Shown: positions 1-64,000 of the stretch, one piece after another
Position numbering within the stretch: position 1 is the stretch's first letter
Layout of the letters: each line of letters opens with the position of its first letter
From: Faecalibacterium prausnitzii
GTDB taxonomy: Bacteria > Bacillota > Clostridia > Oscillospirales > Ruminococcaceae
Assembly: GCF_003324185.1 (NCBI RefSeq)
Contig: NZ_PXUP01000006.1
Location: 62,001-126,000, forward strand
Reading direction: 5' to 3'
Length of the DNA: 64,000 nt
Program-made: the position numbers and the translations under genes
Notes under the pieces: generated by a model
What the model saw: only the letters and a program-made list of their open reading frames with translations
Databases searched by the model: none
What the model was told of the DNA's origin: nothing

Positions 1-252
1 TGATGAGGGTGAGCTGCTGGTACACGATGCGGCCTGCGCCCATGTTGGTGTGGCCGACCTCGGAGTTGCCCATCTGGCCGTCGGGCAGACCGACAGCCAT
101 GCCGGAAGCATCAATGGTGGTCATGGGGTACTTTTCCATCAGAGCATCCAGATGGGGGGTCTTGGCAGCCACAACGGCGTTGCCGAAGGTCTCGTTCGGC
201 ACCCAGCCGAAGCCATCCATGATGCACAGAAGAACAGGTTTCTTTGCCATAA
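1..252 (-). CDS. gpmI: 2,3-bisphosphoglycerate-independent phosphoglycerate mutase, N-terminal part
   Basis: Interconverts 3- and 2-phosphoglycerate in glycolysis using two metal ions (family knowledge). Only the first 84 codons lie in the window; the rest runs off the left edge. The protein begins [15 protein letters not shown], with the metal-binding Asp in the MDGFG motif, and residues 61-69 read MGNSEVGHT, which carries the phosphate-accepting Ser of this family. The ATG at 252 is preceded by AAAGGAG at a good distance. It follows pgk and tpiA on the same strand, so it belongs to a glycolytic gene set. Identification is firm although the gene is partial. Confidence 0.95.
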
Positions 253-354
253 AATTGAATCTCCTTTGAATTTATCACGCGTTGCGGGCAAGGCTAAGCG
301 CCCTGCCTGCGGGAGTGCAGCCTGCGGGTGCATAACACCCGAGCGGCTGCTGTA

Positions 355-407
355 AAAACAGATCAGCGCCCGGCTCAGCGCTGAAAAAACGGCGCAGCCG
401 GGCGCTG
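355..407 (-). terminator. Hairpin terminator after tpiA
   Basis: On the minus strand a 12-bp stem, CAGCGCCCGGCT with AGCCGGGCGCTG (364-375 and 396-407), is followed by ATCTGTTTTTAC. It lies between tpiA and gpmI and may end most tpiA transcripts or stabilise their 3' ends. The T-run is offset by five bases, so strength is uncertain. Confidence 0.6.
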
Positions 408-435
408 AAACAGCTAATTAAGAAAAGGCAGTTGC

Positions 436-1206
436 TCAGCCCTTGGTGGCTGCATTGACGATGACTGCAAAGTCGGGAGCCTTCAGGGATGCGCCGCCGA
501 TCAGGCCGCCGTCCACGTCCTTCTTGCTCAGCAGCTCCTCGCAGTTCTTGGCGTTCATGCTGCCGCCGTACTGCACGGTGGTAGCCTCGGCCACAGCCTC
601 GCCGTACAGCTCGCCCACCACCTTGCGGATCTGTGCGCAGACTTCCTCTGCCTGATCGGAGGTAGCGGTCTTGCCGGTGCCGATGGCCCAGACAGGCTCG
701 TAGGCGATGACAACATTTGCCATCTGCTCGGCGGTCACGTCACGCAGAGCGATCTTGGTCTGCATACGGACCAGCTCCTCGGTAACGCCCTCCTCGCGCT
801 GCTGCAGGCTCTCGCCCACGCACAGGATGACCTTCAGGCCGGCATTCAGAGCAGCCAGAGTGCGCTTGTTGACGGTCTGGTCGGTCTCTGCAAAGTACTG
901 GCGGCGCTCAGAGTGGCCGACGATGACGTACTCCACGCCCAGATCCACCAGCATATCGGCGCTGATCTCGCCGGTGAAAGCACCGGACTTTTCAAAGTGG
1001 ACGTTCTCGGCACCCACATGGATGTTGGTGCCCTTGGTCTTAGCCACAGCGGTGACCAGATCGGTAAACGGAGTGCAGATGACCACCTCGCAGGTAGCGT
1101 CCTTCACGGCGGGGATCAGCTCATCCACCAGAACAGCAGCCTCGGAGGCGGTCTTATTCATCTTCCAGTTGCCAGCGATAATAGCCTTGCGCTTTGCCTT
1201 ATCCAT
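436..1206 (-). CDS. tpiA: Triosephosphate isomerase
   Basis: Interconverts dihydroxyacetone phosphate and glyceraldehyde 3-phosphate. The 256-residue protein has the expected length. Visible motifs are AGNWKMNKT (substrate Asn and catalytic Lys) near residue 10, VGHSERR (catalytic His) near 100, [12 protein letters not shown] (catalytic Glu) near 170, and the phosphate-binding YGGSMN and LIGGASL loops near the C-terminus. The start at 1206 (MDKAKRKA) was chosen because AAGGAG sits just upstream; the open frame continues further upstream only by chance. It lies between pgk and gpmI on the same strand. Confidence 0.98.
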
Positions 1207-1249
1207 TGTTATTTTCTCCTTACCTTCGTAAATATTTACAAATTGCCTG

Positions 1250-1288
1250 CACAAAAAGAAAAGATGCGGCGGCGTAAATGCCGCCGCA
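1250..1288 (-). terminator. Intrinsic terminator after pgk
   Basis: A perfect 8-bp stem TGCGGCGG / CCGCCGCA (1265-1288) with an eight-base loop is followed on the minus strand by TCTTTTCTTTTTG. It stands between pgk and tpiA, so tpiA is reached either by read-through or from a promoter I could not recognise in the short gap. Confidence 0.8.
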
Positions 1289-1309
1289 CCCATTGTGATG
1301 CCGGAAAAA

Positions 1310-2518
<1,209 letters not shown>

Positions 2519-2594
2519 GGTAAAAACTCCTCTCAAATTATAATTCTGAACCAGAGTCTCGCTCACAATCGGGGCGTTGCCCCGTACAGTTACT

Positions 2595-2623
2595 ATTATA
2601 AACAAAAACTGCGTGTATTGCAA
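2595..2623 (-). promoter_or_regulatory. Sigma-A type promoter of pgk
   Basis: On the minus strand TTGCAA (2618-2623), a 17-base spacer and a perfect TATAAT (2595-2600). The leader to the pgk start is about 70 bases. Confidence 0.85.
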
Positions 2624-2745
2624 GGATATGAGATAGATAATTGTTTAACAAACATTTGCCATTGTTGCACGGAAATGTGTCTATTTTGCCCGAAGTGCGG
2701 TTTTTTCTGCCCGCAGACGCCGGAAATGCTGTTTTCCTTCATGAC

Positions 2746-2785
2746 AAAAGGGGTCGAAAAACGCCCACAGGCGTTTCTCGACCCC
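2746..2785 (-). terminator. Intrinsic terminator of the rimP-ribF operon
   Basis: A 16-bp near-perfect stem GGGGTCGAGAAACGCC / GGCGTTTTTCGACCCC (2750-2785, minus strand) with loop TGTG is followed by TTTTGTC. It ends the long operon just after ribF and insulates pgk. Confidence 0.9.
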
Positions 2786-2816
2786 AAATAAAAATAATTT
2801 TTCCGCTGTTCAGGCG

Positions 2817-3734
2817 TTATGCAAAATATTCCTGTGCGCGGCGGGCGGCATCGTTGATACAATCCCGCAGCTGGTCCAGCGTATCAAACTTTTTGCTGGG
2901 ACTCAGGTAAGCGTAGAACTCCACCACCGGGTCGGTGCCGTACAGGTTGCCGGAAAAGCCCGGGATAAAGGTCTCGCAGGTCACCTTGGTGGCGTCATCG
3001 TTCACAGTAGGGCGGCTGCCCAGACCGGTGGCCGAGGGATACCACACCCCGTTGATGCAGGTGCGGGTGATATAAATGCCGCTGCGGGGCATCTGGAAGC
3101 CCTGCGGGTACAGCTGGTTAATGGTGGGCACGCCGAGGGTGTGTCCCAGCCCTGCCCCGTGCTGCACCGCAAAGCGGATGGCGTAGGGCATGCCCAGCAT
3201 AGCGTTGGCGGCCGGGATGTCCCCGCCCTCCAGCGCGGTGCGGATGCGGGTGGAGGACACCGGCTTTTCCTCAAACTGTGCCATGGGCACCACCACTACC
3301 TCTACCCCAAGAGGGGCACAGAGGGTGCGCAGCAGCTCCGGCGTACCGGCAGCCTTTGCGCCAAAGGTGAAGTTCTCGCCGCAAAACAGCGCCCGGGCGT
3401 GGCAGTTTTCCACGATGCCGCGCACGAACTCCTCCGGGCTCAGCGCCTTGATCGCCTCAAAGTCCGGGGTGAGATAATACTCCACCCCAAGGCTATGGAT
3501 CAGGGCGTGCTTATCCTCGGTAGAGAGCAGGCGCTTGCCCTTCATTTTATTCTCCACCGGCAGGCGGAAGGTGAACACCGCCGGAGCCGCATCATGGGTC
3601 TTTGCCCATTGTACCGCCCCTTCGATCACCGCCCGGTGGCCGATATGGATGCCGTCAAAGTAGCCCATGGCCACGGCGGTGCCTTTTTCAGGCCGTGCCA
3701 GCGGCAGCGGGGCAAACTGAGAAATGATCTGCAT
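2817..3734 (-). CDS. ribF: Bifunctional riboflavin kinase / FAD synthetase
   Basis: Phosphorylates riboflavin to FMN and adenylates FMN to FAD. The 305-residue length is typical. The N-terminal nucleotidyltransferase domain shows GYFDGIHIGHR near residue 24 (HxGH motif) and SSTRIRTALEGGD near 160; the C-terminal half (about 180-305) is the flavokinase domain, with GLGSRPTVN and FIPGFSGNLYG typical of it. The start at 3734 follows AAAGGAAAC. It is the last gene of the rimP-nusA operon, 21 bases after truB, as in many Firmicutes. Confidence 0.95.
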   Translation of the reverse strand: MQIISQFAPLPLARPEKGTAVAMGYFDGIHIGHRAVIEGAVQWAKTHDAAPAVFTFRLPVENKMKGKRLLSTEDKHALIHSLGVEYYLTPDFEAIKALSPEEFVRGIVENCHARALFCGENFTFGAKAAGTPELLRTLCAPLGVEVVVVPMAQFEEKPVSSTRIRTALEGGDIPAANAMLGMPYAIRFAVQHGAGLGHTLGVPTINQLYPQGFQMPRSGIYITRTCINGVWYPSATGLGSRPTVNDDATKVTCETFIPGFSGNLYGTDPVVEFYAYLSPSKKFDTLDQLRDCINDAARRAQEYFA

Positions 3735-3755
3735 GGGTCTTGTTTCCTTTATTGC

Positions 3756-4643
3756 TCAATTACGTTCCACGAACAGTTTTTCCACCCGGAGCACCCCGCC
3801 GGTAATGTTGGCAAGGCCAAGGAACTGCCCGGCGGCATTGCGCACCCGGTAGCGTCCGTCTGCTGCGGGGTAGCGGCTGGTGGGACAGCCGTTGTACAGG
3901 TGCTGCTCCACCCATGGCTCCACCACCAGCAGCGGCAGCGGGGTGAACACGCTTTCCACCGGCAGCATCAGTGCTTCCAGTGCAGCGTTCCCCTGCTCCT
4001 TTGCGGCAAGAATTTCTTCCAGCGTGTGGGCATCTGCTTCGGTGTACAGACCGGCAGCAGTACGGCGCAGCGCGCTCATGGTGCCCTTCTGCCCCATGGC
4101 GGCGGCGATATCCTCCAGCAGGGTGCGGATATAGGTGCCCTTGGAGCAGCGCACCGTCAGCACATACTCGTTTTCTGCCGGACTGCCGCCGTACTCGATG
4201 CCGTAAATTTCAATAGGGCGCGCCTTGCGTTCCACGGTCACGCCCTCACGCGCCAGCTTATACAGCGGCTGACCGTTGATCTTGACCGCTGAGTACATGG
4301 GCGGCACCTGCATCTGCGGGCCGATAAACTGCGGCAGCACTGCCAGCAGCTCCTTTTCTCCGGCGGTGACGGGGGCAGTCTCCAGCACCGTGCCGGTGCT
4401 ATCGCCGGTATCGGTGCGTGCACCCAGGCGCAGGGTTGCGCGGTAAGCTTTATCATGGTTCAGCTGCAGGTCCACCGCCTTGCTGGCACCGCCGCAGAAC
4501 ACCGGCAGAACGCCGGTGGCCATGGGGTCCAGTGTACCGCTGTGCCCCAGCTTGCGGGTGCCCAGCACACCGCGCAGCTTTGCCACCACGTCAAAGCTGG
4601 TCCAGTCCATGGGCTTGTCTACGATCAGGATGCCCTGCATCAT
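3756..4643 (-). CDS. truB: tRNA pseudouridine(55) synthase
   Basis: Converts U55 of the T-loop of tRNA to pseudouridine. The 295-residue length fits TruB. The N-terminus MMQGILIVDKPMDWTSFDVV and the catalytic-Asp motif GHSGTLDPMATG near residue 35 are diagnostic; KINGQPLYKLAREG and VRCSKGTYIRTL follow, and a C-terminal PUA-like segment is present. Its first ATG overlaps the stop codon of nrnA (ATGA), so the two are translationally coupled; the next codon is also ATG and could serve as the start. Confidence 0.95.
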   Translation of the reverse strand: MMQGILIVDKPMDWTSFDVVAKLRGVLGTRKLGHSGTLDPMATGVLPVFCGGASKAVDLQLNHDKAYRATLRLGARTDTGDSTGTVLETAPVTAGEKELLAVLPQFIGPQMQVPPMYSAVKINGQPLYKLAREGVTVERKARPIEIYGIEYGGSPAENEYVLTVRCSKGTYIRTLLEDIAAAMGQKGTMSALRRTAAGLYTEADAHTLEEILAAKEQGNAALEALMLPVESVFTPLPLLVVEPWVEQHLYNGCPTSRYPAADGRYRVRNAAGQFLGLANITGGVLRVEKLFVERN

Positions 4644-5629
4644 GCTTCCTCCTGCGGTGCGTCCAGTTCGGCTTCCACCTCTGCAAGGATCGCATTTTTG
4701 GCGTTTTCAAGGTCGCCCAGCAGTTCACAGCCCGCTGCGCGGGTGTGGCCGCCGCCGCCCAGACGCCGGGCGATGGCACAGGCGTCCACGCCCTTTGCGG
4801 TGCGCACGCTGATGCGGTAGCTGCCGCCGGGCTGCTGGCGCAGGGTCAGACCCACCTTGACTCCCTCGATGCTGATGGGCAGACTGGTCAATTCCTCCAG
4901 ATCTGCGGGGTCTACCCCGCTCTGCCGGATCTCGTCCCTCGTCAGGTAGATCAGGGCGCAGCGGCCGTCCAGATAGTACTCCAGATGGTTGCGGGCGATG
5001 CGCTCGGCCTCCATGCGGGCACGGGGCTTTGTGTCGAAGAGCAGGGTGTTCAGCTCCTCCACATGGCAGCCGGCTTCAATAAGCTTTGCAGCAACCGTGT
5101 GGGTGTTGGCGGTGGTGGAGGAGAACTTGAAGCAGCCGGTGTCGGTGGCAATGCCGGTGTACAGGCAGTCGGCAATGTGGGGGGTGATAGTCACCCCCAT
5201 CTCCACGATGACCTGATACAGCAGTTCCGCTGCCGCAGCGGCACCGGCATCCAGAAGGGTAAAATCGGCATAGCCGTTGTTGCCTGCGTGGTGGTCGATG
5301 CACAGGTCTACATGGCGTGCGTACTGCGGCACACCGTTATTTTCGCCAAACAGCTGCAAACCGGCCACGTCCACCGCGATCACAGTGCGGGGCTCGAACT
5401 CGCCCTTGAACAGCCGTGGGTTCGTAAAGGCGTAGCGGGACGGAATGTCATCGGAGCAGAGCACCGCCGTTGTTTTTTCCAGCGCTTTGAGCGCATAGTA
5501 CAGGGCGCTGCCGCAGCCGATGGTGTCACCGTCCGGGTTTTTGTGGCACAGAATCAAAATGTTGTCCGCAGCCAGCAGGCGCTGCGCCATCTGCTGCACA
5601 TCCAGTTGTTCTGTCATCCAATGATCCAT
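4640..5629 (-). CDS. nrnA: Bifunctional oligoribonuclease / pAp phosphatase (DHH family)
   Basis: NrnA-type enzymes degrade nano-RNAs and dephosphorylate 3'-phosphoadenosine 5'-phosphate. The 329-residue protein has the DHH domain with HKNPDGDTIGCGSAL near residue 34, VDVAG near 88, CIDHHAGNNGYAD near 110, and the C-terminal DHHA1 domain with RRLGGGGHTRAAGCEL near 300. These metal and RNA-binding motifs are all intact. The start at 5629 (MDHWMTEQ) has GGAAAGG upstream; the ATG four codons later is an alternative. It lies between rbfA and truB in the translation operon. Confidence 0.92.
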   Translation of the reverse strand: MDHWMTEQLDVQQMAQRLLAADNILILCHKNPDGDTIGCGSALYYALKALEKTTAVLCSDDIPSRYAFTNPRLFKGEFEPRTVIAVDVAGLQLFGENNGVPQYARHVDLCIDHHAGNNGYADFTLLDAGAAAAAELLYQVIVEMGVTITPHIADCLYTGIATDTGCFKFSSTTANTHTVAAKLIEAGCHVEELNTLLFDTKPRARMEAERIARNHLEYYLDGRCALIYLTRDEIRQSGVDPADLEELTSLPISIEGVKVGLTLRQQPGGSYRISVRTAKGVDACAIARRLGGGGHTRAAGCELLGDLENAKNAILAEVEAELDAPQEEA

Positions 5630-5646
5630 CCTTTCCGCAAAGGCAG

Positions 5647-6039
5647 TCAGTCCTCGGTCTGTTCGGTATCAGCAGGCTGTGCTTCTTCCTCGCCGTTCAC
5701 GTTCAGGCTGCGCAGCAGCTCGTTGATGTGGGCGGCGTAGGCGGCACCGTCATCCTCCACAAAGATGAAGCGGGGTGCCTTGCGGATGTGCATTTTTTTG
5801 CTGACCTCGGTGCGCACATGGCCTGCGGCACGGTTCAGCGCTTCGATTGCGGGCTTGGGGCCGTCTGCGCGGCCCATCACGCTTACATACACTTTTGCCA
5901 CATCCAGATCCGGCGTCACATCCAGACGGGTGACGGTCAGCAGACCGCCCTCCAGCCGCGGGTCCTTCAGCCGGCCGATGATGGCAATGACCTCGCGCTT
6001 CATATCCTGCGCAAGACGGCCCATATTTTTCTGAGACAT
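5647..6039 (-). CDS. rbfA: Ribosome-binding factor A
   Basis: Binds the 30S subunit and helps 16S rRNA 5' maturation. The 130-residue protein starts MSQKNMGRLAQDMKREV and contains LTVTRLDVTPDLDVAKVYVSVMG and KAPRFIFVEDDGAAYAAHINELL, the KH-like core of RbfA. The start at 6039 follows GGAG at seven bases; the longer open frame upstream runs into a palindromic repeat and is not coding. The last 25 residues are acidic. It is separated from infB by about 200 bases of repeat sequence, unusual inside this operon. Confidence 0.95.
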   Translation of the reverse strand: MSQKNMGRLAQDMKREVIAIIGRLKDPRLEGGLLTVTRLDVTPDLDVAKVYVSVMGRADGPKPAIEALNRAAGHVRTEVSKKMHIRKAPRFIFVEDDGAAYAAHINELLRSLNVNGEEEAQPADTEQTED

Positions 6040-6061
6040 AGTTTTCTCCAAATTCTGTCCG

Positions 6062-6230
6062 GCAGCTTCCCAAAGCCTTGCCCCGGCCGGGGCAAGGCGG
6101 CATTTGTCTGCCAAAACGACGGATGAGGGCGCACGCTCCACACCTGCGAAAGATACGCCCTCATCAGTCTCACTTCGTTCGACAGCTTCCCCCGGACGGG
6201 GGAAGCCTTTTCTGCCGGGAAGCTGTTATA
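6062..6230. repeat. Nested palindromic intergenic repeat between infB and rbfA
   Basis: Outer inverted arms CAGCTTCCC / GGGAAGCTG bracket several inner palindromes: GCCTTGCCCCGG / CCGGGGCAAGGC near 6073-6096, GATGAGGGCG / CGCCCTCATC near 6122-6174, and GCTTCCCCC / GGGGGAAGC near 6193-6213. The segment from 6165 on (CCCTCATCAGTC...GACAGCTTCCCCC) resembles the element at 25531. The block interrupts a co-transcribed gene pair and holds no gene. Confidence 0.7.
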
Positions 6231-6244
6231 TATTCGGTTTTTGC

Positions 6245-8716
6245 TTAGTCGCGGTACTCTTCCATCTTGAAGGCCTCGTACACGTCGCCTTCCTTGACGT
6301 CCGCAAACTTCTCCAGCGTCACGCCGCACTCGTAGCCCTCGGCCACTTCCTTGGCGTCGTCCTTGAAGCGCTTCAGGGATGCGATCTCGTCCTCGGCGAT
6401 GACGATGCCGTCACGCACCACACGCACCTTGCTGTCGCGGGTGATCTTGCCGCTGGTCACGCGGCAGCCTGCAACGGTACCCACGTTGGAGATCTTGTAC
6501 ACCTGACGCACCTGCAGTTCGCCCAGAGAGACCTCGCGGAACTTGGGTGCCAGCATACCCTTCATAGCGTCGGTGACATCGTTGATGGCATCGTAGATGA
6601 CGCGGTACATACGCATTTCCACCTTGGTGGCAGCAGCTTCTTCCTTGGCCACGTTGTCCGGGCGGACGTTGAAGCCGATGATGATGGCGTTGGAGGCATC
6701 GGCCAGATCGACGTCAGACTTGCTGATGGCGCCGACACCGGCGTGGATGACGCGCACACGCACCTCGTCGTTGGAGATCTTCTCCAAACTCTGCTTCACA
6801 GCCTCGGCAGAGCCCTGCACGTCGGCCTTGACCACGATGGCCAGTTCCTTCATGTCGTTCTGTGCCATCTGGCTGAACAGGTTATCCAGCGTGACCTTCT
6901 GGAAGGAGGAGAACTGCTTCTCCTTGGCGGCAGCGATGCGCTGCTCGGCCAGTTCACGGGCCAGACGCTCGTCCTCAACAGCCTCGAACAGGTCGCCTGC
7001 TTCCGGCACTGCGGTCAGGCCGGTGATCTCCACAGGGGTAGAGGGGCCGGCATCGCTCAGCAGCTGACCCTTGTCGCTGCGCATGGTACGCACGCGGCCC
7101 ACAGCGGTACCGGCAATGATGACGTCGCCGGAGTGCAGGGTGCCGTTCTGCACCAGAATGGTGGCAATGGGGCCCTGGCCCTTATCCAGACGGGCCTCAA
7201 CGACCGCACCCTTGGCGCGGCGGTTGGGGTTTGCCTTCAGCTCCATGACCTCAGCTTCCAGAGCAATGCGCTCCAGCAGGTCGTTGATGCCCATGCCGGT
7301 CAGGGCAGACACCGGGATGCAGGCCACATCGCCGCCCCAGTCCTCGGTGATGATGCCGTACTTGGTCAGGCCTTCCATCACGCGCTCGGGGTTTGCGGTG
7401 GGCTTATCCATCTTGTTCATTGCCACGATGAGCTTGACATTTGCAGCCTTGGCGTGGTTGATGGACTCGATGGTCTGGGGCATGATGCCGTCATCGGCAG
7501 CAACCACCAGAACGGCGATATCGGTCATGTTGGCACCGCGGGCACGCATGGAGGTGAATGCCTCGTGGCCCGGGGTATCCAGGAAGGTGATGAGGCTGTC
7601 GTTGACCTTGACCTGATATGCACCGATGGCCTGCGTGATGCCGCCGGCCTCGCCTGCGGTGACGTTGGTCTTACGGATCGCATCCAGAATACTGGTCTTG
7701 CCGTGGTCAACGTGACCCATGACACAGACCACCGGGGGACGCTCCACCAGATCCTCCTGTGCATCCTCTTCCTGCGTGAACAGGCGCTCCTCGATGGTAA
7801 CGTGCACCTCGTGCTCGACCTTTGCGTGGAACTCCTCTGCCAGCAGAGCTGCGGTGTCGAAATCGATCACGTCGTTGATGGCGTGCATCTCGCCCATCTG
7901 CATGAACTTGGCAATGACCTTACCGGCCTGCTGCTTCAGACGGGCAGCCAGCTCGCCCACGGTGATCTCGTCAGGGATCATCACCTTCAGCTGGGCGTTG
8001 CGGGCCTTTTCCAGCTGGATGCGCTGCAGACGCTCGAACTCAGTCTCGCGCTTGCCCTTCTGGAACTGCTGGCGCTGACGCTGACCACGCTGGGTGAACT
8101 TCTGCTTGTTGCCCTGCGGAGTGGGCTTGCGGCGGTTCTCGGTGTTCTTGGTAGAGGCCAGATCATCGTAACGGGCATCAAAGCGATCCACGTTCATATC
8201 CACAGTGCGGGTATCCACGGTGACCTGATTGTCCTCGCGGCGGACAGAAACAGCCTGTGCGGGGGCAGCAGTAGCCTTTGCGCCGGTCTCACGTGCCAGT
8301 TCGCTGAAGGAAACGGTCTTTTCCTCGCGCTTCTTATGCTGCTCGGGCTTCTTGTCGCCGTGCTTGCCGTTATTGTTATTATTATTGTTTGCCTTGGGCT
8401 GCTCGGCCTTTGCGGCGGGCTGCTGGGGCTTTTTGTCAGCCTTGGGAGCCTCGGGCTTCTTTTCAGCCTTCTTCTCGGCCTTCTTCTCAGCCTTGGGCTC
8501 CTCCTTGGGAGCCTTGGCGCTGTTCAAAAACTCGTCCAGATTTGCCACGCTGCCTGCCTTGCTGAACTTTTCCAGCAGGTAGTTCAGCTCGTTCTCCTCC
8601 AGATTGGAGCTGTTCTTCTTGCCGGTGCTGCCCATAGCGGCCAGTTCGTCCAGTACCTTCTTTGCAGAAAGGTTCAGATCCTTTGCAAAGTCACTCACTT
8701 TATATTTTACGATCAT
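6245..8716 (-). CDS. infB: Translation initiation factor IF-2
   Basis: GTPase that places initiator tRNA on the ribosome. The 823-residue protein begins with the IF2_N fold (MIVKYKVSDFAKDLNLSAKKV), followed by a Lys/Glu/Ala/Pro-rich linker with a run of asparagines near residue 110. The GTPase domain has GHVDHGKT (about 335), DTPGHEAF (about 382) and NKMDK (about 436). Domains II-IV follow, with the conserved ADVQGSAEAV and FNVRPD segments. The ATG overlaps the stop of the ylxQ gene (ATGA). It is the largest gene of the operon. Confidence 0.98.
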   Translation of the reverse strand: MIVKYKVSDFAKDLNLSAKKVLDELAAMGSTGKKNSSNLEENELNYLLEKFSKAGSVANLDEFLNSAKAPKEEPKAEKKAEKKAEKKPEAPKADKKPQQPAAKAEQPKANNNNNNNGKHGDKKPEQHKKREEKTVSFSELARETGAKATAAPAQAVSVRREDNQVTVDTRTVDMNVDRFDARYDDLASTKNTENRRKPTPQGNKQKFTQRGQRQRQQFQKGKRETEFERLQRIQLEKARNAQLKVMIPDEITVGELAARLKQQAGKVIAKFMQMGEMHAINDVIDFDTAALLAEEFHAKVEHEVHVTIEERLFTQEEDAQEDLVERPPVVCVMGHVDHGKTSILDAIRKTNVTAGEAGGITQAIGAYQVKVNDSLITFLDTPGHEAFTSMRARGANMTDIAVLVVAADDGIMPQTIESINHAKAANVKLIVAMNKMDKPTANPERVMEGLTKYGIITEDWGGDVACIPVSALTGMGINDLLERIALEAEVMELKANPNRRAKGAVVEARLDKGQGPIATILVQNGTLHSGDVIIAGTAVGRVRTMRSDKGQLLSDAGPSTPVEITGLTAVPEAGDLFEAVEDERLARELAEQRIAAAKEKQFSSFQKVTLDNLFSQMAQNDMKELAIVVKADVQGSAEAVKQSLEKISNDEVRVRVIHAGVGAISKSDVDLADASNAIIIGFNVRPDNVAKEEAAATKVEMRMYRVIYDAINDVTDAMKGMLAPKFREVSLGELQVRQVYKISNVGTVAGCRVTSGKITRDSKVRVVRDGIVIAEDEIASLKRFKDDAKEVAEGYECGVTLEKFADVKEGDVYEAFKMEEYRD

Positions 8717-9090
8717 TCGCTCATATCCTCCTCATTTTTGATTGCTCCGCAGTCCGACAGGCGGTCGAAGCAGAGCTTTGCGAGGTTGCGGTCGGTCACC
8801 GCGTAAACAGCCACGGGCTTGTGGCTGATATCGGCCAGCTTATCCTGCGTCAGCGGCATGGTGAACACGTCCACCAAGTCCCCCACGGCGTAGTTCAAAC
8901 GCTGCAAAGTCTTGGGGCTGATGTCCGATGCGGTCATCACCAGCCATGCCTTGCTTTTGACGCAGGCTTCCTCCACGGCATCAAAGCCCATGGTCAACGC
9001 ACCGGCCTTGCGGCACAGGCTCACGGCCTGATACAGCGCCTCCTCCGGGGGCAGCTTGGGTTTTGCGGGGGCGTTATTCTTTTTTGCCAT
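8713..9090 (-). CDS. ylxQ: L7Ae-family ribosomal protein (YlxQ-like)
   Basis: Small RNA-binding protein of the L7Ae/L30e/S12e superfamily; the B. subtilis counterpart YlxQ is of unproven function. The 125-residue protein carries EEALYQAVSLCRKAGALTMGFDAVEEAC and WLVMTASDISPKTLQRL, the typical L7Ae core. The start at 9090 (MAKKNNAP) follows AAGGAGG and lies inside the 3' end of ylxR, a 17-base overlap; its stop overlaps the infB start. The order nusA-ylxR-ylxQ-infB supports the call. Confidence 0.9.
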   Translation of the reverse strand: MAKKNNAPAKPKLPPEEALYQAVSLCRKAGALTMGFDAVEEACVKSKAWLVMTASDISPKTLQRLNYAVGDLVDVFTMPLTQDKLADISHKPVAVYAVTDRNLAKLCFDRLSDCGAIKNEEDMSE

Positions 9091-9373
9091 CGGCTGCTGC
9101 CTCCTTTGCGGCTGCGGCCAGCTGTACAGCCAGCGCGTCGTATACCTCGGCGGGAACCGGCTGCTCAAAGCAGCGCTCCAGCGCCTTTTTCTTTTTTGCC
9201 TTGGTCAGGCAGTCCGGGTCCGGGCAGAGATATGCGCCGCGTCCCGGCTTTTTGCCTACCAGATCAATGCTGATCTCCCCGCTGGGTGCGCGCACCACGC
9301 GCACCAGCTCCTTTTTGGGGCGGCTGGTCATGCAGCCGATGCACTGGCGGGCAGGGATCTTTTTTTGTGCCAT
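9074..9373 (-). CDS. ylxR: YlxR family (DUF448) nucleic-acid-binding protein
   Basis: A 99-residue basic protein of the YlxR/DUF448 family, proposed to bind RNA. The N-terminus MAQKKIPARQCIGCMTSRPKKELVRVVR with its CxxC and the later GRGAYLCPDPDCLTKAKKKKALER motif are diagnostic. AAGGAGG precedes the ATG. It stands 33 bases after nusA and overlaps ylxQ, the standard Firmicutes arrangement. Confidence 0.92.
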   Translation of the reverse strand: MAQKKIPARQCIGCMTSRPKKELVRVVRAPSGEISIDLVGKKPGRGAYLCPDPDCLTKAKKKKALERCFEQPVPAEVYDALAVQLAAAAKEAAADGKKE

Positions 9374-9406
9374 CCGGTTTCCCTCCTTCGGCAGATGGTG
9401 CCGGGC

Positions 9407-10513
9407 TTATTCAGCGTCTGCTGCGTCCTTCTTGGGCTCCTCGTCCTCGCCGTAGTAGCCGCTCTCGGGACGGATATCAATGTTGTAGCCGGTCAGGCGG
9501 GCGCACAGGCGGGCGTTCTGACCCTTATTGCCAATGGCAAGGCTCAGCTGCTGGTCGGGCACGGTGACGCGGCAGGAGCGGGTCTCGCCGGGCAGCAACT
9601 CCACCTTGACCACCTTGGCGGGGCTCAGGGCTGCGGAGATAAACTCCGAGATATCCTCGCTCCACTTGACGATGTCGATCTTCTCGCCGCCCAGCTTTTC
9701 CACAACAGCGGCCACGCGGGCGCCGTGCTCGCCAATGCAGGCGGAAACAGGGTTGACGTTGGGGTCCTTGGACCAGACAGCCATCTTGGTGCGGGCACCG
9801 GCCTCGCGGCTGATGGCCTTTACCTCCACAGTGCCGTCAAAGATCTCGGGCACTTCCAGCTCAAACAGGCGCTTGACAAGGCCGGGATGGGTGCGGCTGA
9901 TCATCACGCGGGGGCCGCGCTCGGTGCTGACCACGTCCACGATGTAGACCTGCAGGGTCTCGCCCTCGGTGTACACCTCGCCGGGCACCTGCTCGTTGCG
10001 GGGCAGAACAGCCTCGCCGCCCTTGCCCAGATCCAGCGCTACAATGCCCTTCTCGGTATCCACGCGGGTAACGGTGGCCTGCACGATGTCATGTGCGCGG
10101 GACTGGATCTCGCTGAGCTGCTGGTTGCGCTCAGCCTCGCGGATGCCCTGACGGATGACGTGCTTTGCGGTCTGGGCGGCAATACGGCCAAAATCGCGGG
10201 TCTTGAGCGGGGTGATGATGCGGTCGCCCACCTCGTAGCTGCTGCGGATCTTGCGCGCCTCGGTCACACCGATCTCGGCGTGCTCGTCGTACCAGTCCTC
10301 GTCTGCCACGATATCCTGGATCAGTGCCACGTCAAAGCGGCCGGTGTCGGGGTCGATATCCACCCGGATGTGATCCTCCTCGACCTCATAGTTCTTCTTG
10401 ACGGCAATGATGATAGCCGCCTTGATCTTTTCGATCAGGTACTCTGCGGTGATGCCGCGCTCATGCTCCAGCATGGAGAGCGCTTCAAAAAAATCCTTAT
10501 TCGCTGCTGTCAT
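9407..10513 (-). CDS. nusA: Transcription termination/antitermination protein NusA
   Basis: Binds RNA polymerase and nascent RNA to modulate pausing and termination. The 368-residue length fits Firmicutes NusA, which lacks the C-terminal acidic repeats of E. coli. The N-terminal domain (MTAANKDFFEALSMLEHERG) is followed by an S1 domain (about 130-200, ending in YIVDVVSTERGPRVMISRTHPGL) and two KH domains with VSACIGEHGARVAAV and AIGNKGQNARL. The start at 10513 follows AGGAGG; the upstream open frame includes the rimP gap and is not coding. The leader of its operon has a hairpin that could serve NusA autoregulation. Confidence 0.97.
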   Translation of the reverse strand: MTAANKDFFEALSMLEHERGITAEYLIEKIKAAIIIAVKKNYEVEEDHIRVDIDPDTGRFDVALIQDIVADEDWYDEHAEIGVTEARKIRSSYEVGDRIITPLKTRDFGRIAAQTAKHVIRQGIREAERNQQLSEIQSRAHDIVQATVTRVDTEKGIVALDLGKGGEAVLPRNEQVPGEVYTEGETLQVYIVDVVSTERGPRVMISRTHPGLVKRLFELEVPEIFDGTVEVKAISREAGARTKMAVWSKDPNVNPVSACIGEHGARVAAVVEKLGGEKIDIVKWSEDISEFISAALSPAKVVKVELLPGETRSCRVTVPDQQLSLAIGNKGQNARLCARLTGYNIDIRPESGYYGEDEEPKKDAADAE

Positions 10514-10569
10514 TTTTCGGGTTCCTCCTATATATTTTGTTCTCTTTTCTCCATCAGAGACGGTTCTTC

Positions 10570-11055
10570 TCAGTTGAACAGATCCTCGTCGTCGCACAGC
10601 TGCACGCCGGAGGCTGCGTTCACCTCAAAGGTCACGGGGCCGTTTTCGGTCTCCAGCGTCACGGTGCGGCCATCGCGGCCGGTCAGGATGCCGGACAGCT
10701 CCCGCACGCCGTCAGCGTTGGGGCGGATGAGCTTTGCCCGCACCTTCTGGCCCTTGAGCGCCTCATAGTGCTCCGGGCGGGTCAGCTTGCGGCCAAGGCC
10801 GGGGCTGCCCACTTCCAGATAATAGCTCTGGTCGATGGGGTCTGCCTCATCCAGAATGGGGTCCAGTGCGTGGGACACCTCTGCACAGGTGTCGGTATCC
10901 ATGGTACCGTCCCGGTCGATGAGGATGCGAAGATACCAGTCCGGCCCTTCCTTCTCAAAAACCACATCCCACAGGCGCAGACCCATGCCTTCCACCGTGG
11001 GACGGACAAGCGCTTCCACTCTCTGCGCGGTGTTGCCGCCAGACTGCTTCGCCAT
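10570..11055 (-). CDS. rimP: Ribosome maturation factor RimP
   Basis: Needed for 30S subunit maturation. The 161-residue protein shows VEALVRPTVEGMGLRLWDVVFEKEG, YLRILIDRDGTMDTDTCAEVSHALDPILDE and YYLEVGSPGLGRKLTRPEHYEALKGQKV, all typical of RimP. The start at 11055 (MAKQSGGN) was chosen for GGAGG seven bases upstream. It is the first gene of the rimP-nusA-ylxR-ylxQ-infB-rbfA-nrnA-truB-ribF operon. Confidence 0.96.
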   Translation of the reverse strand: MAKQSGGNTAQRVEALVRPTVEGMGLRLWDVVFEKEGPDWYLRILIDRDGTMDTDTCAEVSHALDPILDEADPIDQSYYLEVGSPGLGRKLTRPEHYEALKGQKVRAKLIRPNADGVRELSGILTGRDGRTVTLETENGPVTFEVNAASGVQLCDDEDLFN

Positions 11056-11064
11056 AAAAAACCT

Positions 11065-11104
11065 CCAAACAAACAAGAAACGCGGACCTTGCGGCCCACG
11101 TTTC
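11065..11104 (-). promoter_or_regulatory. Leader hairpin with U-tract in the nusA operon (possible autoregulatory terminator)
   Basis: A 12-bp near-perfect stem GAAACGTGGGCC / GGTCCGCGTTTC (11077-11104, minus strand) with loop GCAA is followed by TTGTTTGTTTGG, directly before the rimP ribosome binding site. It lies between the promoter at 11130-11158 and the first gene. B. subtilis is known to control its nusA operon through a NusA-dependent leader terminator, and this weak, interrupted U-tract fits that type. Confidence 0.6.
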
Positions 11105-11129
11105 AGGTTAAACTATATCGTACTACTAG

Positions 11130-11158
11130 AATATAGCATACTCTTGCGATTTATGCAA
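11130..11158 (-). promoter_or_regulatory. Promoter of the rimP-nusA-infB operon
   Basis: TTGCAT (11153-11158), 17-base spacer, TATATT (11130-11135) on the minus strand. Transcription would begin about 70 bases before rimP. Confidence 0.85.
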
Positions 11159-11203
11159 GCATTTTCGCAATTTTTTTACCGTTGCGCGCCCTTTGGGGCT
11201 TTT

Positions 11204-12445
11204 TTACAGCACCCAGACGCCGTTTTCAAACAGCGGCACGGTGCGGCCATCGCGGCATTTACCGGTGATGCGGCTGTCCTCTGCACCGATCATCACGTCC
11301 TCGTGCAGGGAGGAGTGGTTCATGCCGCGGGCTGCCAGTTCTTCCTTGGAAAGGCCGGTGCCGCCTACGGTGGTGCCGGGGTAGCTGTCGCCAAAGGCGA
11401 TGTGGCAGGCAGCGTTCTCGTCAAACAGGGTGTTGTAGAACAGCTTGCCGCTGCGGTTGATGGGGCTGGAGGCAGGCACCAACGCCACCTCACCGATGTG
11501 GCGTGCGCCCTCGTCGGTATCCAGCAGCTGGCCCAGCAGGTCTGCGCCCTCGTCGGCGCCGTGCTCCACCACCTTGCCGTCCTTGAAGGTAACGTGGAAA
11601 TTCTTGATGAGCTGACCGTTAAAGACGTAAGGCTTTGTGCCGTAAACGATGCCGTCCACCTTATCCTTATGGGGCGCGGTGAACACCTCCTCGGTGGGGA
11701 TGTTGGGCAGGAAGGGCACGCCCTTCTCGTTTTTGCTGCCGGCGCTCTCCCACACCGCCTGTTCCGCCAGACCCACGGTCAGGTCGGTGCCGTTGGCGCT
11801 TTCAAAATGCACGCTTTCCAGATCCAGGGCGTTCATCTTTGCGCCCAGCTCGTTCAGGCGGTCCAGATGCTTCTGCCACTCCCCTACCGGGTCGCCGCCG
11901 GTCACGCGGCAGGTGTCGAAGATCAGCTTCCACTGTGCTTCAATGGCGGCTGCAGTGTCCAGCTCCGGGAACATCTTCTTTGCCCACGGCTCTGCGGGCA
12001 GGGCGGCGATGGACCACTGCACACGGTCGTTCATGGTGTACTCCCGCCACGGCTGCATAAAGCTGCGGTTCGCGCTGTTCACCCGGCTGATCTTGGCACC
12101 GTCCAGCCCGGCAAACAGTTCCGGGTCGTCCGCGATGAGGTGCAGCACGCACACACCGCCCTCGCTCTCGGCGTAGTCCAGATAGCGGCGCAGCTGCCAA
12201 CCCTTGTGGTCGGTCAGGGCGTCCTCGCTGCCCAGCTCCATGCGGATGCGGGTAACGGCATCATCCTGCCAGTTCACCTGCACGTCCCGCGCACCGGCCT
12301 CGTAGGCGCTGCGCACGCACAGCCGTGCCAGCGGGGCACCTTCCAGCGGGCAGTTGATGATCAGGGTCTGCCCCGGCTGCGGGTTCACACCCACCCGGAC
12401 GATAAAATCTGCATACTTTTGCAGCAGTTCGTTAAAGTTTTCCAC
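11204..12445 (-). CDS. Aminopeptidase, M29 family
   Basis: Cytoplasmic metallo-aminopeptidase of the AmpS/AmpII/aminopeptidase T family, which removes N-terminal residues from peptides. The 413-residue protein matches the usual length of about 410. Visible family segments include YADFIVRVGVNPQPGQTL at the N-terminus, NIPTEEVFTAPHKDKVDGIVYGTKP near 245, and SLHEDVMIGAEDSRITG near the C-terminus, which carry metal-ligand Glu, His and Asp residues. The start is a GTG at 12445, chosen because AGGAGG lies five bases upstream and no ATG is suitably placed. Confidence 0.9.
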   Translation of the reverse strand: MENFNELLQKYADFIVRVGVNPQPGQTLIINCPLEGAPLARLCVRSAYEAGARDVQVNWQDDAVTRIRMELGSEDALTDHKGWQLRRYLDYAESEGGVCVLHLIADDPELFAGLDGAKISRVNSANRSFMQPWREYTMNDRVQWSIAALPAEPWAKKMFPELDTAAAIEAQWKLIFDTCRVTGGDPVGEWQKHLDRLNELGAKMNALDLESVHFESANGTDLTVGLAEQAVWESAGSKNEKGVPFLPNIPTEEVFTAPHKDKVDGIVYGTKPYVFNGQLIKNFHVTFKDGKVVEHGADEGADLLGQLLDTDEGARHIGEVALVPASSPINRSGKLFYNTLFDENAACHIAFGDSYPGTTVGGTGLSKEELAARGMNHSSLHEDVMIGAEDSRITGKCRDGRTVPLFENGVWVL

Positions 12446-12535
12446 GTTAGAACCTCCTGTGGTGCATAGCCACCGTTGTTTTTTCTCAGTATACCGCGTT
12501 CCGGCGTTTCTGTCCACTATGGGCAGAGCTGCCGT

Positions 12536-13927
12536 TCACCCTTCCGATTCAAAAAAGGCGCGGGTCAGCTGCACCACCGTACCGGAAAGCAGCAGCAATG
12601 CAATGAGGTTGGGAATGCTCATCAGGCCGTTGAAGGTATCGGCGATGCTCCACAGCAGGCCAAGATCCATGGTAGCACCCAGAATGGCTACCAGAGCATA
12701 CACCACAAAGAAGGGGCGCGCCACCTTGTTGCTCTTGCACAGGAACACCAGAAAACGGGAGCCGTACAGACCCCAGCCGATGATGGTGGAAAAGGCAAAG
12801 CAGCACAGCGCCACGGCGGTAAAAATGGAAGCCCAGCCGCCGTAGGTGGTGGTAAAGCCGGAGATGGTCAGCTCAGCACCCGCAGCTGCGCCGTAGCCGA
12901 CCGGGGTGCCGCTGCACAGGATGACCAGCGCGGTCAGGGTGCAGATGACGATGGTATCGGCAAACACCTCAAAAATGCCGAACATGCCCTGCTTGACCGG
13001 CTTTTTGGTGTCGGCGCAGGCATGGGCGATAGAGCCGGTGCCAAGACCGGCCTCGTTGGAAAAGATGCCGCGGGAAACGCCCTTTTGCATACTGACGAAC
13101 AAACTGCCGATGGTGCCGCCGGTAAAAGCAGCAGGGTTGAACGCACCCGCCACGATGGATTCCAGCACATAGGGCAGGCGGGAGAAGTTGAGCACCACCA
13201 CGCCCACCGACAGCACAATATAGAACAGTGCCATAAAGGGCACCAGCTTCTCGCTTACGCTGCCAATGCGCTTGATGCCGCCCAGCAGCACCAGTGCCAC
13301 CAGCACCGCCACAAGGATGCCCACGATGAGGTTGAGGGTGGGCAGAAAGCTGCCGCCCACCAGCCCGTATTCCAGCAGGGCGGTATCCACTGCTGCCACG
13401 ATGGTATTCACCTGCGTTGCGTTACCGGTGCCGAACACGGTCAGCACGCCGAACAGCGCGTACAGCACGGCCAGAAACTGCCAGCGGCGGCCAAGGCCGT
13501 TTTTAATATAGTACATCGGGCCGCCCACCCACTCGCCGGTATCGCTGCGCTCCCGGAAATGCACGGCCAGCGTCACCTCGGCAAACTTGGTGCACATCCC
13601 CAGCAGCGCAGAGCACCACATCCAGAACACGGCACCCGGGCCGCCGATGGCAATAGCACCCGCCACACCGGCAATGTTGCCGGTGCCCACTGTGCCCGCC
13701 AGCGCGGTGCACACCGCCTGAAAGGGGGTCATGGCACCGTCCGAGGCGTCCCGCTTGCGGAACATCCGGCCCACGGTGGTGCGGATGGCGTAAGGGAATT
13801 TGCGGATCTGCAAAAAGCCCGTGCGGACACTGAGCAGCAGCCCCACGCCAATGATGCACACCATGGCGGGGATGCCCCAGATAAAGCTGTTCACCGCCTG
13901 ATTGACGGCGGCAATGGTCTCGATCAT
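12536..13927 (-). CDS. Alanine/glycine:cation symporter (AGCS family)
   Basis: Sodium- or proton-coupled uptake of alanine or glycine across the cytoplasmic membrane. About 463 residues with roughly ten hydrophobic segments. The family signature GTVGTGNIAGVAGAIAIGGP lies near residue 90, followed by AVFWMWCSALLG, and SNEAGLGTGSIAHA near 290 is also characteristic. The ATG at 13927 (MIETIAAV) was preferred over a GTG at 13960 and an ATG at 13939, which lack spaced ribosome binding sites. A consensus promoter is at 13989-14017. No clear terminator follows. Confidence 0.92.
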   Translation of the reverse strand: MIETIAAVNQAVNSFIWGIPAMVCIIGVGLLLSVRTGFLQIRKFPYAIRTTVGRMFRKRDASDGAMTPFQAVCTALAGTVGTGNIAGVAGAIAIGGPGAVFWMWCSALLGMCTKFAEVTLAVHFRERSDTGEWVGGPMYYIKNGLGRRWQFLAVLYALFGVLTVFGTGNATQVNTIVAAVDTALLEYGLVGGSFLPTLNLIVGILVAVLVALVLLGGIKRIGSVSEKLVPFMALFYIVLSVGVVVLNFSRLPYVLESIVAGAFNPAAFTGGTIGSLFVSMQKGVSRGIFSNEAGLGTGSIAHACADTKKPVKQGMFGIFEVFADTIVICTLTALVILCSGTPVGYGAAAGAELTISGFTTTYGGWASIFTAVALCCFAFSTIIGWGLYGSRFLVFLCKSNKVARPFFVVYALVAILGATMDLGLLWSIADTFNGLMSIPNLIALLLLSGTVVQLTRAFFESEG

Positions 13928-13988
13928 ATACTTCCACATCCTCTGTAATATCTTGCGCACTGACAGTTTTTGTCAAAACACGAAAATT

Positions 13989-14017
13989 ATTTTACCGTAC
14001 TTTTCCCGTAGTGTCAA
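13989..14017 (-). promoter_or_regulatory. Promoter of the AGCS symporter gene
   Basis: TTGACA (14012-14017), 17-base spacer, TAAAAT (13989-13994) on the minus strand, directly behind the terminator of the MATE gene. Confidence 0.85.
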
Positions 14018-14023
14018 TGAAAA

Positions 14024-14049
14024 ATAGGGACGTTATGAAACGCCCCTAT
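14024..14049 (-). terminator. Intrinsic terminator of the MATE gene
   Basis: Stem ATAGGGGCGTT / AACGTCCCTAT with a four-base loop, followed on the minus strand by TTTTCATTG. Confidence 0.8.
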
Positions 14050-14058
14050 CAGAAATTC

Positions 14059-15393
14059 TTATTTTTTATGTGTGACCGCCCGGCGGTAGACCGCACCGGA
14101 GACCACTGCCGCCAGCACCTCGGTAAGCCAGAAGGCGTGCCATGCGCCGTCTGCGCCCAGCCAGTTACACAGCAGTGCAGCCAGCGGCATGATGAAAACA
14201 ACGTACCGGCACAGCGCGATGACCAGCGATTCTGCACCTTTGCCCAGACCCTCCAGCGCACCGGAGGCGGTGGTGGAGACTGCCGAGATGACAAAGCCGA
14301 TGCTGATGATGCGCAGCGCGGTCTGCCCGGCGGCGATGGTTTCGGGGTTCTGGGTGAACAGTCCTATCAGCTGCCCGGAAGCAATCTGACAGATGACAGT
14401 GCCCGCCGCCATGATGGCCGCGCTCATGAGCAGGGTCAACCGGAACAGCTTTTTCACCCGGGCGTGCTCCCGCGCGCCGTAGTTGTAGCCGATAAGGGGA
14501 CGCATACCCTGCACGAAGCCGTTGGCAGGCAGGTACAAAAAGGTCTGCAATTTATAATAGATGCCCAGCACCACCACATAGCTCTGAGAAAAAGCCGCCA
14601 GCAATCCGTTAAGGAAGGTGACCAGCAGCGAGGGCAGCGCCAGATTCAGGATGGCCGGAACGCCGATGGCGTACAGTCTGCCATCCAGCACTGCATCCGG
14701 GCGCAGACAGCTGCGGCGCAGCCGCACCGGCAGCTCGGTACGCAGGTAGACTACAAGGTAGACCACCACGCTGAGCACCTGACCGATGCCGGTAGCCAGT
14801 GCCGCGCCTGCAATGCCCATGGCAGGCACCGGCCCAAGCCCGAAGATGAGCACCGGGTCCAGCAAAATATTGCACACGCAGCCGGTGATCAGCGCGACCA
14901 TGGACACCTTCATGCGGCCCACCGCCTGAAAGATCTTTTCAAAGGCCAGCGAGACCATGTTCACGACCAAAAACAGGAACACGATGGTGGAGTAGGTGAT
15001 ACCGGCAGCGATCAGCCCCTCGTCCTGCGTAAAGCGGCGCAGAAAGCCGGGCATGATGGCAATGCTGACCACCATCATCACCACGCCGTGCACAAGGCTG
15101 AGCACAAAGCCGTGGGTTGCGGCCGTCTCTGCCTTTTCGCGGTCGCCTGCGCCCAGATACAGCGCGATCATGGCGTTGATGCCGATGCCAAAGCCGATGG
15201 CAATGGCGTTGGAAAAGTTCTGGATGGGAAACACCAGACTTAACGCGGTCATGGCGTCCTCGCTGATGCGCGCCACAAACAGGCTGTCCACGATATTGTA
15301 GAGGCTGTTCACCAGCATGGAGACCACGTTGGGCAGTGCCATCGAGAGCAGCAGCGGCAGCACCGGCTTCTCCTTCATAAAAGTTTCGTTCAT
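14059..15393 (-). CDS. MATE family efflux transporter
   Basis: Cation-driven multidrug or metabolite exporter in the cytoplasmic membrane. The 444-residue protein has the two six-helix repeats of the MATE fold; PLLLSMALPNVVSMLVNSLYNIVDSLFVARI at the start and LVFPIQNFSNAIAIGFGIGINAMI near 50 are typical. The start at 15393 has AGGTGA upstream. The gene lies behind a roughly 210-base leader with a strong promoter, an upstream ORF and an intrinsic terminator, which suggests inducible expression. Substrate unknown. Confidence 0.9.
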   Translation of the reverse strand: MNETFMKEKPVLPLLLSMALPNVVSMLVNSLYNIVDSLFVARISEDAMTALSLVFPIQNFSNAIAIGFGIGINAMIALYLGAGDREKAETAATHGFVLSLVHGVVMMVVSIAIMPGFLRRFTQDEGLIAAGITYSTIVFLFLVVNMVSLAFEKIFQAVGRMKVSMVALITGCVCNILLDPVLIFGLGPVPAMGIAGAALATGIGQVLSVVVYLVVYLRTELPVRLRRSCLRPDAVLDGRLYAIGVPAILNLALPSLLVTFLNGLLAAFSQSYVVVLGIYYKLQTFLYLPANGFVQGMRPLIGYNYGAREHARVKKLFRLTLLMSAAIMAAGTVICQIASGQLIGLFTQNPETIAAGQTALRIISIGFVISAVSTTASGALEGLGKGAESLVIALCRYVVFIMPLAALLCNWLGADGAWHAFWLTEVLAAVVSGAVYRRAVTHKK

Positions 15394-15409
15394 TGAAAAA
15401 TTTCACCTG

Positions 15410-15592
15410 CTATCTGTAAAAAGTAAAAATGTGGAAGGCGCAGCACCGGCCTGTAGCCGGTTTCCGGCGCACAAAAAAGCCACACAATGGCCCTTGTGAG
15501 GTCATTGTGTGGCGAAAAGTAGCAATGTTGCTGTAAAAATCCACACGGTTTTTATGATCGCGGCAGCTGTCCGCGATATGCAGCCTGCGCAT
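15410..15592 (-). CDS. Possible 60-codon upstream ORF in the MATE leader
   Basis: Starts with ATG at 15592 (MRRLHIADSCRDHKN...), just downstream of the MATE promoter, and runs through both leader hairpins to a stop 17 bases before the MATE start. A GGAG lies 13 bases before the ATG, rather far. The peptide is Cys-, Arg- and Phe-rich and matches no family I know. It may be a regulatory leader peptide, or simply an open frame through a structured RNA. Confidence 0.35.
   Translation of the reverse strand: MRRLHIADSCRDHKNRVDFYSNIATFRHTMTSQGPLCGFFVRRKPATGRCCAFHIFTFYR
15432..15513 (-). promoter_or_regulatory. Attenuator hairpins in the MATE leader
   Basis: The first hairpin, GCCACACAATGACC / GGGCCATTGTGTGGC (15479-15513, minus strand), is followed by TTTTTT and is a strong intrinsic terminator placed inside the leader. 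A second hairpin (about 15432-15477), with ACCGGC / GCCGGT inside GCGCC / GGCGC arms, follows and ends near another T-rich run. Their location between promoter and gene points to transcription attenuation. Confidence 0.75.
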
Positions 15593-15612
15593 TTGCGGGC
15601 TGCAACTCCAGC

Positions 15613-15641
15613 AGAATACCACATTCTCAGCGGCGTGTCAA
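15613..15641 (-). promoter_or_regulatory. Promoter of the MATE leader
   Basis: Perfect TTGACA (15636-15641), 17-base spacer, TATTCT (15613-15618) on the minus strand. Confidence 0.9.
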
Positions 15642-15677
15642 GGGGTTTTGGTACAAAAGTATGACTTTTGTAATCAC

Positions 15678-15706
15678 TTGACCATTTTTACAGCAGGCGC
15701 TACAAT
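15678..15706 (+). promoter_or_regulatory. Promoter of the phosphodiesterase gene
   Basis: TTGACC (15678-15683), 17-base spacer, TACAAT (15701-15706). It is divergent from the MATE promoter. Confidence 0.85.
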
Positions 15707-15739
15707 AAGGCAAACCGGCTCTGAGGGAGGGCATTGTAT

Positions 15740-16285
15740 ATGAAATGGATGATCGCATCAGACCTGCACGGCTCCTATTATTATGCGCAGCAGCTGCAGC
15801 AGGCCTTTGAACGGGAGCAGGCCGACCGCCTGCTCTTTCTGGGAGACCTGCTCTACCACGGCCCCCGCAACGACCTGCCCCGGGATTACGCCCCCAAAAA
15901 GGTGATTCCGCTGCTGAACAGCCTTGCGCCCAGGCTGCTGTGTGTGCGCGGCAACTGCGACGCCGAGGTGGACCAGATGGTGCTCAATTTCCCGGTACTG
16001 GCAGACTACGCCGTGCTGCCGGTGGGGCAGCGGCTGGTCTACGTTACCCACGGCCATGTGTTCAACCTGAACCATCTGCCGCCCCTTGCCCCGGGGGATA
16101 TTTTGCTCCACGGTCACACCCATGTGCCCGCATGGACAAACTTCGGGCAGGGGAGCCTTTACCTGAACCCCGGCTCTGTAAGCCTGCCCAAGGAAAACAC
16201 CGCCCACAGCTACATGACCCTGGAGGGAAGCACCGCCTGTTGGAAGACCATGGAGGGCGCGTGCTACCACCAGCTGCAGTTGTGA
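15740..16285 (+). CDS. YfcE-family metallophosphoesterase
   Basis: Calcineurin-like phosphodiesterase of the YfcE/MJ0936 family; a cytoplasmic enzyme whose natural substrate is not settled for the family. The 181-residue protein contains the full set of metal-binding motifs: ASDLHGS (DxH) at residue 8, FLGDLLYHGPRN (GD) near 36, VRGNCDAEVD (GNCD) near 72 and LHGHTHVPAW (GHTH) near 126. The ATG at 15740 follows GGAGGG; a TTG two codons upstream is also in frame. It has its own promoter and is a single gene. Confidence 0.92.
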   Translation: MKWMIASDLHGSYYYAQQLQQAFEREQADRLLFLGDLLYHGPRNDLPRDYAPKKVIPLLNSLAPRLLCVRGNCDAEVDQMVLNFPVLADYAVLPVGQRLVYVTHGHVFNLNHLPPLAPGDILLHGHTHVPAWTNFGQGSLYLNPGSVSLPKENTAHSYMTLEGSTACWKTMEGACYHQLQL

Positions 16286-16333
16286 TAATGTTGTGATATT
16301 CCGGTTTTTGCCGGCAAAAGCTGGAAAAAGCTC

Positions 16334-16362
16334 TTGACGAACCGCCCGAAATGCTGTAAACT
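16334..16362 (+). promoter_or_regulatory. Promoter of a short RNA
   Basis: TTGACG (16334-16339), 17-base spacer, TAAACT (16357-16362). No ORF begins downstream before a terminator, so it appears to drive a short transcript. Confidence 0.7.
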
Positions 16363-16368
16363 AAGTAC

Positions 16369-16496
16369 AACCTTTAAAAATAGAGGGAGCTGTAAGCTTT
16401 GTACTGAACGCAGGCGGTGCAAAGTGTAGCAGTAAACCCCATAAGGCATCATAAAAAGACACCGGAGGCTTTGCATCAGCTTCCGGTGTTTTTTTG
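16369..16496 (+). ncRNA. Candidate structured small RNA or leader, class unknown
   Basis: A stretch of about 128 bases bounded by a promoter and an intrinsic terminator. It can fold with an 8-bp hairpin CTTTGTAC / GTGCAAAG enclosed by an outer helix of GGG and GCTG pairing with CAG and CCC near 16382-16437, followed by the terminator hairpin. I do not recognise it as SRP RNA, 6S, tmRNA or a common riboswitch. It may be an independent sRNA or the attenuated leader of the pyruvate-kinase-like gene that starts 73 bases later. Confidence 0.5.
16459..16496 (+). terminator. Terminator of the short RNA
   Basis: Stem ACACCGGAGGC / GCTTCCGGTGT (16459-16469, 16479-16489) followed by TTTTTTT. Confidence 0.9.
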
Positions 16497-16568
16497 TGCG
16501 CCGCCGGGCTATCTTTTGCAGCGCGGTCATGCTACAATAGAAAGAAAACGTGAATTGCAGGAGGAATT

Positions 16569-17522
16569 ATGGATTTTTACGGAACCATCGGCCCTGCCTG
16601 TGCCGATGTAAAGCTTTTGCAGCAGATGGTGGAAGCCGGTATGACCGGCATCCGCATGAACCTTTCTCACGGGCCGCTGGCAGCGCACAAGGACTGGCTG
16701 GCGCTGCTGTGCAAAGCCGGGGTCAAAAAGCTTCTCATTGATCTGCAGGGGCCGGAATTGCGCATCGGCCGTCTGCCGCAGCCGCTGTCCCTGACCGCCG
16801 GGCAGACCGTGCGTCTGGGCGCGCAGGGCATCCCCTGCCCTGCCGCGCTGGTGCAGGGTGTGCAGCCCGGGCAGGAGCTGCTGCTGGATGACGGCAAGCT
16901 GCTGGCACGGGTGGACACCGCAGAGCCGGAAGCACTCGTGTGCACCGTAGTGCGGGGCGGAGTGCTGCAAAGCCGCAAAAGTCTGGCAGCACCGGGGGCG
17001 GATATCCAGATGCCCACCCTGACCACCGAGGACAAGGAGAACCTTGCCATCGCCGCCGGTTGCGGCGTTACCGGGGTCATGCTGCCCTTTGTGCGCGGCG
17101 CTGCGGATATCCGCAACCTGCGGCAGGCGCTGGCAGAGGCCGGTGCACCCGGGCTGAAGATCCTTGCCAAAATTGAAAACCTTGCGGGCGTACAGGCGCT
17201 GCCGGAGTTTTTGCCGCTGGTGGACGAGGTGGTCATTGCCCGGGGCGACCTTGGCAACGCCATGCCCCTGTGGGAGCTGCCCCGCTGCCAGAAGCAGCTT
17301 TCCGCCGCCTGCCGGGCAGCCGGGGTACCCTTTATGGTGGTGACCCAGATGCTGGACAGCATGCACACCCGGGCTGTACCCACCCGCGCCGAGGTGAGCG
17401 ACATCTACAACGCCGTACTGGACGGCGCATCCAGCCTGATGCTCACCGGCGAGACCGCCGCCGGACAGTATCCGGTGCAGGCCATGGAGTATCTGGTGCG
17501 CACCGCCCGCACGGCGATGTGA
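16569..17522 (+). CDS. Pyruvate kinase homologue lacking the C-terminal domain
   Basis: Resembles pyruvate kinase but is only 317 residues against about 470-590. Present: TIGPACAD near residue 6, MTGIRMNLSHG near 30, LLIDLQGPELRIG near 57, a short B-domain, ILAKIENLAG near 200 (catalytic Lys), VVIARGDLG near 223 (metal Asp), VTQMLDSM near 257 and SLMLTGETAAGQYP near 288. The whole C-terminal regulatory domain is absent, so it would be a single-barrel protein without the usual effector site. The start follows AGGAGG. Whether it works in glycolysis, has another 2-keto acid substrate, or is regulatory cannot be told. Confidence 0.8.
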   Translation: MDFYGTIGPACADVKLLQQMVEAGMTGIRMNLSHGPLAAHKDWLALLCKAGVKKLLIDLQGPELRIGRLPQPLSLTAGQTVRLGAQGIPCPAALVQGVQPGQELLLDDGKLLARVDTAEPEALVCTVVRGGVLQSRKSLAAPGADIQMPTLTTEDKENLAIAAGCGVTGVMLPFVRGAADIRNLRQALAEAGAPGLKILAKIENLAGVQALPEFLPLVDEVVIARGDLGNAMPLWELPRCQKQLSAACRAAGVPFMVVTQMLDSMHTRAVPTRAEVSDIYNAVLDGASSLMLTGETAAGQYPVQAMEYLVRTARTAM

Positions 17523-17590
17523 CAGGGGCTGATTCAGAATGCCCTCCGCTGCGCTCTGGGCATCATCAGAGGAAAAATTATTTTTTATTT

Positions 17591-17631
17591 GGGCTTCCGA
17601 AAAGTCTGCGGACTTTTCGGAAGCCCTTTTT
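17591..17631 (+). terminator. Terminator of the pyruvate-kinase-like gene
   Basis: Perfect 16-bp stem GGGCTTCCGAAAAGTC / GACTTTTCGGAAGCCC with loop TGCG, then TTTTT. Confidence 0.95.
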
Positions 17632-17693
17632 CACGGAAAGGGGGCGTGACCGAGAGATATTTTTCGCAAAAGGATAGCATCTTTTGTCTGCTT

Positions 17694-17708
17694 CCTGTAT
17701 AATACAGG
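17694..17708 (+). promoter_or_regulatory. -10 element inside a palindromic operator-like site
   Basis: CCTGTATAATACAGG is a perfect palindrome that contains TATAAT (17698-17703), about 40 bases before the PfkB gene. No good -35 hexamer is visible. A repressor bound here would cover the -10 region. Confidence 0.5.
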
Positions 17709-17742
17709 TAAAATCAACTGAAGTCAGAAAGGTTTATCGTTT

Positions 17743-18675
17743 ATGGGCATCGTAGTCATCGGAGCTGTTTTTGTGGATATCAAGGGCTATCCCCTTTCCA
17801 CCTATATCCCCGGCGGGCGCAACGCCGGACGCATCGAGCAGGTACACGGCGGTGTGAGCCGCAACGTGGTGGAGGATATCGCCAACGTAGAGCTGCGCCC
17901 CACCTTTGTGGGTCTGGTGGATGACACCGGCATGGGACAGGACGTCATCGACAAGCTGGCAAGGCACAAGGTCAACACCCGCTTTATCCAGAAAAAGCCG
18001 GACGGCATGGGCACATGGCTGGCCATTTTTGACAACGACGGCGATGTGCACGCCGCCATCTCCAAGCGACCGGACACCACCCCGCTGACCGGCCTGCTGC
18101 AGGAGCAGGGCGATGAGATCTTTGCAGACTGCGATTCCATTGCACTGGAGCTGGACCTCGAAAAAGAAACGGTAAAGCAGACCCTGCGCTACGCCAAAAA
18201 GTACGGCAAAAAGGTGTTTGCCGTGGTCTCCAACATGAGCATCGCCATGGAGCGGCGGGATTTTTTGCAGCAGATCGATTGTTTCATCTGCAACCAGCAG
18301 GAGACCGGGCTGCTGTTCTCGGATGACTACGACCACCTCTCCCCGGACGAGATGTGCCGGGTGCTCACGGGCAACGTGCGCAGCGCCAACATTCCCAGCA
18401 TGGTGGTGACCATGGGCGGGCAGGGCGCGGTATACGCCTGTGCGGACGGTGACTGCGGCATCGTGCCCGCCAAAAAGGTGGACGTTATGGACACCACCGG
18501 CGCGGGGGACGCCTTCTTTGCCGGCACGGTCATCGGCCTGACCTACGGCAAAACGCTGGCAGAATCCTGCGAGATCGGCAGCCGTCTTGCTGCTTCGGTC
18601 ATCTGCATCACCGAGAACGTCTGTCCCCGCTTCCGCCCGCAGGAGTTCGGGCTGGATGTACCGGTGGTGGACTGA
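17743..18675 (+). CDS. PfkB family carbohydrate/nucleoside kinase
   Basis: ATP-dependent sugar or nucleoside kinase of the ribokinase family; the substrate cannot be read from the sequence. The 310-residue protein begins MGIVVIGAVFVDIKGYP and has the GGVSRNVVEDIA signature near residue 36, VVTMGGQGAVYA near 222 and the catalytic anion-hole motif DTTGAGDAFFAG near 247, with the general-base Asp. An AAAGG stands upstream of the start. It is a single gene behind a palindrome-covered -10 element. Confidence 0.9.
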   Translation: MGIVVIGAVFVDIKGYPLSTYIPGGRNAGRIEQVHGGVSRNVVEDIANVELRPTFVGLVDDTGMGQDVIDKLARHKVNTRFIQKKPDGMGTWLAIFDNDGDVHAAISKRPDTTPLTGLLQEQGDEIFADCDSIALELDLEKETVKQTLRYAKKYGKKVFAVVSNMSIAMERRDFLQQIDCFICNQQETGLLFSDDYDHLSPDEMCRVLTGNVRSANIPSMVVTMGGQGAVYACADGDCGIVPAKKVDVMDTTGAGDAFFAGTVIGLTYGKTLAESCEIGSRLAASVICITENVCPRFRPQEFGLDVPVVD

Positions 18676-18719
18676 CGATTTAAACGGTTGAATTTTTGCG
18701 CAAAACCGCATTTTCCCCC

Positions 18720-18748
18720 TTGACAGAAGCGGCAGTTTCTGGTATCAA
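18720..18748 (+). promoter_or_regulatory. Promoter of the oadB-like gene
   Basis: Perfect TTGACA (18720-18725), 17-base spacer, TATCAA (18743-18748). It drives a leader of about 190 bases. Confidence 0.85.
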
Positions 18749-18755
18749 TAAAAAA

Positions 18756-18871
18756 GATAAAGGGGAGTAAAGGGCAGCCCGCCGGTCAAGGCTTTTTCCG
18801 GCAGGCCGCTGCATGGCAGCGTCATCACGGCAGCAATGCCCGATGTCATGTGTTCGCTTGAGACTTTTGTC
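18756..18871 (+). ncRNA. yybP-ykoY (manganese) riboswitch candidate
   Basis: The leader starts GATAAAGGGGAGTAA and closes with CTTGAGACTTTTGTC; the first bases can pair with CTTTTGTC to form P1, and GGGGAGTA and GAGAC match what I recall of the conserved yybP-ykoY core, as does GTCATCACGG in the middle. The 3' P1 strand is also the 5' arm of the terminator at 18860-18907, so ligand binding would favour read-through. The same layout recurs at 27044-27148. Class assignment is from memory of the consensus. Confidence 0.7.
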
Positions 18872-18907
18872 ACAGATCTTACGCTGTGGCAAGGGTCTCT
18901 TTTTTTC
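18860..18907 (+). terminator. Riboswitch expression-platform terminator
   Basis: A 16-bp stem with wobble pairs, GAGACTTTTGTCACAG / CTGTGGCAAGGGTCTC (18860-18875, 18884-18899), followed by eight Ts. It lies 40 bases before the oadB-like start and overlaps the riboswitch P1 strand. Confidence 0.9.
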
Positions 18908-18946
18908 TTGCCGCAGCATCAAAACAAAAGGAGGCAGGAAAACATT

Positions 18947-20077
18947 ATGAATTTCTGGAACACATTCGCCGCGCTCTTTTCAAACTTCGGGGCGCTGACA
19001 TGGCAGATGGTGGTCATGTGGGGCATCGGTGCCCTGCTCATTTACCTTGCCATCGTCAAAAAGATGGAGCCCAGTCTGCTGCTGCCCATGGGGTTCGGCG
19101 CCATTCTGGTCAATCTTCCCGCATCCGGCGCCATCACGCAGGGAGACACCGTTGGCCCCATCTCTGCCCTGTTCGAGGCAGGGATGTCCAACGAGCTGTT
19201 CCCGCTGCTGCTGTTCATCGGCATCGGTGCCATGATCGATTTTGGCCCGCTGCTGGAAAAGCCGTGGCTCATGCTGTTTGGCGCAGCGGCACAGTTCGGC
19301 ATCTTTTTCACCCTGTTTCTGGCCGGGTTCTTCTTTGATATGAAGGACGCCGCGTCCATTGCGGTCATCGGCGCAGCGGACGGCCCCACCGCCATTTTTG
19401 TGGCAAACACCCTGAAATCCCAGTATCTGGGCGCTATTATGGTGGCAGCTTACAGCTACATGGCGCTGGTGCCCATCGTGCAGCCGCCGGTCATCCGTCT
19501 GCTGACCACCCAGAAGGAACGCCGCATCCGTATGCCCTACGAAAAAGGCAATGTCACCCAGCTGACCAAGATCCTGTTCCCTGTTGTGGTCACGGTGGTC
19601 GCCGGTCTGGTAGCCCCGGCCAGCGTGGCGCTGGTGGGCTTTTTGATGTTCGGCAACCTGCTGCGGGAATGCGGGGTGCTGAACTCCCTGAGCGAGACCG
19701 CCCAGAACGTACTGGCAAACCTCATCACCCTGCTGCTGGGTCTGACCGTAGCCGGGCAGATGACCGCCGACAAGTTTGTCCGGCCGGACACTTTGCTCAT
19801 CATGGCGCTGGGTCTTGTAGCCTTTATCTTTGATACCGCTGGCGGCGTGCTGTTCGCCAAGCTGGTGAACCTCTTCCTGCCCGAGGGCAAAAAGCTGAAC
19901 CCCATGATCGGCGCGGCAGGCATCTCGGCCTTCCCCATGAGCGGACGCGTGGTCAACAAGATGGGTCTGGCCGAGGACAACCAGAATTTCCTACTGATGT
20001 ATTCCATCAGCGTCAACGTTTCCGGGCAGATCGCATCCGTCCTTGCCGGCGGACTGATCCTTTCCCTGATGGCTTAA
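18947..20077 (+). CDS. Sodium-ion-translocating decarboxylase beta-subunit homologue (OadB/GcdB)
   Basis: Integral membrane protein of the OadB/GcdB/MmdB family, which couples decarboxylation to sodium export. The 376-residue protein has many hydrophobic segments, AVIGAADGPTAIFVANTL near residue 143 with the Asp known to be essential in OadB, and GAAGISAFPMSGRVVNKMG near 325, the second conserved ion-site region. The start at 18947 follows AAAGGAGG. No alpha (carboxyltransferase) or biotin-carrier gene is near; only a tiny gamma-like ORF follows. With a probable manganese riboswitch upstream, a role in ion export without a decarboxylase partner is possible. Confidence 0.85.
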   Translation: MNFWNTFAALFSNFGALTWQMVVMWGIGALLIYLAIVKKMEPSLLLPMGFGAILVNLPASGAITQGDTVGPISALFEAGMSNELFPLLLFIGIGAMIDFGPLLEKPWLMLFGAAAQFGIFFTLFLAGFFFDMKDAASIAVIGAADGPTAIFVANTLKSQYLGAIMVAAYSYMALVPIVQPPVIRLLTTQKERRIRMPYEKGNVTQLTKILFPVVVTVVAGLVAPASVALVGFLMFGNLLRECGVLNSLSETAQNVLANLITLLLGLTVAGQMTADKFVRPDTLLIMALGLVAFIFDTAGGVLFAKLVNLFLPEGKKLNPMIGAAGISAFPMSGRVVNKMGLAEDNQNFLLMYSISVNVSGQIASVLAGGLILSLMA

Positions 20078-20090
20078 CGGAGGTGCCTTT

Positions 20091-20219
20091 ATGCTTCATC
20101 TTTCTTCCTGGATGACCACTCTGCCCATGATGCTCATCGGCATGACCGGTATCCTGCTGGTCATCGGCTTTCTCGTGCTGGTGGTGATGGCGCTGAACTG
20201 CCTCACCCGCCGCAAGTAA
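20091..20219 (+). CDS. 42-residue membrane protein, possible minimal OadG (gamma subunit)
   Basis: Begins ATGCTTCATC at 20091, only 13 bases after the oadB-like stop, with ACGGAGG seven bases upstream. The product has a short N-terminus, one hydrophobic helix (about residues 13-37) and a basic end (LTRRK). OadG subunits are single-span proteins that assemble with OadB, but are usually longer (about 80 residues), so this may be a reduced gamma subunit or an unrelated micropeptide partner. A terminator follows, so it is the last cistron. Confidence 0.75.
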   Translation: MLHLSSWMTTLPMMLIGMTGILLVIGFLVLVVMALNCLTRRK

Positions 20220-20240
20220 AAGAAAAAAATAGGATAAGCA

Positions 20241-20284
20241 AGCCGCCTGGGAGGATCTGCGGATCTTCCCTGGCGGCTTTTTTC
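20241..20284 (+). terminator. Terminator of the oadB-like operon
   Basis: Stem AGCCGCCTGGGAGGATC / GATCTTCCCTGGCGGCT (20241-20278, with a mismatched centre) followed by TTTTTT. Confidence 0.9.
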
Positions 20285-20315
20285 ACAGGCGCAGACGGCG
20301 CTGCTTTTGCCGGAT

Positions 20316-21146
20316 TCATCCCCGGGCGTCCTGCCGGGTGGTGTGGAAGTACTCCTTGGGGGTCATGCCGTACTCCTTTTTAAAGGCGCGGAAAAAGTGG
20401 TTGTAGCCGCCAAAGCCGCTGGTCTTGTACACCTCGGTAATGGGCAGCCCCTGCTCGATGAGGGTGCAGCAGCGGTCCAACCGCGCCTTTACGATGTAGC
20501 GGTGCACCGTCTGCCCGGTCTGGCGTTTAAATTCCCGGGCAATATGTTCCCGGGAGACGAAGAACTCCTTCTCCAGCCGTTCCAGCGTCAGCTCCTCGGT
20601 AAGATGCGCCTGAATAAACAGGAACACCTCGTCCAGCATCAGGTGGTGGCGGCTGACCGATGCGGTGTGGAACTCCGCATGGATGCAGGCACGCAGCGCC
20701 AGCACCACGAACATCTGCAGAATACCGTGCTCGAACACCGCTGCGCCGAACTGGGTGCGCTCCTGCGGGAGCATCAGCAGCTTCCGGGCAAGGTTTTTCA
20801 GCAGCATATAGATCTGGCTGTCCGGGCGGACAGCCACCTGCCGGAAGGGGACTACGTTGAAGCTTTTTTCAAGGTCGGTGTCTGCATCCGAAAGCTGCGC
20901 CAGCGTCTGGGGGGACAGCTGTACCCGGATAAGCTCCAGCGGGCCGTAGGCACCGGCATATTCCAGCCTGCCGCCCTGACCGGGCTTGAAGATGATCAGG
21001 TTCTGCTGTTGGGCGGGCAGCACCACCTCACTGCACCGGAACACACCGCTGCCCCGCATGACCAGAAACAAATCATAATACGCGCCGGAATAAAACTCCC
21101 GGACGGCGCTCTGCTCAAAAAAATAACGCTTGACTGTATAGTTCAC
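20316..21146 (-). CDS. AraC family transcriptional regulator
   Basis: Likely activator of the divergent transporter-esterase-reductase operon. The 276-residue protein has an N-terminal cupin-like sensing region (about 10-150) and two C-terminal helix-turn-helix motifs (about 175-270): LTLERLEKEFFVSREHIAREFK and ITEVYKTSGFGGYNHFFRAFKKEYGMTP, the AraC signature. The start is a GTG at 21146, chosen for GGAGG eight bases upstream; the open frame further up is the intergenic region. The effector is unknown. Confidence 0.9.
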   Translation of the reverse strand: MNYTVKRYFFEQSAVREFYSGAYYDLFLVMRGSGVFRCSEVVLPAQQQNLIIFKPGQGGRLEYAGAYGPLELIRVQLSPQTLAQLSDADTDLEKSFNVVPFRQVAVRPDSQIYMLLKNLARKLLMLPQERTQFGAAVFEHGILQMFVVLALRACIHAEFHTASVSRHHLMLDEVFLFIQAHLTEELTLERLEKEFFVSREHIAREFKRQTGQTVHRYIVKARLDRCCTLIEQGLPITEVYKTSGFGGYNHFFRAFKKEYGMTPKEYFHTTRQDARG

Positions 21147-21184
21147 CAAAAAAACCTCCGTGAAACTGTCATGTGCAACAATTT

Positions 21185-21291
21185 GTTGTACACAACAGAA
21201 AAGTACAACTGTTATAATTGCATAATACATCAATTCGTGATAGTTTTCAATCATTTTTTGGATATGTATTGATGGAAATTTAACGTATAAT
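21185..21291 (+). promoter_or_regulatory. Divergent control region with inverted repeat and -10 element
   Basis: An inverted pair GTTGTAC / GTACAAC (21185-21191, 21203-21209) lies between the regulator and the transporter. A perfect TATAAT (21286-21291) precedes the transporter by about 70 bases but has no good -35, which is usual for an activator-dependent promoter. Confidence 0.5.
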
Positions 21292-21361
21292 GCAAAGTGT
21301 AGAAAAGAGACTTGTGCGAAAAGTCTCGTGGTTTCACTGTTTTTAAGGAGGATAAAACACA

Positions 21362-22750
21362 ATGGACCAGAAAAAGACCGTCCGACCCTTCTCCATGAAG
21401 GACAAGATCGGCTATACACTGGGCGATCTGGGCTGCTGCTTTACTGAGCAGTACCGTGCCATGTATCTGTCGATCTTCTACACCCTGATCCTGCAGGTCA
21501 ACCCCTTCCATGTGGGTATCCTGCTGCTGGTCACCAAGATCTGGGACGCCGTGAACGACCCCATCATCGGCGCGATCGTGGACTCCCGCAAGGCCACCAA
21601 GGGCGGCAAGTTCATCCCTTGGATCCGCGCCTTCTCCTTCCCCATGGCAGTGCTGTGCATACTGGGCTTTGTCAATGTGGGCAATATCAACTACGGCCTG
21701 CGTCTGGCCTACATGTTCGTCACCTACGTTCTGTACGAGGCACTGTACACCTGCGTCAACGTGCCCTTCGGTACCCTGTCCAGCGTGATGACCGATGATG
21801 TCAGCCAGCGCACCGCACTGTCCCGCTACCGCAGCCTTGGCGGCACCATCTTCATGACCGTCATGGTCATGATCGGCCCCCTGTTCCTGTATGTGGACAA
21901 CAAGCCCGTGGCTGGCCGCTTCCTGATGCTGGCCTGCATCTGCGCTATGCTGGGCCTGCTGTGCCTGCAGATCACCTGCGTGTGGTGCAAGGAGCGCGTG
22001 GAAGTGCCCGAGCGTCCGCAGGGCGAAAAGCTGAACTACCTGCACGTGCTTAAGGAGATCTCTCATAACAAGGCTCTGCTGGGCGTTATGTTCTTCAGCC
22101 TGACCGGCATGATCGGTGCTTCCGTGGTCAACGGTCTGAACACCTACCTGTATAAGGACTTCTTCGGCAACGTTAAAATTCAGGCTGTCTCCGGTATGCT
22201 GAGCGTTCTGTACGCTGTGCTGTCCTTTGCCATCACCCAGCCTCTGGCCAACAAGTTCGGCAAGAAGGAGTGGTGCTGCATGGGTGCCGGCTTTGCCGCC
22301 ATCGTGTTCGGCATCCTGTTCTTCTTCCCCGTCCATAACCCCGTGGCCTTCATCGTCATCAACGGTATCTGCTATCTGGGCGCTTCCGGTATGCAGGTGC
22401 TGATCTGGGCCATGGTCAACGACGCCATCGACTACCACGAGCTGCAGACCGGCGAGCGTAACGAGGGCATCGTCTACTCCACCTACTCCTTCTTCCGCAA
22501 GCTTGCAAGCGCCATTTCCGGCAGCCTGTCCAGCTTTGTGCTGGGTGCTATCGGCTACAACGTGACCGCAGGCGCTGTGCAGACCGCAGGCGTTGTAAAC
22601 GCTATCTGGAAGAGCTACACCGGCGTCTACTTCCTGGGCTACGGCATTGCAGTTGCCATCCTGTTCTTCGTCTACCCCCTGACCAAGCAGAAGACTGCCG
22701 AGATGCTGACCGAGCTGAAGGCTCGCCGCGCCGCAAAGGAGAGCAAGTAA
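21362..22750 (+). CDS. GPH-family glycoside/cation symporter (MFS)
   Basis: Twelve-helix membrane carrier of the glycoside-pentoside-hexuronide:cation symporter family (MelB-like). The 462-residue protein shows KIGYTLGDLGCCFTEQYRAMYLSIFYT at the N-terminus and KIWDAVNDPIIGAIVDSRKATKGGKFIPWI near 60, the diagnostic GPH motif, and VNDAIDYHELQTGERNEGIVYSTYSFFRK near 357. AAGGAGG precedes the start. It is the first gene of an operon with an esterase (3-base gap) and an ene-reductase, so its cargo may be a phenolic glycoside or ester rather than a plain sugar. Confidence 0.92.
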   Translation: MDQKKTVRPFSMKDKIGYTLGDLGCCFTEQYRAMYLSIFYTLILQVNPFHVGILLLVTKIWDAVNDPIIGAIVDSRKATKGGKFIPWIRAFSFPMAVLCILGFVNVGNINYGLRLAYMFVTYVLYEALYTCVNVPFGTLSSVMTDDVSQRTALSRYRSLGGTIFMTVMVMIGPLFLYVDNKPVAGRFLMLACICAMLGLLCLQITCVWCKERVEVPERPQGEKLNYLHVLKEISHNKALLGVMFFSLTGMIGASVVNGLNTYLYKDFFGNVKIQAVSGMLSVLYAVLSFAITQPLANKFGKKEWCCMGAGFAAIVFGILFFFPVHNPVAFIVINGICYLGASGMQVLIWAMVNDAIDYHELQTGERNEGIVYSTYSFFRKLASAISGSLSSFVLGAIGYNVTAGAVQTAGVVNAIWKSYTGVYFLGYGIAVAILFFVYPLTKQKTAEMLTELKARRAAKESK

Positions 22751-22753
22751 ACC

Positions 22754-23509
22754 ATGAAGATTTTACAGGTTCAGTTTAAAAACCGCAATGGTCACACTCT
22801 GCGCGGCATCGTGACCCTGCCCGATACCGAGGGCAAGGTACCCTTTGTGGTGCACCTGCACGGCTTTGCCGGCAGCTGCAGCGGCTACAAGTCCATGTAC
22901 ACCCACCTGTCCCGCGCTTTGGCAGCGCAGGGCATCGGCAGCGCCCGGTTCGATTTCTACGGCAACGGCGAGAGCGACGGCGAGTTCGAGGATATGAGCT
23001 TCGACGGCCTGCACACCGATGCACAGGATATCTTTGCATGGGCCGCTGAGCAGCCCTATGTGGACAGCGAAAAGCTGTTCCTCTCCGGCCAGAGCATGGG
23101 CGGCTACATTGCCGCTTCCTGCGCACCGGTCATCCAGCCCCACGGCCTGATCCTGCTGTGCCCGGGCGCCGGGATGTGGTTCGGCTGCGCACAGCGTGCC
23201 GACGGCGTTGTGCAGACCGGCAGGGACTACACCGACATGGAGGGTCTGTGCTACAAGATGGCCTTTAACTACGAGATGGCAAAGCACCCCGATCCCTTTA
23301 CCGAGGCCAAGGGCTACAACGGCCCGGTGCTGCTGCTGCGCGCCGACGATGACCGTCTGGTAGACGAGGGCACCTGCAGCCGTTACGCACAGGTGTACAC
23401 CGCACCCGAGGTGGACACCATTGCAGGCGGCGGCCACAACTTTGCCACGCTGGCAGCCCGTGCCGCCGTGGAGGAAAAGACCGCAGCATTCATCAAAGCA
23501 AATCTGTAA
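22754..23509 (+). CDS. Alpha/beta hydrolase, cinnamoyl/feruloyl-esterase-like
   Basis: A 251-residue cytoplasmic serine hydrolase. VHLHGFAGSCSGYKSMYTHLSRALA near 30 forms the oxyanion region, RFDFYGNGESDGEFEDM follows, the nucleophile elbow is SGQSMGGYIAA near residue 115, the acid Asp is in LRADDDRLVDEG near 205 and the His in GGGHNFA near 230. This pattern, including the GNGESDG and GQSMGG stretches, resembles cinnamoyl and feruloyl esterases of gut bacteria. Lying between a GPH carrier and an ene-reductase supports hydrolysis of hydroxycinnamate esters, but other acyl esters are possible. Confidence 0.8.
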   Translation: MKILQVQFKNRNGHTLRGIVTLPDTEGKVPFVVHLHGFAGSCSGYKSMYTHLSRALAAQGIGSARFDFYGNGESDGEFEDMSFDGLHTDAQDIFAWAAEQPYVDSEKLFLSGQSMGGYIAASCAPVIQPHGLILLCPGAGMWFGCAQRADGVVQTGRDYTDMEGLCYKMAFNYEMAKHPDPFTEAKGYNGPVLLLRADDDRLVDEGTCSRYAQVYTAPEVDTIAGGGHNFATLAARAAVEEKTAAFIKANL

Positions 23510-23539
23510 AGCAAAGCGTATCTGCAAGGAGGCTTTTGT

Positions 23540-25465
23540 ATGGAAAACGTAATTCTGCAGCCCATCGAGGTGGGCGGACAGACCTTTAAAAACCGCATCA
23601 TGTTCCCCCCGCTGACCACCGGCTACGAGAAAAACGGCATGATCAGCGAGCAGGACATGGGCTTCTACACCCGTCTGGCAAAGGGCGGCGTGGGCTACAT
23701 CGTTATGGGCGATGTGGCACCCATCAACAGCTTTTCTCCCACCCCCAAGCTGTTTGATGACAGCCAGATCCCTGCCTTCAAGGCACTGGCTGACAGCGTA
23801 CACGCCTACGGCACAAAGCTGGGCGTCCAGCTCTTCCACCCGGAGTACGATGTGGACGCCATCAACAGCCTGTTTATGCAGAAGAAGTTTGACGAGATGC
23901 GTCAGCGCCTGCACCACGACATGATGTTCTTTACCGATGAGGCCAGCGAGGAGATGCTGATGTCCATCATCGATAAAATGTGCGCCTGCGCAGTGCGTGC
24001 CCAGAAGGCCGGTGTGGACGTCATCCAGATCCACGGCGACCGCCTGAATGGCTGCCTGTGCTCCACCCGCATGAACCACCGCACCGATAAGTTCGGCGGC
24101 AGTCTGGAGAACCGCGTCCGCTTTGCCCGCATGCTGACCCGCGCCATCCGCAAGGCTGTGCCGGATATGGTCATCGACTACAAGCTGTCCATCGTCACCC
24201 CGCAGCGCGGCAAGGGCGGCATTGACGAAGCCGACGCCGTGCAGTTTGCCCAGTGGCTGGTAGAGGACGGCGTGGATATGTTCCACGTTGCCCAGGCCAA
24301 CCACACCGGCAACATGGCCGACACCATTCCTCCCATGGGCGTACAGCCCTACGGCTTCTTTGTCAAGATCGCCGGGGACATCAAAAAAGCCGTCAATGTG
24401 CCGGTCAGCGCCGTGGGTCGTATCGTGGACGCCGACATGGCTGCGCGTGTCATCGAGAGCGGCATGGCCGACATAGTTGCCATGGGTCGCCCGCTGCTGG
24501 CAGACCCCGACTGGGGCACCAAGATCGCTGCCGGGAAGGCCTGCGATATCCGCCGCTGCATCAGCTGCAACAAGGGCTGCACCGATGCCATCCAGAACCG
24601 TCAGTTCCTCTCCTGCGTGCTGAACGCGGAAAATGGCTACGAGAACACCCGCAGCATCCAGCCCGCAGCACAGAAAAAGAAGATTGCCGTCCTCGGCGGC
24701 GGCCCTGCCGGTCTGGAAGCCGCCCGTGTGGCAGCGCTGCGCGGCCATGACGTGACCCTGTTTGAAAAGACCACCACTCTGGGCGGTCAGCTGAACATTG
24801 CCTGCGTGCCTCCCCGCAAGGAGGAGATGCGCCGTGCCGCACAGGACCTGATCCACGCTGTCTGCAACGCCGGTGTGCACCTGTGCATGGGTCAGACCCG
24901 CACCGCAGAGCAGCTGAAGGACGCCGGTTTCGAGGCCGTCATCAACGCTGTGGGCGCACACAGTGCCGCACCCCGCATTCCCGGCATCGACAGCGTGAAT
25001 GTTGCCGACGCTTGGAAGGTGCTGGCCGGTGAGCAGCAGGTGTACGGCACGGTTGCCGTCATCGGCGGCGGCATGGTAGGCTGCGAGACCGCAGAGTATC
25101 TGGCTGCCCGCGGCTGCAAGGTGTCCGTTATCGAAATGATGGACAAGATCGCCGCAGGCGAGAGCAGCACCATTCTGCCCACCCTGCTGGAAAACTACAA
25201 GACCTACGGCGTGGAGCAGTACCCCAGCCACAAGGTCAAGGAGTTCCGCATGGACGCCGTCGTCTGCGAGAACAAGGACGGCGCAGAGGTGACCATCCCC
25301 TGCGATTACATCGTGCTGGCCATGGGCGCACGCTCCAACGCATTTGACGCTGCTGCGCTGGAAGCTGCCGGTATCCCGGTGTATTCCATCGGCGATGCCG
25401 CCGGCAAGGCTGCGGATATCTCCAACGCCATCCGCACCGGCTACGATACCGCCTGCCAGCTGTAA
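23540..25465 (+). CDS. Old-yellow-enzyme family NAD(P)H-dependent ene-reductase (FMN, 4Fe-4S, FAD)
   Basis: A 641-residue enzyme of the 2,4-dienoyl-CoA reductase / enoate reductase / BaiCD type. The N-terminal FMN barrel (1-350) starts MENVILQPIEVGGQTFKNRI and has STRMNHRTDKFGGSLENRVRF. A four-cysteine cluster, RRCISCNKGC and the later Cys of FLSCVLN (about 335-360), binds 4Fe-4S. The C-terminal part has FAD-binding GGGPAGLEAAR near 387 and NAD-binding VIGGGMVGCETAEYLAARG near 510. Such enzymes reduce activated C=C bonds; with an esterase beside it, hydroxycinnamic acids are a reasonable substrate guess. RBS GGAGG. A terminator follows. Confidence 0.88.
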   Translation: MENVILQPIEVGGQTFKNRIMFPPLTTGYEKNGMISEQDMGFYTRLAKGGVGYIVMGDVAPINSFSPTPKLFDDSQIPAFKALADSVHAYGTKLGVQLFHPEYDVDAINSLFMQKKFDEMRQRLHHDMMFFTDEASEEMLMSIIDKMCACAVRAQKAGVDVIQIHGDRLNGCLCSTRMNHRTDKFGGSLENRVRFARMLTRAIRKAVPDMVIDYKLSIVTPQRGKGGIDEADAVQFAQWLVEDGVDMFHVAQANHTGNMADTIPPMGVQPYGFFVKIAGDIKKAVNVPVSAVGRIVDADMAARVIESGMADIVAMGRPLLADPDWGTKIAAGKACDIRRCISCNKGCTDAIQNRQFLSCVLNAENGYENTRSIQPAAQKKKIAVLGGGPAGLEAARVAALRGHDVTLFEKTTTLGGQLNIACVPPRKEEMRRAAQDLIHAVCNAGVHLCMGQTRTAEQLKDAGFEAVINAVGAHSAAPRIPGIDSVNVADAWKVLAGEQQVYGTVAVIGGGMVGCETAEYLAARGCKVSVIEMMDKIAAGESSTILPTLLENYKTYGVEQYPSHKVKEFRMDAVVCENKDGAEVTIPCDYIVLAMGARSNAFDAAALEAAGIPVYSIGDAAGKAADISNAIRTGYDTACQL

Positions 25466-25487
25466 AACAAAAAATATCGTTCTATTT

Positions 25488-25530
25488 GTGGGTCAGAAAC
25501 GCCTGTGGGCGCTTCTGACCCACTTTTTTT
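25488..25530 (+). terminator. Terminator of the GPH-esterase-reductase operon
   Basis: Stem GTGGGTCAGAAACGCC / GGCGCTTCTGACCCAC (25488-25523) followed by seven Ts. Confidence 0.95.
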
Positions 25531-25737
25531 ACCCTCTCAGGCGCTCCCGCGCCAGCTCCCCCGAAGGGGGTAGCCAAGGTTTAAAGCCCGTTGCTAAAGT
25601 ATTAGGCATCATGAGGAGGCTTTCGGCAGTGCTCTTGGCTCTCCCTTTGAGGAAAGACTTCCACCCGCTCCGGGGGGAAGATGCGCGCAGCGACGAAAGG
25701 GGGAAATCTGGCATCGCGCAGCGATGACTGAGAGGGT
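25531..25737. repeat. MITE-like intergenic element with 10-bp terminal inverted repeats
   Basis: About 207 bp bounded by ACCCTCTCAG (25531-25540) and CTGAGAGGGT (25728-25737). Inside are AGCTCCCCCGAAGGGGGTAG, a TTGGCTCTCCCTTTGAGG stretch and GC-rich hairpins such as GGCATCGCGCAGCGATG. It contains no credible gene and resembles the block at 6062-6230. No target-site duplication is evident. Confidence 0.65.
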
Positions 25738-25945
25738 CATGTTGACTTCCGTGCCGCAGCGCCCCCGCCGCATGACTGTTTCCGCGTGGAAACAAGCGCG
25801 GCAGCTGCCGTTTGCCTCCACGACCCCTCCTGTGAAAATAGCGTTTGTCGCACTCCGCAGAGTGCGACAAACGCGAAATTATAAATAATCTTTCCGCTGA
25901 ATATGCGCAAAGCGAACGCGGAGCGCATTCAAAATCGTCCCACAT
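25738..25945. other. Intergenic remainder with a perfect 15-bp hairpin
   Basis: GCGTTTGTCGCACTC (25841-25855) pairs perfectly with GAGTGCGACAAACGC (25860-25874) around loop CGCA. Neither flank has a T-run, so it is not a typical terminator. I see no gene in this stretch. Confidence 0.5.
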
Positions 25946-25980
25946 AAAAAGGCTGCTGCACAAAACCCTGTGCAGCAGCC
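25946..25980 (-). terminator. Terminator of the exchanger gene
   Basis: Stem GGCTGCTGCACA / TGTGCAGCAGCC (25951-25980) followed on the minus strand by TTTTTATG. Confidence 0.95.
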
Positions 25981-26000
25981 TTAACTATTTAACTTGCGGA

Positions 26001-26960
26001 TCAGATGCTGAACTGCACGGCGCAGAAGGCGGCATAGATGCACAGCAGTGCAATGCCCTGCGGGCGGCTCAGCTTGCCCTTGATCAGAGCGGGCACGGTG
26101 AGCAGCAGCATCACGGCAAACATGACCGGGATATCCATCACCAGCGAAGCGTTCATGCCTGCGATGGTGGAGTTCTGCGGGATGCTGAAGGGTGCCAGCG
26201 TAACGGACACGCCGCTGACCAGCACCAGATTGAACACGTTTGCACCGATGACGTTGCCCAGCGACAGCGCGCCGTGGCCCTTAGCCAGCGAGGTGATGGC
26301 AGTGACCAGCTCCGGCAGCGAGGTGCCCAGTGCCACAAAGGTCAGCGCAATGACCGACTCCGGCACGCCCAGTGCCTGCGCGATGAGGGTGCCGTTGTCC
26401 ACCAGCAGGTCAGCGCCCACAGCAATGAGCACTGCGCCGATGGCCAGCAGCCCCAGCTCCTTGGCAAAGGGGCCTTCCTCAGCCTGCTCCTCCTCTTCCG
26501 GGGCGGGGGTGTTTTTCATAGCCAGCACGTTGCACACGATGTAAGCCACGAACATGGCCAGCAGGATCAGACCTACCGGGCGGGTGAAGGAGCCGGTGGT
26601 GTAGGCCACACCGGCATAGAAAGCGGCAGCCACAAAGAAGAAGGCCACCGGGGTGCGCAGGCTCTTGGGGTCAACCTTGCCCGGGCGCACCGCAATGGTG
26701 ATGGCGGCGATCAGTGCAGAATTGCAGATGACCGAGCCGATGGCGTTGCCGTAGGCGATCTCGCCGTGACCGGTGAGGGCAGAGGTGGTGGACACCATGA
26801 CCTCCGGCAGGGTGGTACCGATAGACACCACCGTGGCACCAATGAGCAGCTCCGGCACATGGAAGCGGCGGGCGATGCCGGTGGCACCGTCCACAAACCA
26901 GTCGCCGCCCTTGATCAGGCACAGCAGACCCACGATAAACAACAGAACAGGGATCAGCAT
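26001..26960 (-). CDS. Sodium/calcium-exchanger family (CaCA) antiporter
   Basis: A 319-residue membrane cation antiporter with two homologous halves of about five helices. The alpha-repeat ion-site motifs are VVSIGTTLPEVMVSTTSALTGHGEIAYGNAIGS near 45 and FVALGTSLPELVTAITSLAKGHGALSLGNVIGANVFN near 208, with the two essential Glu residues present. An acidic loop (PEEEEQAEEGP) joins the halves. The family moves Ca2+, but a riboswitch of the manganese type in its leader suggests that Mn2+ may be the physiological export substrate. RBS AAAGGAGAG. Single gene. Confidence 0.92.
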   Translation of the reverse strand: MLIPVLLFIVGLLCLIKGGDWFVDGATGIARRFHVPELLIGATVVSIGTTLPEVMVSTTSALTGHGEIAYGNAIGSVICNSALIAAITIAVRPGKVDPKSLRTPVAFFFVAAAFYAGVAYTTGSFTRPVGLILLAMFVAYIVCNVLAMKNTPAPEEEEQAEEGPFAKELGLLAIGAVLIAVGADLLVDNGTLIAQALGVPESVIALTFVALGTSLPELVTAITSLAKGHGALSLGNVIGANVFNLVLVSGVSVTLAPFSIPQNSTIAGMNASLVMDIPVMFAVMLLLTVPALIKGKLSRPQGIALLCIYAAFCAVQFSI

Positions 26961-27001
26961 AAAATCTCTCCTTTTTCGAATGGTGTCGGCAGAAGCGCAA
27001 T

Positions 27002-27055
27002 AAAAAAGACCTTTATCACATCCTGCCCGGAACGGGGAAATGTGATAAAAGTCTC
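27002..27055 (-). terminator. Riboswitch expression-platform terminator before the exchanger gene
   Basis: On the minus strand AGACTTTTATCACAT pairs with ATGTGATAAAGGTCT (with wobble), followed by TTTTTTA. The 5' arm includes the CTTTTATC that also closes riboswitch P1. Confidence 0.85.
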
Positions 27056-27148
27056 AAGCATCGGTACTGCATCGGGCATCTCTGCCGGGTCTGTCGCTGC
27101 AGCACAGCGCACTTTTTTACAAAGGTACGCCCCTTACTCCCTTTTATC
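27044..27148 (-). ncRNA. yybP-ykoY (manganese) riboswitch candidate
   Basis: On the minus strand GATAAAAG (27141-27148) pairs perfectly with CTTTTATC (27044-27051) to form P1. Between them are GGGAGTAA, a CCCGGCAGAGATGCCCGATG block and GCTTGAGAC. These elements line up with the leader at 18756-18871 (GGGGAGTAA, CGGCAGCAATGCCCGATG, GCTTGAGAC), so both are members of one RNA class. It lies between promoter 27157-27185 and the exchanger gene. Confidence 0.75.
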
Positions 27149-27156
27149 CAGAGGGT

Positions 27157-27185
27157 ATTATACCTGCTTTGGGACAAAAACGCAA
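27157..27185 (-). promoter_or_regulatory. Promoter of the riboswitch-exchanger transcript
   Basis: TTGCGT (27180-27185), 17-base spacer, perfect TATAAT (27157-27162) on the minus strand. Confidence 0.85.
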
Positions 27186-27199
27186 GGGGAAAATGGAAT

Positions 27200-28507
27200 T
27201 TATTCTGCCTTGGTCACTTTTTTGGCGTTGGGATAAATGCGCTCCATGCGGGCATTGTCGAAATGCTCGTCCAAAAATACCTCCAGCTGCCCGTTGGGCG
27301 CTTCGCCGCTGGTGCGGGCATCGTACCGCGCCAGTGCCAGCGCACTGGTGAGCATATTCACCGCCATAAACACCGCCAGCACCGCCGTCATCCACGGGCG
27401 GATATGGCTGCGCACCTTTTTCATCAGCCTGAGCACCAGTGGGTAGCCGTAGCGCATCCACAGCACCGCCGCAATGCCCCAGAAAAAGCAGTACAGCAGG
27501 TTGATGCGCCCGCCCAGATTGAACTTGAACTTGCTGTAATCCCAGAACACCGTGCCGAACAGCAGCTCGGTGACAGCGCTGCACACATACTCGTACACGC
27601 CGCCCAGCACCGTGCCGAAGGCGAAGAGATAGCGGTCGCTTTTATCCTGATTTTGCCGCAGCAGCACGGTAGCCATGGCCAGCGCCAGACCCCACACCAC
27701 GCTGAAGGGCCCCCACACCAAGCTGGAACGGCTCATCCACACCCCGGCGGTCAGGCGGCAGAACACCGTCTCCACCATATCACCCAGAAACGCCCCGATG
27801 ACGAACAGCCACAGCAGGTCTGCCGCGCTGAGGAAGTCGATCTCCCCTTTCTGCACCGCCGTGGGCTGCTGCCGGGCGGCTTCCGGGTAGGCGCGCTGGA
27901 TGCGCTTTTCCACATACACGGCAATGCGGCGGCGCAAGGTATCGGAGCGCGCTTCCAGTTTCTGGTTCAGCTGTTCCAGCACCGGGTGCTGCGCCGCATA
28001 TCGTCCCACCAGCACCGCCGAGCCCAGCTGATCCAGCGCCGCAATGCCAAGCGCGACCCATACCAGCGGATGCAGCAGCCAGTCCGGCACAAGAGCACAC
28101 AGCCGCAGCAGCAGCCCGTTGCCCCACAGCACAGTCACCATGCCCAGCGCACCCCACAGTACCGAATACTGCAGGCAGACGTAGCCGTTCAGGTTGAACT
28201 TTTTATCAGAATAGTCCCACCATTTGCGGTTGTGCAGCCGCTCCAAAAGCTTTGCCGTGAGCCACTCCACCACGGTAGCCGTGAGCATACAGGCCACAAA
28301 CAGCGCCACGGGCTTTGTACGCATATCTGCAAAGCCTACTGCCATCAGGATGGCCGTGGTGCCGTAGACAAAGCAGAACGGCCCCGCCGCCATACCACGG
28401 TTTGCAAACCGCTTACCCCGGAAGGTAGCCACCACGGTCTCCCCTACCCACCCAAGGAAGGAATAGACCAGATACAGCACACCCAGTGTGTAGAAGTTCA
28501 GTGTCAT
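27200..28507 (-). CDS. Membrane protein with two CmpB-type (putative ABC permease) domains
   Basis: A 435-residue membrane protein with about ten hydrophobic segments. Two halves repeat the same pattern: FLGWVGETVVATFRGKRFANRG...GPFCFVYG...WWDYSDKKFNLNGYVCLQYSVLWG (about 17-130) and FLGDMVETVFCRLTAGVW...GPFSVVWG...FWDYSKFKFNLGGRINLLYCFFWG (about 225-360). This is the family annotated as putative ABC transporter permease (PF06541, CmpB), but no ATPase gene is adjacent and the function is not established. A charged segment rich in Arg and Glu links the halves. It has its own promoter. Confidence 0.75.
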   Translation of the reverse strand: MTLNFYTLGVLYLVYSFLGWVGETVVATFRGKRFANRGMAAGPFCFVYGTTAILMAVGFADMRTKPVALFVACMLTATVVEWLTAKLLERLHNRKWWDYSDKKFNLNGYVCLQYSVLWGALGMVTVLWGNGLLLRLCALVPDWLLHPLVWVALGIAALDQLGSAVLVGRYAAQHPVLEQLNQKLEARSDTLRRRIAVYVEKRIQRAYPEAARQQPTAVQKGEIDFLSAADLLWLFVIGAFLGDMVETVFCRLTAGVWMSRSSLVWGPFSVVWGLALAMATVLLRQNQDKSDRYLFAFGTVLGGVYEYVCSAVTELLFGTVFWDYSKFKFNLGGRINLLYCFFWGIAAVLWMRYGYPLVLRLMKKVRSHIRPWMTAVLAVFMAVNMLTSALALARYDARTSGEAPNGQLEVFLDEHFDNARMERIYPNAKKVTKAE

Positions 28508-28540
28508 CGCGCTTTCCTCGCCTTCAAATTTTATGCTCTG

Positions 28541-28569
28541 ATTGTACTCGCTTGCGCCGGTTTATACAA
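28541..28569 (-). promoter_or_regulatory. Promoter of the CmpB-like gene
   Basis: TTGTAT (28564-28569), 17-base spacer, TACAAT (28541-28546) on the minus strand. Confidence 0.8.
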
Positions 28570-28632
28570 GGGGGTGGTGGAAAATGTTACAATTGGCGTG
28601 GGATTTCCTTTTACAAACGCATCCTTCCCAGC

Positions 28633-28668
28633 AAAAAGAGCCGCTGCACAAGCACGGTGCAGCGGCTC
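28633..28668 (-). terminator. Terminator of fucO
   Basis: Stem GAGCCGCTGCAC / GTGCAGCGGCTC (28638-28668) followed on the minus strand by TTTTTGC. Confidence 0.95.
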
Positions 28669-28689
28669 TCGGAGTTCTTATTTTACAGC

Positions 28690-29838
28690 TTACAGCTGGC
28701 TCTTATACAGCTCCACGATCTCCTCCACGCTGGTGTCGCGGGGGTTGCCGGGACGGCAGGCGTCTGCAAAAGCGGACTCGGCGAGGAACTGGATGTCCTC
28801 TTCCTTCAGGATGCCGTGCAGATTTGCGGGGATGCCCACGTCTGCGCTCAGCTGCTTGACGGCGGCGATGGTAGCATCAGCGGCCTCCACATCGTTCATC
28901 TCGTCGATGCCCATAACGCCCATAGCCTTGCCCACAGCGCGGTAACGCTCGCCGGCAACGCTCTTGTTGTACTCCAGACCAACGGGCAGCAGGATAGCGC
29001 AGGCCACGCCATGGGGAGTGTCATACAGAGCGGACAGGCCGTGTGCCATGGAGTGCACAATGCCCAGACCCACGTTGGAGAAGCCCATACCGGCAATGTA
29101 CTGGCCCAGAGCCATGCCCTCGCGGCCCTCCGGGGTGTTCTGCACAGCGCCGCGCAGGCTCTGGCTGATCAGCTTGATGGCTTCCAGATGGAACATATCA
29201 GAGATGACGCAGTGACCCTTGGTGATGTAGCCCTCAATGGCATGGGTCAGCGCGTCCATACCGGTGGCGGCAGTCAGACCCTTGGGCATGGAGGACATCA
29301 TGTCGGGGTCGACCACAGCGATCTCGGGGATATCGTTGGTGTCCACGCAGACGAACTTGCGCTTCTTCTCCACGTCGGTGATGACGTAGTTGATGGTGAC
29401 CTCGGCAGCAGTACCGGCGGTGGTGGGCACTGCAATGGTGAACACTGCGTGCTTCTTGGTGGGAGCAACGCCTTCCAAAGAGCGGACGTCCGCAAACTCG
29501 GGGTTATTGATGATGATGCCGATGGCCTTTGCGGTATCCATGGAGGAGCCGCCGCCGATGGTCACGATGCAGTCAGCCTCGGCAGCCTTGAAGGCAGCCA
29601 CGCCGTCCTGCACGTTAGCGATGGTGGGGTTGGGCTTGATCTCGCTGTAAACAGCGTAGGCAAAGTTTGCGGCATCCAGCAGGTCGGTGACCTTTTGGGT
29701 GACGCCGAACTTGATCAGGTCGGGGTCGGAGCAGACGAAAGCCTTCTTGTAGCCACGGGCGGTCAGCTCGGGAACGATGTTCTCGATAGCACCGTGGCCG
29801 TGGTAGGAGATGGTATTCAGAACAATGCGGTCAGCCAT
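28690..29838 (-). CDS. fucO: Lactaldehyde reductase (iron-containing alcohol dehydrogenase)
   Basis: Reduces L-lactaldehyde from rhamnose or fucose breakdown to 1,2-propanediol with NADH. The 382-residue protein is very close to FucO as I remember it: VTIGGGSSMDTAKAIGIIINNPEFADVRSLEG near 92, PTTAGTAAEVTINYVITD near 140, and the iron-binding Asp and His residues in DMMSSMPKGL, GMDALTHAIEGY and HSMAHGLSALYDTPHG. The start at 29838 follows TTTGGAGG. It is a single gene with promoter and terminator, about 10 kb from the rhamnose genes. Other short-chain alcohols are possible substrates. Confidence 0.88.
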   Translation of the reverse strand: MADRIVLNTISYHGHGAIENIVPELTARGYKKAFVCSDPDLIKFGVTQKVTDLLDAANFAYAVYSEIKPNPTIANVQDGVAAFKAAEADCIVTIGGGSSMDTAKAIGIIINNPEFADVRSLEGVAPTKKHAVFTIAVPTTAGTAAEVTINYVITDVEKKRKFVCVDTNDIPEIAVVDPDMMSSMPKGLTAATGMDALTHAIEGYITKGHCVISDMFHLEAIKLISQSLRGAVQNTPEGREGMALGQYIAGMGFSNVGLGIVHSMAHGLSALYDTPHGVACAILLPVGLEYNKSVAGERYRAVGKAMGVMGIDEMNDVEAADATIAAVKQLSADVGIPANLHGILKEEDIQFLAESAFADACRPGNPRDTSVEEIVELYKSQL

Positions 29839-29897
29839 AATACAAATCCTCCAAATCTGTTTGCAGCCGCCCTTCCGGCGGCGTTCCTCTACGTTTC

Positions 29898-29926
29898 AGC
29901 ATAGCACATCGTCAAAAAATTTGCAA
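29898..29926 (-). promoter_or_regulatory. Promoter of fucO
   Basis: TTGCAA (29921-29926), 17-base spacer, TATGCT (29898-29903) on the minus strand. Confidence 0.75.
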
Positions 29927-30029
29927 TGTAAAATTGTTTAAATTTGTAGTATATTTTTATACTTGTGTATTATTTTCTGTCATTTTTGTCTGTTTTCCGG
30001 CATTATTATCCCCTGCAAAAAAACAATCC

Positions 30030-30058
30030 TTGCCAAATGGCCGTGCCTGTGTTATACT
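30030..30058 (+). promoter_or_regulatory. Promoter of tRNA-Thr
   Basis: TTGCCA (30030-30035), 17-base spacer, TATACT (30053-30058), ending 15 bases before the tRNA. Confidence 0.8.
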
Positions 30059-30073
30059 ATCTTAGTAACCTTT

Positions 30074-30148
30074 GCTGGTGTGGCGCAATGGCAGCGCAAC
30101 TGATTTGTAATCAGTGGGTTGCAGGTTCAACTCCTGTCACCAGCTCCA
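30074..30148 (+). tRNA. tRNA-Thr (anticodon TGT)
   Basis: Acceptor stem GCTGGTG / CACCAGC, anticodon arm ACTGA-TTTGTAA-TCAGT with anticodon TGT, T-loop GTTCAACTC in the expected place, and an encoded CCA end (30146-30148). It has its own promoter and a terminator 5 bases downstream. Confidence 0.95.
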
Positions 30149-30152
30149 TACA

Positions 30153-30189
30153 AAATCCCTGGATCCATTTGGATCCGGGGATTTTTTTG
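30153..30189 (+). terminator. Terminator of tRNA-Thr
   Basis: Stem AAATCCCTGGATCC / GGATCCGGGGATTT (30153-30166, 30171-30184) followed by TTTTT. Confidence 0.9.
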
Positions 30190-30262
30190 TGCCGAACGCA
30201 GGCTCCTTCCTGCGCAAAGAACGACTTTCTTCGTAAAATTTGTGCAAGATGTCGCAAAAATA

Positions 30263-30290
30263 TTGTCTTCGTAAAAAAAAGCAGTATAAT
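30263..30290 (+). promoter_or_regulatory. Promoter of the ABC transporter pair
   Basis: TTGTCT (30263-30268), 16-base spacer, perfect TATAAT (30285-30290). Confidence 0.75.
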
Positions 30291-30324
30291 ACAAGCAACA
30301 ACAACTAACAGGAGGGAAAATGGA

Positions 30325-32745
30325 ATGCGTCACTCTTTGGGAACCATCGCCTGGCGCGGGCTGAAAGGCCGCCGCCGCGATACCGCTATGATGCTCTGCG
30401 TGCTGGCGGCAGTGTTTGCGCTGCTTACAGCGGTGCTGTGCTATCAGCAGAGCGGCAGCCGCGCCATGGAGGTGCAGCGCCAGGATCTTTACGGTGCCTG
30501 GCAGCTTGCCCGTTACGACCTGACCGCCGCAGATGCCGATGCCTTTGTGCAGCAGACAGCCCCCGCTGCGGTGGGGCGTGCGGCGCAGTATGCGATCCTT
30601 GTCAACGACAAGGACCTTGCCTTTGGCGCGCTGGGCACTGTGGACGAGGGATATCTCTCCTGTGGGCAGCTGCAGCTGCTCAGCGGACGGCTGCCCGGCA
30701 CCGCCGGAGAGGCAGCGCTGACCACCTCGGTGCTGGACAGCATCGGGGCCTCCTATGAGCTGGGGCAGACCGTGACCCTGCAGGCGGTGCATGGGGACGA
30801 TGCACCGGTCCTGCTGCAATTTACCCTGTGCGGGGTGCTGCCCTCCTACGATGCCTACTGGGCGGTGGGCAGCAACCTGCCGGTGGATGCGCTGGTCACC
30901 GCCGACAGTCTGCCCCAAAGCTGGGACAGCAAAATACAGCTGCTGTGCTGCTATGCTGGTGCCGTGCCGCTGGCTCCTTATATAGACGGCAGCCAGGATC
31001 CCACCTGGGTGCGCAACACCTACGCCTATCCGGAAGCGGATCTGACCCGGAGCGGCAGCTGGGCTTTTATGGGCGGCTGTGCCCTGCTGACCCTGTGCGC
31101 GGTGCTCGTGCTGTGCACCCTGCAGCTGCGCCGCCGGGAGCAGAGCCTTGTCACTCTGCGTATGATCGGTGCCGGAAAAACCGCCCTCGTGGCGCTGTGC
31201 CTGTGGGAAGCCGTTTTTCTGCTGCTGTTCTGCCTGCCGATCGGCAGCCTGCTGGGGGTCGGCCTGTGTGCCGCCACCCTTGCCGTGCAGGGGCACGTGC
31301 GCTATCTCAGCCTGCCGTGGGGACAGCTGGCGCTGGCGTGGGCTACCGGCACCGGGGCCGTGCTGCTGGGCTTTTTGCTGCCTGCCCTGCGGCAGGCCGG
31401 GCAAAAGCTGACCCATCTGCCCCAGAAAAAGGTAAGATTACAGCGCCGTGTGCGGCTGCTTACGCCGCTGCCGCTGCGGCTGGTGGTGCTCAATGCGCTG
31501 GGGCTTACGCTGGCGCTGTGCTGTGTGTTCCTGAGCACCTGGAAGCTGCTTCCCTACCGCCGCACGGCGGCTTCGGCAGCGGTGCAGGTAAGCGCCGGGC
31601 AGAACACCCTGACCGACGGCCTTGCGGAGGATCTGCTGCGCCTGCCGGACGTCCAGCAGGCCGCCATGCGCACCGATATGAACTATCTGTGCGGCCTTTC
31701 CAGCGATGCCTTTACGGCGCATGACCTGTGGGGACTGTATACCCACCAGGACAGCCTCTACACCATGTTTACCATGCAGGATGCAGACACGGTAAACACC
31801 CTTGTCACCGCATTGCCGGATGCAGAGCTGGAAGCGCTGGCTGCGCAGTGCAGCACCCCTGTGGATCTGGACGCACTGCGCAGCGGGCAGGCCGTGCTGC
31901 TGTATGCGCCGGATTTTGTACTGGACGAAAACGGCCAGACCCAGTGGGGCACGCAGGCCGCACCCTTTGCGGGCTGCACGGCAGTGCTGGAGTACCCTAC
32001 CCTGGACGGCGCACACAGCCAAAAGAGCCTGACCATCGGCGGCGTGATTGCAAGCATTGATATGGACAGCCTGCCCTTTGCAGACAGCTCCCCCACCACC
32101 TACCAGCTGTACTGCAGCCAGGCGCTGGGCCGCGCCCTCTGGGCAGAAGAATACGGCACGCCCTACGGGTATACCGCCATCAACCTGAAACTAAAAGCCA
32201 ACGCCAGCTACGCTACCCAGAAATCCATTGCAGGGCTGGTGACCCGCCGGGGCGGCGTACTGCGCACCAACAGCTACGAAACTGCCAGCCGGATGTATCA
32301 GGAAGGCAGCACCGGCGCGTTCTTCTGGGCGGTCGCCGGAGTGGTGGGCGCTGCACTGGCCCTGTTTTTACTGTGGAACCTGTTCGGGCTGTACTGGCAG
32401 CACCAGCGGCTGCGCATCGGTATCTTTCAGGCAGAGGGCACCTCGGCTGCCATGCTGCGGCACTGCGGCATCCGGCAGGGCGTGCTTGCAGTGCTGGGTG
32501 CGCTTTTGCTGGGCAACCTGGCCGTATGGGGCCTGTGGCGCTGGAGCTGGCACAGCCTGGTCACCCGGCAGAGCGGCCGCATCCTGACCTTTGCGGCCCT
32601 GCCTATGGCCGTATCGGAGTATCCCTGGGCGCTGCACCTTGCGGTATGCGCAGGTTATCTGCTGTTCGTGCTGGCGCTGCAGCTGGCCCCGCTGGAGCGG
32701 CTGGCACGCAGCCAGCCCATGGACAATCTGAAAAAAGGAGTGTAA
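30325..32745 (+). CDS. ABC transporter permease, FtsX/MacB-like
   Basis: An 806-residue membrane protein of the FtsX-like permease type. It has one N-terminal transmembrane helix (about 22-42), a long extracytoplasmic domain, a cluster of three helices (about 250-360), a further helix near 395, a second extracytoplasmic domain (about 410-660) and three C-terminal helices. This duplicated layout is typical of Firmicutes exporters of peptides, lipids or antibiotics. The start at 30325 (MRHSLGTI) follows AGGAGGG; the frame upstream crosses the tRNA and is not coding. It is coupled to the ATPase gene 4 bases downstream. Confidence 0.9.
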   Translation: MRHSLGTIAWRGLKGRRRDTAMMLCVLAAVFALLTAVLCYQQSGSRAMEVQRQDLYGAWQLARYDLTAADADAFVQQTAPAAVGRAAQYAILVNDKDLAFGALGTVDEGYLSCGQLQLLSGRLPGTAGEAALTTSVLDSIGASYELGQTVTLQAVHGDDAPVLLQFTLCGVLPSYDAYWAVGSNLPVDALVTADSLPQSWDSKIQLLCCYAGAVPLAPYIDGSQDPTWVRNTYAYPEADLTRSGSWAFMGGCALLTLCAVLVLCTLQLRRREQSLVTLRMIGAGKTALVALCLWEAVFLLLFCLPIGSLLGVGLCAATLAVQGHVRYLSLPWGQLALAWATGTGAVLLGFLLPALRQAGQKLTHLPQKKVRLQRRVRLLTPLPLRLVVLNALGLTLALCCVFLSTWKLLPYRRTAASAAVQVSAGQNTLTDGLAEDLLRLPDVQQAAMRTDMNYLCGLSSDAFTAHDLWGLYTHQDSLYTMFTMQDADTVNTLVTALPDAELEALAAQCSTPVDLDALRSGQAVLLYAPDFVLDENGQTQWGTQAAPFAGCTAVLEYPTLDGAHSQKSLTIGGVIASIDMDSLPFADSSPTTYQLYCSQALGRALWAEEYGTPYGYTAINLKLKANASYATQKSIAGLVTRRGGVLRTNSYETASRMYQEGSTGAFFWAVAGVVGAALALFLLWNLFGLYWQHQRLRIGIFQAEGTSAAMLRHCGIRQGVLAVLGALLLGNLAVWGLWRWSWHSLVTRQSGRILTFAALPMAVSEYPWALHLAVCAGYLLFVLALQLAPLERLARSQPMDNLKKGV

Positions 32746-32749
32746 CGCG

Positions 32750-33424
32750 ATGAGAGAGATCGTACTGGAAGCCCGGGCTGTGACCCGTACCTACGGCACC
32801 GGCACCGGTGCCACCCACGCCCTGCGCGGGGTGGATGTGGAGATCGAGCAGGGCAGGTTTACCGCCATCATCGGGGCCAGCGGCTGCGGCAAATCTACCC
32901 TGCTGCAGGCACTTGGCGGGTTGGATGCCCCCACCAGCGGCAAGGTACTGCTGGAAGGGCAGGATCTGTATGCGCTGCCGGATGCCGCACTTGCCCGGCT
33001 GCGCCGTACGCGGCTGGGGTTCGTGTTCCAGGCATTCCACCTGCTGCCGGAGTATACGGTGCGGGACAACATCCTGCTGCCGCTGCTGCTGGACAAACGG
33101 GAGCCGGACGAGGAATACCTTGCCCTGCTTACCCGGCAGCTGGGGCTGACCGCGCTGCTGCAGCGCCAGCCCACCCAGCTTTCCGGCGGGCAGCAGCAGC
33201 GCGCCGCCATTGCCCGGGCACTGATCACCCGCCCTGCGGTCGTGCTGGCAGACGAGCCTACCGGCAACCTGGACCACCAGAACAGCGTGGAGGTATTCCG
33301 CCTGCTGCGGGAGGCAGCCGCACAGCAGCACCAGACCGTTGTGTATGTCACCCACGACCAGGGGCTTGCGGCGCAGGCAGACCGGGTGCTGCGGATGCAG
33401 GATGGCCGGATCGAAGAAGCATAA
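32750..33424 (+). CDS. ABC transporter ATP-binding protein, LolD/MacB type
   Basis: The 224-residue ATPase partner of the preceding permease. It has GASGCGKST (Walker A) near residue 43, FVFQAFHLLPEYTVRDN (Q-loop) near 90, LSGGQQQRAAIARAL (signature) near 143, VLADEPTGNLD (Walker B) near 163 and VYVTHDQGL (switch His) near 199. RBS AAAGGAG lies at the end of the permease gene. Together they form an exporter; the substrate is not indicated and no sensor-kinase pair is adjacent. Confidence 0.95.
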   Translation: MREIVLEARAVTRTYGTGTGATHALRGVDVEIEQGRFTAIIGASGCGKSTLLQALGGLDAPTSGKVLLEGQDLYALPDAALARLRRTRLGFVFQAFHLLPEYTVRDNILLPLLLDKREPDEEYLALLTRQLGLTALLQRQPTQLSGGQQQRAAIARALITRPAVVLADEPTGNLDHQNSVEVFRLLREAAAQQHQTVVYVTHDQGLAAQADRVLRMQDGRIEEA

Positions 33425-33453
33425 AACCTGCACTTTTTTCTCTGTCCGGGTGT

Positions 33454-33481
33454 TTGCGAATGGCGGATCTTGTTGTATAAT
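33454..33481 (+). promoter_or_regulatory. Promoter of the TIM-barrel gene at 33520
   Basis: TTGCGA (33454-33459), 16-base spacer, perfect TATAAT (33476-33481). Confidence 0.75.
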
Positions 33482-33519
33482 AGAGAAAACACGCCCCGGA
33501 ACAAAAGGAGGAACCAAGC

Positions 33520-34368
33520 ATGATCCAATTCGGTCTACGTCTGCACGATGCAGAAAAGCTGCCCATTGAACAGGTGCTGCCGCTGGTACGCCAGAAGGGC
33601 TTTTCCTGCGTGCATCTGGCGCTGAGCAAATCCCTGAAGGAGGTGCCCAACACCCCCTCTGCCCTCACCCCCGGCTACGCGGCCTATCTGCGCCGCCTGT
33701 TTGCCAAAAACGAGCTGGACATTGCGGTGCTGGGCAACTACCTGAATCTGGCGCACCCGGATACGGCTGCCCTGCACGCCATTCAGGAAAAGTACTATGC
33801 GCATATCCGCTTTGCCAGCCTGCTGGGCTGCGGCATGGTGGGCACCGAGACCGGTGCACCCAACGCGGAGTACAAGTTCTGCCCGGAGTGCCGCAGCGAT
33901 GCCGCCCTTGCTACCTTTATCAAGAACTTCAAGCCGGTGGTGCGCTGCGCCGAGCAGTACGGCGTGACCATTGCCATTGAGCCGGTGGTCAGACACATTG
34001 TGTATGACGCCCGCCGCGCCCGCACCGTGCTGGACGAGATCGGCAGCCCCAATCTGCAGATTCTGCTCGACCCGGTGAACCTTTTGAACATGGAAAACGT
34101 AGACCAGCGGGAGGAAGTGTTCGCCGAGACCATTGAGCTGCTGGGCAAGGATGTGGCCATGATCCACTTCAAGGACTTTTTGCTGCAGGACGCCGACGGG
34201 CAGCTGGCTGCCACCGGTGCCGGACAGGGCGGTATGGGCGACTACCGCACCATTCTGCGGTTTGCCAAGGAACAGAAGCCCTATGTGTTCGCCACCTTGG
34301 AGAACACCACCCCGGAAAACGCAGTCCAGTGCCTGCAATATCTGCAAAAACAGTACGACGAGTGCTGA
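33520..34368 (+). CDS. Sugar phosphate isomerase/epimerase-like TIM-barrel protein
   Basis: A 282-residue protein of the xylose-isomerase-like / AP endonuclease 2 superfamily, which contains sugar epimerases and isomerases. Visible metal-site segments are MVGTETGAPN near 105, TIAIEPVVRHIV near 150 (Glu), NLQILLDPVNLLNMENV near 180 (Asp), MIHFKDF near 213 (His) and a C-terminal TLENTTPENA (Glu). The cysteine-containing EYKFCPECRSD loop near 115 is unusual. RBS AAAGGAGG. Single gene, substrate unknown. Confidence 0.8.
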   Translation: MIQFGLRLHDAEKLPIEQVLPLVRQKGFSCVHLALSKSLKEVPNTPSALTPGYAAYLRRLFAKNELDIAVLGNYLNLAHPDTAALHAIQEKYYAHIRFASLLGCGMVGTETGAPNAEYKFCPECRSDAALATFIKNFKPVVRCAEQYGVTIAIEPVVRHIVYDARRARTVLDEIGSPNLQILLDPVNLLNMENVDQREEVFAETIELLGKDVAMIHFKDFLLQDADGQLAATGAGQGGMGDYRTILRFAKEQKPYVFATLENTTPENAVQCLQYLQKQYDEC

Positions 34369-34422
34369 TAACAAATTGAACTGCACGCTGCTATCCGCAG
34401 CAGCTGGTGTTTTCATAGTATG

Positions 34423-34468
34423 AAAAAAGTCTGAACCGGTGGCTCATGCCTCAGTTCAGACTTTTTTG
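34423..34468 (+). terminator. Terminator of the TIM-barrel gene
   Basis: AAAAAAGTCTGAAC pairs with GTTCAGACTTTTTT around a loop with a short inner helix; symmetrical, so it could work on both strands. Confidence 0.85.
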
Positions 34469-34481
34469 TTATTCTATGCCT

Positions 34482-34572
34482 TTATCTGCCAGCGGCAAAG
34501 GCTCGGGCCTTCACAGCCTGAAAGCTGATCTGCTCAATGGCCTCGTTGAGAATACTAAAATTGAGAATTATT
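34482..34572 (-). pseudogene. Unidentified gene fragment
   Basis: On the minus strand an open stretch of about 28 codons reads QIILNFSILNEAIEQISF then QAVKARAFAAGR and ends in TAA. It has coding-like composition but no start codon or ribosome binding site, so it may be the leftover C-terminus of a lost gene. I do not recognise the family. Confidence 0.35.
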
Positions 34573-34616
34573 TGTCAATTTTCGAAAGGTGCGGAGTAGG
34601 CACCCCTGCCCCCTAA

Positions 34617-34664
34617 TGAAAGCAAAACGGCCTGAGCCCTGTACCATACAGGATCCAGACCGTT
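34617..34664 (-). terminator. Terminator of the paired membrane-protein operon
   Basis: On the minus strand AACGGTCTG pairs with CAGGCCGTT, with an inner CCTGTA / TACAGG helix, followed by TTGCTTTC. Confidence 0.7.
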
Positions 34665-34673
34665 CCGATTGCT

Positions 34674-35426
34674 TTACTTCTGCTCTTTGTCCACTACCTG
34701 GATCTTGCCCTTCTTCCACAACACATAGGAAGTCAGGATGCCGATGGGCAGCATCACGATGATAAAGATGCCCACAAGTCCGCCCAGCACGGAACCGTAG
34801 CCCGCAAGGCGTGCGGCGAGGGAGAGCACCGTCATGATGATCAGCACCGGAAGCACCCCCTTGATGCCACCCTTGACCACCTTGCTGCCGCTGGACGAGC
34901 TGGCGAACAGACCCAGCGCCATGGAGCCGAACAGGGCCGGCAGCAGGTAGCCGGAGGCCGTTTTGACGGCGGGCAGCTCGAACACCGGGCTGATGAAGGA
35001 GGCGCACACCGCTGCCAGCGTCAGGATGGCAACCGTCATCAGGGAGGAAACCGCAACAGCCACCGAGGCAATGGCCTCACCCTCCGGGGTGTTGGGCTGC
35101 TTTTTGGTCAGGTTCATGGCGTTTGCTGCCACCGGGAGCTTCAGGTTCATAATGTTGCCGGTGATGAAGGCCAGATAGGCCGAGCAGCCCAGAATGGGGG
35201 TGTAGCTCAGTGCTTCCGAAAAGCCCACCGGGATGTAGATGAGCAGGATGGAAAAGGTGTTCACGTTGAACACCTCGCCCAGAGACGGGATGCTGTCGTA
35301 GGCAGCCAGCACCACAAAGGGCAGCGCCACCATGTAAATGAGGGCGATCAGAGTACCCACACGGCCCCAGCGGTGCGCCCAGCTCTGGAAGGAGTCCATT
35401 TTGGTCTCAATCTTTGCTTTGCTCAT
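34674..35426 (-). CDS. Multi-span membrane protein of unknown function (second of a pair)
   Basis: A 250-residue protein with about six hydrophobic segments after a charged N-terminus (MSKAKIETKMDSFQSWAHRWG). Segments such as NTFSILLIYIPVGFSEALSYTPILG and ALFGSMALGLFASSSSG are notable, and the end is KGKIQVVDKEQK. The start at 35426 has GGAGGG upstream, 15 bases after the stop of the preceding gene, so the two are co-transcribed and probably form one complex. I cannot assign a function; a small-molecule transporter is a fair guess. Confidence 0.7.
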   Translation of the reverse strand: MSKAKIETKMDSFQSWAHRWGRVGTLIALIYMVALPFVVLAAYDSIPSLGEVFNVNTFSILLIYIPVGFSEALSYTPILGCSAYLAFITGNIMNLKLPVAANAMNLTKKQPNTPEGEAIASVAVAVSSLMTVAILTLAAVCASFISPVFELPAVKTASGYLLPALFGSMALGLFASSSSGSKVVKGGIKGVLPVLIIMTVLSLAARLAGYGSVLGGLVGIFIIVMLPIGILTSYVLWKKGKIQVVDKEQK

Positions 35427-35440
35427 GTCCGTTTCCCTCC

Positions 35441-36169
35441 TCAACCGAAAATCCGTACCCACGCCAGCGACGAGATCAGACCGCCCAGCATGGAGAATGC
35501 CATCACGAAGTTATTGAGCCATGCAAGCCCCGGGCGCTTTGCCAGCACACCCACACCAATGGCGATCACAAGACCGGTGATCATAACGGCAGCCTGCACA
35601 TTGTCAGTGAACAGCAGAATGGGAATGTATACCGAGAACATCACAAGCATGAACACGCCGGACAGCACGTTTTTCCAAGTGCTGCCGCCGTTTTCGGCTG
35701 CAGAGCGGTCCACGCTCTTGCACAGCTTTTTGCCGAGGGGCAGCAGGATCAGGAAACCGCTCAGCATACCCACGCTCATCAGGATCATCACCACGCCGAA
35801 CTGCCGTCCGGTGGCGCTTTCCAGCATTTCCGCAGAGGATGCGTAGCCCAGCACCTGCGCAATGGAGCTGGAGATCATAGTCTCGTAGGACAGAGAACCG
35901 ATGACCGACAGCCGCCACCATGCCCACACGCTGCCCAGCACCGCAATGAGCACGAACAGACCCACCACGATGGAAAGGCTGGGCACGACGGAAAATATAA
36001 GGCTGGATTTGATCACGTTGCTCAGTTCCTTGTGGGTGATGCCCAACTCCAAACAGTGGTCGTAGGCCTTTTTGAGGTAGACCAGCGAGAATGCGGAAAT
36101 GTACAAAAGACCGCCGATGACCATCGCCAGCAGCAGCGGGCTCTGGATGATATCTTTCATGGTTGCCAT
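35441..36169 (-). CDS. Multi-span membrane protein, possibly DUF5058 family (first of a pair)
   Basis: A 242-residue protein with about six transmembrane segments. It begins MATMKDIIQSPLLLAMVIGGLLY, with YLKKAYDHCLELGITHKELSNVIKSSLIFSVVPSLSIVVGLFVL near 30-75 and WWRLSVIGSLSYETMISSSIAQVLG near 85. The ITHKELSNVIKSS and SVIGS segments resemble what I recall of the DUF5058 family, but I am not certain. GGAAGG precedes the start. It is expressed from a consensus promoter through a terminator-like hairpin in the leader. Confidence 0.7.
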   Translation of the reverse strand: MATMKDIIQSPLLLAMVIGGLLYISAFSLVYLKKAYDHCLELGITHKELSNVIKSSLIFSVVPSLSIVVGLFVLIAVLGSVWAWWRLSVIGSLSYETMISSSIAQVLGYASSAEMLESATGRQFGVVMILMSVGMLSGFLILLPLGKKLCKSVDRSAAENGGSTWKNVLSGVFMLVMFSVYIPILLFTDNVQAAVMITGLVIAIGVGVLAKRPGLAWLNNFVMAFSMLGGLISSLAWVRIFG

Positions 36170-36201
36170 AGATTGTCCTTCCTATAAATACAGAATAAAC
36201 G

Positions 36202-36227
36202 AAAAAAAGCGGGTATTTTCTGCCCGC
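36202..36227 (-). terminator. Leader terminator (possible attenuator) before the membrane pair
   Basis: On the minus strand GCGGG and CCCGC (36209-36213, 36223-36227) pair, followed by seven Ts, only about 35 bases after the predicted start of transcription. An earlier CCGT / ACGG helix overlaps its 5' side. Confidence 0.65.
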
Positions 36228-36245
36228 CGTCCTCGTGATACGGAC

Positions 36246-36274
36246 AAGATACCGAAAAAAGCAGTTTCTGTCAA
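36246..36274 (-). promoter_or_regulatory. Promoter of the paired membrane-protein operon
   Basis: Perfect TTGACA (36269-36274), 17-base spacer, TATCTT (36246-36251) on the minus strand. The rest of the gap between 36275 and 36514 shows no gene. Confidence 0.85.
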
Positions 36275-36514
36275 ATGAGTATGACTAAAGCGCGAACAGC
36301 TTTTGGATACATTTCCGACAGGAGACGCCGCAAAAAGCCTTTACCGTGTTAAAATAATAAAGTGCTGACTGCAGGTCACTTTGCTTCCGTTGAAAATTGC
36401 ACAAATTTTAAAGAAAATTTCTGTCGTTCTGCCGAAAGCAGCAGACCTAGGCAAGGTGTTTTTCTGCCTTGTCCTTGTCGGTGTATCAGGTCTTTTTTCG
36501 TGAAACACAAAGCA

Positions 36515-36562
36515 AAAAAGGGCGTTCTGTCCCGGACCAATGTCCGGGCAGAGCTCCCTTTT
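36515..36562 (-). terminator. Terminator downstream of the pentapeptide-repeat gene
   Basis: Long interrupted stem with core CCCGGAC / GTCCGGG and outer GGG and TCTG pairings on the minus strand, followed by TTTTTTGC. Confidence 0.7.
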
Positions 36563-36643
36563 GCGTTTATCGTATTGTGCCTTGGCCGCCTTCCGGCTTC
36601 TGCAAGTTCCGCTTGATGGCGGTGTGGCTGTTGCCCTCCCTGT

Positions 36644-37288
36644 TCAGGACAGCTTGATCTTCAAATCAGCCAGCAGATTTACCGCCTCCGGCAGCGAGAA
36701 CCTGGCATCCTTCATGCGGCTGCCCAGAATATCCACCTTATAGCCCGTGGCGTCCCGGAAATCCGCTTTGCGCAGATCGCACTGGTAGAACTCCGTTTCG
36801 TGCAGCTCTGTGCCCTTGAAACTTGCCAGTTGCATCTCGCACTTGGCAAACATGGAGCCTACGATCTCGTTTCCGTTTGAAAAATCGAAGCGGTTGAAGT
36901 TCATTTCGGTAAAGGTGTTGTATTTCAGGCTGCAGTCCTTCAGGGTGTGGATAGGGTCCGGGAATGCGCCGTTTGACAGCAACGATGCCCACTCGATCTC
37001 CTGCAGGCGGCAGTCCTCAAAATCCAGCGACTGCACTGAGGAGGACACGCTCCGCAGCCCGGTGATCTCGCACCGCACGAACCGACACTCGTTCAGGGTG
37101 GTGTGGTCCAGCTCACATTTTGAAAAGGAGCAGTCCACAAATACGCAGTCCGCAAAATCGCAGCTTTCAAAGGCTTCCCCTGCAAATGACAGGCCGGTAA
37201 ACCGTTCACCTTCGCAATAACGTTCTGTCGTAGCCTTCCCCTTTTTATCGCAGTTTTTCCAGCAGGGCGGTGCAACCCTCCAGCACAT
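36644..37288 (-). CDS. Pentapeptide-repeat protein
   Basis: Right-handed beta-helix protein of A(D/N)LXX-type repeats: FTGLSFAGEAFESCDFADC, VFVDCSFSKCELDHTTLNEC and later ASFKGTELHETEFYQCDLRKADF, spread over about 190 residues with Cys-rich turns. Role unknown; some relatives protect DNA gyrase. The start is uncertain. The listed ATG (37288) overlaps the upstream phosphatase gene and lacks a spaced ribosome binding site, whereas a good AAGGGGAAGG at about 37234-37243 precedes only an in-frame ACG (37229-37231). Confidence 0.75.
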   Translation of the reverse strand: MCWRVAPPCWKNCDKKGKATTERYCEGERFTGLSFAGEAFESCDFADCVFVDCSFSKCELDHTTLNECRFVRCEITGLRSVSSSVQSLDFEDCRLQEIEWASLLSNGAFPDPIHTLKDCSLKYNTFTEMNFNRFDFSNGNEIVGSMFAKCEMQLASFKGTELHETEFYQCDLRKADFRDATGYKVDILGSRMKDARFSLPEAVNLLADLKIKLS

Positions 37289-37694
37289 CCTGCCATGTAG
37301 CTTCAAAGTCCCCGGTGTACCACGGGTCTGCCACATCGCCGGGGCGGCGGGTGTGATCCATCAGCAGCGAGACCTTGTGCTCCGGGTCGCCGCCCACAAA
37401 CCGTGCCATGTTCCGCAGGTTGTTGTGATCCATGGCGATAAGATAATCGTAAGTCTCGTAGTCCCGCCGGGTCATCTGCCGGGCGGTCTTGCCCGCGCAG
37501 GAGATGCCGTGCTCCGCAAGCTTGCACCGGGCAGGCGGATAGACCGGGTTGCCGATCTCCTCGGTGCTTGTGGCAGCCGAGGCAATTTCAAACTGCGCGG
37601 AAAGCCCGGCCTTTTCCACTAAGTCCTTCATCACAAATTCCGCCATGGGGCTGCGGCAGATATTGCCGTGGCAAATAAACAAGACTTTTTTCAT
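37245..37694 (-). CDS. Low-molecular-weight protein-tyrosine phosphatase
   Basis: A 149-residue cytoplasmic phosphatase. The P-loop VLFICHGNICRSPMAEF at residues 4-20 carries the Cys nucleophile and Arg of C-x5-R-S, and DVADPWYTGDFEATW near 120 has the general-acid Asp. The start at 37694 follows GGGGGAG and lies two bases from the stop of the upstream gene, so they are coupled. Close members act on phosphotyrosine proteins; some are arsenate reductases, but the extra Cys pattern of ArsC is not clear here. Confidence 0.93.
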   Translation of the reverse strand: MKKVLFICHGNICRSPMAEFVMKDLVEKAGLSAQFEIASAATSTEEIGNPVYPPARCKLAEHGISCAGKTARQMTRRDYETYDYLIAMDHNNLRNMARFVGGDPEHKVSLLMDHTRRPGDVADPWYTGDFEATWQDVLEGCTALLEKLR

Positions 37695-37695
37695 C

Positions 37696-38085
37696 TTACT
37701 CCCCCAGCACCTCGCCCAGTGCCAGCACGGCGTTGCGGACGCACTCCGGGCAGGGGCACAGCGGTGCACCGGTCTCCACACCTTTCAGGTCTTTACAAAT
37801 GGTAGCGCCGCATTTTTCCTGAAAGTTCTGCAGCAGTTCCTTGGAAATGCGGGGCGTGCCCTTGCCGTCGGTGGCAACGCCCGCCACCATCACTGCGCCG
37901 ATCAGTGCGCCGCAGGTGCTCTCCATGCAGCCCATGCCGGCGGCATAGCCTGCTCCCAGCTTCATCAGGGTGTCGGCATCCACCGGCAGCTTATCCTCAA
38001 ATGCTTTCAGCACCGCCTGCGCGCAGTTGCACTGTCCGGCAGCTTTCCATGCGGCAGCCTGTGCTGCCCGTTCTTTGATGTTCAT
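37696..38085 (-). CDS. C-GCAxxG-C-C family protein
   Basis: A 129-residue cysteine-rich protein of the C_GCAxxG_C_C family (possibly redox or metal binding; function not established). It shows AGQCNCAQAVLKAFEDKL near residue 16, GAGYAAGMGCMESTCGALIGAVMVAG near 43 and a C-terminal EKCGATICKDL plus CPCPECVRNAV set of cysteines. The start at 38085 (MNIKERAA) has GAGG eight bases upstream and was preferred over an in-frame ATG 13 codons earlier. It is the first gene of a small operon with the phosphatase and the pentapeptide protein. Confidence 0.85.
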   Translation of the reverse strand: MNIKERAAQAAAWKAAGQCNCAQAVLKAFEDKLPVDADTLMKLGAGYAAGMGCMESTCGALIGAVMVAGVATDGKGTPRISKELLQNFQEKCGATICKDLKGVETGAPLCPCPECVRNAVLALGEVLGE

Positions 38086-38177
38086 TTCACAGTCCTCATC
38101 TTTCTTTGATCCGTTCCGGTTCATTGCGTTCAGTATACCACGCTTTTCCCCTGCGGAAAAGATTCCGCCCCCATAAA

Positions 38178-38242
38178 GCCCTATTTCCGGGATCAGTTCC
38201 TACACCACCACATACAGCATAGCTCCGGCAAAAAGGTCAAGA
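38178..38242 (-). pseudogene. Remnant of a ZIP-family (ZupT-like) metal transporter
   Basis: On the minus strand the frame reads LDLFAGAMLYVVV, then a TAG in place of the expected Glu codon, then ELIPEIG. Intact ZIP transporters carry FAAGAM-YVVVEELIPE in a metal-binding helix, so this is a scrap of about 20 codons of such a gene with an internal stop. Nothing else of the gene is recognisable nearby. Confidence 0.6.
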
Positions 38243-38250
38243 ACCTTTGT

Positions 38251-39126
38251 TCACCTTGTGCCCTCCTGCGGCTTCAACGCCCTTTTGCGGTATTGCAGGG
38301 GGCTTTGCCCGGTGGCTTTTGCAAACCGGGTGGAAAAGTTGCTGGCATCGCCAAAGCCTACCTTCTGCGCGATCTCGCTGACGCTGTGGTCGGTGAGAAC
38401 CAGCAGTTCCTTTGCCTGTGTAATGCGGAAGTTGACCAGATAATTATACGGTGTCGTGCCCATATACCGCCGGAACAGCCGCAGAAAATAGCTTTTGCTC
38501 ATGTGGGCATCGGCCAGCAGGTCGGCAAGGCAAAGCTCCTTCTGGTAATTTTTGCGCAGGGTCTCCGCTGCCTGCAAAATCACCTGCCGCGCGCTGGTGG
38601 CTTCGGCCTGTGAAAGAATGCTCCGGGCGCACAGCGCCAGCATCTCGTGGAGCACCAGCCCGGCGGTCACCATGCTGTCCACGGTGCTGCGCTCCATCTG
38701 CCCCAAAAGCATTTCAAAATATTCCTGTATCTTGACCCCGGTGAGCTGCACCGGGGTCAGTTTTTTGCCCGGAAGCAGCAGCGGCTCCATGGCGGCGACT
38801 CCTGCACCGTCCAGATGCACCCAATAATGATGCCAGCAGCTTTGCCCCGGGGCGGTGCAGTAGCTCTGCGGGATGCGGCAGTTCAGCAGCAGCGCCTGCC
38901 CAGTGCGGAGCTCCACATGGCTTTCCCCCTGCTCGATGAGCCCTGCACCCCGGAGGGTGTAAAACAGAAGATAGCTTTCTTTATCCGTGCGGGCGGTGGA
39001 AAAATGCTGCTGGGCGTAGAACACCCCTGCCTCGGTGCAGTAATAGGGCTGCGCCAGCTCTGCTTCGCTGGGAGTGGTGCGTTTCCAGACGCTTTCCGGG
39101 GTCACATCCATGTTGTAGGTCAGCAT
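38251..39126 (-). CDS. AraC family transcriptional regulator
   Basis: A 291-residue regulator, likely for the divergent rhamnose genes. The N-terminal half (about 40-150) is a cupin sugar-sensing domain with GAGLIEQGESHVELRTGQALLLNCRIPQSY. Two helix-turn-helix motifs follow: LCLADLLADAHMSKSYFLRLFRRYMGTTP near 220 and VSEIAQKVGFGDASNFSTRFAKATGQSPLQYR near 260. The start at 39126 (MLTYNMDV) has a GAGAGAAAA upstream and sits 23 bases from a large inverted repeat that fills its 5' region. Confidence 0.9.
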   Translation of the reverse strand: MLTYNMDVTPESVWKRTTPSEAELAQPYYCTEAGVFYAQQHFSTARTDKESYLLFYTLRGAGLIEQGESHVELRTGQALLLNCRIPQSYCTAPGQSCWHHYWVHLDGAGVAAMEPLLLPGKKLTPVQLTGVKIQEYFEMLLGQMERSTVDSMVTAGLVLHEMLALCARSILSQAEATSARQVILQAAETLRKNYQKELCLADLLADAHMSKSYFLRLFRRYMGTTPYNYLVNFRITQAKELLVLTDHSVSEIAQKVGFGDASNFSTRFAKATGQSPLQYRKRALKPQEGTR

Positions 39127-39148
39127 TTTCTGTTTTCTCTCTTTCCGA

Positions 39149-39308
39149 GGTGTATCTGAAAACAAAGAAAATGACGAATATTTCGCAAGCACAAGCGGGA
39201 TTTAAGGCAAATAGCCGCAGGAATCCTTTGTGGATTTCAAGGCTGTTTAACGCAAAATCCAGCTGTGCTTGTAGAAATAGACTAAATTTTCGACTTTTCA
39301 GATACACC
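39149..39308. repeat. 160-bp imperfect inverted repeat (MITE-like) with 14-bp arms
   Basis: GGTGTATCTGAAAA (39149-39162) and TTTTCAGATACACC (39295-39308) are perfect complements. Inside, the two halves keep matching: CAAGCACAAGCGGGATTT on the left against the complement CAAGCACAGCTGGATTTT from the right, and AATAGCC against AACAGCC. The transcript or DNA could fold into one long hairpin. It lies between the AraC gene and rhaB. No clear target duplication. Confidence 0.7.
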
Positions 39309-39406
39309 CTAGGTTCAGTATAGCGCACCAGCCTTTGCAGTGCAAGAGTAGACTTTTCACAAAGAATGCGTCACCTTTGCAGATGGAATCGTCCGTGTTC
39401 TACCGC

Positions 39407-39412
39407 TATACT
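39407..39412 (+). promoter_or_regulatory. -10 element before rhaB
   Basis: TATACT 33 bases before the rhaB start without a recognisable -35 hexamer, as expected for an activator-dependent promoter. Confidence 0.45.
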
Positions 39413-39444
39413 GGTAGCAGTCAAAGCCACACAGGAGGCGCATT

Positions 39445-40767
39445 ATGTACAAAAACTATCTTGCCATCGACATTGGTGCATCCAGCGGGCGGCACATTGT
39501 CGGATGGATGGAGAACGGCGTTCTCTGCACCGAAGAAGTGTACCGTTTTCCCAATAGCGTCCGGTGGGTGGACGGTCATCTGGAATGGGACATCGACAGC
39601 CTGTTTACCAACGTGAAGCAGGGCATCCGGGAAGCGTTTGCAAAGTTCCCGGAAATTGAGAGCCTTTCCATCGACACATGGGCGGTGGATTATGTGCTGC
39701 TGAAAAACGGTCAGCCCCTCTCCCCTGTCTACGCCTACCGCGACAGCCGGACGCAGGCGGTGCTGGATGAAGTCCACAGCATCCTGCCCTTCGCGCAGCT
39801 CTACCGGCGCACCGGCATCCAATTCCAGCCCTTCAACAGCATTTATCAGCTGTATGCCGACAAAAAAGCCGGGCGGCTGGCGCAGGCCGAGGACTTTTTG
39901 ATGATCCCGGAATATCTGCTGTGGAAGCTCTGCGGCGTAAAGGCACGGGAGTACACCAACGCCACCTCCACCGGACTCGTGAACGCTCAGACCAAAGAGT
40001 ACGACCCGGAGATTCTCAAAGCTTTGGGCTTGCCGGAGGCGATGTTCCCCAAGCTGATGGCTCCCGGTACGGTGCTGGGCCCGTTGAAGGCGGACATTGC
40101 CGCCGAGGTGGGCGGACAGACCAAGGTAGTGCTGTGCGCCACCCACGACACCGCCAGCGCCGTGGAGGGCATCCCCATGGAGCAGGGCGATGCACCGTTT
40201 CTCTCCTCCGGCACATGGAGTTTGCTGGGGGTCAAGCTGGCAAAGCCCATCACCAGCCCGAAGAGCTGCCGCGCCAACTTTACCAACGAGGGCGGCGTGG
40301 GGTACATCCGCTACCTAAAAAACATCATGGGTCTGTGGATCATCCAGTGCGTGCAAAAGCAGCTGGGCATCTCCTTTGCCGAGATGGTGGAGCTGGCCAA
40401 GACCAGCACCTACACCCGCATTTTTGATGTAAACGCAGCCCGCTTCTCTGCCCCGCAGGATATGCGCGCAGAGATTCGCACGGCTCTTGCCGAGACCGGC
40501 GAAGCCCCTGCCACGGATGCCGACCTCATCAACAGCATCTACCACTCGCTGGCGTACTGCTACGGGGAAGCCTATCGTGAGATGGAGGCTGTGACCGGGC
40601 AGCACTGGGATAAACTCTACATCGCAGGTGGCGGCGCAAAGAACGCCACCCTGAACGAGCTGACCGCCCATTATACCGGAAAACAGGTCGTGGCTCTGCC
40701 CATCGAGGCCACCGCCATCGGCAATTTGAAGATTCAGATGAGCATTTCTAAAGGAGGAACCGTATGA
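39445..40767 (+). CDS. rhaB: Rhamnulokinase, shortened at the C-terminus
   Basis: Phosphorylates L-rhamnulose with ATP (FGGY kinase family). The 440-residue protein begins YLAIDIGASSGRHIVGWMENG (phosphate-1 motif) and has FPNSVRWVDGHLEWDIDSLF, DTWAVDYVLL, EGIPMEQGDAPFLSSGTWSLLG (phosphate-2) and LYIAGGGAKNATLNELTA (adenosine motif). RhaB proteins are usually about 470-490 residues; this one ends IEATAIGNLKIQMSISKGGTV, just after the last conserved motif, where rhaA begins. The stop overlaps the rhaA ATG (ATGA). RBS AGGAGG. Confidence 0.93.
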   Translation: MYKNYLAIDIGASSGRHIVGWMENGVLCTEEVYRFPNSVRWVDGHLEWDIDSLFTNVKQGIREAFAKFPEIESLSIDTWAVDYVLLKNGQPLSPVYAYRDSRTQAVLDEVHSILPFAQLYRRTGIQFQPFNSIYQLYADKKAGRLAQAEDFLMIPEYLLWKLCGVKAREYTNATSTGLVNAQTKEYDPEILKALGLPEAMFPKLMAPGTVLGPLKADIAAEVGGQTKVVLCATHDTASAVEGIPMEQGDAPFLSSGTWSLLGVKLAKPITSPKSCRANFTNEGGVGYIRYLKNIMGLWIIQCVQKQLGISFAEMVELAKTSTYTRIFDVNAARFSAPQDMRAEIRTALAETGEAPATDADLINSIYHSLAYCYGEAYREMEAVTGQHWDKLYIAGGGAKNATLNELTAHYTGKQVVALPIEATAIGNLKIQMSISKGGTV

Positions 40768-42023
40768 GTTACGCAGAAGCAAAAGCCCGCTACACCGCCA
40801 TTGGCGTGGACACCGAAACCGCCATTGCCCGGTTAAAGACCGTGCCCATTTCTCTGCACTGCTGGCAGGGAGATGACGTCCGTGGCTTTGATACCGACCC
40901 CACCAAGCCCCTGACCGGCGGCATCCAGACCACCGGCAACTACCCCGGCCGTGCCCGCACCCCGGAGGAACTGATGGCAGATATGGACAAGGTGCTTTCC
41001 CTTTGCCCCGGCACCAAAAAGATCAATCTCCATGCCTCCTACGCCATTTTTGACGAGGAGAACCCGTGGGTAGACCGGGACAAACTGGAGCCGAAGCACT
41101 TCAAAAAATGGGTAGATTTTTGCAAGGCAAGAGGGCTGGGCGCAGACTTTAACCCCACCTTTTTCTCCCACCCCAAGTGCGACCCGCTGACCCTTGCCAG
41201 CCCCAATGAGGAGACCCGGAAATTCTGGGTGGAACACGGCAAGGCCTGCATCCGCATCAGCCAGTATCTGGCCGAGGAGCTGGGGCAGCCCTGCACCATG
41301 AACATCTGGACGGGCGACGGCTTCAAGGACGTACCGGCGGATCGCAAAGGTCCCCGCGACCGCTACAAGGCCAGCATCGACGAGATTTTGAGCGAGCCTT
41401 ACGACTTCAAGCTGGTGAAGCCCTGCATCGAGAGCAAGGTGTTCGGCATCGGTGTGGAGGCGTACACCGTGGGCAGTGCCGAGTTTGCCCTGAGCTATAC
41501 CGCCTTCAACCGGGAAAAGTGCATTCCTCTGATGGATAACGGCCACTACCATCCCACCGAAGTAGTCAGCGACAAGATTCCCGCCCTGCTGGCCTTCTTC
41601 CCGGAGATTGCCCTCCACATCACCCGCCCCATCCGCTGGGACTCCGACCATGTGGTGCTGTTTGACGATGAAACGAAGGAGATCTGCAAGGAGATCGTGC
41701 GCTGCGGCGGTCTGGACGGCCGGGTGAACATTGCACTGGATTACTTTGACGCTTCCATCAACCGCATCTCCGCATGGACGGTGGGCTTCCGCAACGTGGA
41801 AAAGGCGCTGCTGTCTGCCCTGTGCACCCCGCATACGGTACTGAAGGAGCTGCAGGACACCAACCAGTTCACCGAGCTGATGGTGCGGCAGGAGGAGCTG
41901 AAGACCCTGCCCTTTGGCGTGGTCTGGGACGAATACTGCCGCCGGAACGGTGTGCCGGTGGACGGCGCATGGTTTGAGGAAGTAAAGAAATACGAGCAGA
42001 ACGTGCTGAGCAAGCGCATTTGA
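40764..42023 (+). CDS. rhaA: L-rhamnose isomerase
   Basis: Converts L-rhamnose to L-rhamnulose in the cytoplasm. The 419-residue length fits RhaA. Conserved stretches include PISLHCWQGDDVRGFD near 30, LHASYAIFDEENPWVDRD near 90, FNPTFFSHPKCDPLTLASPNEETRKFW near 130, MNIWTGDGFKDVPADRKGPRDRYKASLD-like segment near 177, and MDNGHYHPTE near 254 with metal ligands. AAAGGAGG within the end of rhaB is the ribosome binding site. Middle gene of rhaBAD. Confidence 0.97.
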   Translation: MSYAEAKARYTAIGVDTETAIARLKTVPISLHCWQGDDVRGFDTDPTKPLTGGIQTTGNYPGRARTPEELMADMDKVLSLCPGTKKINLHASYAIFDEENPWVDRDKLEPKHFKKWVDFCKARGLGADFNPTFFSHPKCDPLTLASPNEETRKFWVEHGKACIRISQYLAEELGQPCTMNIWTGDGFKDVPADRKGPRDRYKASIDEILSEPYDFKLVKPCIESKVFGIGVEAYTVGSAEFALSYTAFNREKCIPLMDNGHYHPTEVVSDKIPALLAFFPEIALHITRPIRWDSDHVVLFDDETKEICKEIVRCGGLDGRVNIALDYFDASINRISAWTVGFRNVEKALLSALCTPHTVLKELQDTNQFTELMVRQEELKTLPFGVVWDEYCRRNGVPVDGAWFEEVKKYEQNVLSKRI

Positions 42024-42042
42024 ATGAGAGAGGTTTTTGAAG

Positions 42043-42870
42043 ATGGGTATTCTGGATATTGAAATTGTCAAAGGTTTTATGCGGATGTGCAACGATGGCT
42101 GGCTGCAGGGCTGGCACGAGCGCAACGGCGGCAACCTGACCTACCGCATGAAGGAAGAGGAAGTGGCCCAGTGCCGCCCCTTCTTTTACCCGCAGCCCCA
42201 CGAATGGGTGAACATGGGCGTGCAGGCGGACAATCTGGCGGGCGAGTATTTCATTACCACCGGCTCCGGCAAGTTTTTCCGCAACGTGGAGCCGGACCCT
42301 GTCCACAGCATCGGCATTGTGGAGATCAACGGCAAGGGCGACAGCTGGCGCATCGTCTGGGGTCTGGAAGGCGGCGCAAAGCCCACCAGTGAGTTCCCCA
42401 GCCACTTTATGAATCACAGCGTCCGCAAAGCCGCCACCAATGGCGCAAACCGCGTTATCTACCACTGCCACGCCACCAACGTCATTGCCCTGACCTACAT
42501 TCTGCCCCTGACCGACCGGGACTTCACCCGTGCGTTGTGGCAGAGCGCTACTGAGTGCCCGGTGGTGTTCCCGGAGGGCGTGGGCGTCTGCCCGTGGATG
42601 GTGCCCGGCGGGGCAGACATTGCCATGGCCACCAGTGAGCTGATGAAGACTTATCAGGCCGCCATCTGGGCACAGCACGGTCTGTTTGCCTCCGGCCCGG
42701 ACTTTGACATCACCTTTGGTCTGGCCCACACCATCGAAAAGAGTGCCGAAATTTACGTCAAGGTGCTCTCCATGGGCGGCGGCATCATCCGTCAGACCAT
42801 CACCGACGACGACCTGCGCGCCATCGCCCGCGACTTTGGTGTGACCCTGAACGAGAAGTTTCTCAACTAA
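42043..42870 (+). CDS. rhaD: Rhamnulose-1-phosphate aldolase
   Basis: Splits L-rhamnulose 1-phosphate into dihydroxyacetone phosphate and L-lactaldehyde; a zinc-dependent class II aldolase. The 275-residue protein contains GWHERNGGNLTYRM near 24, FITTGSGKFFRNV near 70, VIYHCHATNVIAL near 140 (zinc His pair), FPEGVGVCPWMVPG near 175 and AIWAQHGLFASG near 207 (third His). The ATG at 42043 has AGAGAGG upstream; a TTG two codons earlier is less likely. Last gene of the operon. Confidence 0.96.
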   Translation: MGILDIEIVKGFMRMCNDGWLQGWHERNGGNLTYRMKEEEVAQCRPFFYPQPHEWVNMGVQADNLAGEYFITTGSGKFFRNVEPDPVHSIGIVEINGKGDSWRIVWGLEGGAKPTSEFPSHFMNHSVRKAATNGANRVIYHCHATNVIALTYILPLTDRDFTRALWQSATECPVVFPEGVGVCPWMVPGGADIAMATSELMKTYQAAIWAQHGLFASGPDFDITFGLAHTIEKSAEIYVKVLSMGGGIIRQTITDDDLRAIARDFGVTLNEKFLN

Positions 42871-42898
42871 GCCATCTTTCTCCATTCTTCTTCATCAT

Positions 42899-42957
42899 AG
42901 CAGAACAGGCATCCCGTCCGATACCGCCAAACGGTAACGCAGGATGCCTGTTCTGCT
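42899..42957. terminator. Terminator between rhaD and the AraC gene
   Basis: AGCAGAACAGGCATCC pairs perfectly with GGATGCCTGTTCTGCT (42899-42957), with an inner ACCG / CGGT helix. Convergent genes on both sides make a shared terminator likely, although the T-tracts are modest. Confidence 0.75.
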
Positions 42958-44157
42958 TTATGTTTCCCGGAATTCCATGGGCGTTTTTCCGGTGACCTGC
43001 TGAAAGACTGCGCTGAAATAATTGCGGGTGGCAAAGCCAAGCTGTTCGGAAATTTCCCGGACGCTGAGCGGTGTACTTTTCAGCAGAACTTTCGCACGTT
43101 CGACCTTTGCAAACTTTACATAGTTCGTCACACTCAGACCCGTTTCTTCCTTGAATTTGTGGGTGAGATAATATTCCGTGTAGCCCACCAGGGCGGCAAG
43201 ATCTTCCGCTACGATCTTTTTGTCCAGATTCATCTCGATGTAATCCACACATTTCTGAATCTGCATACTGAGGTTCGGGTTCGTCCGATGCTTGTGGACA
43301 CGCCGGATAAAGTCGTCGTACATCATCATTGCAAGGGGGGCCAGCTCATCCAGCGATTTTGCCGCTTCTGCCGTCTGAATGTAGCTGTCCCCAAGCGAAT
43401 ATGCCTCCTCCGGGGACAGGCCGCCCTCAATGGCGGCACGGCAGACCAGAGAGGTGAACACGATGATGGAGGTCTTGCTCTGGCGTAGCACATCGCTGCT
43501 CTGCACCGGTACACCTGCACTTATGCTCATACAGTTAGAAAGCGCCTGCTTGTAATTCATATCTCCGGTGCGGACCATCTGCAGCATTCCCTGCTCCGCC
43601 ATCCAGATTTTATACCGGTCATGGGGAATCGCATCGCTTTTCAGCCGTTCGTCCTGTGCTGCACTGCTGTTCACATCGCTCAACTCCAGCCGCTGCCCGG
43701 TCAGGCAGTAGTGCATCATCAGCAGATAGCGGTTCATAATGGTGTTTTGCAGGGTAGGAACTTTTTCAAGGGCTTTGTAAAGTTGGATCGTCCATGCCAC
43801 ACTGATCTCCAGCTTGCTGTAATATTTCAGCCCTTCCTCGATCCCGCGCATTGTCACATCCCGATGGAACACCGGCCCGATGACCCAGACACGCTTCAGT
43901 TTCCCCTCTTCCTTTTCAAAGGCTGCGCCCCACAAAAGACCCAATGCCGTCCCCAAGGTAACGGGCACATCGTCCCGGTTCCCATGCTCCAGCATCCGCT
44001 GTTTGCAGCCGAACAGCTCAAATGCGCTGGCAAGAAAGGCCTCGTCCGGGCAGTTGCTCCGTAGTAGCTTTCCCTTTGCATCATAGCACCATGTATAAAC
44101 ATTGCCGCCGCACTGGACAAGCTCGGAAAACAGCATCATATTCTGGAGAACATCCAT
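42958..44157 (-). CDS. AraC family transcriptional regulator with large N-terminal sensor
   Basis: A 399-residue regulator. Residues 1-290 form a sensor region with no motif I can name (MDVLQNMMLFSELVQCGGNV...). The C-terminal 100 residues hold two helix-turn-helix motifs: IVAEDLAALVGYTEYYLTHKFKEETGLSV and VREISEQLGFATRNYFSAVFQQVTGKTPMEFR. GGAGGGG precedes the ATG. It follows the GH1 gene by 87 bases on the same strand and probably controls nearby glycosidase genes. Confidence 0.9.
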   Translation of the reverse strand: MDVLQNMMLFSELVQCGGNVYTWCYDAKGKLLRSNCPDEAFLASAFELFGCKQRMLEHGNRDDVPVTLGTALGLLWGAAFEKEEGKLKRVWVIGPVFHRDVTMRGIEEGLKYYSKLEISVAWTIQLYKALEKVPTLQNTIMNRYLLMMHYCLTGQRLELSDVNSSAAQDERLKSDAIPHDRYKIWMAEQGMLQMVRTGDMNYKQALSNCMSISAGVPVQSSDVLRQSKTSIIVFTSLVCRAAIEGGLSPEEAYSLGDSYIQTAEAAKSLDELAPLAMMMYDDFIRRVHKHRTNPNLSMQIQKCVDYIEMNLDKKIVAEDLAALVGYTEYYLTHKFKEETGLSVTNYVKFAKVERAKVLLKSTPLSVREISEQLGFATRNYFSAVFQQVTGKTPMEFRET

Positions 44158-44244
44158 GTGTAACCCCTCCGGCTCATTGACTCATTGATAGAAATAGTAT
44201 ATCATACTTTCGTCGTTTTTTCTACCGATGCCCGGAGCCCCCTC

Positions 44245-45546
44245 TCAAGCTCTGCAATACTCCCCCAGCACCGCAAGGCTGGGCTTTGCGGTCCGCTCCA
44301 TGGTTTCACGGTTCACGGCGATCAGGCCGAACTGCATGGCATAGCCCTTCTGCCACTCAAAGTTGTCCATCAGGCTCCAATGGAAGTAGCCCTTCACCGG
44401 GATGCCGTCGGCAATGCAGTGTTGCACGCCGTCCAGTGCCTGCCGGATAAACGCCACACGGCGGGTGTCATCGGCGGTGGCAATGCCATTTTCGGTGACG
44501 ATGAGATCACCCTTGAATTTCTCTGCCACCTTGCGGAGAACGTGCTCCAGTGCCTGCGGGTAAACCTCGTAATCCATCTGGGTCAGCTCTGCGCCCTCCG
44601 GTGCCGGCAGCTGCCCCTGCGGGCCGTAAAGGGTGCGGGTGTAGTTCTGCACACCTAAGAAATCATCCTCTTTGATGTAGGGCAGATAATGGGTGAACTC
44701 CTCCTGCCATGCGGCCTCGGCAAAGGCTTCGCCGCCGGGCTGTGCCTGCAAGTCGTGGAGAGAAAGGGTCAGGCCAACCTTGACCTGCGGGCAGATGGCC
44801 TTGATGGCATCCCGTGCGGCTGCATGGGCACGCAGCACCAGCAGGTCGCCCTCCGAGGTGCGCTCGCTGACAAAGATCTGCGGCTGGGGTGTGCCGAACA
44901 CCTGCGCGTTCTCCATGGCAGCATACTTCATGTTTTCCATCATCTTCTGGAAGTTCATGCCCACCTGCACCGTGCCCTCGGCAGACTTTCCGGCAGCAGC
45001 GGCATTCTTGGCTGCCTGTTCTGCCATCAGGCGGAACCGCTTGGAAATGGCGGCCAGCTGCAAGCCCATATTCGCTTCGTTGATGGTGCAGACATAATGC
45101 AGCTCGCTGCCCAGCTGCTCCATGACAAAGGCTGCATAGTGCTTAAAGTCCTCGACCGTGGACTCTGCTTCCCAGCCGCCCTTGCAGATAAGCCACTTGG
45201 GGCTGGTGAAGTGCAGCAGAGTCACCACCGGTTCTACACCATGCGCTTTGCAGCAGGCGATCACCTTGCGGTAGTGTTCAATGGCTTCCGGATTGAACGT
45301 TCCTTCCTCCGGCTCCACCCGTGCCCACTCGATGGAAAAGCGGTAGGCGTTCAGCCCGGCATCGGCCAGCAGCTTAATATCTTCTTCGTACCGATGATAA
45401 TGGTCGCAGGCAATGCCGCTGGGCTCCGTAAAGCTGGAATGGGGCAGCTGCTCCTGTGCCCAGTAGTCGCTGTTGGTATTGTTACCCTCTACCTGATGGG
45501 CTGCTGTTGCAGCACCGATGAAAAAGCCTTTTTCAAATTTCTGCAT
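44245..45546 (-). CDS. Glycoside hydrolase family 1, beta-glucosidase/beta-galactosidase type
   Basis: A 433-residue retaining glycosidase. FFIGAATAAHQVEGNNTNSDYW at the N-terminus, LNAYRFSIEWARVEPEEG near 70, acid/base Glu in CTINEANMGL near 158, and nucleophile Glu in IVTENGIATADD near 350. YFHWSLMDNFEWQKGYAMQFGL near 395 is the glucosidase form, not the phospho-glucosidase form, so the substrate is probably an unphosphorylated oligosaccharide. No signal peptide, so cytoplasmic. RBS AAAGGAG. Divergent from the GPH carrier gene. Confidence 0.93.
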   Translation of the reverse strand: MQKFEKGFFIGAATAAHQVEGNNTNSDYWAQEQLPHSSFTEPSGIACDHYHRYEEDIKLLADAGLNAYRFSIEWARVEPEEGTFNPEAIEHYRKVIACCKAHGVEPVVTLLHFTSPKWLICKGGWEAESTVEDFKHYAAFVMEQLGSELHYVCTINEANMGLQLAAISKRFRLMAEQAAKNAAAAGKSAEGTVQVGMNFQKMMENMKYAAMENAQVFGTPQPQIFVSERTSEGDLLVLRAHAAARDAIKAICPQVKVGLTLSLHDLQAQPGGEAFAEAAWQEEFTHYLPYIKEDDFLGVQNYTRTLYGPQGQLPAPEGAELTQMDYEVYPQALEHVLRKVAEKFKGDLIVTENGIATADDTRRVAFIRQALDGVQHCIADGIPVKGYFHWSLMDNFEWQKGYAMQFGLIAVNRETMERTAKPSLAVLGEYCRA

Positions 45547-45616
45547 GATGATTCTCCTTTTTATTCAGAAGCCGTGTTTTCTCTGTGCCTATTGTAACAG
45601 GTCTGTGCGGAGCAAA

Positions 45617-45685
45617 AAGGATAATTTTTCACGTTATTGGTAAATTTTTCGTCGAGTGGTCAGAACTGCACGAATTTTTATCCTT
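45617..45685. promoter_or_regulatory. Operator-like inverted motifs between GH1 and GPH genes
   Basis: AAGGATAATTTTTCACG (45617-45633) faces CGAATTTTTATCCTT (45671-45685). The second copy matches CGACTTTTCATCCTTA at 55099-55114, upstream of the GH78 gene, at 14 of 16 bases. This suggests a shared regulator site in a divergent control region. Confidence 0.5.
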
Positions 45686-45782
45686 AATTCCAATTTTTTG
45701 TCTGGCAGTACCTATTGCATTCTGTTATTCTGGTGTCAAGAAAAGCGGAACCCGTTTCACACAAAAAGGAGGAAAAATCATT

Positions 45783-47273
45783 ATGTTCCAAAAGAAACCC
45801 AGCGCCAGTGAGGTAGACGGCGTCCAGTACCGCCGCGCCAAAACCTGGCAGATCATCTGCTACGCCTGCAACGCCTTTGTGGGCATGAGCGTCTATTCCC
45901 TGATCGGTATGGCAAGTTATTCTGCCAGTATCGGCTACGGCATCACTACTGCAACCGTCGGCATCATCCTGATGCTGGCCCGCATTCTGGACGGCTTCAC
46001 CGACCCGCTGCTGGCATTCGTCTACGACCGCGTCAACACCCGTTTCGGTAAGCTGCGCGTTCTGCTGATCAGCGGCTACCTGATCGAGGCAGTCGGCCTG
46101 CTGTGCATGTTCAACCTGTGCTCCAGCAAGGGCTTCGGCCTGCCGGTGTTTGCCCTGACCTACATTATCTACATCATCGGCTACACCGTCACCAACATGA
46201 CCGCCCAGACCCTGCCTGCCATCATGACCAACGATCCCCGGCAGCGTCCCACCATCGGTGTCTGGACCACTGCACTGAACTACGCCGTGCCCATGGGCAT
46301 GAGTATGCTGATCTACACCGTCATCCTGCCCAAGTGCGGCGGCACCTTTAATCAGGACTTCCTCAGCACCGTCTGCACCATCGTCCTGATCATTGCCGGC
46401 ATCGGCACCCTGATCGTCTGCGCTGGCATCTCCGCTTACGACAAGCCCGAAAACTTTGATAGCATCAGTAAAAATCACGAACCGCTGAAGGTTGCGGATA
46501 TTCTTGAGGTGCTCAAGCACAACAAGCCCCTGCAGTGCTACATTGCCTCCAACGCTTCCGATAAGCTGGCTCAGCAGGTAGGCAGTCAGGCCATCATCAA
46601 CACGATGCTGAACGGCATCCTCATCGGCAACATGGGTCTTGCTACCACCCTTAGCATGATCAGCATGGTTCCCTCCATCTTCTTTGCAGCCTTCGGCGCA
46701 AAGTATGTGGGCAAAAAAGGCAGCAAGAAGGGCATCGTGACCTGGACCTGCATCAGCATGACCATCACCACTGTGCTGATCCTGTTCTTCATCTTTACCG
46801 ACACCCGTCAGATCGGTGTGATCGGCAGCTGGAACATGATCGTTTACGTCCTGCTGACCCTGCTGCAGAACGGTTCCAATATGTGCATCACCACCTCCAA
46901 CAACTCTTACATGGCTGACACCATCGACTACGAGCTGGACCGCAGCGGCCGTTACATCCCGGCGGTAGTCTCCGGTACTTACAGCCTGATCGACAAGCTC
47001 ATCACCTCGGTGGCTGCCGTCATCGCCACCGGTGCCGTCGCCGTTCTGGGCTACACCACCACCATGCCTCAGCCCACGGATGCCTACACCTCCGGCATCT
47101 TCTGGATGACCGTTGCCATCAAGTACGGTCTGCCGATGCTGGGCTGGGTCGTCACCCTGCTCGCCATGGTGGGCTGCCCCCTGACCAAGGAGGAAATGGT
47201 CAACGTCCAGAAGCGCATCGCAGATAAAAAAGACGCTCTTCGCCGTGAAGTAATTGCAGAACATATGCAGTAA
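45783..47273 (+). CDS. GPH-family sugar:cation symporter (MFS)
   Basis: A 496-residue carrier of the glycoside-pentoside-hexuronide family with about twelve helices. RRAKTWQIICYACNAFVGMSVYSLIG at the start, ILDGFTDPLLAFVYDRVNTRFGKLRVLL near 62 (the GPH D-P-x-x-G-type motif) and YMADTIDYELDRSGRYIPAVVSGTYSLIDK near 378 are characteristic. The start at 45783 follows AAAGGAGG; the upstream open frame is promoter DNA. It heads an operon with GH2, GH43 and a TIM-barrel protein, so it probably imports a pectin-side-chain oligosaccharide. Confidence 0.92.
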   Translation: MFQKKPSASEVDGVQYRRAKTWQIICYACNAFVGMSVYSLIGMASYSASIGYGITTATVGIILMLARILDGFTDPLLAFVYDRVNTRFGKLRVLLISGYLIEAVGLLCMFNLCSSKGFGLPVFALTYIIYIIGYTVTNMTAQTLPAIMTNDPRQRPTIGVWTTALNYAVPMGMSMLIYTVILPKCGGTFNQDFLSTVCTIVLIIAGIGTLIVCAGISAYDKPENFDSISKNHEPLKVADILEVLKHNKPLQCYIASNASDKLAQQVGSQAIINTMLNGILIGNMGLATTLSMISMVPSIFFAAFGAKYVGKKGSKKGIVTWTCISMTITTVLILFFIFTDTRQIGVIGSWNMIVYVLLTLLQNGSNMCITTSNNSYMADTIDYELDRSGRYIPAVVSGTYSLIDKLITSVAAVIATGAVAVLGYTTTMPQPTDAYTSGIFWMTVAIKYGLPMLGWVVTLLAMVGCPLTKEEMVNVQKRIADKKDALRREVIAEHMQ

Positions 47274-47354
47274 CACCCTGCAAAGACCGAAAAGGCTCAT
47301 ACGCTCTTTCGGTTTTTGCTGATTCTATCTATCTTTCACAAAGGAGTTTTTACC

Positions 47355-49562
47355 ATGAGCAAGACCATCCTGCTGAATCATAGCAACTGGCATTTTACCA
47401 AGGAGAACCCCGGCATCCCCGCCGCCGTTATGGGCGAGGCCATTGCCCTGCCCCACACCTGGAACGCGGTGGACGGTCAGGACGGCGGCAACGATTACTA
47501 CCGCGGCACCTGCTGGTATACACTGGCCCTGACAAAGCCCGCCATCCCGGCAGGCGGCAAGGCTGTTCTGCAGCTGGACGGCGCAGCCATGACCGCCGCC
47601 GTTTACCTGAACGGGGAAAAACTGGCCGAGCACAAGGGCGGCTACTCCACCTTCCGGGTGGACCTGACCGACCACCTCAAAGAGGAAAATCTGCTGGCAA
47701 TTTCCGTGGACAACTGCGACAACGACACCGTGTACCCCCAGAAGGCAGACTTTACCTTCTACGGCGGCATTTACCGGGATATGACCCTGCACATCGTCCC
47801 GGCAGAGCACTTTGCCCTGCCCGCTAATGGCGCACCGGCGCTGAAGGTGACCCCTATCGTCACCGACCTTGCCACCAAGACCGTCGAGGTCACCGTGGAA
47901 GCTGCCGTGGTCGGCGCACAGAGCGTAGCCTTTGCGCTGGAAGGCCAGAGCATCACCGCCCCGGTGGAAAACGGCACTGCAAAGGCTGTTTTCACCCTGC
48001 ACGATGCCCATCTGTGGGATGGCGTGGACGACCCCTTCCTTTACATCGTCTCTGCCAAGCTGGGCAATGGCGAGGAAACTTCCGCCCGGTTCGGCTGCCG
48101 GAAATTTGAGTTTGACCCCCAGAAGGGCTTTATCCTGAACGGCCGCAGCTATCCCCTGCGCGGCGTTTCCCGCCATCAGGACCGCAAGGGTGCGGGCAAT
48201 GCCCTGACAAACGAAATGATGGAGGAGGATATTTCCATCATTCTGGAGATCGGGGCCAACACCATCCGTCTGGCTCACTATCAGCACGCACAGTATTTCT
48301 ACGACCTGTGCGATGAAAAGGGTCTTGTCATCTGGGCAGAGATCCCCTACATCACCATGCACATGACCAACGGCCGTGCCAACACCCTGACCCAGATGGA
48401 AGAGCTGATCGTCCAGAACTACAACCACCCCTGCATTGCCGTGTGGGGCCTTTCTAACGAGATCACCGCTGCTTCTGCTGTCAACGAGGATCTGCTGGAA
48501 AACCACCGTCTGCTGAACGAGCTGGCGCACAAGCTGGACCCCACCCGCAAGACCACCATGGCAAACGTGTTTATGCTGGAGACCACCAGTCCTATTCTGG
48601 AAATTCCCGATGTGAACAGCTACAACCTCTACTTCGGCTGGTATCTGGGGGACCTTGAGCAGAACGACGAGTTCTTTGACAAATACCATACCGATTACCC
48701 TGACCGCTGCATCGGCTTTTCGGAGTATGGCGCAGATGCCAACCCCCAGTACCAGAGCAGCCACCCGGAAAAAGGCGACTACACCGAGAGCTACCAGTGC
48801 GTTTACCACGAGCACATTGCTAAGATGATTGCCGACCGTCCTTGGCTGTGGGCGACCCATGTGTGGAACATGTTCGACTTTGCCGCCGATGGACGCGATG
48901 AGGGCGGCAAGCATGGCGAGAACCAGAAGGGACTTGTCACCTTTGACCGCAAGATCAAAAAAGACCCCTTCTATCTCTACAAGGCCTATTGGAGCAAGGA
49001 GCCGTTCGTGCACCTGTGCGGCAGCCGCTATGTGGACCGCGCCGAGGATGTGACCGAGATCAAGGTCTACTCCAATCTGCCGGAGGTCTCGCTGTACAAG
49101 GACGGTCAGCTGGTGGAGACCAAGCATGGCGACAAAGTGTTCACCTTCCAGCTGCCCATTACCGGCAAGCACAGCATTGAGGCACGCTCCGGCGAGCACA
49201 GCAGCGTGATCCTGGTGAACAAGGTGGACGCCCCCAACCCGGATTACGCCATGGACAACCGCAAGAACGTGACCAACTGGTTTGACGGCGAGCTGGACGA
49301 AAGCTGCTGGTCAGTCAAGGACAACATGGCTGCCGCCATGGCAGACCCGAAAGCTGGTCCCATCCTGAAGCAGATCCGGGAAAAGGCCGCTGCTTCCCGC
49401 GGAGATGTGGCTGCCGCCGTGAAGGACAATCCGGCTCTGGTGGCCATGATGGAGCGTGCCATGCAGCGGATGACCATTCAATCCATGCTGATGCAGGCAG
49501 GCGCTTCGGAAGAGGACATCAAGCAGCTGAACCGGGTATTGCAGGGCATTGCCAAGGAGTAA
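47355..49562 (+). CDS. Glycoside hydrolase family 2, beta-galactosidase-like
   Basis: A 735-residue cytoplasmic glycosidase. The N-terminal sugar-binding domain has LPHTWNAVDGQDGGNDYYRGTCWY near 30; an immunoglobulin-like domain follows; the catalytic barrel has RLAHYQHAQYFYDLCDEKGLVIWAEIP near 307, acid/base Glu in WGLSNEITA near 372 and the nucleophile Glu in FSEYGADANPQYQ near 457. About 100 extra helical residues at the C-terminus (from about 635) are not part of the usual GH2 core. No signal peptide. Beta-galactosidase is most likely; beta-glucuronidase is not excluded. RBS AAGGAG. Confidence 0.88.
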   Translation: MSKTILLNHSNWHFTKENPGIPAAVMGEAIALPHTWNAVDGQDGGNDYYRGTCWYTLALTKPAIPAGGKAVLQLDGAAMTAAVYLNGEKLAEHKGGYSTFRVDLTDHLKEENLLAISVDNCDNDTVYPQKADFTFYGGIYRDMTLHIVPAEHFALPANGAPALKVTPIVTDLATKTVEVTVEAAVVGAQSVAFALEGQSITAPVENGTAKAVFTLHDAHLWDGVDDPFLYIVSAKLGNGEETSARFGCRKFEFDPQKGFILNGRSYPLRGVSRHQDRKGAGNALTNEMMEEDISIILEIGANTIRLAHYQHAQYFYDLCDEKGLVIWAEIPYITMHMTNGRANTLTQMEELIVQNYNHPCIAVWGLSNEITAASAVNEDLLENHRLLNELAHKLDPTRKTTMANVFMLETTSPILEIPDVNSYNLYFGWYLGDLEQNDEFFDKYHTDYPDRCIGFSEYGADANPQYQSSHPEKGDYTESYQCVYHEHIAKMIADRPWLWATHVWNMFDFAADGRDEGGKHGENQKGLVTFDRKIKKDPFYLYKAYWSKEPFVHLCGSRYVDRAEDVTEIKVYSNLPEVSLYKDGQLVETKHGDKVFTFQLPITGKHSIEARSGEHSSVILVNKVDAPNPDYAMDNRKNVTNWFDGELDESCWSVKDNMAAAMADPKAGPILKQIREKAAASRGDVAAAVKDNPALVAMMERAMQRMTIQSMLMQAGASEEDIKQLNRVLQGIAKE

Positions 49563-49568
49563 GCTTCG

Positions 49569-51383
49569 ATGAAACAGACCTATTGCAATCCTCTTGATCT
49601 GGGCTACCGTTACCAGCACATGAAGGAAGGCCCCCGCGTGGCGGGTTTCCGGGAGGGCGCAGACCCGACGCTGGTGTACTTCAAAGGCAGATATTATCTG
49701 TTCGTTTCCATGTCGGCGGGGTTCTGGTACTCGGAGGATCTTCTGGACTGGAACTTCCACGCAGACCCCAACCTGCTGATCTATGACTACGCGCCGGATG
49801 TGCGGCAGGTGGGCAATTACCTCTACTTCTGCGCCAGCCGCAAGGGGCGCAACTGCCCCATCCTGCGCACCGCTGACCCCCTGACCGAGCCGTTTACGGA
49901 GGTTTCCGCGCCCTTTGCTTTCTTGGACCCGGATCTGTTCTGCGATGACGATGGCCGGGTGTACTTCTACTGGGGCTGTTCCAACATCGCCCCTATCTAC
50001 GGCGTGGAACTGGACCCGGACACCATGACCCCCATCGGTGAAAAACAGGAGCTGATCTTCGGCAATGAAACTACCCTTGGCTACGAACGCCCCGGCAACA
50101 ACGGCATCGTAGACCGGGAAGCCAGCGTGCTGTACCAGTCCATGAAGCAGTTCTATGACCCCAAGACCGGCAAGCTGAATCTGCCGCCGCAGATGGCAAA
50201 CATCCCCGGCCTGAGTGCCGAAAGCCTGACTGCCATGTTCAACGCCATCGGCAAGCCCTACATTGAGGGTGCGTTCATGACAAAGCACGGCGACACCTAC
50301 TATCTGCAGTACGCCTGCCCCGGCACCCAGTACAACACCTACGCCGACGGTGTATACACCTCCCGTTCTCCGCTGGGTCCCTTTGTGCAGCAGGCATCCA
50401 ATCCGTTTTCCGCAAAGCCCGGCGGATTCATCACCGGCGCAGGCCACGGCAGCACCATTGCCGACATCTACGGCAACTGGTGGCACGCCTCTACCATGCG
50501 CATTTCCGTCAACTATGACTTTGAGCGCCGGGTGGGGCTGTTCCCTGCCGGGTTCGACAAGGACGGCGTGCTTTACTGCAACCAGAACTTTTCCGATTAC
50601 CCCCACCGCATCCCGGCTGGCAAATTCGATGCCGCCAGCCAGCAGCCGGAATGGATGCTGCTGAGTTACAAAAAGCCGGTCACGGCTTCCAGCACCGCAG
50701 AAAACAGCAGTCCGGAGCTGGCAGTCAACGAGGACTGCCGCAGCTGGTGGAGTGCCGCCGGTGCAGAGCCGGGCGAATGGCTCTGCGTGGACCTTGGCAA
50801 AGAGAATGATGTCCGTGCCATTCAGGTAAACATGGCAGATGAAAAGCTGGTGGTGGATTTCCCGGCGGACAGCTACGGCGACGACCGCAAGACCCGCCAC
50901 ATCGAGACCCGCCCGCAGATTTCCCATTACACGGTGGAGACCAGTGTGAACGGCGCAGACTGGACGACCCGCGAAACGGTTGCGCGCGAGTGCTCCAACG
51001 GCTACTACGAATATGCAGACGGCATCCGCGCCCGGTACGTCCGGGTCACCGGCGGCGAACTGCCCTATGGGCAGACGCTGCGCATCAGCGGTCTGCGGGT
51101 GTTCGGCAACGGCGAGGATGCAAAGCCCGCACAGGCCGAAGCTGCCGGGACCCGTACAGATGCACTGGATGCAAAGATCACTTGGAAGCACATCGAAAAT
51201 ACACAGGGCTGCAATGTCCGCTACGGCGCTGCGCCCGATAAACTCTATCTGAGCTGGCTGGTGTATGACGCAGACGAAGTGACCCTTTCCACCCTGACCG
51301 CCGGGCAGGAATACTATGTCTGCGTGGACAGCTTTAACGAAAACGGCATCACGCCGGGTAAGATTTTCAAACTGGAGGGGTAA
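49569..51383 (+). CDS. Glycoside hydrolase family 43 with discoidin-type and FN3-like C-terminal domains
   Basis: A 604-residue enzyme. The five-bladed propeller (1-360) has the base Asp in GADPTLVYFKGRYYLF near 33, a modulating Asp in FLDPDLFCDDDGRVYFYWG near 118, and the acid Glu in YIEGAFMTKHGDTYYLQYA near 234. A F5/8 (discoidin) type carbohydrate-binding domain spans about 365-515 and an FN3-like segment ends the protein. GH43 enzymes remove arabinose, xylose or galactose from polysaccharide side chains. No signal peptide. The start is 6 bases after the GH2 stop, with AAGGAG inside that gene. Confidence 0.88.
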   Translation: MKQTYCNPLDLGYRYQHMKEGPRVAGFREGADPTLVYFKGRYYLFVSMSAGFWYSEDLLDWNFHADPNLLIYDYAPDVRQVGNYLYFCASRKGRNCPILRTADPLTEPFTEVSAPFAFLDPDLFCDDDGRVYFYWGCSNIAPIYGVELDPDTMTPIGEKQELIFGNETTLGYERPGNNGIVDREASVLYQSMKQFYDPKTGKLNLPPQMANIPGLSAESLTAMFNAIGKPYIEGAFMTKHGDTYYLQYACPGTQYNTYADGVYTSRSPLGPFVQQASNPFSAKPGGFITGAGHGSTIADIYGNWWHASTMRISVNYDFERRVGLFPAGFDKDGVLYCNQNFSDYPHRIPAGKFDAASQQPEWMLLSYKKPVTASSTAENSSPELAVNEDCRSWWSAAGAEPGEWLCVDLGKENDVRAIQVNMADEKLVVDFPADSYGDDRKTRHIETRPQISHYTVETSVNGADWTTRETVARECSNGYYEYADGIRARYVRVTGGELPYGQTLRISGLRVFGNGEDAKPAQAEAAGTRTDALDAKITWKHIENTQGCNVRYGAAPDKLYLSWLVYDADEVTLSTLTAGQEYYVCVDSFNENGITPGKIFKLEG

Positions 51384-51386
51384 ACC

Positions 51387-52235
51387 ATGCCCATCAAAGC
51401 CGTGCAGCAATTTATGCTGGGCACTGTACTGAGCAACGAGCAGCAGGCAAGAGAAACGCTTGCTGCCATGAAAGCCGCCGGGTACGACGGCATTGAACTG
51501 TGTGGATTTATGATCCACCCCATTGGCTTTGTGGTAAAGCTGCTGACCAAGGCCGCCGGAATGCCGGTGGGCAAGGGCGGCAACTTGGACTGGCACAAGC
51601 TGGTGCAGGAGGCAGGCCTGAAGGTGGTCAGCCTGCACACCGACCTAGGCTCTCTGGAGCGGGATGCCCACGCAGTGGCCGAGGAAGCCAAGAGCTTCGG
51701 CACACCGTATGTGGTCATCACCGGGATGTACCGCTTTGATTACGGCGATGAAGCCGTTATACACCAGCTTGCGCAGCGGCTGAACAAAGCCGGCGAAACC
51801 TTGGCAGCCGAGGGCATCCACCTGCTCTACCACAACCACAACTGCGAGCTGCGGCATGTGAATGCAGAAAAGCGCGCCTACGATATTTTAATCGAGGAAA
51901 CAAATCCCGAATTTGTCAACTTTGAGTTTGACAGCTACTGGTTCACCGAGGGCGGTGCGAATGCGCTGGCCTGGATGCAGCGGCTCGGCTCCCGCATGAA
52001 GCTGTGGCACATCAACGACCGGGGCACCCGCATCACCGGCAGCGCCATCACACCCATCCTGAAAACCGACAGCATGGAGCTGGGCACCGGCAATATGGAC
52101 CTTGACAGCCTGATGGCGCAGGCCCTTGCCATGGATGTGGATGCCGTCATTCTGGAAAGCCACCGCAACTGGGTGGACAATTCCCCCATCAAGAGCTTCC
52201 AGCTCAGTGCAAAATACCTTGCACAAAAATTCTGA
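51387..52235 (+). CDS. Sugar phosphate isomerase/epimerase-like TIM-barrel protein
   Basis: A 282-residue protein of the xylose-isomerase-like superfamily. GYDGIELCGFMIHP near 33, LHTDLGSLERDAHAVAEEAKSFGTPYVVITGMYR near 85, LLYHNHNCELRHV near 145 (HNH-type metal site), FEFDSYWFTEGG near 180 (Asp), KLWHINDRG near 206 (His) and VILESHRNW near 252 (Glu) mark the metal-binding barrel. It starts 3 bases after the GH43 stop and is the last gene of the GPH-GH2-GH43 operon. Reaction unknown; a sugar epimerase or isomerase is likely. Confidence 0.85.
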   Translation: MPIKAVQQFMLGTVLSNEQQARETLAAMKAAGYDGIELCGFMIHPIGFVVKLLTKAAGMPVGKGGNLDWHKLVQEAGLKVVSLHTDLGSLERDAHAVAEEAKSFGTPYVVITGMYRFDYGDEAVIHQLAQRLNKAGETLAAEGIHLLYHNHNCELRHVNAEKRAYDILIEETNPEFVNFEFDSYWFTEGGANALAWMQRLGSRMKLWHINDRGTRITGSAITPILKTDSMELGTGNMDLDSLMAQALAMDVDAVILESHRNWVDNSPIKSFQLSAKYLAQKF

Positions 52236-52284
52236 TCTGCCATTTTCTCATCATTTTTCTTCTTCATTACCCCATAAAAGCAAT

Positions 52285-52317
52285 GCCCCGCACCGGTTAC
52301 TCCTTCCGGTGCGGGGC
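52285..52317. terminator. Shared terminator between convergent genes
   Basis: Perfect 12-bp stem GCCCCGCACCGG / CCGGTGCGGGGC with a nine-base loop. It is followed by GTTGTGTTTTG on the plus strand and ATTGCTTTTATG on the minus strand. Confidence 0.8.
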
Positions 52318-52345
52318 GTTGTGTTTTGCGGGGAATCTTTTTGCG

Positions 52346-54964
52346 TTACAGGGTGTGGGTGCCCGGCTGCAAGGTCAGACTTCTGCCATCCGGGAGGGTA
52401 ACTTCTGCGGTTCTGTTGCAGGGCACGGTGATGGTGTAGGTCACGGCATCGCCTGCATACTGCCAGCCGCTTTCAATGCGCCCCACCGGGGAATCGTACA
52501 CCGCTTTTGCCCAACCCAGAGCCGGGTTCGGGGTGGGGGCGATGGTCAGGGTCTCCCCTGCCAGACGGATGCCGCACACGCCGCCGAACAGCCAGCCGCA
52601 GATGGCACCGTAGGAGTAATGGTTCAGGGATTCGCTGGGGTGGCCGTTTGCGTCAATGCCCGTCCATGTCTCCCAGACGGTGGTAGCGCCCTGCTTGACT
52701 TCATAGAGCCAGCTGGGAGCGGTGTCCTGTAACAGCAGCTTATAGGCGGTGTCGGCATAGCCGTACTTTGCCAGCACCTCGCAGAGGAAGGGTGTAGAAA
52801 GGAAGCCGGTGTTCAGGTGGTAGCCGTTTTCCGCCACCATCCGGTTCAGGGTATCCGCAGCGGCTTGGCTCTCCTCCTCGCCCAGCAGTGCAAAGGCAAT
52901 GGCGCGGACGTATTCGCACTGGCGGTCCGAAGTGATTTTCCCGTTGTCCGTAAAGGCGGCGCGGTACGCCTTTACCGCCTTTTCTGCCGTGTCGCGGTAC
53001 TGCACTGCGTCCTCTGCCTTGCCCAGCGCCTGCGCGATTTCCGCCAGAAGCCGCCCGGAATAAGCCAGATAGGCCGTACCCACGCTTTTGCGCGGGTTCA
53101 TCATGGCCTGCATGGGGGTAATGCCCGGCTCACACCACTCGCCGTAGTCCAAGCCGTTCAGCACCGTGTACTTGGCGTATGCACCGGTCTGCTGTTCCTC
53201 GGTGGTCTGCTGGGCACGCCCCAGCAGGAAGCCATACCACTTTTGCATCATCTCGTAGTTGTCCGCCAGAATTTTCCGGTCGCCGGTGCGCTTATAAAGG
53301 GCGTAGGGCACCAGAATGGCGGCATCGCCCCAGCCCGCCGACATACAGAGCATGGGGGTCATGTAGCCGGGGCGGCTGGTGGGCGGCGCAATGTTCGCCA
53401 TGCGTCCATCCGGGTACTGGTTCAGGCGGCATTCTGCCAGCCATTTTTCCACCACCGGGTAGCAGTCCATCAGGGTCAGACCGGTCTCGATGAACACCCC
53501 CATGTCCCCCGTCCAGCCAGCACGCTCGCGGGTGGGGCAGTCGGTGGGGATATCGCAGAAGTTGCCCTTCTGGCTCCACACACTGTTTTTCACCAGCTGA
53601 TCCACATCGGCGTTGCCGCACGCAAAGCTGCCGGTAACCGGCAGCTCCGAATAGACGGCGTGGGCAGTAAACTCTGCGCCGGTCAGGTCGATGTCCGTTT
53701 CCACCTTTGCGTACCGGAATCCCATGATGGTAAAGCTGGGCTTGTAGTGGTTCTCGCTCTCTTTGCAGACGAGTTCCAGCATCTGCGCCGTGCCGCCCTC
53801 CTTGTGGCGGTTCCGGTCCTGAAAGTTCTCCTGCGTAAAGTTGCCGTTCTCGTCCAGTGCTTCGCCGCACAGCAGCCGGAGCTTCTGCCCAGCATGGGCG
53901 GTCAGCTTCATCTCCACATAGCCAGCCATATTCTGCCCAAAGTCCAGCACAGTCTCGCCGTTGGGGGTGCGCAGCAGCCTGCCCGCAAAGGCCTCCTGCT
54001 CCCGGATGGGCACGGTGTTCATACCGGTGATGGGCAAGGAGTTCGGCTCGGTCTTTACGCCATGCCAGCCGGAAAGCTCCCCTTCCAGCCGGGCATCGTA
54101 CACTTCGCCCTGCTGCATATCATTTTGGCGAATCGGGCCGCACTGGGTGGCCTCCATGTCGTCATCCGAAACGCAGACCGCCTTGCCGTCCACTTCCAGC
54201 TGGAACAGGACAGCCACTTCTTTCCCGAACAGGTCACGGTCTCCATCCACGCCGGAGGTGCTGCGGTACCAGCCGTCGCCCAATGCGATAAGCAGCTCAT
54301 TTTCACCGTCACGGACAAGTGCGGTCACATCGTAGGTCTGTGCCCCAAGGTGCTTGTCTGCGGTAAAGCTGCCGGGGGCAAGCACCATGTCGCCGACACG
54401 CTTGCCGTTCAGCCATGCCGCATACAACCCCTTGGCGGTAATGTACAGCCGCTTGCACTGCCCCGCCGGGGCGGTGAACGTTTTGCGCAGATAACTTGCC
54501 GGGCGGTGGGGCTGATAAGGCTGCGCCTGCCCTTTGCCGGAGGCTTCCAGCGCCGCCTGCTTCTGCTCCCAGTTGGGCTTTGCAAAGGCGTTGATGGCAT
54601 CAGCGCAGCCGATATCCGGCTCTTCTGTCTCCGGGCAGACCCACACGCCCTGCCAGTCTGCCTGTGCAAGCCCGGTCTCGAAGGAAGCGGTGCTCCATGT
54701 ACTGGGCTGGTCATTTTCATCCCACAGGCGGATACGCCACCGTCCCTGCGTCTTGGGCGGTACAGCGATGGGCGTTTCGGTGTGCATCACACTGCCCAAA
54801 GCCTTTCCGCTTGTCCACAGCGTTTCGGCTCCGGCGGTCACTTCGATTTCGTAAGCAGTCTGGCGCACGCCTTCGGCGCACTGCCACGATAAAAACAGCG
54901 TCCCGGCATCTATACCGAGAGGCTGGGTCAAATGATTCGTTTTCAGGTTTGTTGCTTGCATCAT
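52346..54964 (-). CDS. Alpha-L-rhamnosidase, glycoside hydrolase family 78
   Basis: Removes terminal alpha-L-rhamnose from rhamnogalacturonan fragments or rhamnosides. The 872-residue length is typical for multidomain GH78. The catalytic alpha/alpha barrel has DIPTDCPTRERAGWTGDMGVFIETGL near 490 with the general-acid Glu in the DCPxRERxGW motif, and WYGFLLGRAQQ and TTVWETWTGIDANGHPSESLNHYSYGAICGW further on. N-terminal beta-domains carry the FN3-like and carbohydrate-binding parts. No signal peptide. The start at 54964 was chosen because AAGGAG is six bases upstream; an ATG two codons earlier is too close to it. Confidence 0.93.
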   Translation of the reverse strand: MMQATNLKTNHLTQPLGIDAGTLFLSWQCAEGVRQTAYEIEVTAGAETLWTSGKALGSVMHTETPIAVPPKTQGRWRIRLWDENDQPSTWSTASFETGLAQADWQGVWVCPETEEPDIGCADAINAFAKPNWEQKQAALEASGKGQAQPYQPHRPASYLRKTFTAPAGQCKRLYITAKGLYAAWLNGKRVGDMVLAPGSFTADKHLGAQTYDVTALVRDGENELLIALGDGWYRSTSGVDGDRDLFGKEVAVLFQLEVDGKAVCVSDDDMEATQCGPIRQNDMQQGEVYDARLEGELSGWHGVKTEPNSLPITGMNTVPIREQEAFAGRLLRTPNGETVLDFGQNMAGYVEMKLTAHAGQKLRLLCGEALDENGNFTQENFQDRNRHKEGGTAQMLELVCKESENHYKPSFTIMGFRYAKVETDIDLTGAEFTAHAVYSELPVTGSFACGNADVDQLVKNSVWSQKGNFCDIPTDCPTRERAGWTGDMGVFIETGLTLMDCYPVVEKWLAECRLNQYPDGRMANIAPPTSRPGYMTPMLCMSAGWGDAAILVPYALYKRTGDRKILADNYEMMQKWYGFLLGRAQQTTEEQQTGAYAKYTVLNGLDYGEWCEPGITPMQAMMNPRKSVGTAYLAYSGRLLAEIAQALGKAEDAVQYRDTAEKAVKAYRAAFTDNGKITSDRQCEYVRAIAFALLGEEESQAAADTLNRMVAENGYHLNTGFLSTPFLCEVLAKYGYADTAYKLLLQDTAPSWLYEVKQGATTVWETWTGIDANGHPSESLNHYSYGAICGWLFGGVCGIRLAGETLTIAPTPNPALGWAKAVYDSPVGRIESGWQYAGDAVTYTITVPCNRTAEVTLPDGRSLTLQPGTHTL

Positions 54965-54999
54965 CCGCATCTCCTTTTTTCCGTTTGATTTCTGTTCTT

Positions 55000-55106
55000 A
55001 TTATAAAGAGAATCTCACGGAATAAGGGTGCAAAATTTTGTGTTATCGGTCAAAAAGTCGTGCTATTTATGACAATTCAAAAAATTCATCTTGCTTCACG
55101 ACTTTT
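55000..55106 (-). promoter_or_regulatory. GH78 promoter region with inverted repeat
   Basis: A perfect TATAAT (55000-55005, minus strand) lies 36 bases before the GH78 start and lacks a good -35. Upstream, AAAAGTCGTG (55053-55062) and CACGACTTTT (55097-55106) form a perfect 10-bp inverted pair 34 bases apart, probably regulator sites. Confidence 0.55.
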
Positions 55107-55149
55107 CATCCTTACTGTCTGCGGTTCTCCTGTTATACTTTGGGTAAGA

Positions 55150-55193
55150 AAAAAAAATACCGCCCACGCAGCGCTGCGTGGGCGGTATTTTTT
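55150..55193. terminator. Strong symmetrical terminator
   Basis: AAAAAATACCGCCCACGCAGC is a perfect complement of the following GCTGCGTGGGCGGTATTTTTT. It works for the minus-strand MFS gene and would also stop plus-strand transcription. Confidence 0.95.
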
Positions 55194-55243
55194 ATGCTCG
55201 CTTAAAACTTGAGGGCATTGGTTTGCGTGGCCGTATATGCCCG

Positions 55244-56413
55244 TTAATCGCACCGTTCCAGCTTTTTAGCTTTTGCAAAGAACAACCAGAGCAGTGCCGT
55301 GCATCCCACCATGCAGGCAGGCATGATGAGGAAGGAGGTCCGGTAGCCGATGGCATCCACCAAGCTGCCAAACACGGCATTGAAGAGGATATCCGCCAGC
55401 GAAGCCACACTCAGCACCAGACCCGATGCAGAGGAAGCTGCGTGACTAGGCCAGTATCGCGGGATCAGCATGACAAGGGTCGGATACAGGATGGAAAACA
55501 GCAGACCGCTGACTGCCAGGAGCCACAGACCCGGTGCACCCAGCAGAACACCTGCGGTGTACAGAACCGCAGCGCTTGTGGCGAAGAGCCGCAGGCAGCG
55601 GTAGATGCCCAGCTTATCCACCAGACTGCTCAGCACCAGACGCCCCACCATCACACAGCCGAAGAAAACAGCGGTAAAGTTTGCCGCCTGTCCCATGGGC
55701 ACTTCCAGTGCATTGGTAGCATAGCTCACCAGCCAGTTCATAATGCCATGTTCTGCAATGAAATACAGGCCGATGATCAGCACCAACGACAGAAATGCCG
55801 GACAGCTCATGATCTCCTTGGGCGATACCTTCCCCTCCGTTTTGTGCTCCTGCACTTCCGGCATGGGGAACAGCACGAACAGCACCATGGCCACTGCGCC
55901 AATGGCCAGCAGTCCCCATGCCACGGTGTGCCAGCTGGAAATATCCGTAGCCCAGTTGCCAATGATGCTCTGGCTGCCGCTGGTGCCGATGCCCTGAATG
56001 AAGAACAGGAAGTTCACAAAAAAGCCGGGCGCAACGGCAAACATACCGGTCGTGATCAGGTTCATGTTGGTGTTCAGCAGCGTGGATGTGCCCATGGCAA
56101 AAAACATTCCCACAAGCAGCAGCAGATAGGAGTCCGTGGTGGCAAACAGCAGCATGGCTGCGCTCCACAAAAAGGTATACAGCAGCATGGCCTTGCGGCG
56201 GCCCAGAATATCCACCCCGAAGCCGCCGACGGCCAGAAACACGAGGTTGCCGATGTAGCTTACGGTGACGATCTGGGACAACTGGGCGGTACTCAGCTGG
56301 AAGTAGGCAGAGAAGATCGTGGAAAAGATACCCCGCATGGCATCGTTCGCGCCCAGACCCACCATCAGGATCAGGAACGCGGCAAACGTGATGATGTTCT
56401 TTTTCTTGTTCAT
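55244..56413 (-). CDS. MFS transporter
   Basis: A 389-residue carrier with about twelve membrane helices. The N-terminus MNKKKNIITFAAFLILMVGLGANDAMRG, GGFGVDILGRRKAMLLYTFLW near 63 (the MFS motif between helices 2 and 3) and SSLVDKLGIYRCLRLFATSAA near 245 are visible. The start at 56413 has GAGGGA upstream. It follows the GH28 gene on the same strand; with that context it may carry rhamnose, galacturonate or a small pectin fragment, but the substrate is not certain. Confidence 0.88.
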   Translation of the reverse strand: MNKKKNIITFAAFLILMVGLGANDAMRGIFSTIFSAYFQLSTAQLSQIVTVSYIGNLVFLAVGGFGVDILGRRKAMLLYTFLWSAAMLLFATTDSYLLLLVGMFFAMGTSTLLNTNMNLITTGMFAVAPGFFVNFLFFIQGIGTSGSQSIIGNWATDISSWHTVAWGLLAIGAVAMVLFVLFPMPEVQEHKTEGKVSPKEIMSCPAFLSLVLIIGLYFIAEHGIMNWLVSYATNALEVPMGQAANFTAVFFGCVMVGRLVLSSLVDKLGIYRCLRLFATSAAVLYTAGVLLGAPGLWLLAVSGLLFSILYPTLVMLIPRYWPSHAASSASGLVLSVASLADILFNAVFGSLVDAIGYRTSFLIMPACMVGCTALLWLFFAKAKKLERCD

Positions 56414-56430
56414 TGGTTTATCCCTCAAAA

Positions 56431-56486
56431 GAAGCCGCCGCCCGGCCCGACCCAGCAAAAGGGGCCAGCGCCGATGCGGCGGCTTG
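56431..56486 (-). terminator. Hairpin between GH28 and MFS genes
   Basis: AAGCCGCCGC and GCGGCGGCTT pair across a GC-rich loop and are followed by CTTTTGAGG on the minus strand. It may be a leaky terminator or an mRNA processing barrier inside the operon. Confidence 0.5.
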
Positions 56487-56505
56487 CTCATTATTGATAG
56501 GCGGC

Positions 56506-57879
56506 TCAGCCCAGTTCGATGCTCTGGTACTCCGGGGCGGCAGCCTCAGCAGTCAGACCCATGGTCTGCACGTTGGTGCAGTTCTGAGTAAGAAGCGCCT
56601 GTGCGAAGTCCGAACGGTCCTCGCCTGCAAAGCCCAGCGTGGAGTTCCGGACGGTGACGCCATCTACCCAGCGCAGGAACATGGCTGCACTCTTCTGATG
56701 CAGCATGCCTTCCTTTTCAGGCGGAATGGGACGCAGATCGTACATTCCCCGCTCCCACTTGCTGGTAGCTTCCAGACAGACGTTGACATTTTCAAACAGA
56801 ACGTTCTTGATGTGATTCTCCTCGTTGCCGGAGAGGAACACACCGTTCTCACCCTTGCAGGTGACGTTGAAGAAGCGGACATTCTCGATGCTGCCGCTGT
56901 GGGTGTTGGCGTTCCGGTCGTGGGTCGTCATCACGATAGGCTCCGCGCAGCCCCACCAGCACTCGGCAAAGCGGCGGGTCTCGATCATGATGTTGGAGAA
57001 GCTCACGTTCCGCACACAGCCGCCGTCGCGAATCTGGATGGACAGACCCCGGTTGCTTCCGGTAATGATGCAGTTATCCACCAGAATATTCTCGAAATCT
57101 GCCACGCCCTCTGTGCCGATCTTGATCGCGGCACTGGTAGAGGTCAGCGTGCAGTTGGAGATGATGACGTTCTTGGTGGGGCCGTACTCGTTGTTGCCTG
57201 CTGTGGTCTTGAGGCAGATGCAGTCATCTGCACACTGGACATGGCAGCCGATGATCCGCACATTGGTGGAGTGATCCGGATCGATACCGTCGGAGTTGGT
57301 GCAGTCCAGCGGGTTCAGCACCCGGATGTTGGAGATCAGCACATCGTTGCATCCGGCAGGGTGCAGCGTCCAGAACGGAGAGTTCTGCAGTGTCACGTCA
57401 TGGAACGAGATGTGGTTGCAGTGCTCCACATACACCATGGTGGGACGGGGGTAGAAATCACCGTTGAAGTAGTAACGGCTTGCCCGCTTCATAAAGGCAT
57501 AAACATTGCCGTCCACTGCGCCCTGACCCGTGATGGAGAAGTTGTCTGCATCCTTGGCGTGAATAAAGGTGTAAGCCGGTTTTGCCACCGGACGATCCAC
57601 GGCCTTTGCGCCGGAAACTGCTGCCACGGAAGCATCATCGCCGTTGGGGTTGAAATAGGTGGAGATATCGGAGTGCGCTTTCAGAAGGGCGCCCTGTTCC
57701 AGATGCAGCTCTACGTTGCTTTTCAGCTCGATAGAACTGGAATAGTAGGTATGACCGCCCTCCAGTACAACGCGGCCGCCGCCTGCTGCGTTGCAGGCAT
57801 CAATGGCAGACTGGATTGCAGCGGCATCATTGGTTGCGCCATCGCCGACAGCGCCATACTTGGTGACTGAATAAACCAT
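56506..57879 (-). CDS. Glycoside hydrolase family 28 (polygalacturonase-like)
   Basis: A 457-residue parallel beta-helix enzyme. YGAVGDGATNDAAAIQSAIDAC at the N-terminus is the usual pectinase entry, NSPFWTLHPAGCNDVLISNIRV near 165 follows, and NSDGIDPDHS near 195 and CADDCICLKT near 215 hold the catalytic aspartates. The usual GHG motif is replaced by TSAAIKIGTEG near 250, seen in exo-acting or rhamnogalacturonan-type members. No signal peptide, so it acts on imported oligogalacturonides or galacturonosyl-rhamnose. RBS AAAGGAG. Follows the TRAP genes on the same strand. Confidence 0.9.
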   Translation of the reverse strand: MVYSVTKYGAVGDGATNDAAAIQSAIDACNAAGGGRVVLEGGHTYYSSSIELKSNVELHLEQGALLKAHSDISTYFNPNGDDASVAAVSGAKAVDRPVAKPAYTFIHAKDADNFSITGQGAVDGNVYAFMKRASRYYFNGDFYPRPTMVYVEHCNHISFHDVTLQNSPFWTLHPAGCNDVLISNIRVLNPLDCTNSDGIDPDHSTNVRIIGCHVQCADDCICLKTTAGNNEYGPTKNVIISNCTLTSTSAAIKIGTEGVADFENILVDNCIITGSNRGLSIQIRDGGCVRNVSFSNIMIETRRFAECWWGCAEPIVMTTHDRNANTHSGSIENVRFFNVTCKGENGVFLSGNEENHIKNVLFENVNVCLEATSKWERGMYDLRPIPPEKEGMLHQKSAAMFLRWVDGVTVRNSTLGFAGEDRSDFAQALLTQNCTNVQTMGLTAEAAAPEYQSIELG

Positions 57880-57903
57880 GAAAACTTGCTCCTTTTCACA
57901 TTA

Positions 57904-59205
57904 TCAGACTGCGCCGAACAGGGTGGGCAGCGCCATGGAGAACCAAGGCACATAAGCTACCAGCATCAGCGCCACGAAGATCGCCGCATAGAACGGCAGG
58001 ATCGGTTTGATCATGTCCTCCATGTCCATATCTGCCACTGAGCAGCCGCTGAACAGTGCGCTGCCAACGGGCGGGGTGATGTTGCCGATACCCAGGTTCA
58101 TGACCATCATGATACCGAAGTGGATGGGGTCCATACCGAAGGACTGGACAACGGGCAGGAAGATCGGGGTGAAGATCAGGACAGCCGGGGTGATGTCCAT
58201 GAAGCAGCCAACCACCAGCAGGACAAGGTTGATGATGAGCAGGATGACGTACTTGTTGCTGGAAACGCTGATCAGTGCGTTGCCGATGGCGCTGGGCAGG
58301 CCGGTGAAGCTCATAACAAAGCTCATGACGTTGGAGCCGGCGATCAGGAACATGATGACAGCGGTGGTCTCGCAGGCGTCCAGCAGGATCTTGGGCAGAT
58401 CCTTGATCTTGATGCTGCGGTAAACAACGATGGACAGGAACAGGGTGTAGGCAACAGCCACGGCAGCGGACTCCGTTGCCGTGAAGATGCCGGACATAAC
58501 GCCGCCGACGATGATGACGATCAGCAGCAGGCTGGGGATGGCGTCCACGAAGTACTTGAAGAAAACGGAAGCCGGAACCTTACCAGCAGTGGGATAGTGA
58601 TTCTTCTTTGCGATGACATAAGCCACGACCATGCAGGCCAGTGCCCACATCAGGCCGGGGATGTAGCCGGACATGATCATGCCCACCACAGAGCAGCCAG
58701 CCAGCACCGGATAGATGATCAGGATGCCGGAAGGAGGAATGATCAGACCGGTAGGTGCGGAAGCGATGTTGACGGCAGCGGCAAACTTTTTATCGTAGCC
58801 TTCCTTCTCCTCCATGGGGATCAGAACGCCGCCGATAGCAACGGAAGCTGCGACGGAGGAACCGGACAGAGAGCCGAACAGCGTGTTGCCCAGAATGTTG
58901 GTGTGCGCCAGACCACCGGGGATGCGGCCGACCAGAATTTTTGCGAAATCGATCAGTTTCTGTGCAATGCCGCCGGTGTTCATCAGAACACCGCAGAGGA
59001 TGTAGAACGGGACAGCCAGCAGCGAGAAGCTGTCAACGCCGCCCACCATGCGCTGGCTGGCAACGAAAGTGCCCAGATCCAGAGACAAGGTGGAGGCCAT
59101 GGTCACGACCGACGAAATGATGATACTGACCGAGACCGGGACGCTCAGCGCCAGCAGCAGCGCAAACGTGCCGATCAGGAGCAGACCGACTTGAAAAGTA
59201 CCCAT
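57904..59205 (-). CDS. dctM: TRAP transporter large permease (DctM)
   Basis: The 433-residue, about twelve-helix channel subunit of a tripartite ATP-independent periplasmic-type transporter. LALSVPVSVSIIISSVVTM near 20, ILCGVLMNTGGIAQKLIDFAKILVGRIPGGLAHTNI near 68, LFGSLSGSSVAASVAIGGVLIPMEEKEGYDKKFAAAVNIASAPTGLIIPPSG near 108 and ITPPVGSALFSG near 378 are all typical DctM motifs. RBS AAGGAGG. It follows DctP and DctQ genes in one operon and precedes GH28. Confidence 0.95.
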   Translation of the reverse strand: MGTFQVGLLLIGTFALLLALSVPVSVSIIISSVVTMASTLSLDLGTFVASQRMVGGVDSFSLLAVPFYILCGVLMNTGGIAQKLIDFAKILVGRIPGGLAHTNILGNTLFGSLSGSSVAASVAIGGVLIPMEEKEGYDKKFAAAVNIASAPTGLIIPPSGILIIYPVLAGCSVVGMIMSGYIPGLMWALACMVVAYVIAKKNHYPTAGKVPASVFFKYFVDAIPSLLLIVIIVGGVMSGIFTATESAAVAVAYTLFLSIVVYRSIKIKDLPKILLDACETTAVIMFLIAGSNVMSFVMSFTGLPSAIGNALISVSSNKYVILLIINLVLLVVGCFMDITPAVLIFTPIFLPVVQSFGMDPIHFGIMMVMNLGIGNITPPVGSALFSGCSVADMDMEDMIKPILPFYAAIFVALMLVAYVPWFSMALPTLFGAV

Positions 59206-59225
59206 TTTAGGTTCGTCCTCCTTTT

Positions 59226-59735
59226 TTATGCTTCTTTGGCAGACTCTGCCTTGGGGCCCTGCTTCATATCGCGCAGATCCTCACCGATGAAGATGAGCGC
59301 GTAGAAGATGAACAGGATGGCACCCACAGGGACGCTGGCGTAGATCAGGGGCATGGGCAGCTGCAGCGCAGCGCTCAGCTGATCCGCAGCGGTGTTGACA
59401 AGGCGCGTGCCGCCGCCGATCATGACAACAACGCAGAACAGGATGACCATAGCCTGCACAAAGATATCCAGGATCTTCTGGCCCTTGAAGGACAGACGCT
59501 TGCTCAGCGCGGTGATTGCCAGATGCTTGCGGCGGCCGTATGCGTAAGCACCGCCCACCATGGTCACCCAGATCAGCAGATAACGCAGCGCTTCTTCGGT
59601 CACGGTGCTGGGGTTGTTCAGGATGTAGCGGGTGATGACCTGCCAGCAGACAGCAATGACCATGACACCCATGATAATGGTGCTGAGGACCTGAATGATC
59701 TTATCGATCAGGCCGCGGAATTTAACGATCAACAT
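59226..59735 (-). CDS. dctQ: TRAP transporter small permease (DctQ)
   Basis: The 169-residue, four-helix small membrane subunit. WQVITRYILNNPSTVTEEALRYLLIWVTMVGGAYAYGRRKHLAITAL (about 31-75) is the diagnostic DctQ region. GGGAAGC precedes the start, 18 bases after the DctP stop. It forms the membrane complex with DctM. Confidence 0.93.
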   Translation of the reverse strand: MLIVKFRGLIDKIIQVLSTIIMGVMVIAVCWQVITRYILNNPSTVTEEALRYLLIWVTMVGGAYAYGRRKHLAITALSKRLSFKGQKILDIFVQAMVILFCVVVMIGGGTRLVNTAADQLSAALQLPMPLIYASVPVGAILFIFYALIFIGEDLRDMKQGPKAESAKEA

Positions 59736-59753
59736 GGTATGCTTCCCTCCTCA

Positions 59754-60785
59754 TCAAGCCTGTACATAGGACAGGAAGTCCTCGTAATAACGGGCATTGT
59801 CGGCGCTCTTGGCACAGAACTCGTCGCGCAGGGACTGGGTAGCCTCGATAAAGGCCGTCTTGTCGATGGTGTAGAACTGGACGCCCATCTCCTTGGCACC
59901 ATCAATGTTCTCCTGCACCAGATCCTGCCATACGGCCTCGTGTGCTTCGTTGCCCTGGGTCATGCCGTTTACGATGGCGCTCTGCTCGGCCTCGTCCAGA
60001 CTTTCCCAAGTCTCGGTGGAGATGATAACGATATCGGGCACCATCTGGTGCTGGGTGTAGGTGTAGCTCTTGCAGACCTCACCGTGGCCGTCCTGCACCA
60101 GAACTGTCTCGTTGTTCTCTGCGCCGTCAATAATGCCCTGCTGCAGACCGGTGTAGGTCTCGCCGCTGGACATGGGCGTTGCACTGCCGCCCATGGCACG
60201 GATCATGGCAATGGACGTGGGGCTGTCCTGGGTGCGGATCTTCAGACCCTTCAGGTCTGCGGGGCCTTCACAGGGGCCGTCTTTGGTGGTGTAGATGCTG
60301 CGGGAGCCGGAATCGAACCAGCCGATGGCAAAGAAGCCCTGATCGTAGGTGCTCTTGAAGATCTCCTGCACCGCTTCGCTCTGGTTCATAACGGCAAAAT
60401 ACTGCTCGGTGCTCTCGAACACATACGGCATCGAGAAGATGGCGTATGCGCTGTTGAACTGCTCCATGCTGGAAGCAGAGACCTTTGCAATATCCAGAAC
60501 GCCAGCCTTGACCAGCTGGATCATTGCTGCGTTGTCGCCCAGCTGACCATTGGGGTAAACGCTGAAGGTCAGGTCAGATTCAGCAGAAGCAACTTCCGTC
60601 ATCTTCTGCAGTCCAACGTTGACCGGGTGCGCTTCGCTGTGGCTGTGTGCCACCAGCAGATGCTTGGAGCTCAGGCCGTCTGAAACCGAGCCGCTGCATC
60701 CGGTGAGCGACAGGCTTGCGCCTACGGCAGCAAGACCTGCAGCAGCCAGAAAGCTGCGGCGAGTAATACGTCTTGTTCCTATCAT
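59754..60785 (-). CDS. dctP: TRAP transporter substrate-binding lipoprotein (DctP)
   Basis: The 343-residue extracytoplasmic receptor of the TRAP system. The N-terminus MIGTRRITRRSFLAAAGLAAV combines a twin-arginine-like RRxFL motif with a hydrophobic stretch and the lipobox LTGC near residue 30, so it is probably a membrane-anchored lipoprotein. GWFDSGSRSIYTTKDGPCEGPADLKGLKIRTQDSPTSIAMIRAMGGSATPMSSGETYTGLQQGIIDGAEN (about 160-230) is the DctP core, with the substrate-carboxylate Arg in the KIRTQDS segment. The ATG at 60785 is preferred because GGAG is nine bases upstream. Confidence 0.94.
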   Translation of the reverse strand: MIGTRRITRRSFLAAAGLAAVGASLSLTGCSGSVSDGLSSKHLLVAHSHSEAHPVNVGLQKMTEVASAESDLTFSVYPNGQLGDNAAMIQLVKAGVLDIAKVSASSMEQFNSAYAIFSMPYVFESTEQYFAVMNQSEAVQEIFKSTYDQGFFAIGWFDSGSRSIYTTKDGPCEGPADLKGLKIRTQDSPTSIAMIRAMGGSATPMSSGETYTGLQQGIIDGAENNETVLVQDGHGEVCKSYTYTQHQMVPDIVIISTETWESLDEAEQSAIVNGMTQGNEAHEAVWQDLVQENIDGAKEMGVQFYTIDKTAFIEATQSLRDEFCAKSADNARYYEDFLSYVQA

Positions 60786-60825
60786 GATTGACATCTCCAG
60801 TTTTCTTTGTTTGATTGACTGCGTA

Positions 60826-60839
60826 CAAAACCGGTTTTG
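60826..60839. promoter_or_regulatory. Palindromic operator-like site before the TRAP operon
   Basis: CAAAACCGGTTTTG is a perfect 14-bp palindrome 41 bases before the dctP start. It is a candidate repressor or activator site. Confidence 0.45.
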
Positions 60840-60993
60840 ATCTCCTGTCGGTCAGAGTGAAATTTGTCCCTTCCGCAAAGGGCTTCGGGCTGCGCATTCC
60901 CTACCATTTCTGTTCTGCCTTGTGCAACAGGCTTTCTGTCAACAAAAATAGCGCAAACGCGTTGTAATGTACAGGACTTTTTTGGCAAAAACC

Positions 60994-61070
60994 TTGCATT
61001 TCTTGGTATAATCCAGCCTTTTCTGCAAAATTGTTGGCATTTATTGGTTAAAACATTGCATATATTGGTA
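60994..61070 (+). promoter_or_regulatory. Three direct repeats, likely AraC-type binding sites
   Basis: TTGCATTTCTTGGTA (60994-61008), TTGGCATTTATTGGTTA (61034-61049 region) and TTGCATATATTGGTA (61056-61070) share TTG-CAT-T-TTGGT. The spacings are about 41 and 21 bases, close to four and two helix turns. They lie between the divergent TRAP operon and the AraC gene. Confidence 0.65.
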
Positions 61071-61084
61071 CATCGTGTTATGAT
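61056..61084 (+). promoter_or_regulatory. Promoter of the AraC gene at 61126
   Basis: TTGCAT (61056-61061), 17-base spacer, TATGAT (61079-61084). The -35 hexamer lies in the third direct repeat, so the gene may be autoregulated. Confidence 0.7.
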
Positions 61085-61125
61085 GAACTAGCCCAAAAGA
61101 ATTTTTTGACTGGAGGTATTTTTCT

Positions 61126-62037
61126 GTGAAAGTCGTCAAAACCGATAAACATTACATGGCCGAGCCGGATTTTGAGATCGACCATTACAAGGATGCCAGC
61201 TATCCTCCGGTCGCTTCTCATTACCATGAGTTCTATGAAATTTTTCTCTTTGTCAGCGGAAATGCGGATTATGTTGTCCACGACAAAATGTTCCGGCTCA
61301 AACCGGGAGACCTGCTGATCATCCCACCTGCCATTATGCACCATCCCATCTTCCGGGACTTTGAGATTCCCTATGAGCGGTATGTGTTGTGGCTCAGTCC
61401 TCCGGCTTTTGATACCATGAAAAAGATCGACCCGGACATCGATTACTTTCTCCGTCCGGGTCATGCAAAAACATTTTTGATTCGGGATAGCGTGGACAGT
61501 TCCCGCGCCCGGTTCGGGCAGTTTGAAGCCCTGACCCACGCTTACCGGGAGGAAAGCCTGTGTTACCACAGTGAGGGCATGGCCGACATTCTCCGCATCC
61601 TGATCGGCATCAACCGTTCCTTATATAATCGGGAGCACGTTTTTGCCAAGGCGCAGAAACCAAGCGTCCTGAGCAACGCCCTGCATTATATCGATCTGAA
61701 CCTCAGCGGCGATCTTTCGCTGGACACGGTGGCAAAGGCGCTTTTTATTGACAAATACAATTTTTCCCACATGTTCAAGCAGAATATGCAGATCAGCTTT
61801 TACCAGTATGTCATCCAGCAGCGGCTGCTGGAAGCCAAACGACTGCTGATGAAAAAAGAACCAATCTCTTCCATCCCGGCCAAATGCGGTTTTTCTGATT
61901 ATAACGCCTTTTACCGCTCCTTTAAAAAGAATTACGGTGTCAATCCGCGCGAATATGTCGCTTACCACATAAAGGCCATCCACGGTGAAGTTGGCGGCTT
62001 GTCTCTTGATATCGACCACCAGAGCACAGAATCCTGA
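61126..62037 (+). CDS. AraC family transcriptional regulator
   Basis: A 303-residue regulator divergent from the TRAP-GH28 operon. The N-terminal cupin domain has SHYHEFYEIFLFVSGNADYVVHDKMFRLKPGDLLIIPP (about 31-70), a sugar-sensor fold. Two C-terminal helix-turn-helix motifs are LSLDTVAKALFIDKYNFSHMFKQNMQISF and ISSIPAKCGFSDYNAFYRSFKKNYGVNPREYV. The start is a GTG at 61126 with TGGAGG nine bases upstream. Probable controller of pectin fragment uptake. Confidence 0.92.
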   Translation: MKVVKTDKHYMAEPDFEIDHYKDASYPPVASHYHEFYEIFLFVSGNADYVVHDKMFRLKPGDLLIIPPAIMHHPIFRDFEIPYERYVLWLSPPAFDTMKKIDPDIDYFLRPGHAKTFLIRDSVDSSRARFGQFEALTHAYREESLCYHSEGMADILRILIGINRSLYNREHVFAKAQKPSVLSNALHYIDLNLSGDLSLDTVAKALFIDKYNFSHMFKQNMQISFYQYVIQQRLLEAKRLLMKKEPISSIPAKCGFSDYNAFYRSFKKNYGVNPREYVAYHIKAIHGEVGGLSLDIDHQSTES

Positions 62038-62191
62038 TAGGTTCCTCTGATTTCCGTCCTTTTTATAGAATTACAGCCTTTTTCTTCTTGGCGGCAGCAG
62101 GCGGCCTTGCCGTTTTATCTCCACCGACTTGGCGGCATTGATTTGCGTGACCGCACACCAAAATCAAGTCCAGGTCCAGGAGGACACTACT

Positions 62192-62398
62192 ATGATGGAA
62201 CTGCTTTCCTGCCGCTACAACATGGATACCGCAATTCAACTTTTTAATGTAGCAGCTACAACGTTGGATTGCATATCGCCAATATACTATTTATATGTTG
62301 CACTGATTTTTATCTCGTTACGGTTTCGCAATAAGACAAAAGTGGTGGGTATCACGATGATCCCCCACCACTTTAGCCAAGTAAATTTTTACTTTTGA
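62192..62398 (+). CDS. Doubtful 68-codon ORF
   Basis: ATGATGGAACTGC at 62192 is preceded by an excellent CCAGGAGG, and residues 28-45 are hydrophobic (SPIYYLYVALIFISLRF), so a one-span membrane peptide is possible. Against this, its last 25 codons run through the terminator hairpin of the convergent lacZ gene. It could be the truncated start of a lost gene. Confidence 0.35.
   Translation: MMELLSCRYNMDTAIQLFNVAATTLDCISPIYYLYVALIFISLRFRNKTKVVGITMIPHHFSQVNFYF
62336..62375 (-). terminator. Terminator of the lacZ-like gene
   Basis: On the minus strand TAAAGTGGTGGG pairs with CCCACCACTTTTG across a 15-base loop, ending in TTTTG. Confidence 0.8.
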
Positions 62399-64000
62399 AT
62401 CGTAAAACGGAACGAGGTTTCCTTCTCCACCGCAAAGCAGTCGTCTGCATGTGGTTTTGCGCCCCAGCTATTATCGCCGCCAACACCGCGCTGGAAGGCA
62501 GCGCAGCGGACAACCGTCTTATTGTCGTCCCGGGGCAGCTCATAGAGATGGCGGGCATTTTCCAGCTCATGGGGCGTATAGGGCAGTGCCGAGAAGGTCA
62601 TGCTGTCCCCTGCAAAGCCGATGCCTATGTTCAATCCGCTGCCGGTGACCGCTGCGCGGTACACGCCGGTACGGCTGCCGCACTCCTGCGGGTAGACCGG
62701 GGTGTTCTGGGCAAAGTCCTGCCGGACATTGTAGCTCCAAGCGCCCATTTTGCCGCCTGCGGTGCGGTCGGCGGTGGTCTCCTGGGGGCCAAGACCCAGA
62801 TAGGATACCTCGGTCAGCTCCCGGCGCAGCGGGAAGAGCAGCCCGAACTCCGGCAGCTCGGTGTGCTCGCCCTGCCATGTCATGGTGATATCGCAGCGGC
62901 CTGCGCCATCGATGGCAAAATCAATGGGCAGCGTCTGCCCATCTGGCAGGGTGTAGTTTGCGCGGACGATGACAAATTCGCCCTTTGTTTCAGCGGTCAG
63001 GTTATCGCACCGGGCGTAGAGACCGGCGGTTTTCCAGAAGGCAAATGTAAAAGGTTCTGCGCAGCCCTCGTCGTTGTTGGTAGGCGCACGCCAGAAGTTG
63101 GGACGCACGGTATCGTCCAGCAGCTGCACGCCGTTATAGCGGATGGACACAAGCCCCTTTCCACGGCCAAAGACATACTCGAAGCCCTTGCCCTTCACGC
63201 CGATGTTGCAGTCCATCTCCACCAGCTGTGGGGCGGGCAGGGTCAGCCGGGCGGCGGTATGGTTGTGCCATACCTGCCCAAAAGCGGCTTCATAGCCCGC
63301 CGGGATGCCGGGCAGCGCAGCCCGCTGGATGGCGGTAACGGTCATGCAGGCAAGCCCTGTTTCCGGCAGAGCGAACGGAAACGCGATGTGCACGGTTTCG
63401 CCGGGCTTGCAGTCTGCCCGCAGCACCGCCCAGCGCTCCGGCTTGCCGTTGACCGAGGATGCAAACACAAGGTCGTAGGCGCTCAGGTCGGTAAAGAGAT
63501 TCCGGTTTTCAATCACGGCTTCGGTGTCGGTCAGGGTGATTTTCAGCGGTGCGTAGGCCGCCTTGACGGCGTCCATCTTGGGGGTATTGCGGCGGTCGGG
63601 CAGCACAAGGCCGTCCACGCAGAATTCCCGGTCGGTGGGGCGGTCGCCAAAGTCGCCGCCGTAGGCAAAGCAGGGCTTGCCGTCCGGGTCAGTGACCGCG
63701 ACGCCGTGGTCCATGTACTCCCAGATGAACCCGCCCTGATACAGCGGTTCTTCGTAGGCATACTCGGTGTAGTCGGTGATGCCGCCGCAGCTGTTGCCCA
63801 TGGCGTGACTGTACTCGCACATGATGAAAGGTTTTTCCGGGTGCTCTGCCAGAAACTTTTTGATGTCTGCCACCGGGGTATACATCTGGCTTTCCATATC
63901 AGAGGTAGCGGGGTATTCCCGGTTCCAGAAAATGCCCTCGTAGTGCACAAGGCGGCTGGGGTCGGTGCGGCGGAAATACTCGCTCATCTCCCACAGGGTC
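62389..64000 (-). CDS. lacZ: Beta-galactosidase, glycoside hydrolase family 2 (LacZ type), C-terminal part
   Basis: The last 537 residues or so of a LacZ-type enzyme; the frame stays open to the right edge (TLWEMSEYF at the border), so the N-terminus lies outside. The nucleophile motif FIMCEYSHAMGNSCGGITDY lies near residue 60 of the visible part, FIWEYMDHGV follows, and the C-terminal galactose-mutarotase-like domain 5 includes RPNFWRAPTNNDEG, VSYLGLGPQETTADR and QECGSRTGV. The acid/base Glu should lie upstream and is not visible. No sign of frameshift. Probably trims galactan side chains. Confidence 0.95.
   Translation of the reverse strand, partial: TLWEMSEYFRRTDPSRLVHYEGIFWNREYPATSDMESQMYTPVADIKKFLAEHPEKPFIMCEYSHAMGNSCGGITDYTEYAYEEPLYQGGFIWEYMDHGVAVTDPDGKPCFAYGGDFGDRPTDREFCVDGLVLPDRRNTPKMDAVKAAYAPLKITLTDTEAVIENRNLFTDLSAYDLVFASSVNGKPERWAVLRADCKPGETVHIAFPFALPETGLACMTVTAIQRAALPGIPAGYEAAFGQVWHNHTAARLTLPAPQLVEMDCNIGVKGKGFEYVFGRGKGLVSIRYNGVQLLDDTVRPNFWRAPTNNDEGCAEPFTFAFWKTAGLYARCDNLTAETKGEFVIVRANYTLPDGQTLPIDFAIDGAGRCDITMTWQGEHTELPEFGLLFPLRRELTEVSYLGLGPQETTADRTAGGKMGAWSYNVRQDFAQNTPVYPQECGSRTGVYRAAVTGSGLNIGIGFAGDSMTFSALPYTPHELENARHLYELPRDDNKTVVRCAAFQRGVGGDNSWGAKPHADDCFAVEKETSFRFTIQK

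Follow-up and report, generated by a model that had tools for sequence, protein, structure and literature searches.

A probable manganese riboswitch variant upstream of an orphan OadB-type subunit and a 42-residue partner in Faecalibacterium prausnitzii

Introduction

The OadB family is known as part of Na+-pumping decarboxylases. In Faecalibacterium and related bacteria, an RNA of the Mn-sensing type appears to control an OadB-type subunit and a tiny partner, and such control would link a sodium-pump family to excess-metal defence. The locus studied here lies in a stretch of 64,000 nucleotides of F. prausnitzii DNA (the window), and the first-pass annotation, made from its sequence, had proposed that OadB and a small gamma-like peptide may form a stand-alone ion exporter under Mn2+ control. 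This raises a testable question, namely which ion this beta subunit moves and whether it needs OadA. If the proposed control is true, OadB-type proteins would acquire a function in metal homeostasis, and would do so in anaerobes that are common in the gut.

Results

Layout of the locus

The features of the locus are collected in Table 1. Membership of the encoded protein in the OadB family, as first read, is borne out by Pfam OAD_beta (483.6 bits) and TIGR01109 (407 bits), with profile and fold in agreement, and the protein matches OadB of Faecalibacterium sp. I4-1-79 at every one of its 376 residues (100% identity). The 42-codon one-helix reading frame, with GGAGG 7 nt 5' of its ATG, and the terminator behind it were likewise found as described. 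The consensus promoter held in its -35 half: TTGACA is present, but TATCAA makes a weak -10, and a promoter scan of the window does not have this promoter among its listed sites. Among 41 leaders of relatives, 23 have a hexamer that agrees with the -10 box at 5 or more of its 6 positions and begins 21-23 nt 5' of GGGAGTA.

Table 1 Features of the OadB locus and of the second riboswitch locus in the window
Feature	Position	Strand	Basis or remarks
Putative promoter	18720..18748	+	TTGACA 18720-18725, 17-nt spacer, weak -10 TATCAA 18743-18748
yybP-ykoY-type riboswitch aptamer without visible P4	18755..18873	+	covariance model R1
P1.1 switch helix, 5' strand	18756..18763	+	pairs with 18864-18871; forms in the minimum free energy fold of the isolated aptamer
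L1 5' side GGGAGTA, after G18762	18763..18769	+	invariant in the 30 aligned leaders
P1.2 5' strand AAG	18770..18772	+	pairs with 18857-18859 (CUU)
P3 arm holding L3	18812..18850	+	CGUCAUCACGG at 18820-18830
Intrinsic terminator, T run after	18860..18899	+	5' arm contains the P1.1 3' strand 18864-18871
OadB, orphan subfamily, 376 aa	18947..20077 (stop included; 18947-20074 without)	+	profile matches
Mini-OadG, 42 aa, one TM helix	20091..20219	+	ORF reading, profile scores
Operon terminator	20240..20279	+	z -5.7 against shuffles
CaCA (sodium/calcium-exchanger) family gene, 319 aa	26001..26960	-	PF01699 (Na_Ca_ex), 206.4 bits
Second riboswitch by the same model	27042..27149	-	R1, 58.7 bits, E 5.8e-13

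A conserved leader RNA upstream of OadB

The leader motifs reported at first reading, GATAAAGGGGAGTAA at 18756-18770 and GCTTGAGACTTTTGTC at 18856-18871, can be read in the sequence. We aligned 30 of 41 extracted OadB leaders, leaving out, among others, near copies, the window, its two closest relatives and L091, and built the covariance model R1 from these 30 leaders of other species, which therefore match R1 by construction. The window leader, which lies outside this training set, is matched by R1 at 18755-18873 with 64.3 bits (E 1.9e-14), beyond what chance would give; this leader RNA is real and conserved. In the alignment 23 columns are invariant, among them those of AGGGAGTA, CGTCA and AGACTTT, its covariation score is 0.480 compared with 0.201 in shuffles (none of 500 equally high), and 82.4% of the cells over the whole structure are paired, compared with 65.7% after shuffling and 38-50% when the structure is slid. 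In P1.2, the column pairs 16-122 and 17-121 are paired in all 30 leaders with several pair types, and 18-120 in 22 of them; the CGTCA of L3 (CGUCA in the RNA) is invariant in 30/30. Taken alone, the window aptamer shows no unusual stability (z -1.22), and in its minimum free energy fold a local hairpin takes the place of the lower part of P3. No P4 hairpin was seen by eye in the window leader or in most of the aligned OadB leaders, and P4-like hairpins were found by eye in leaders L072, L077, L086 and L088.

Within the 80 OadB loci studied (the best 80 of 408), R1 matches directly 5' of OadB in 43, comprising the 30 training leaders and 13 others. Matches occur at 20 of 29 further OadB loci among the matches listed, some of them from the same species, and at none of 21 loci with canonical OadB. 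The loci labelled G and L041-L120 overlap in species. Some close OadB relatives (L054, L057, L060, L062, L064, L067, L069-L071 and L073) are without an R1 match.

The closing helix of the aptamer shares a strand with a terminator

A strong terminator overlapping the closing helix had been noted from the sequence, and the computation agrees: the hairpin at 18860-18899 (-24.8 kcal/mol, z -6.1, none of 200 shuffles equally stable) uses the aptamer-closing strand, the downstream stretch alone folds as a 16-pair terminator from 18860, and P1.1 and the terminator compete for one strand. The overlap recurs in 38 of the 41 relatives' leaders, in which 6 or more nucleotides of the 9-nt GAGACUUUU are paired as a 5' arm and a T run follows.

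In yybP-ykoY riboswitches P1.1 is stabilised by Mn2+ (PMC6754395), from which we infer that the window switch would be ON in Mn2+. At low Mn2+, the terminator hairpin would use GAGACUUUU for its 5' arm and end transcription before OadB; at high Mn2+, L1 and L3 would dock around the ion, P1.1 would form and hold GAGACUUUU, and OadB together with the small partner would be transcribed. The switch would then be an alx-type aptamer without P4 joined to an intrinsic terminator, acting as an Mn2+ ON-switch.

The leader as a variant of the yybP-ykoY class

We regard the leader as almost certainly a riboswitch of the yybP-ykoY class, and Mn2+ as very probably its ligand, because the leader is homologous to validated switches. 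RF00080, the model proposed for deciding the matter, did not match the leader at E<=10, and in none of 80 genomes did a match exceed its cut-off. The same model gives no match at E<=1 to the leader of E. coli alx (L279 2373-2504), which is Mn2+-responsive with alkaline pH as another trigger (PMC9603457), and it scores the E. coli mntP leader at 41.6 bits, below the 45-bit gathering cut-off. Since RF00080 misses the former and scores the latter under its cut-off, its silence on the window leader says little, and it was dropped as arbiter of the class after missing alx. This blindness to the alx-type branch means that Mn2+ regulons are probably under-annotated.

That the leader is a metal riboswitch is supported instead by the reach of R1, whose matches extend to leaders of MntP, P-type ATPase, CaCA and GDT1 genes, and by a core close to that of alx. 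R1 finds 13 of 15 loci originally picked by RF00080 (27.8-43.5 bits); by reading of translations, at least five of these 13 precede MntP and one precedes a P-type ATPase. A point against is that R1, with filters off, scores the two validated leaders of E. coli no higher than 15.2 bits (E 0.035) and 14.5 bits (E 0.055), though they rank first and second among 13 rows. The core strings CAAAGGGGAGTAAC, CGTCATTACGA and GTGAGACCTTG of alx are nearly like TAAAGGGGAGTAAA, CGTCATCACGG and TTGAGACTTTT of the window, and GGGGAGTA is also present in the alx and mntP leaders. The window leader has the L1 internal loop GGGGAGUA / GAGAC between P1.1 and P1.2, which it shares with yybP-ykoY (RF00080) and especially with alx, as it does the L3 form CGUCAnnACG, and P1.1 is the switch helix in both (PMC6754395). 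A counterpart of the yybP-ykoY L3 adenosine is present as well. In the aptamers of L. lactis (A41) and X. oryzae (A48), N7 of this adenosine contacts Mn2+ (PMC6754395), and A18824 in the window L3 would be the expected equivalent.

The aptamers in yybP-ykoY crystal structures have a four-way junction that includes P4. No such junction was found in the window leader, where no P4 is seen, and we therefore file it as a variant and not as a standard member. The window type differs from yybP-ykoY in being without P4, in escaping RF00080 and in having OadB as target gene. A MntP leader (L001) also has no P4 by eye, and its RF00080 match of 23.9 bits is below the cut-off. OadB was not met as a yybP-ykoY target in the open-licence literature, and a mention in two 2015 papers on yybP-ykoY is possible.

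A distinct OadB subfamily with a mini-gamma partner

In a tree of 61 of 101 rows (the window, the even-numbered loci and all 21 canonical proteins), window-type OadB forms a distinct clade with 100/100 support, separate from that of S. Typhimurium OadB (PDB 6iww). Canonical OadB and the window group differ at 33 columns that are at least 90% conserved in each, one of them being a gap in the canonical group; canonical PMAAR becomes PMSGR or PMSAR, and NVAGVIGSA becomes NVSGQIASV. Seven members that are linked to OadA have the same D145, Y169, N318, S327, S332, R334, N357, S359 and Q361, and differ from the riboswitch-associated set at eight other columns, these members forming one lineage. Because these seven keep identical residues at the main site columns, the argument that substitutions at the ion site prove a new ion was rejected. 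On contig C35 the F. prausnitzii genome itself encodes a second OadB, of the canonical kind, together with an OadG of 118 aa. Elsewhere in this genome (L005, G000:C52:88096-88395) there is a short OAD_beta-like match with one stop (35.6 bits).

An OadG-like peptide of 36-86 residues (median 45) follows OadB in 79 of the best 80 of 408 loci, which agrees with the gamma-like partner proposed for the window, although the window copy itself stays below the profile cut-offs, with 10.3 bits (cut-off 36.05) for TIGR01195 and 11.9 bits (cut-off 25) for NF040909 (OadG_rel_small); the best of six relatives tried reached 23.6 bits, also below. Like OadG, this mini-gamma has one N-terminal TM helix and a gene adjoining OadB, but at 42 residues it is too short to hold the AP linker and the C-terminal segment of OadG. 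In OadD/OadG a segment binds OadA (PMC7145394), and mini-gamma lacks both linker and segment. OadB and mini-gamma may form a complex, the putative membrane part of a cation pump or exporter.

OadA and biotin carrier in genomes with window-type OadB

The first reading had found no partner gene nearby, and indeed neither OadA nor a biotin carrier adjoins the window OadB (contig C62); the same genome, however, has one match each to the OadA and biotin carrier profiles, both on contig C24, and no match to biotin carboxylase. R1 matches neither this C24 locus nor the C35 OadB locus, and the alpha subunit itself is therefore outside riboswitch control. In one set of genomes with window-type OadB, 75 of 80 gave an OadA match, and in a second set, which represents 50 of the best 80 of 408 loci, 48 of 50 did. 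In ten tested genomes window-type OadB is the only OadB among the matches listed; eight of these have OadA, always (8/8) beside or fused to a biotin carrier among the matches listed, and two of the eight (G109 and G163) carry the riboswitch at OadB. The other two are G048 and G215, in which OadA was not found. Genomes with window-type OadB as the only beta did not differ significantly in riboswitch absence from the others (3/12 vs 54/110, p 0.14, among the matches listed and with hand-counted denominators), and the proposed link between only-beta status and lack of the riboswitch was dropped.

OadA with BCCP lies within 6 kb of OadB in eight of the best 80 of 408 loci, none of them with the riboswitch, so that riboswitch and nearby OadA are mutually exclusive (0/43 vs 8/37, p 0.0013, from a hand-compiled table). 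In seven loci, five of them titled Erysipelotrichaceae, OadA and BCCP stand upstream on the same strand. The gene order was read in L116 alone and runs PEP carboxykinase-like, OadA, 89-aa OadG-like, BCCP, biotin-ligase-like, OadB and mini-gamma, the carboxykinase, OadG-like and ligase names coming from reading of translations.

In seven genomes (G182, G130, G066, G048, G215 and those of L094 and L100) OadA was not found, and all but G215 carry the riboswitch at OadB. The genomes of L094 and L100 measure 1.2-1.3 Mb, and several of the seven are incomplete. G048 is 96% complete and has no other OadB among the matches listed; the best-scoring biotin carrier in this genome is located close to a biotin carboxylase.

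Other genes behind the same RNA

The second riboswitch in the window ends 81 nt before the start of the CaCA gene; its L3 is CGACAGACCCGG and not CGUCA. Altogether 150 R1 matches are listed in 297 family genomes, 57 of them within 400 nt 5' of a listed OadB. The other 93 precede P-type ATPases (37), MntP (17), CaCA (15), an OadB at a contig end (1), unclassified genes (21, one of which is GDT1/UPF0016) or no ORF (2), the downstream genes being labelled by phmmer against four reference proteins.

None of 22 MntP leaders has an L3 of type A. This type occurs in 28 of 38 P-type ATPase leaders, where three further ones come close to it, in 11 of 15 leaders of CaCA genes and in 40 of 41 of OadB; 5 of the 22 MntP labels and 1 of the 38 P-type ATPase labels come from reading of translations. 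The sole GDT1 leader has a non-A L3, as does the MntP type. The alx L3 is of type A, and L3 of X. oryzae (ACAUACU, PMC6754395) resembles the MntP type. The split by target is visible in the rows of a further alignment (A2), which was fitted to R1 and whose pair counts therefore lean towards the structure, and in L001, L123, L124, L128, L134 and the MntP rows of L214-L254.

In one locus (L107, 4701-7250), one of the best 80 of 408, a single riboswitch leads a run of CaCA, OadB and mini-gamma. By profile queries this is the only one of the 80 loci with CaCA near OadB, the distance in the window being about 6 kb, and queries for MntP, P-type ATPase, ArsB-like, NptA-like and UPF0016 proteins found none in the OadB flanks of these loci. 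With CaCA in 1/80 loci and the other queries empty, conserved gene neighbourhood was dropped as an argument.

Discussion

The explanation that we favour is that an Mn2+ ON-switch controls a cation pump or exporter made of OadB and mini-gamma, likely with a shared OadA, and we give this full combination an even chance. OadB and mini-gamma would be the membrane part of a pump or exporter in the response to excess Mn2+, acting beside MntP and the exchanger encoded at 26001-26960, and we think it rather probable that the OadB module is part of metal defence. The most likely energy source would be the OadA and biotin carrier encoded elsewhere, in which case Mn2+ would bring an alternative beta/mini-gamma module to a shared alpha subunit. 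For the ion exporter under Mn2+ control that had been suggested at the outset, the co-regulated set of genes speaks in favour, while export itself stays putative. MntP, P-type ATPases, GDT1/UPF0016 and CaCA (BP3410) are Mn exporters controlled by yybP-ykoY and share this class of riboswitch with OadB, yet OadB belongs to none of these families and is absent from the family lists in the sections consulted of two reviews (PMC9334652, PMC9936198). That the OadB subfamily with mini-gamma is a new family of exporters for Mn2+ or another divalent cation is a tentative proposal that we hold to be less likely than not. In its boldest form, Mn2+ would exchange one beta subunit for another on an OadA/biotin carrier common to both and so yield a decarboxylation-driven Mn2+ pump; otherwise the OadB/mini-gamma pair would be a stand-alone elevator exporter.

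The idea that OadB and mini-gamma work without OadA, as an elevator-type secondary antiporter exporting Mn2+ or another cation at high Mn2+, is a minority reading in our assessment. Three points weaken coupling to OadA: mini-gamma has no OadA-binding segment, the riboswitch does not occur together with a nearby OadA, and of the seven genomes that gave no OadA match, several of them incomplete, six carry the riboswitch. Against independence stand the prevalence of OadA in both genome sets, the seven exceptions being possibly incomplete assemblies, the eight genomes that keep OadA and biotin carrier with no other OadB among the matches listed, and the residues at nine columns (D145 to Q361) that the OadA-linked members share. 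The stand-alone part of the first-pass annotation finds no support in its original form, and in our judgement a shared alpha subunit ranks somewhat above it. It is less probable still, and on balance improbable, that the switch senses Ca2+, Mg2+ or alkaline pH and that OadB is an ordinary Na+ pump subunit used under stress. Such a view would fit the distribution of type A L3 over P-type ATPase, CaCA and OadB genes, with the other type at MntP and one GDT1, the expectation that some yybP variants have altered specificity and sense other divalent ions (PMC7266159), and the response of alx to alkaline pH as well (PMC9603457); but alx has a type A L3 and responds to Mn2+ (PMC9603457), and the adenosine that contacts Mn2+ is invariant. 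A Na+ riboswitch of the DUF1646 motif, known before some oxaloacetate decarboxylase genes (PMC9337991), is hardly credible here and was rejected: no Rfam family matched the leader at E<=10, the DUF1646 model matched none of 16 OadB loci at E<=1, and this motif has a different architecture of two extended helices, P1 and P2 (PMC9337991).

Returning to the Mn2+ ON-switch, a variant ligand for one of the L3 types is possible, and the division of the two types by target gene makes another ligand for one of them testable.

Several further reading frames stand behind the same RNA. Type A riboswitches precede His/Gly-rich ORFs of 94-99 aa, possibly metal-binding, in L187, L212 and L217. By reading of translations, other riboswitches lie before ORFs that look like ArsB/NhaD-type proteins (L165, L168, L172, L177, L201 and L225) or Na/Pi-cotransporter-type proteins (L169, L197 and L211), and riboswitches with an MntP-type L3 lie before TetR-type-looking ORFs (L206, L227 and L230).
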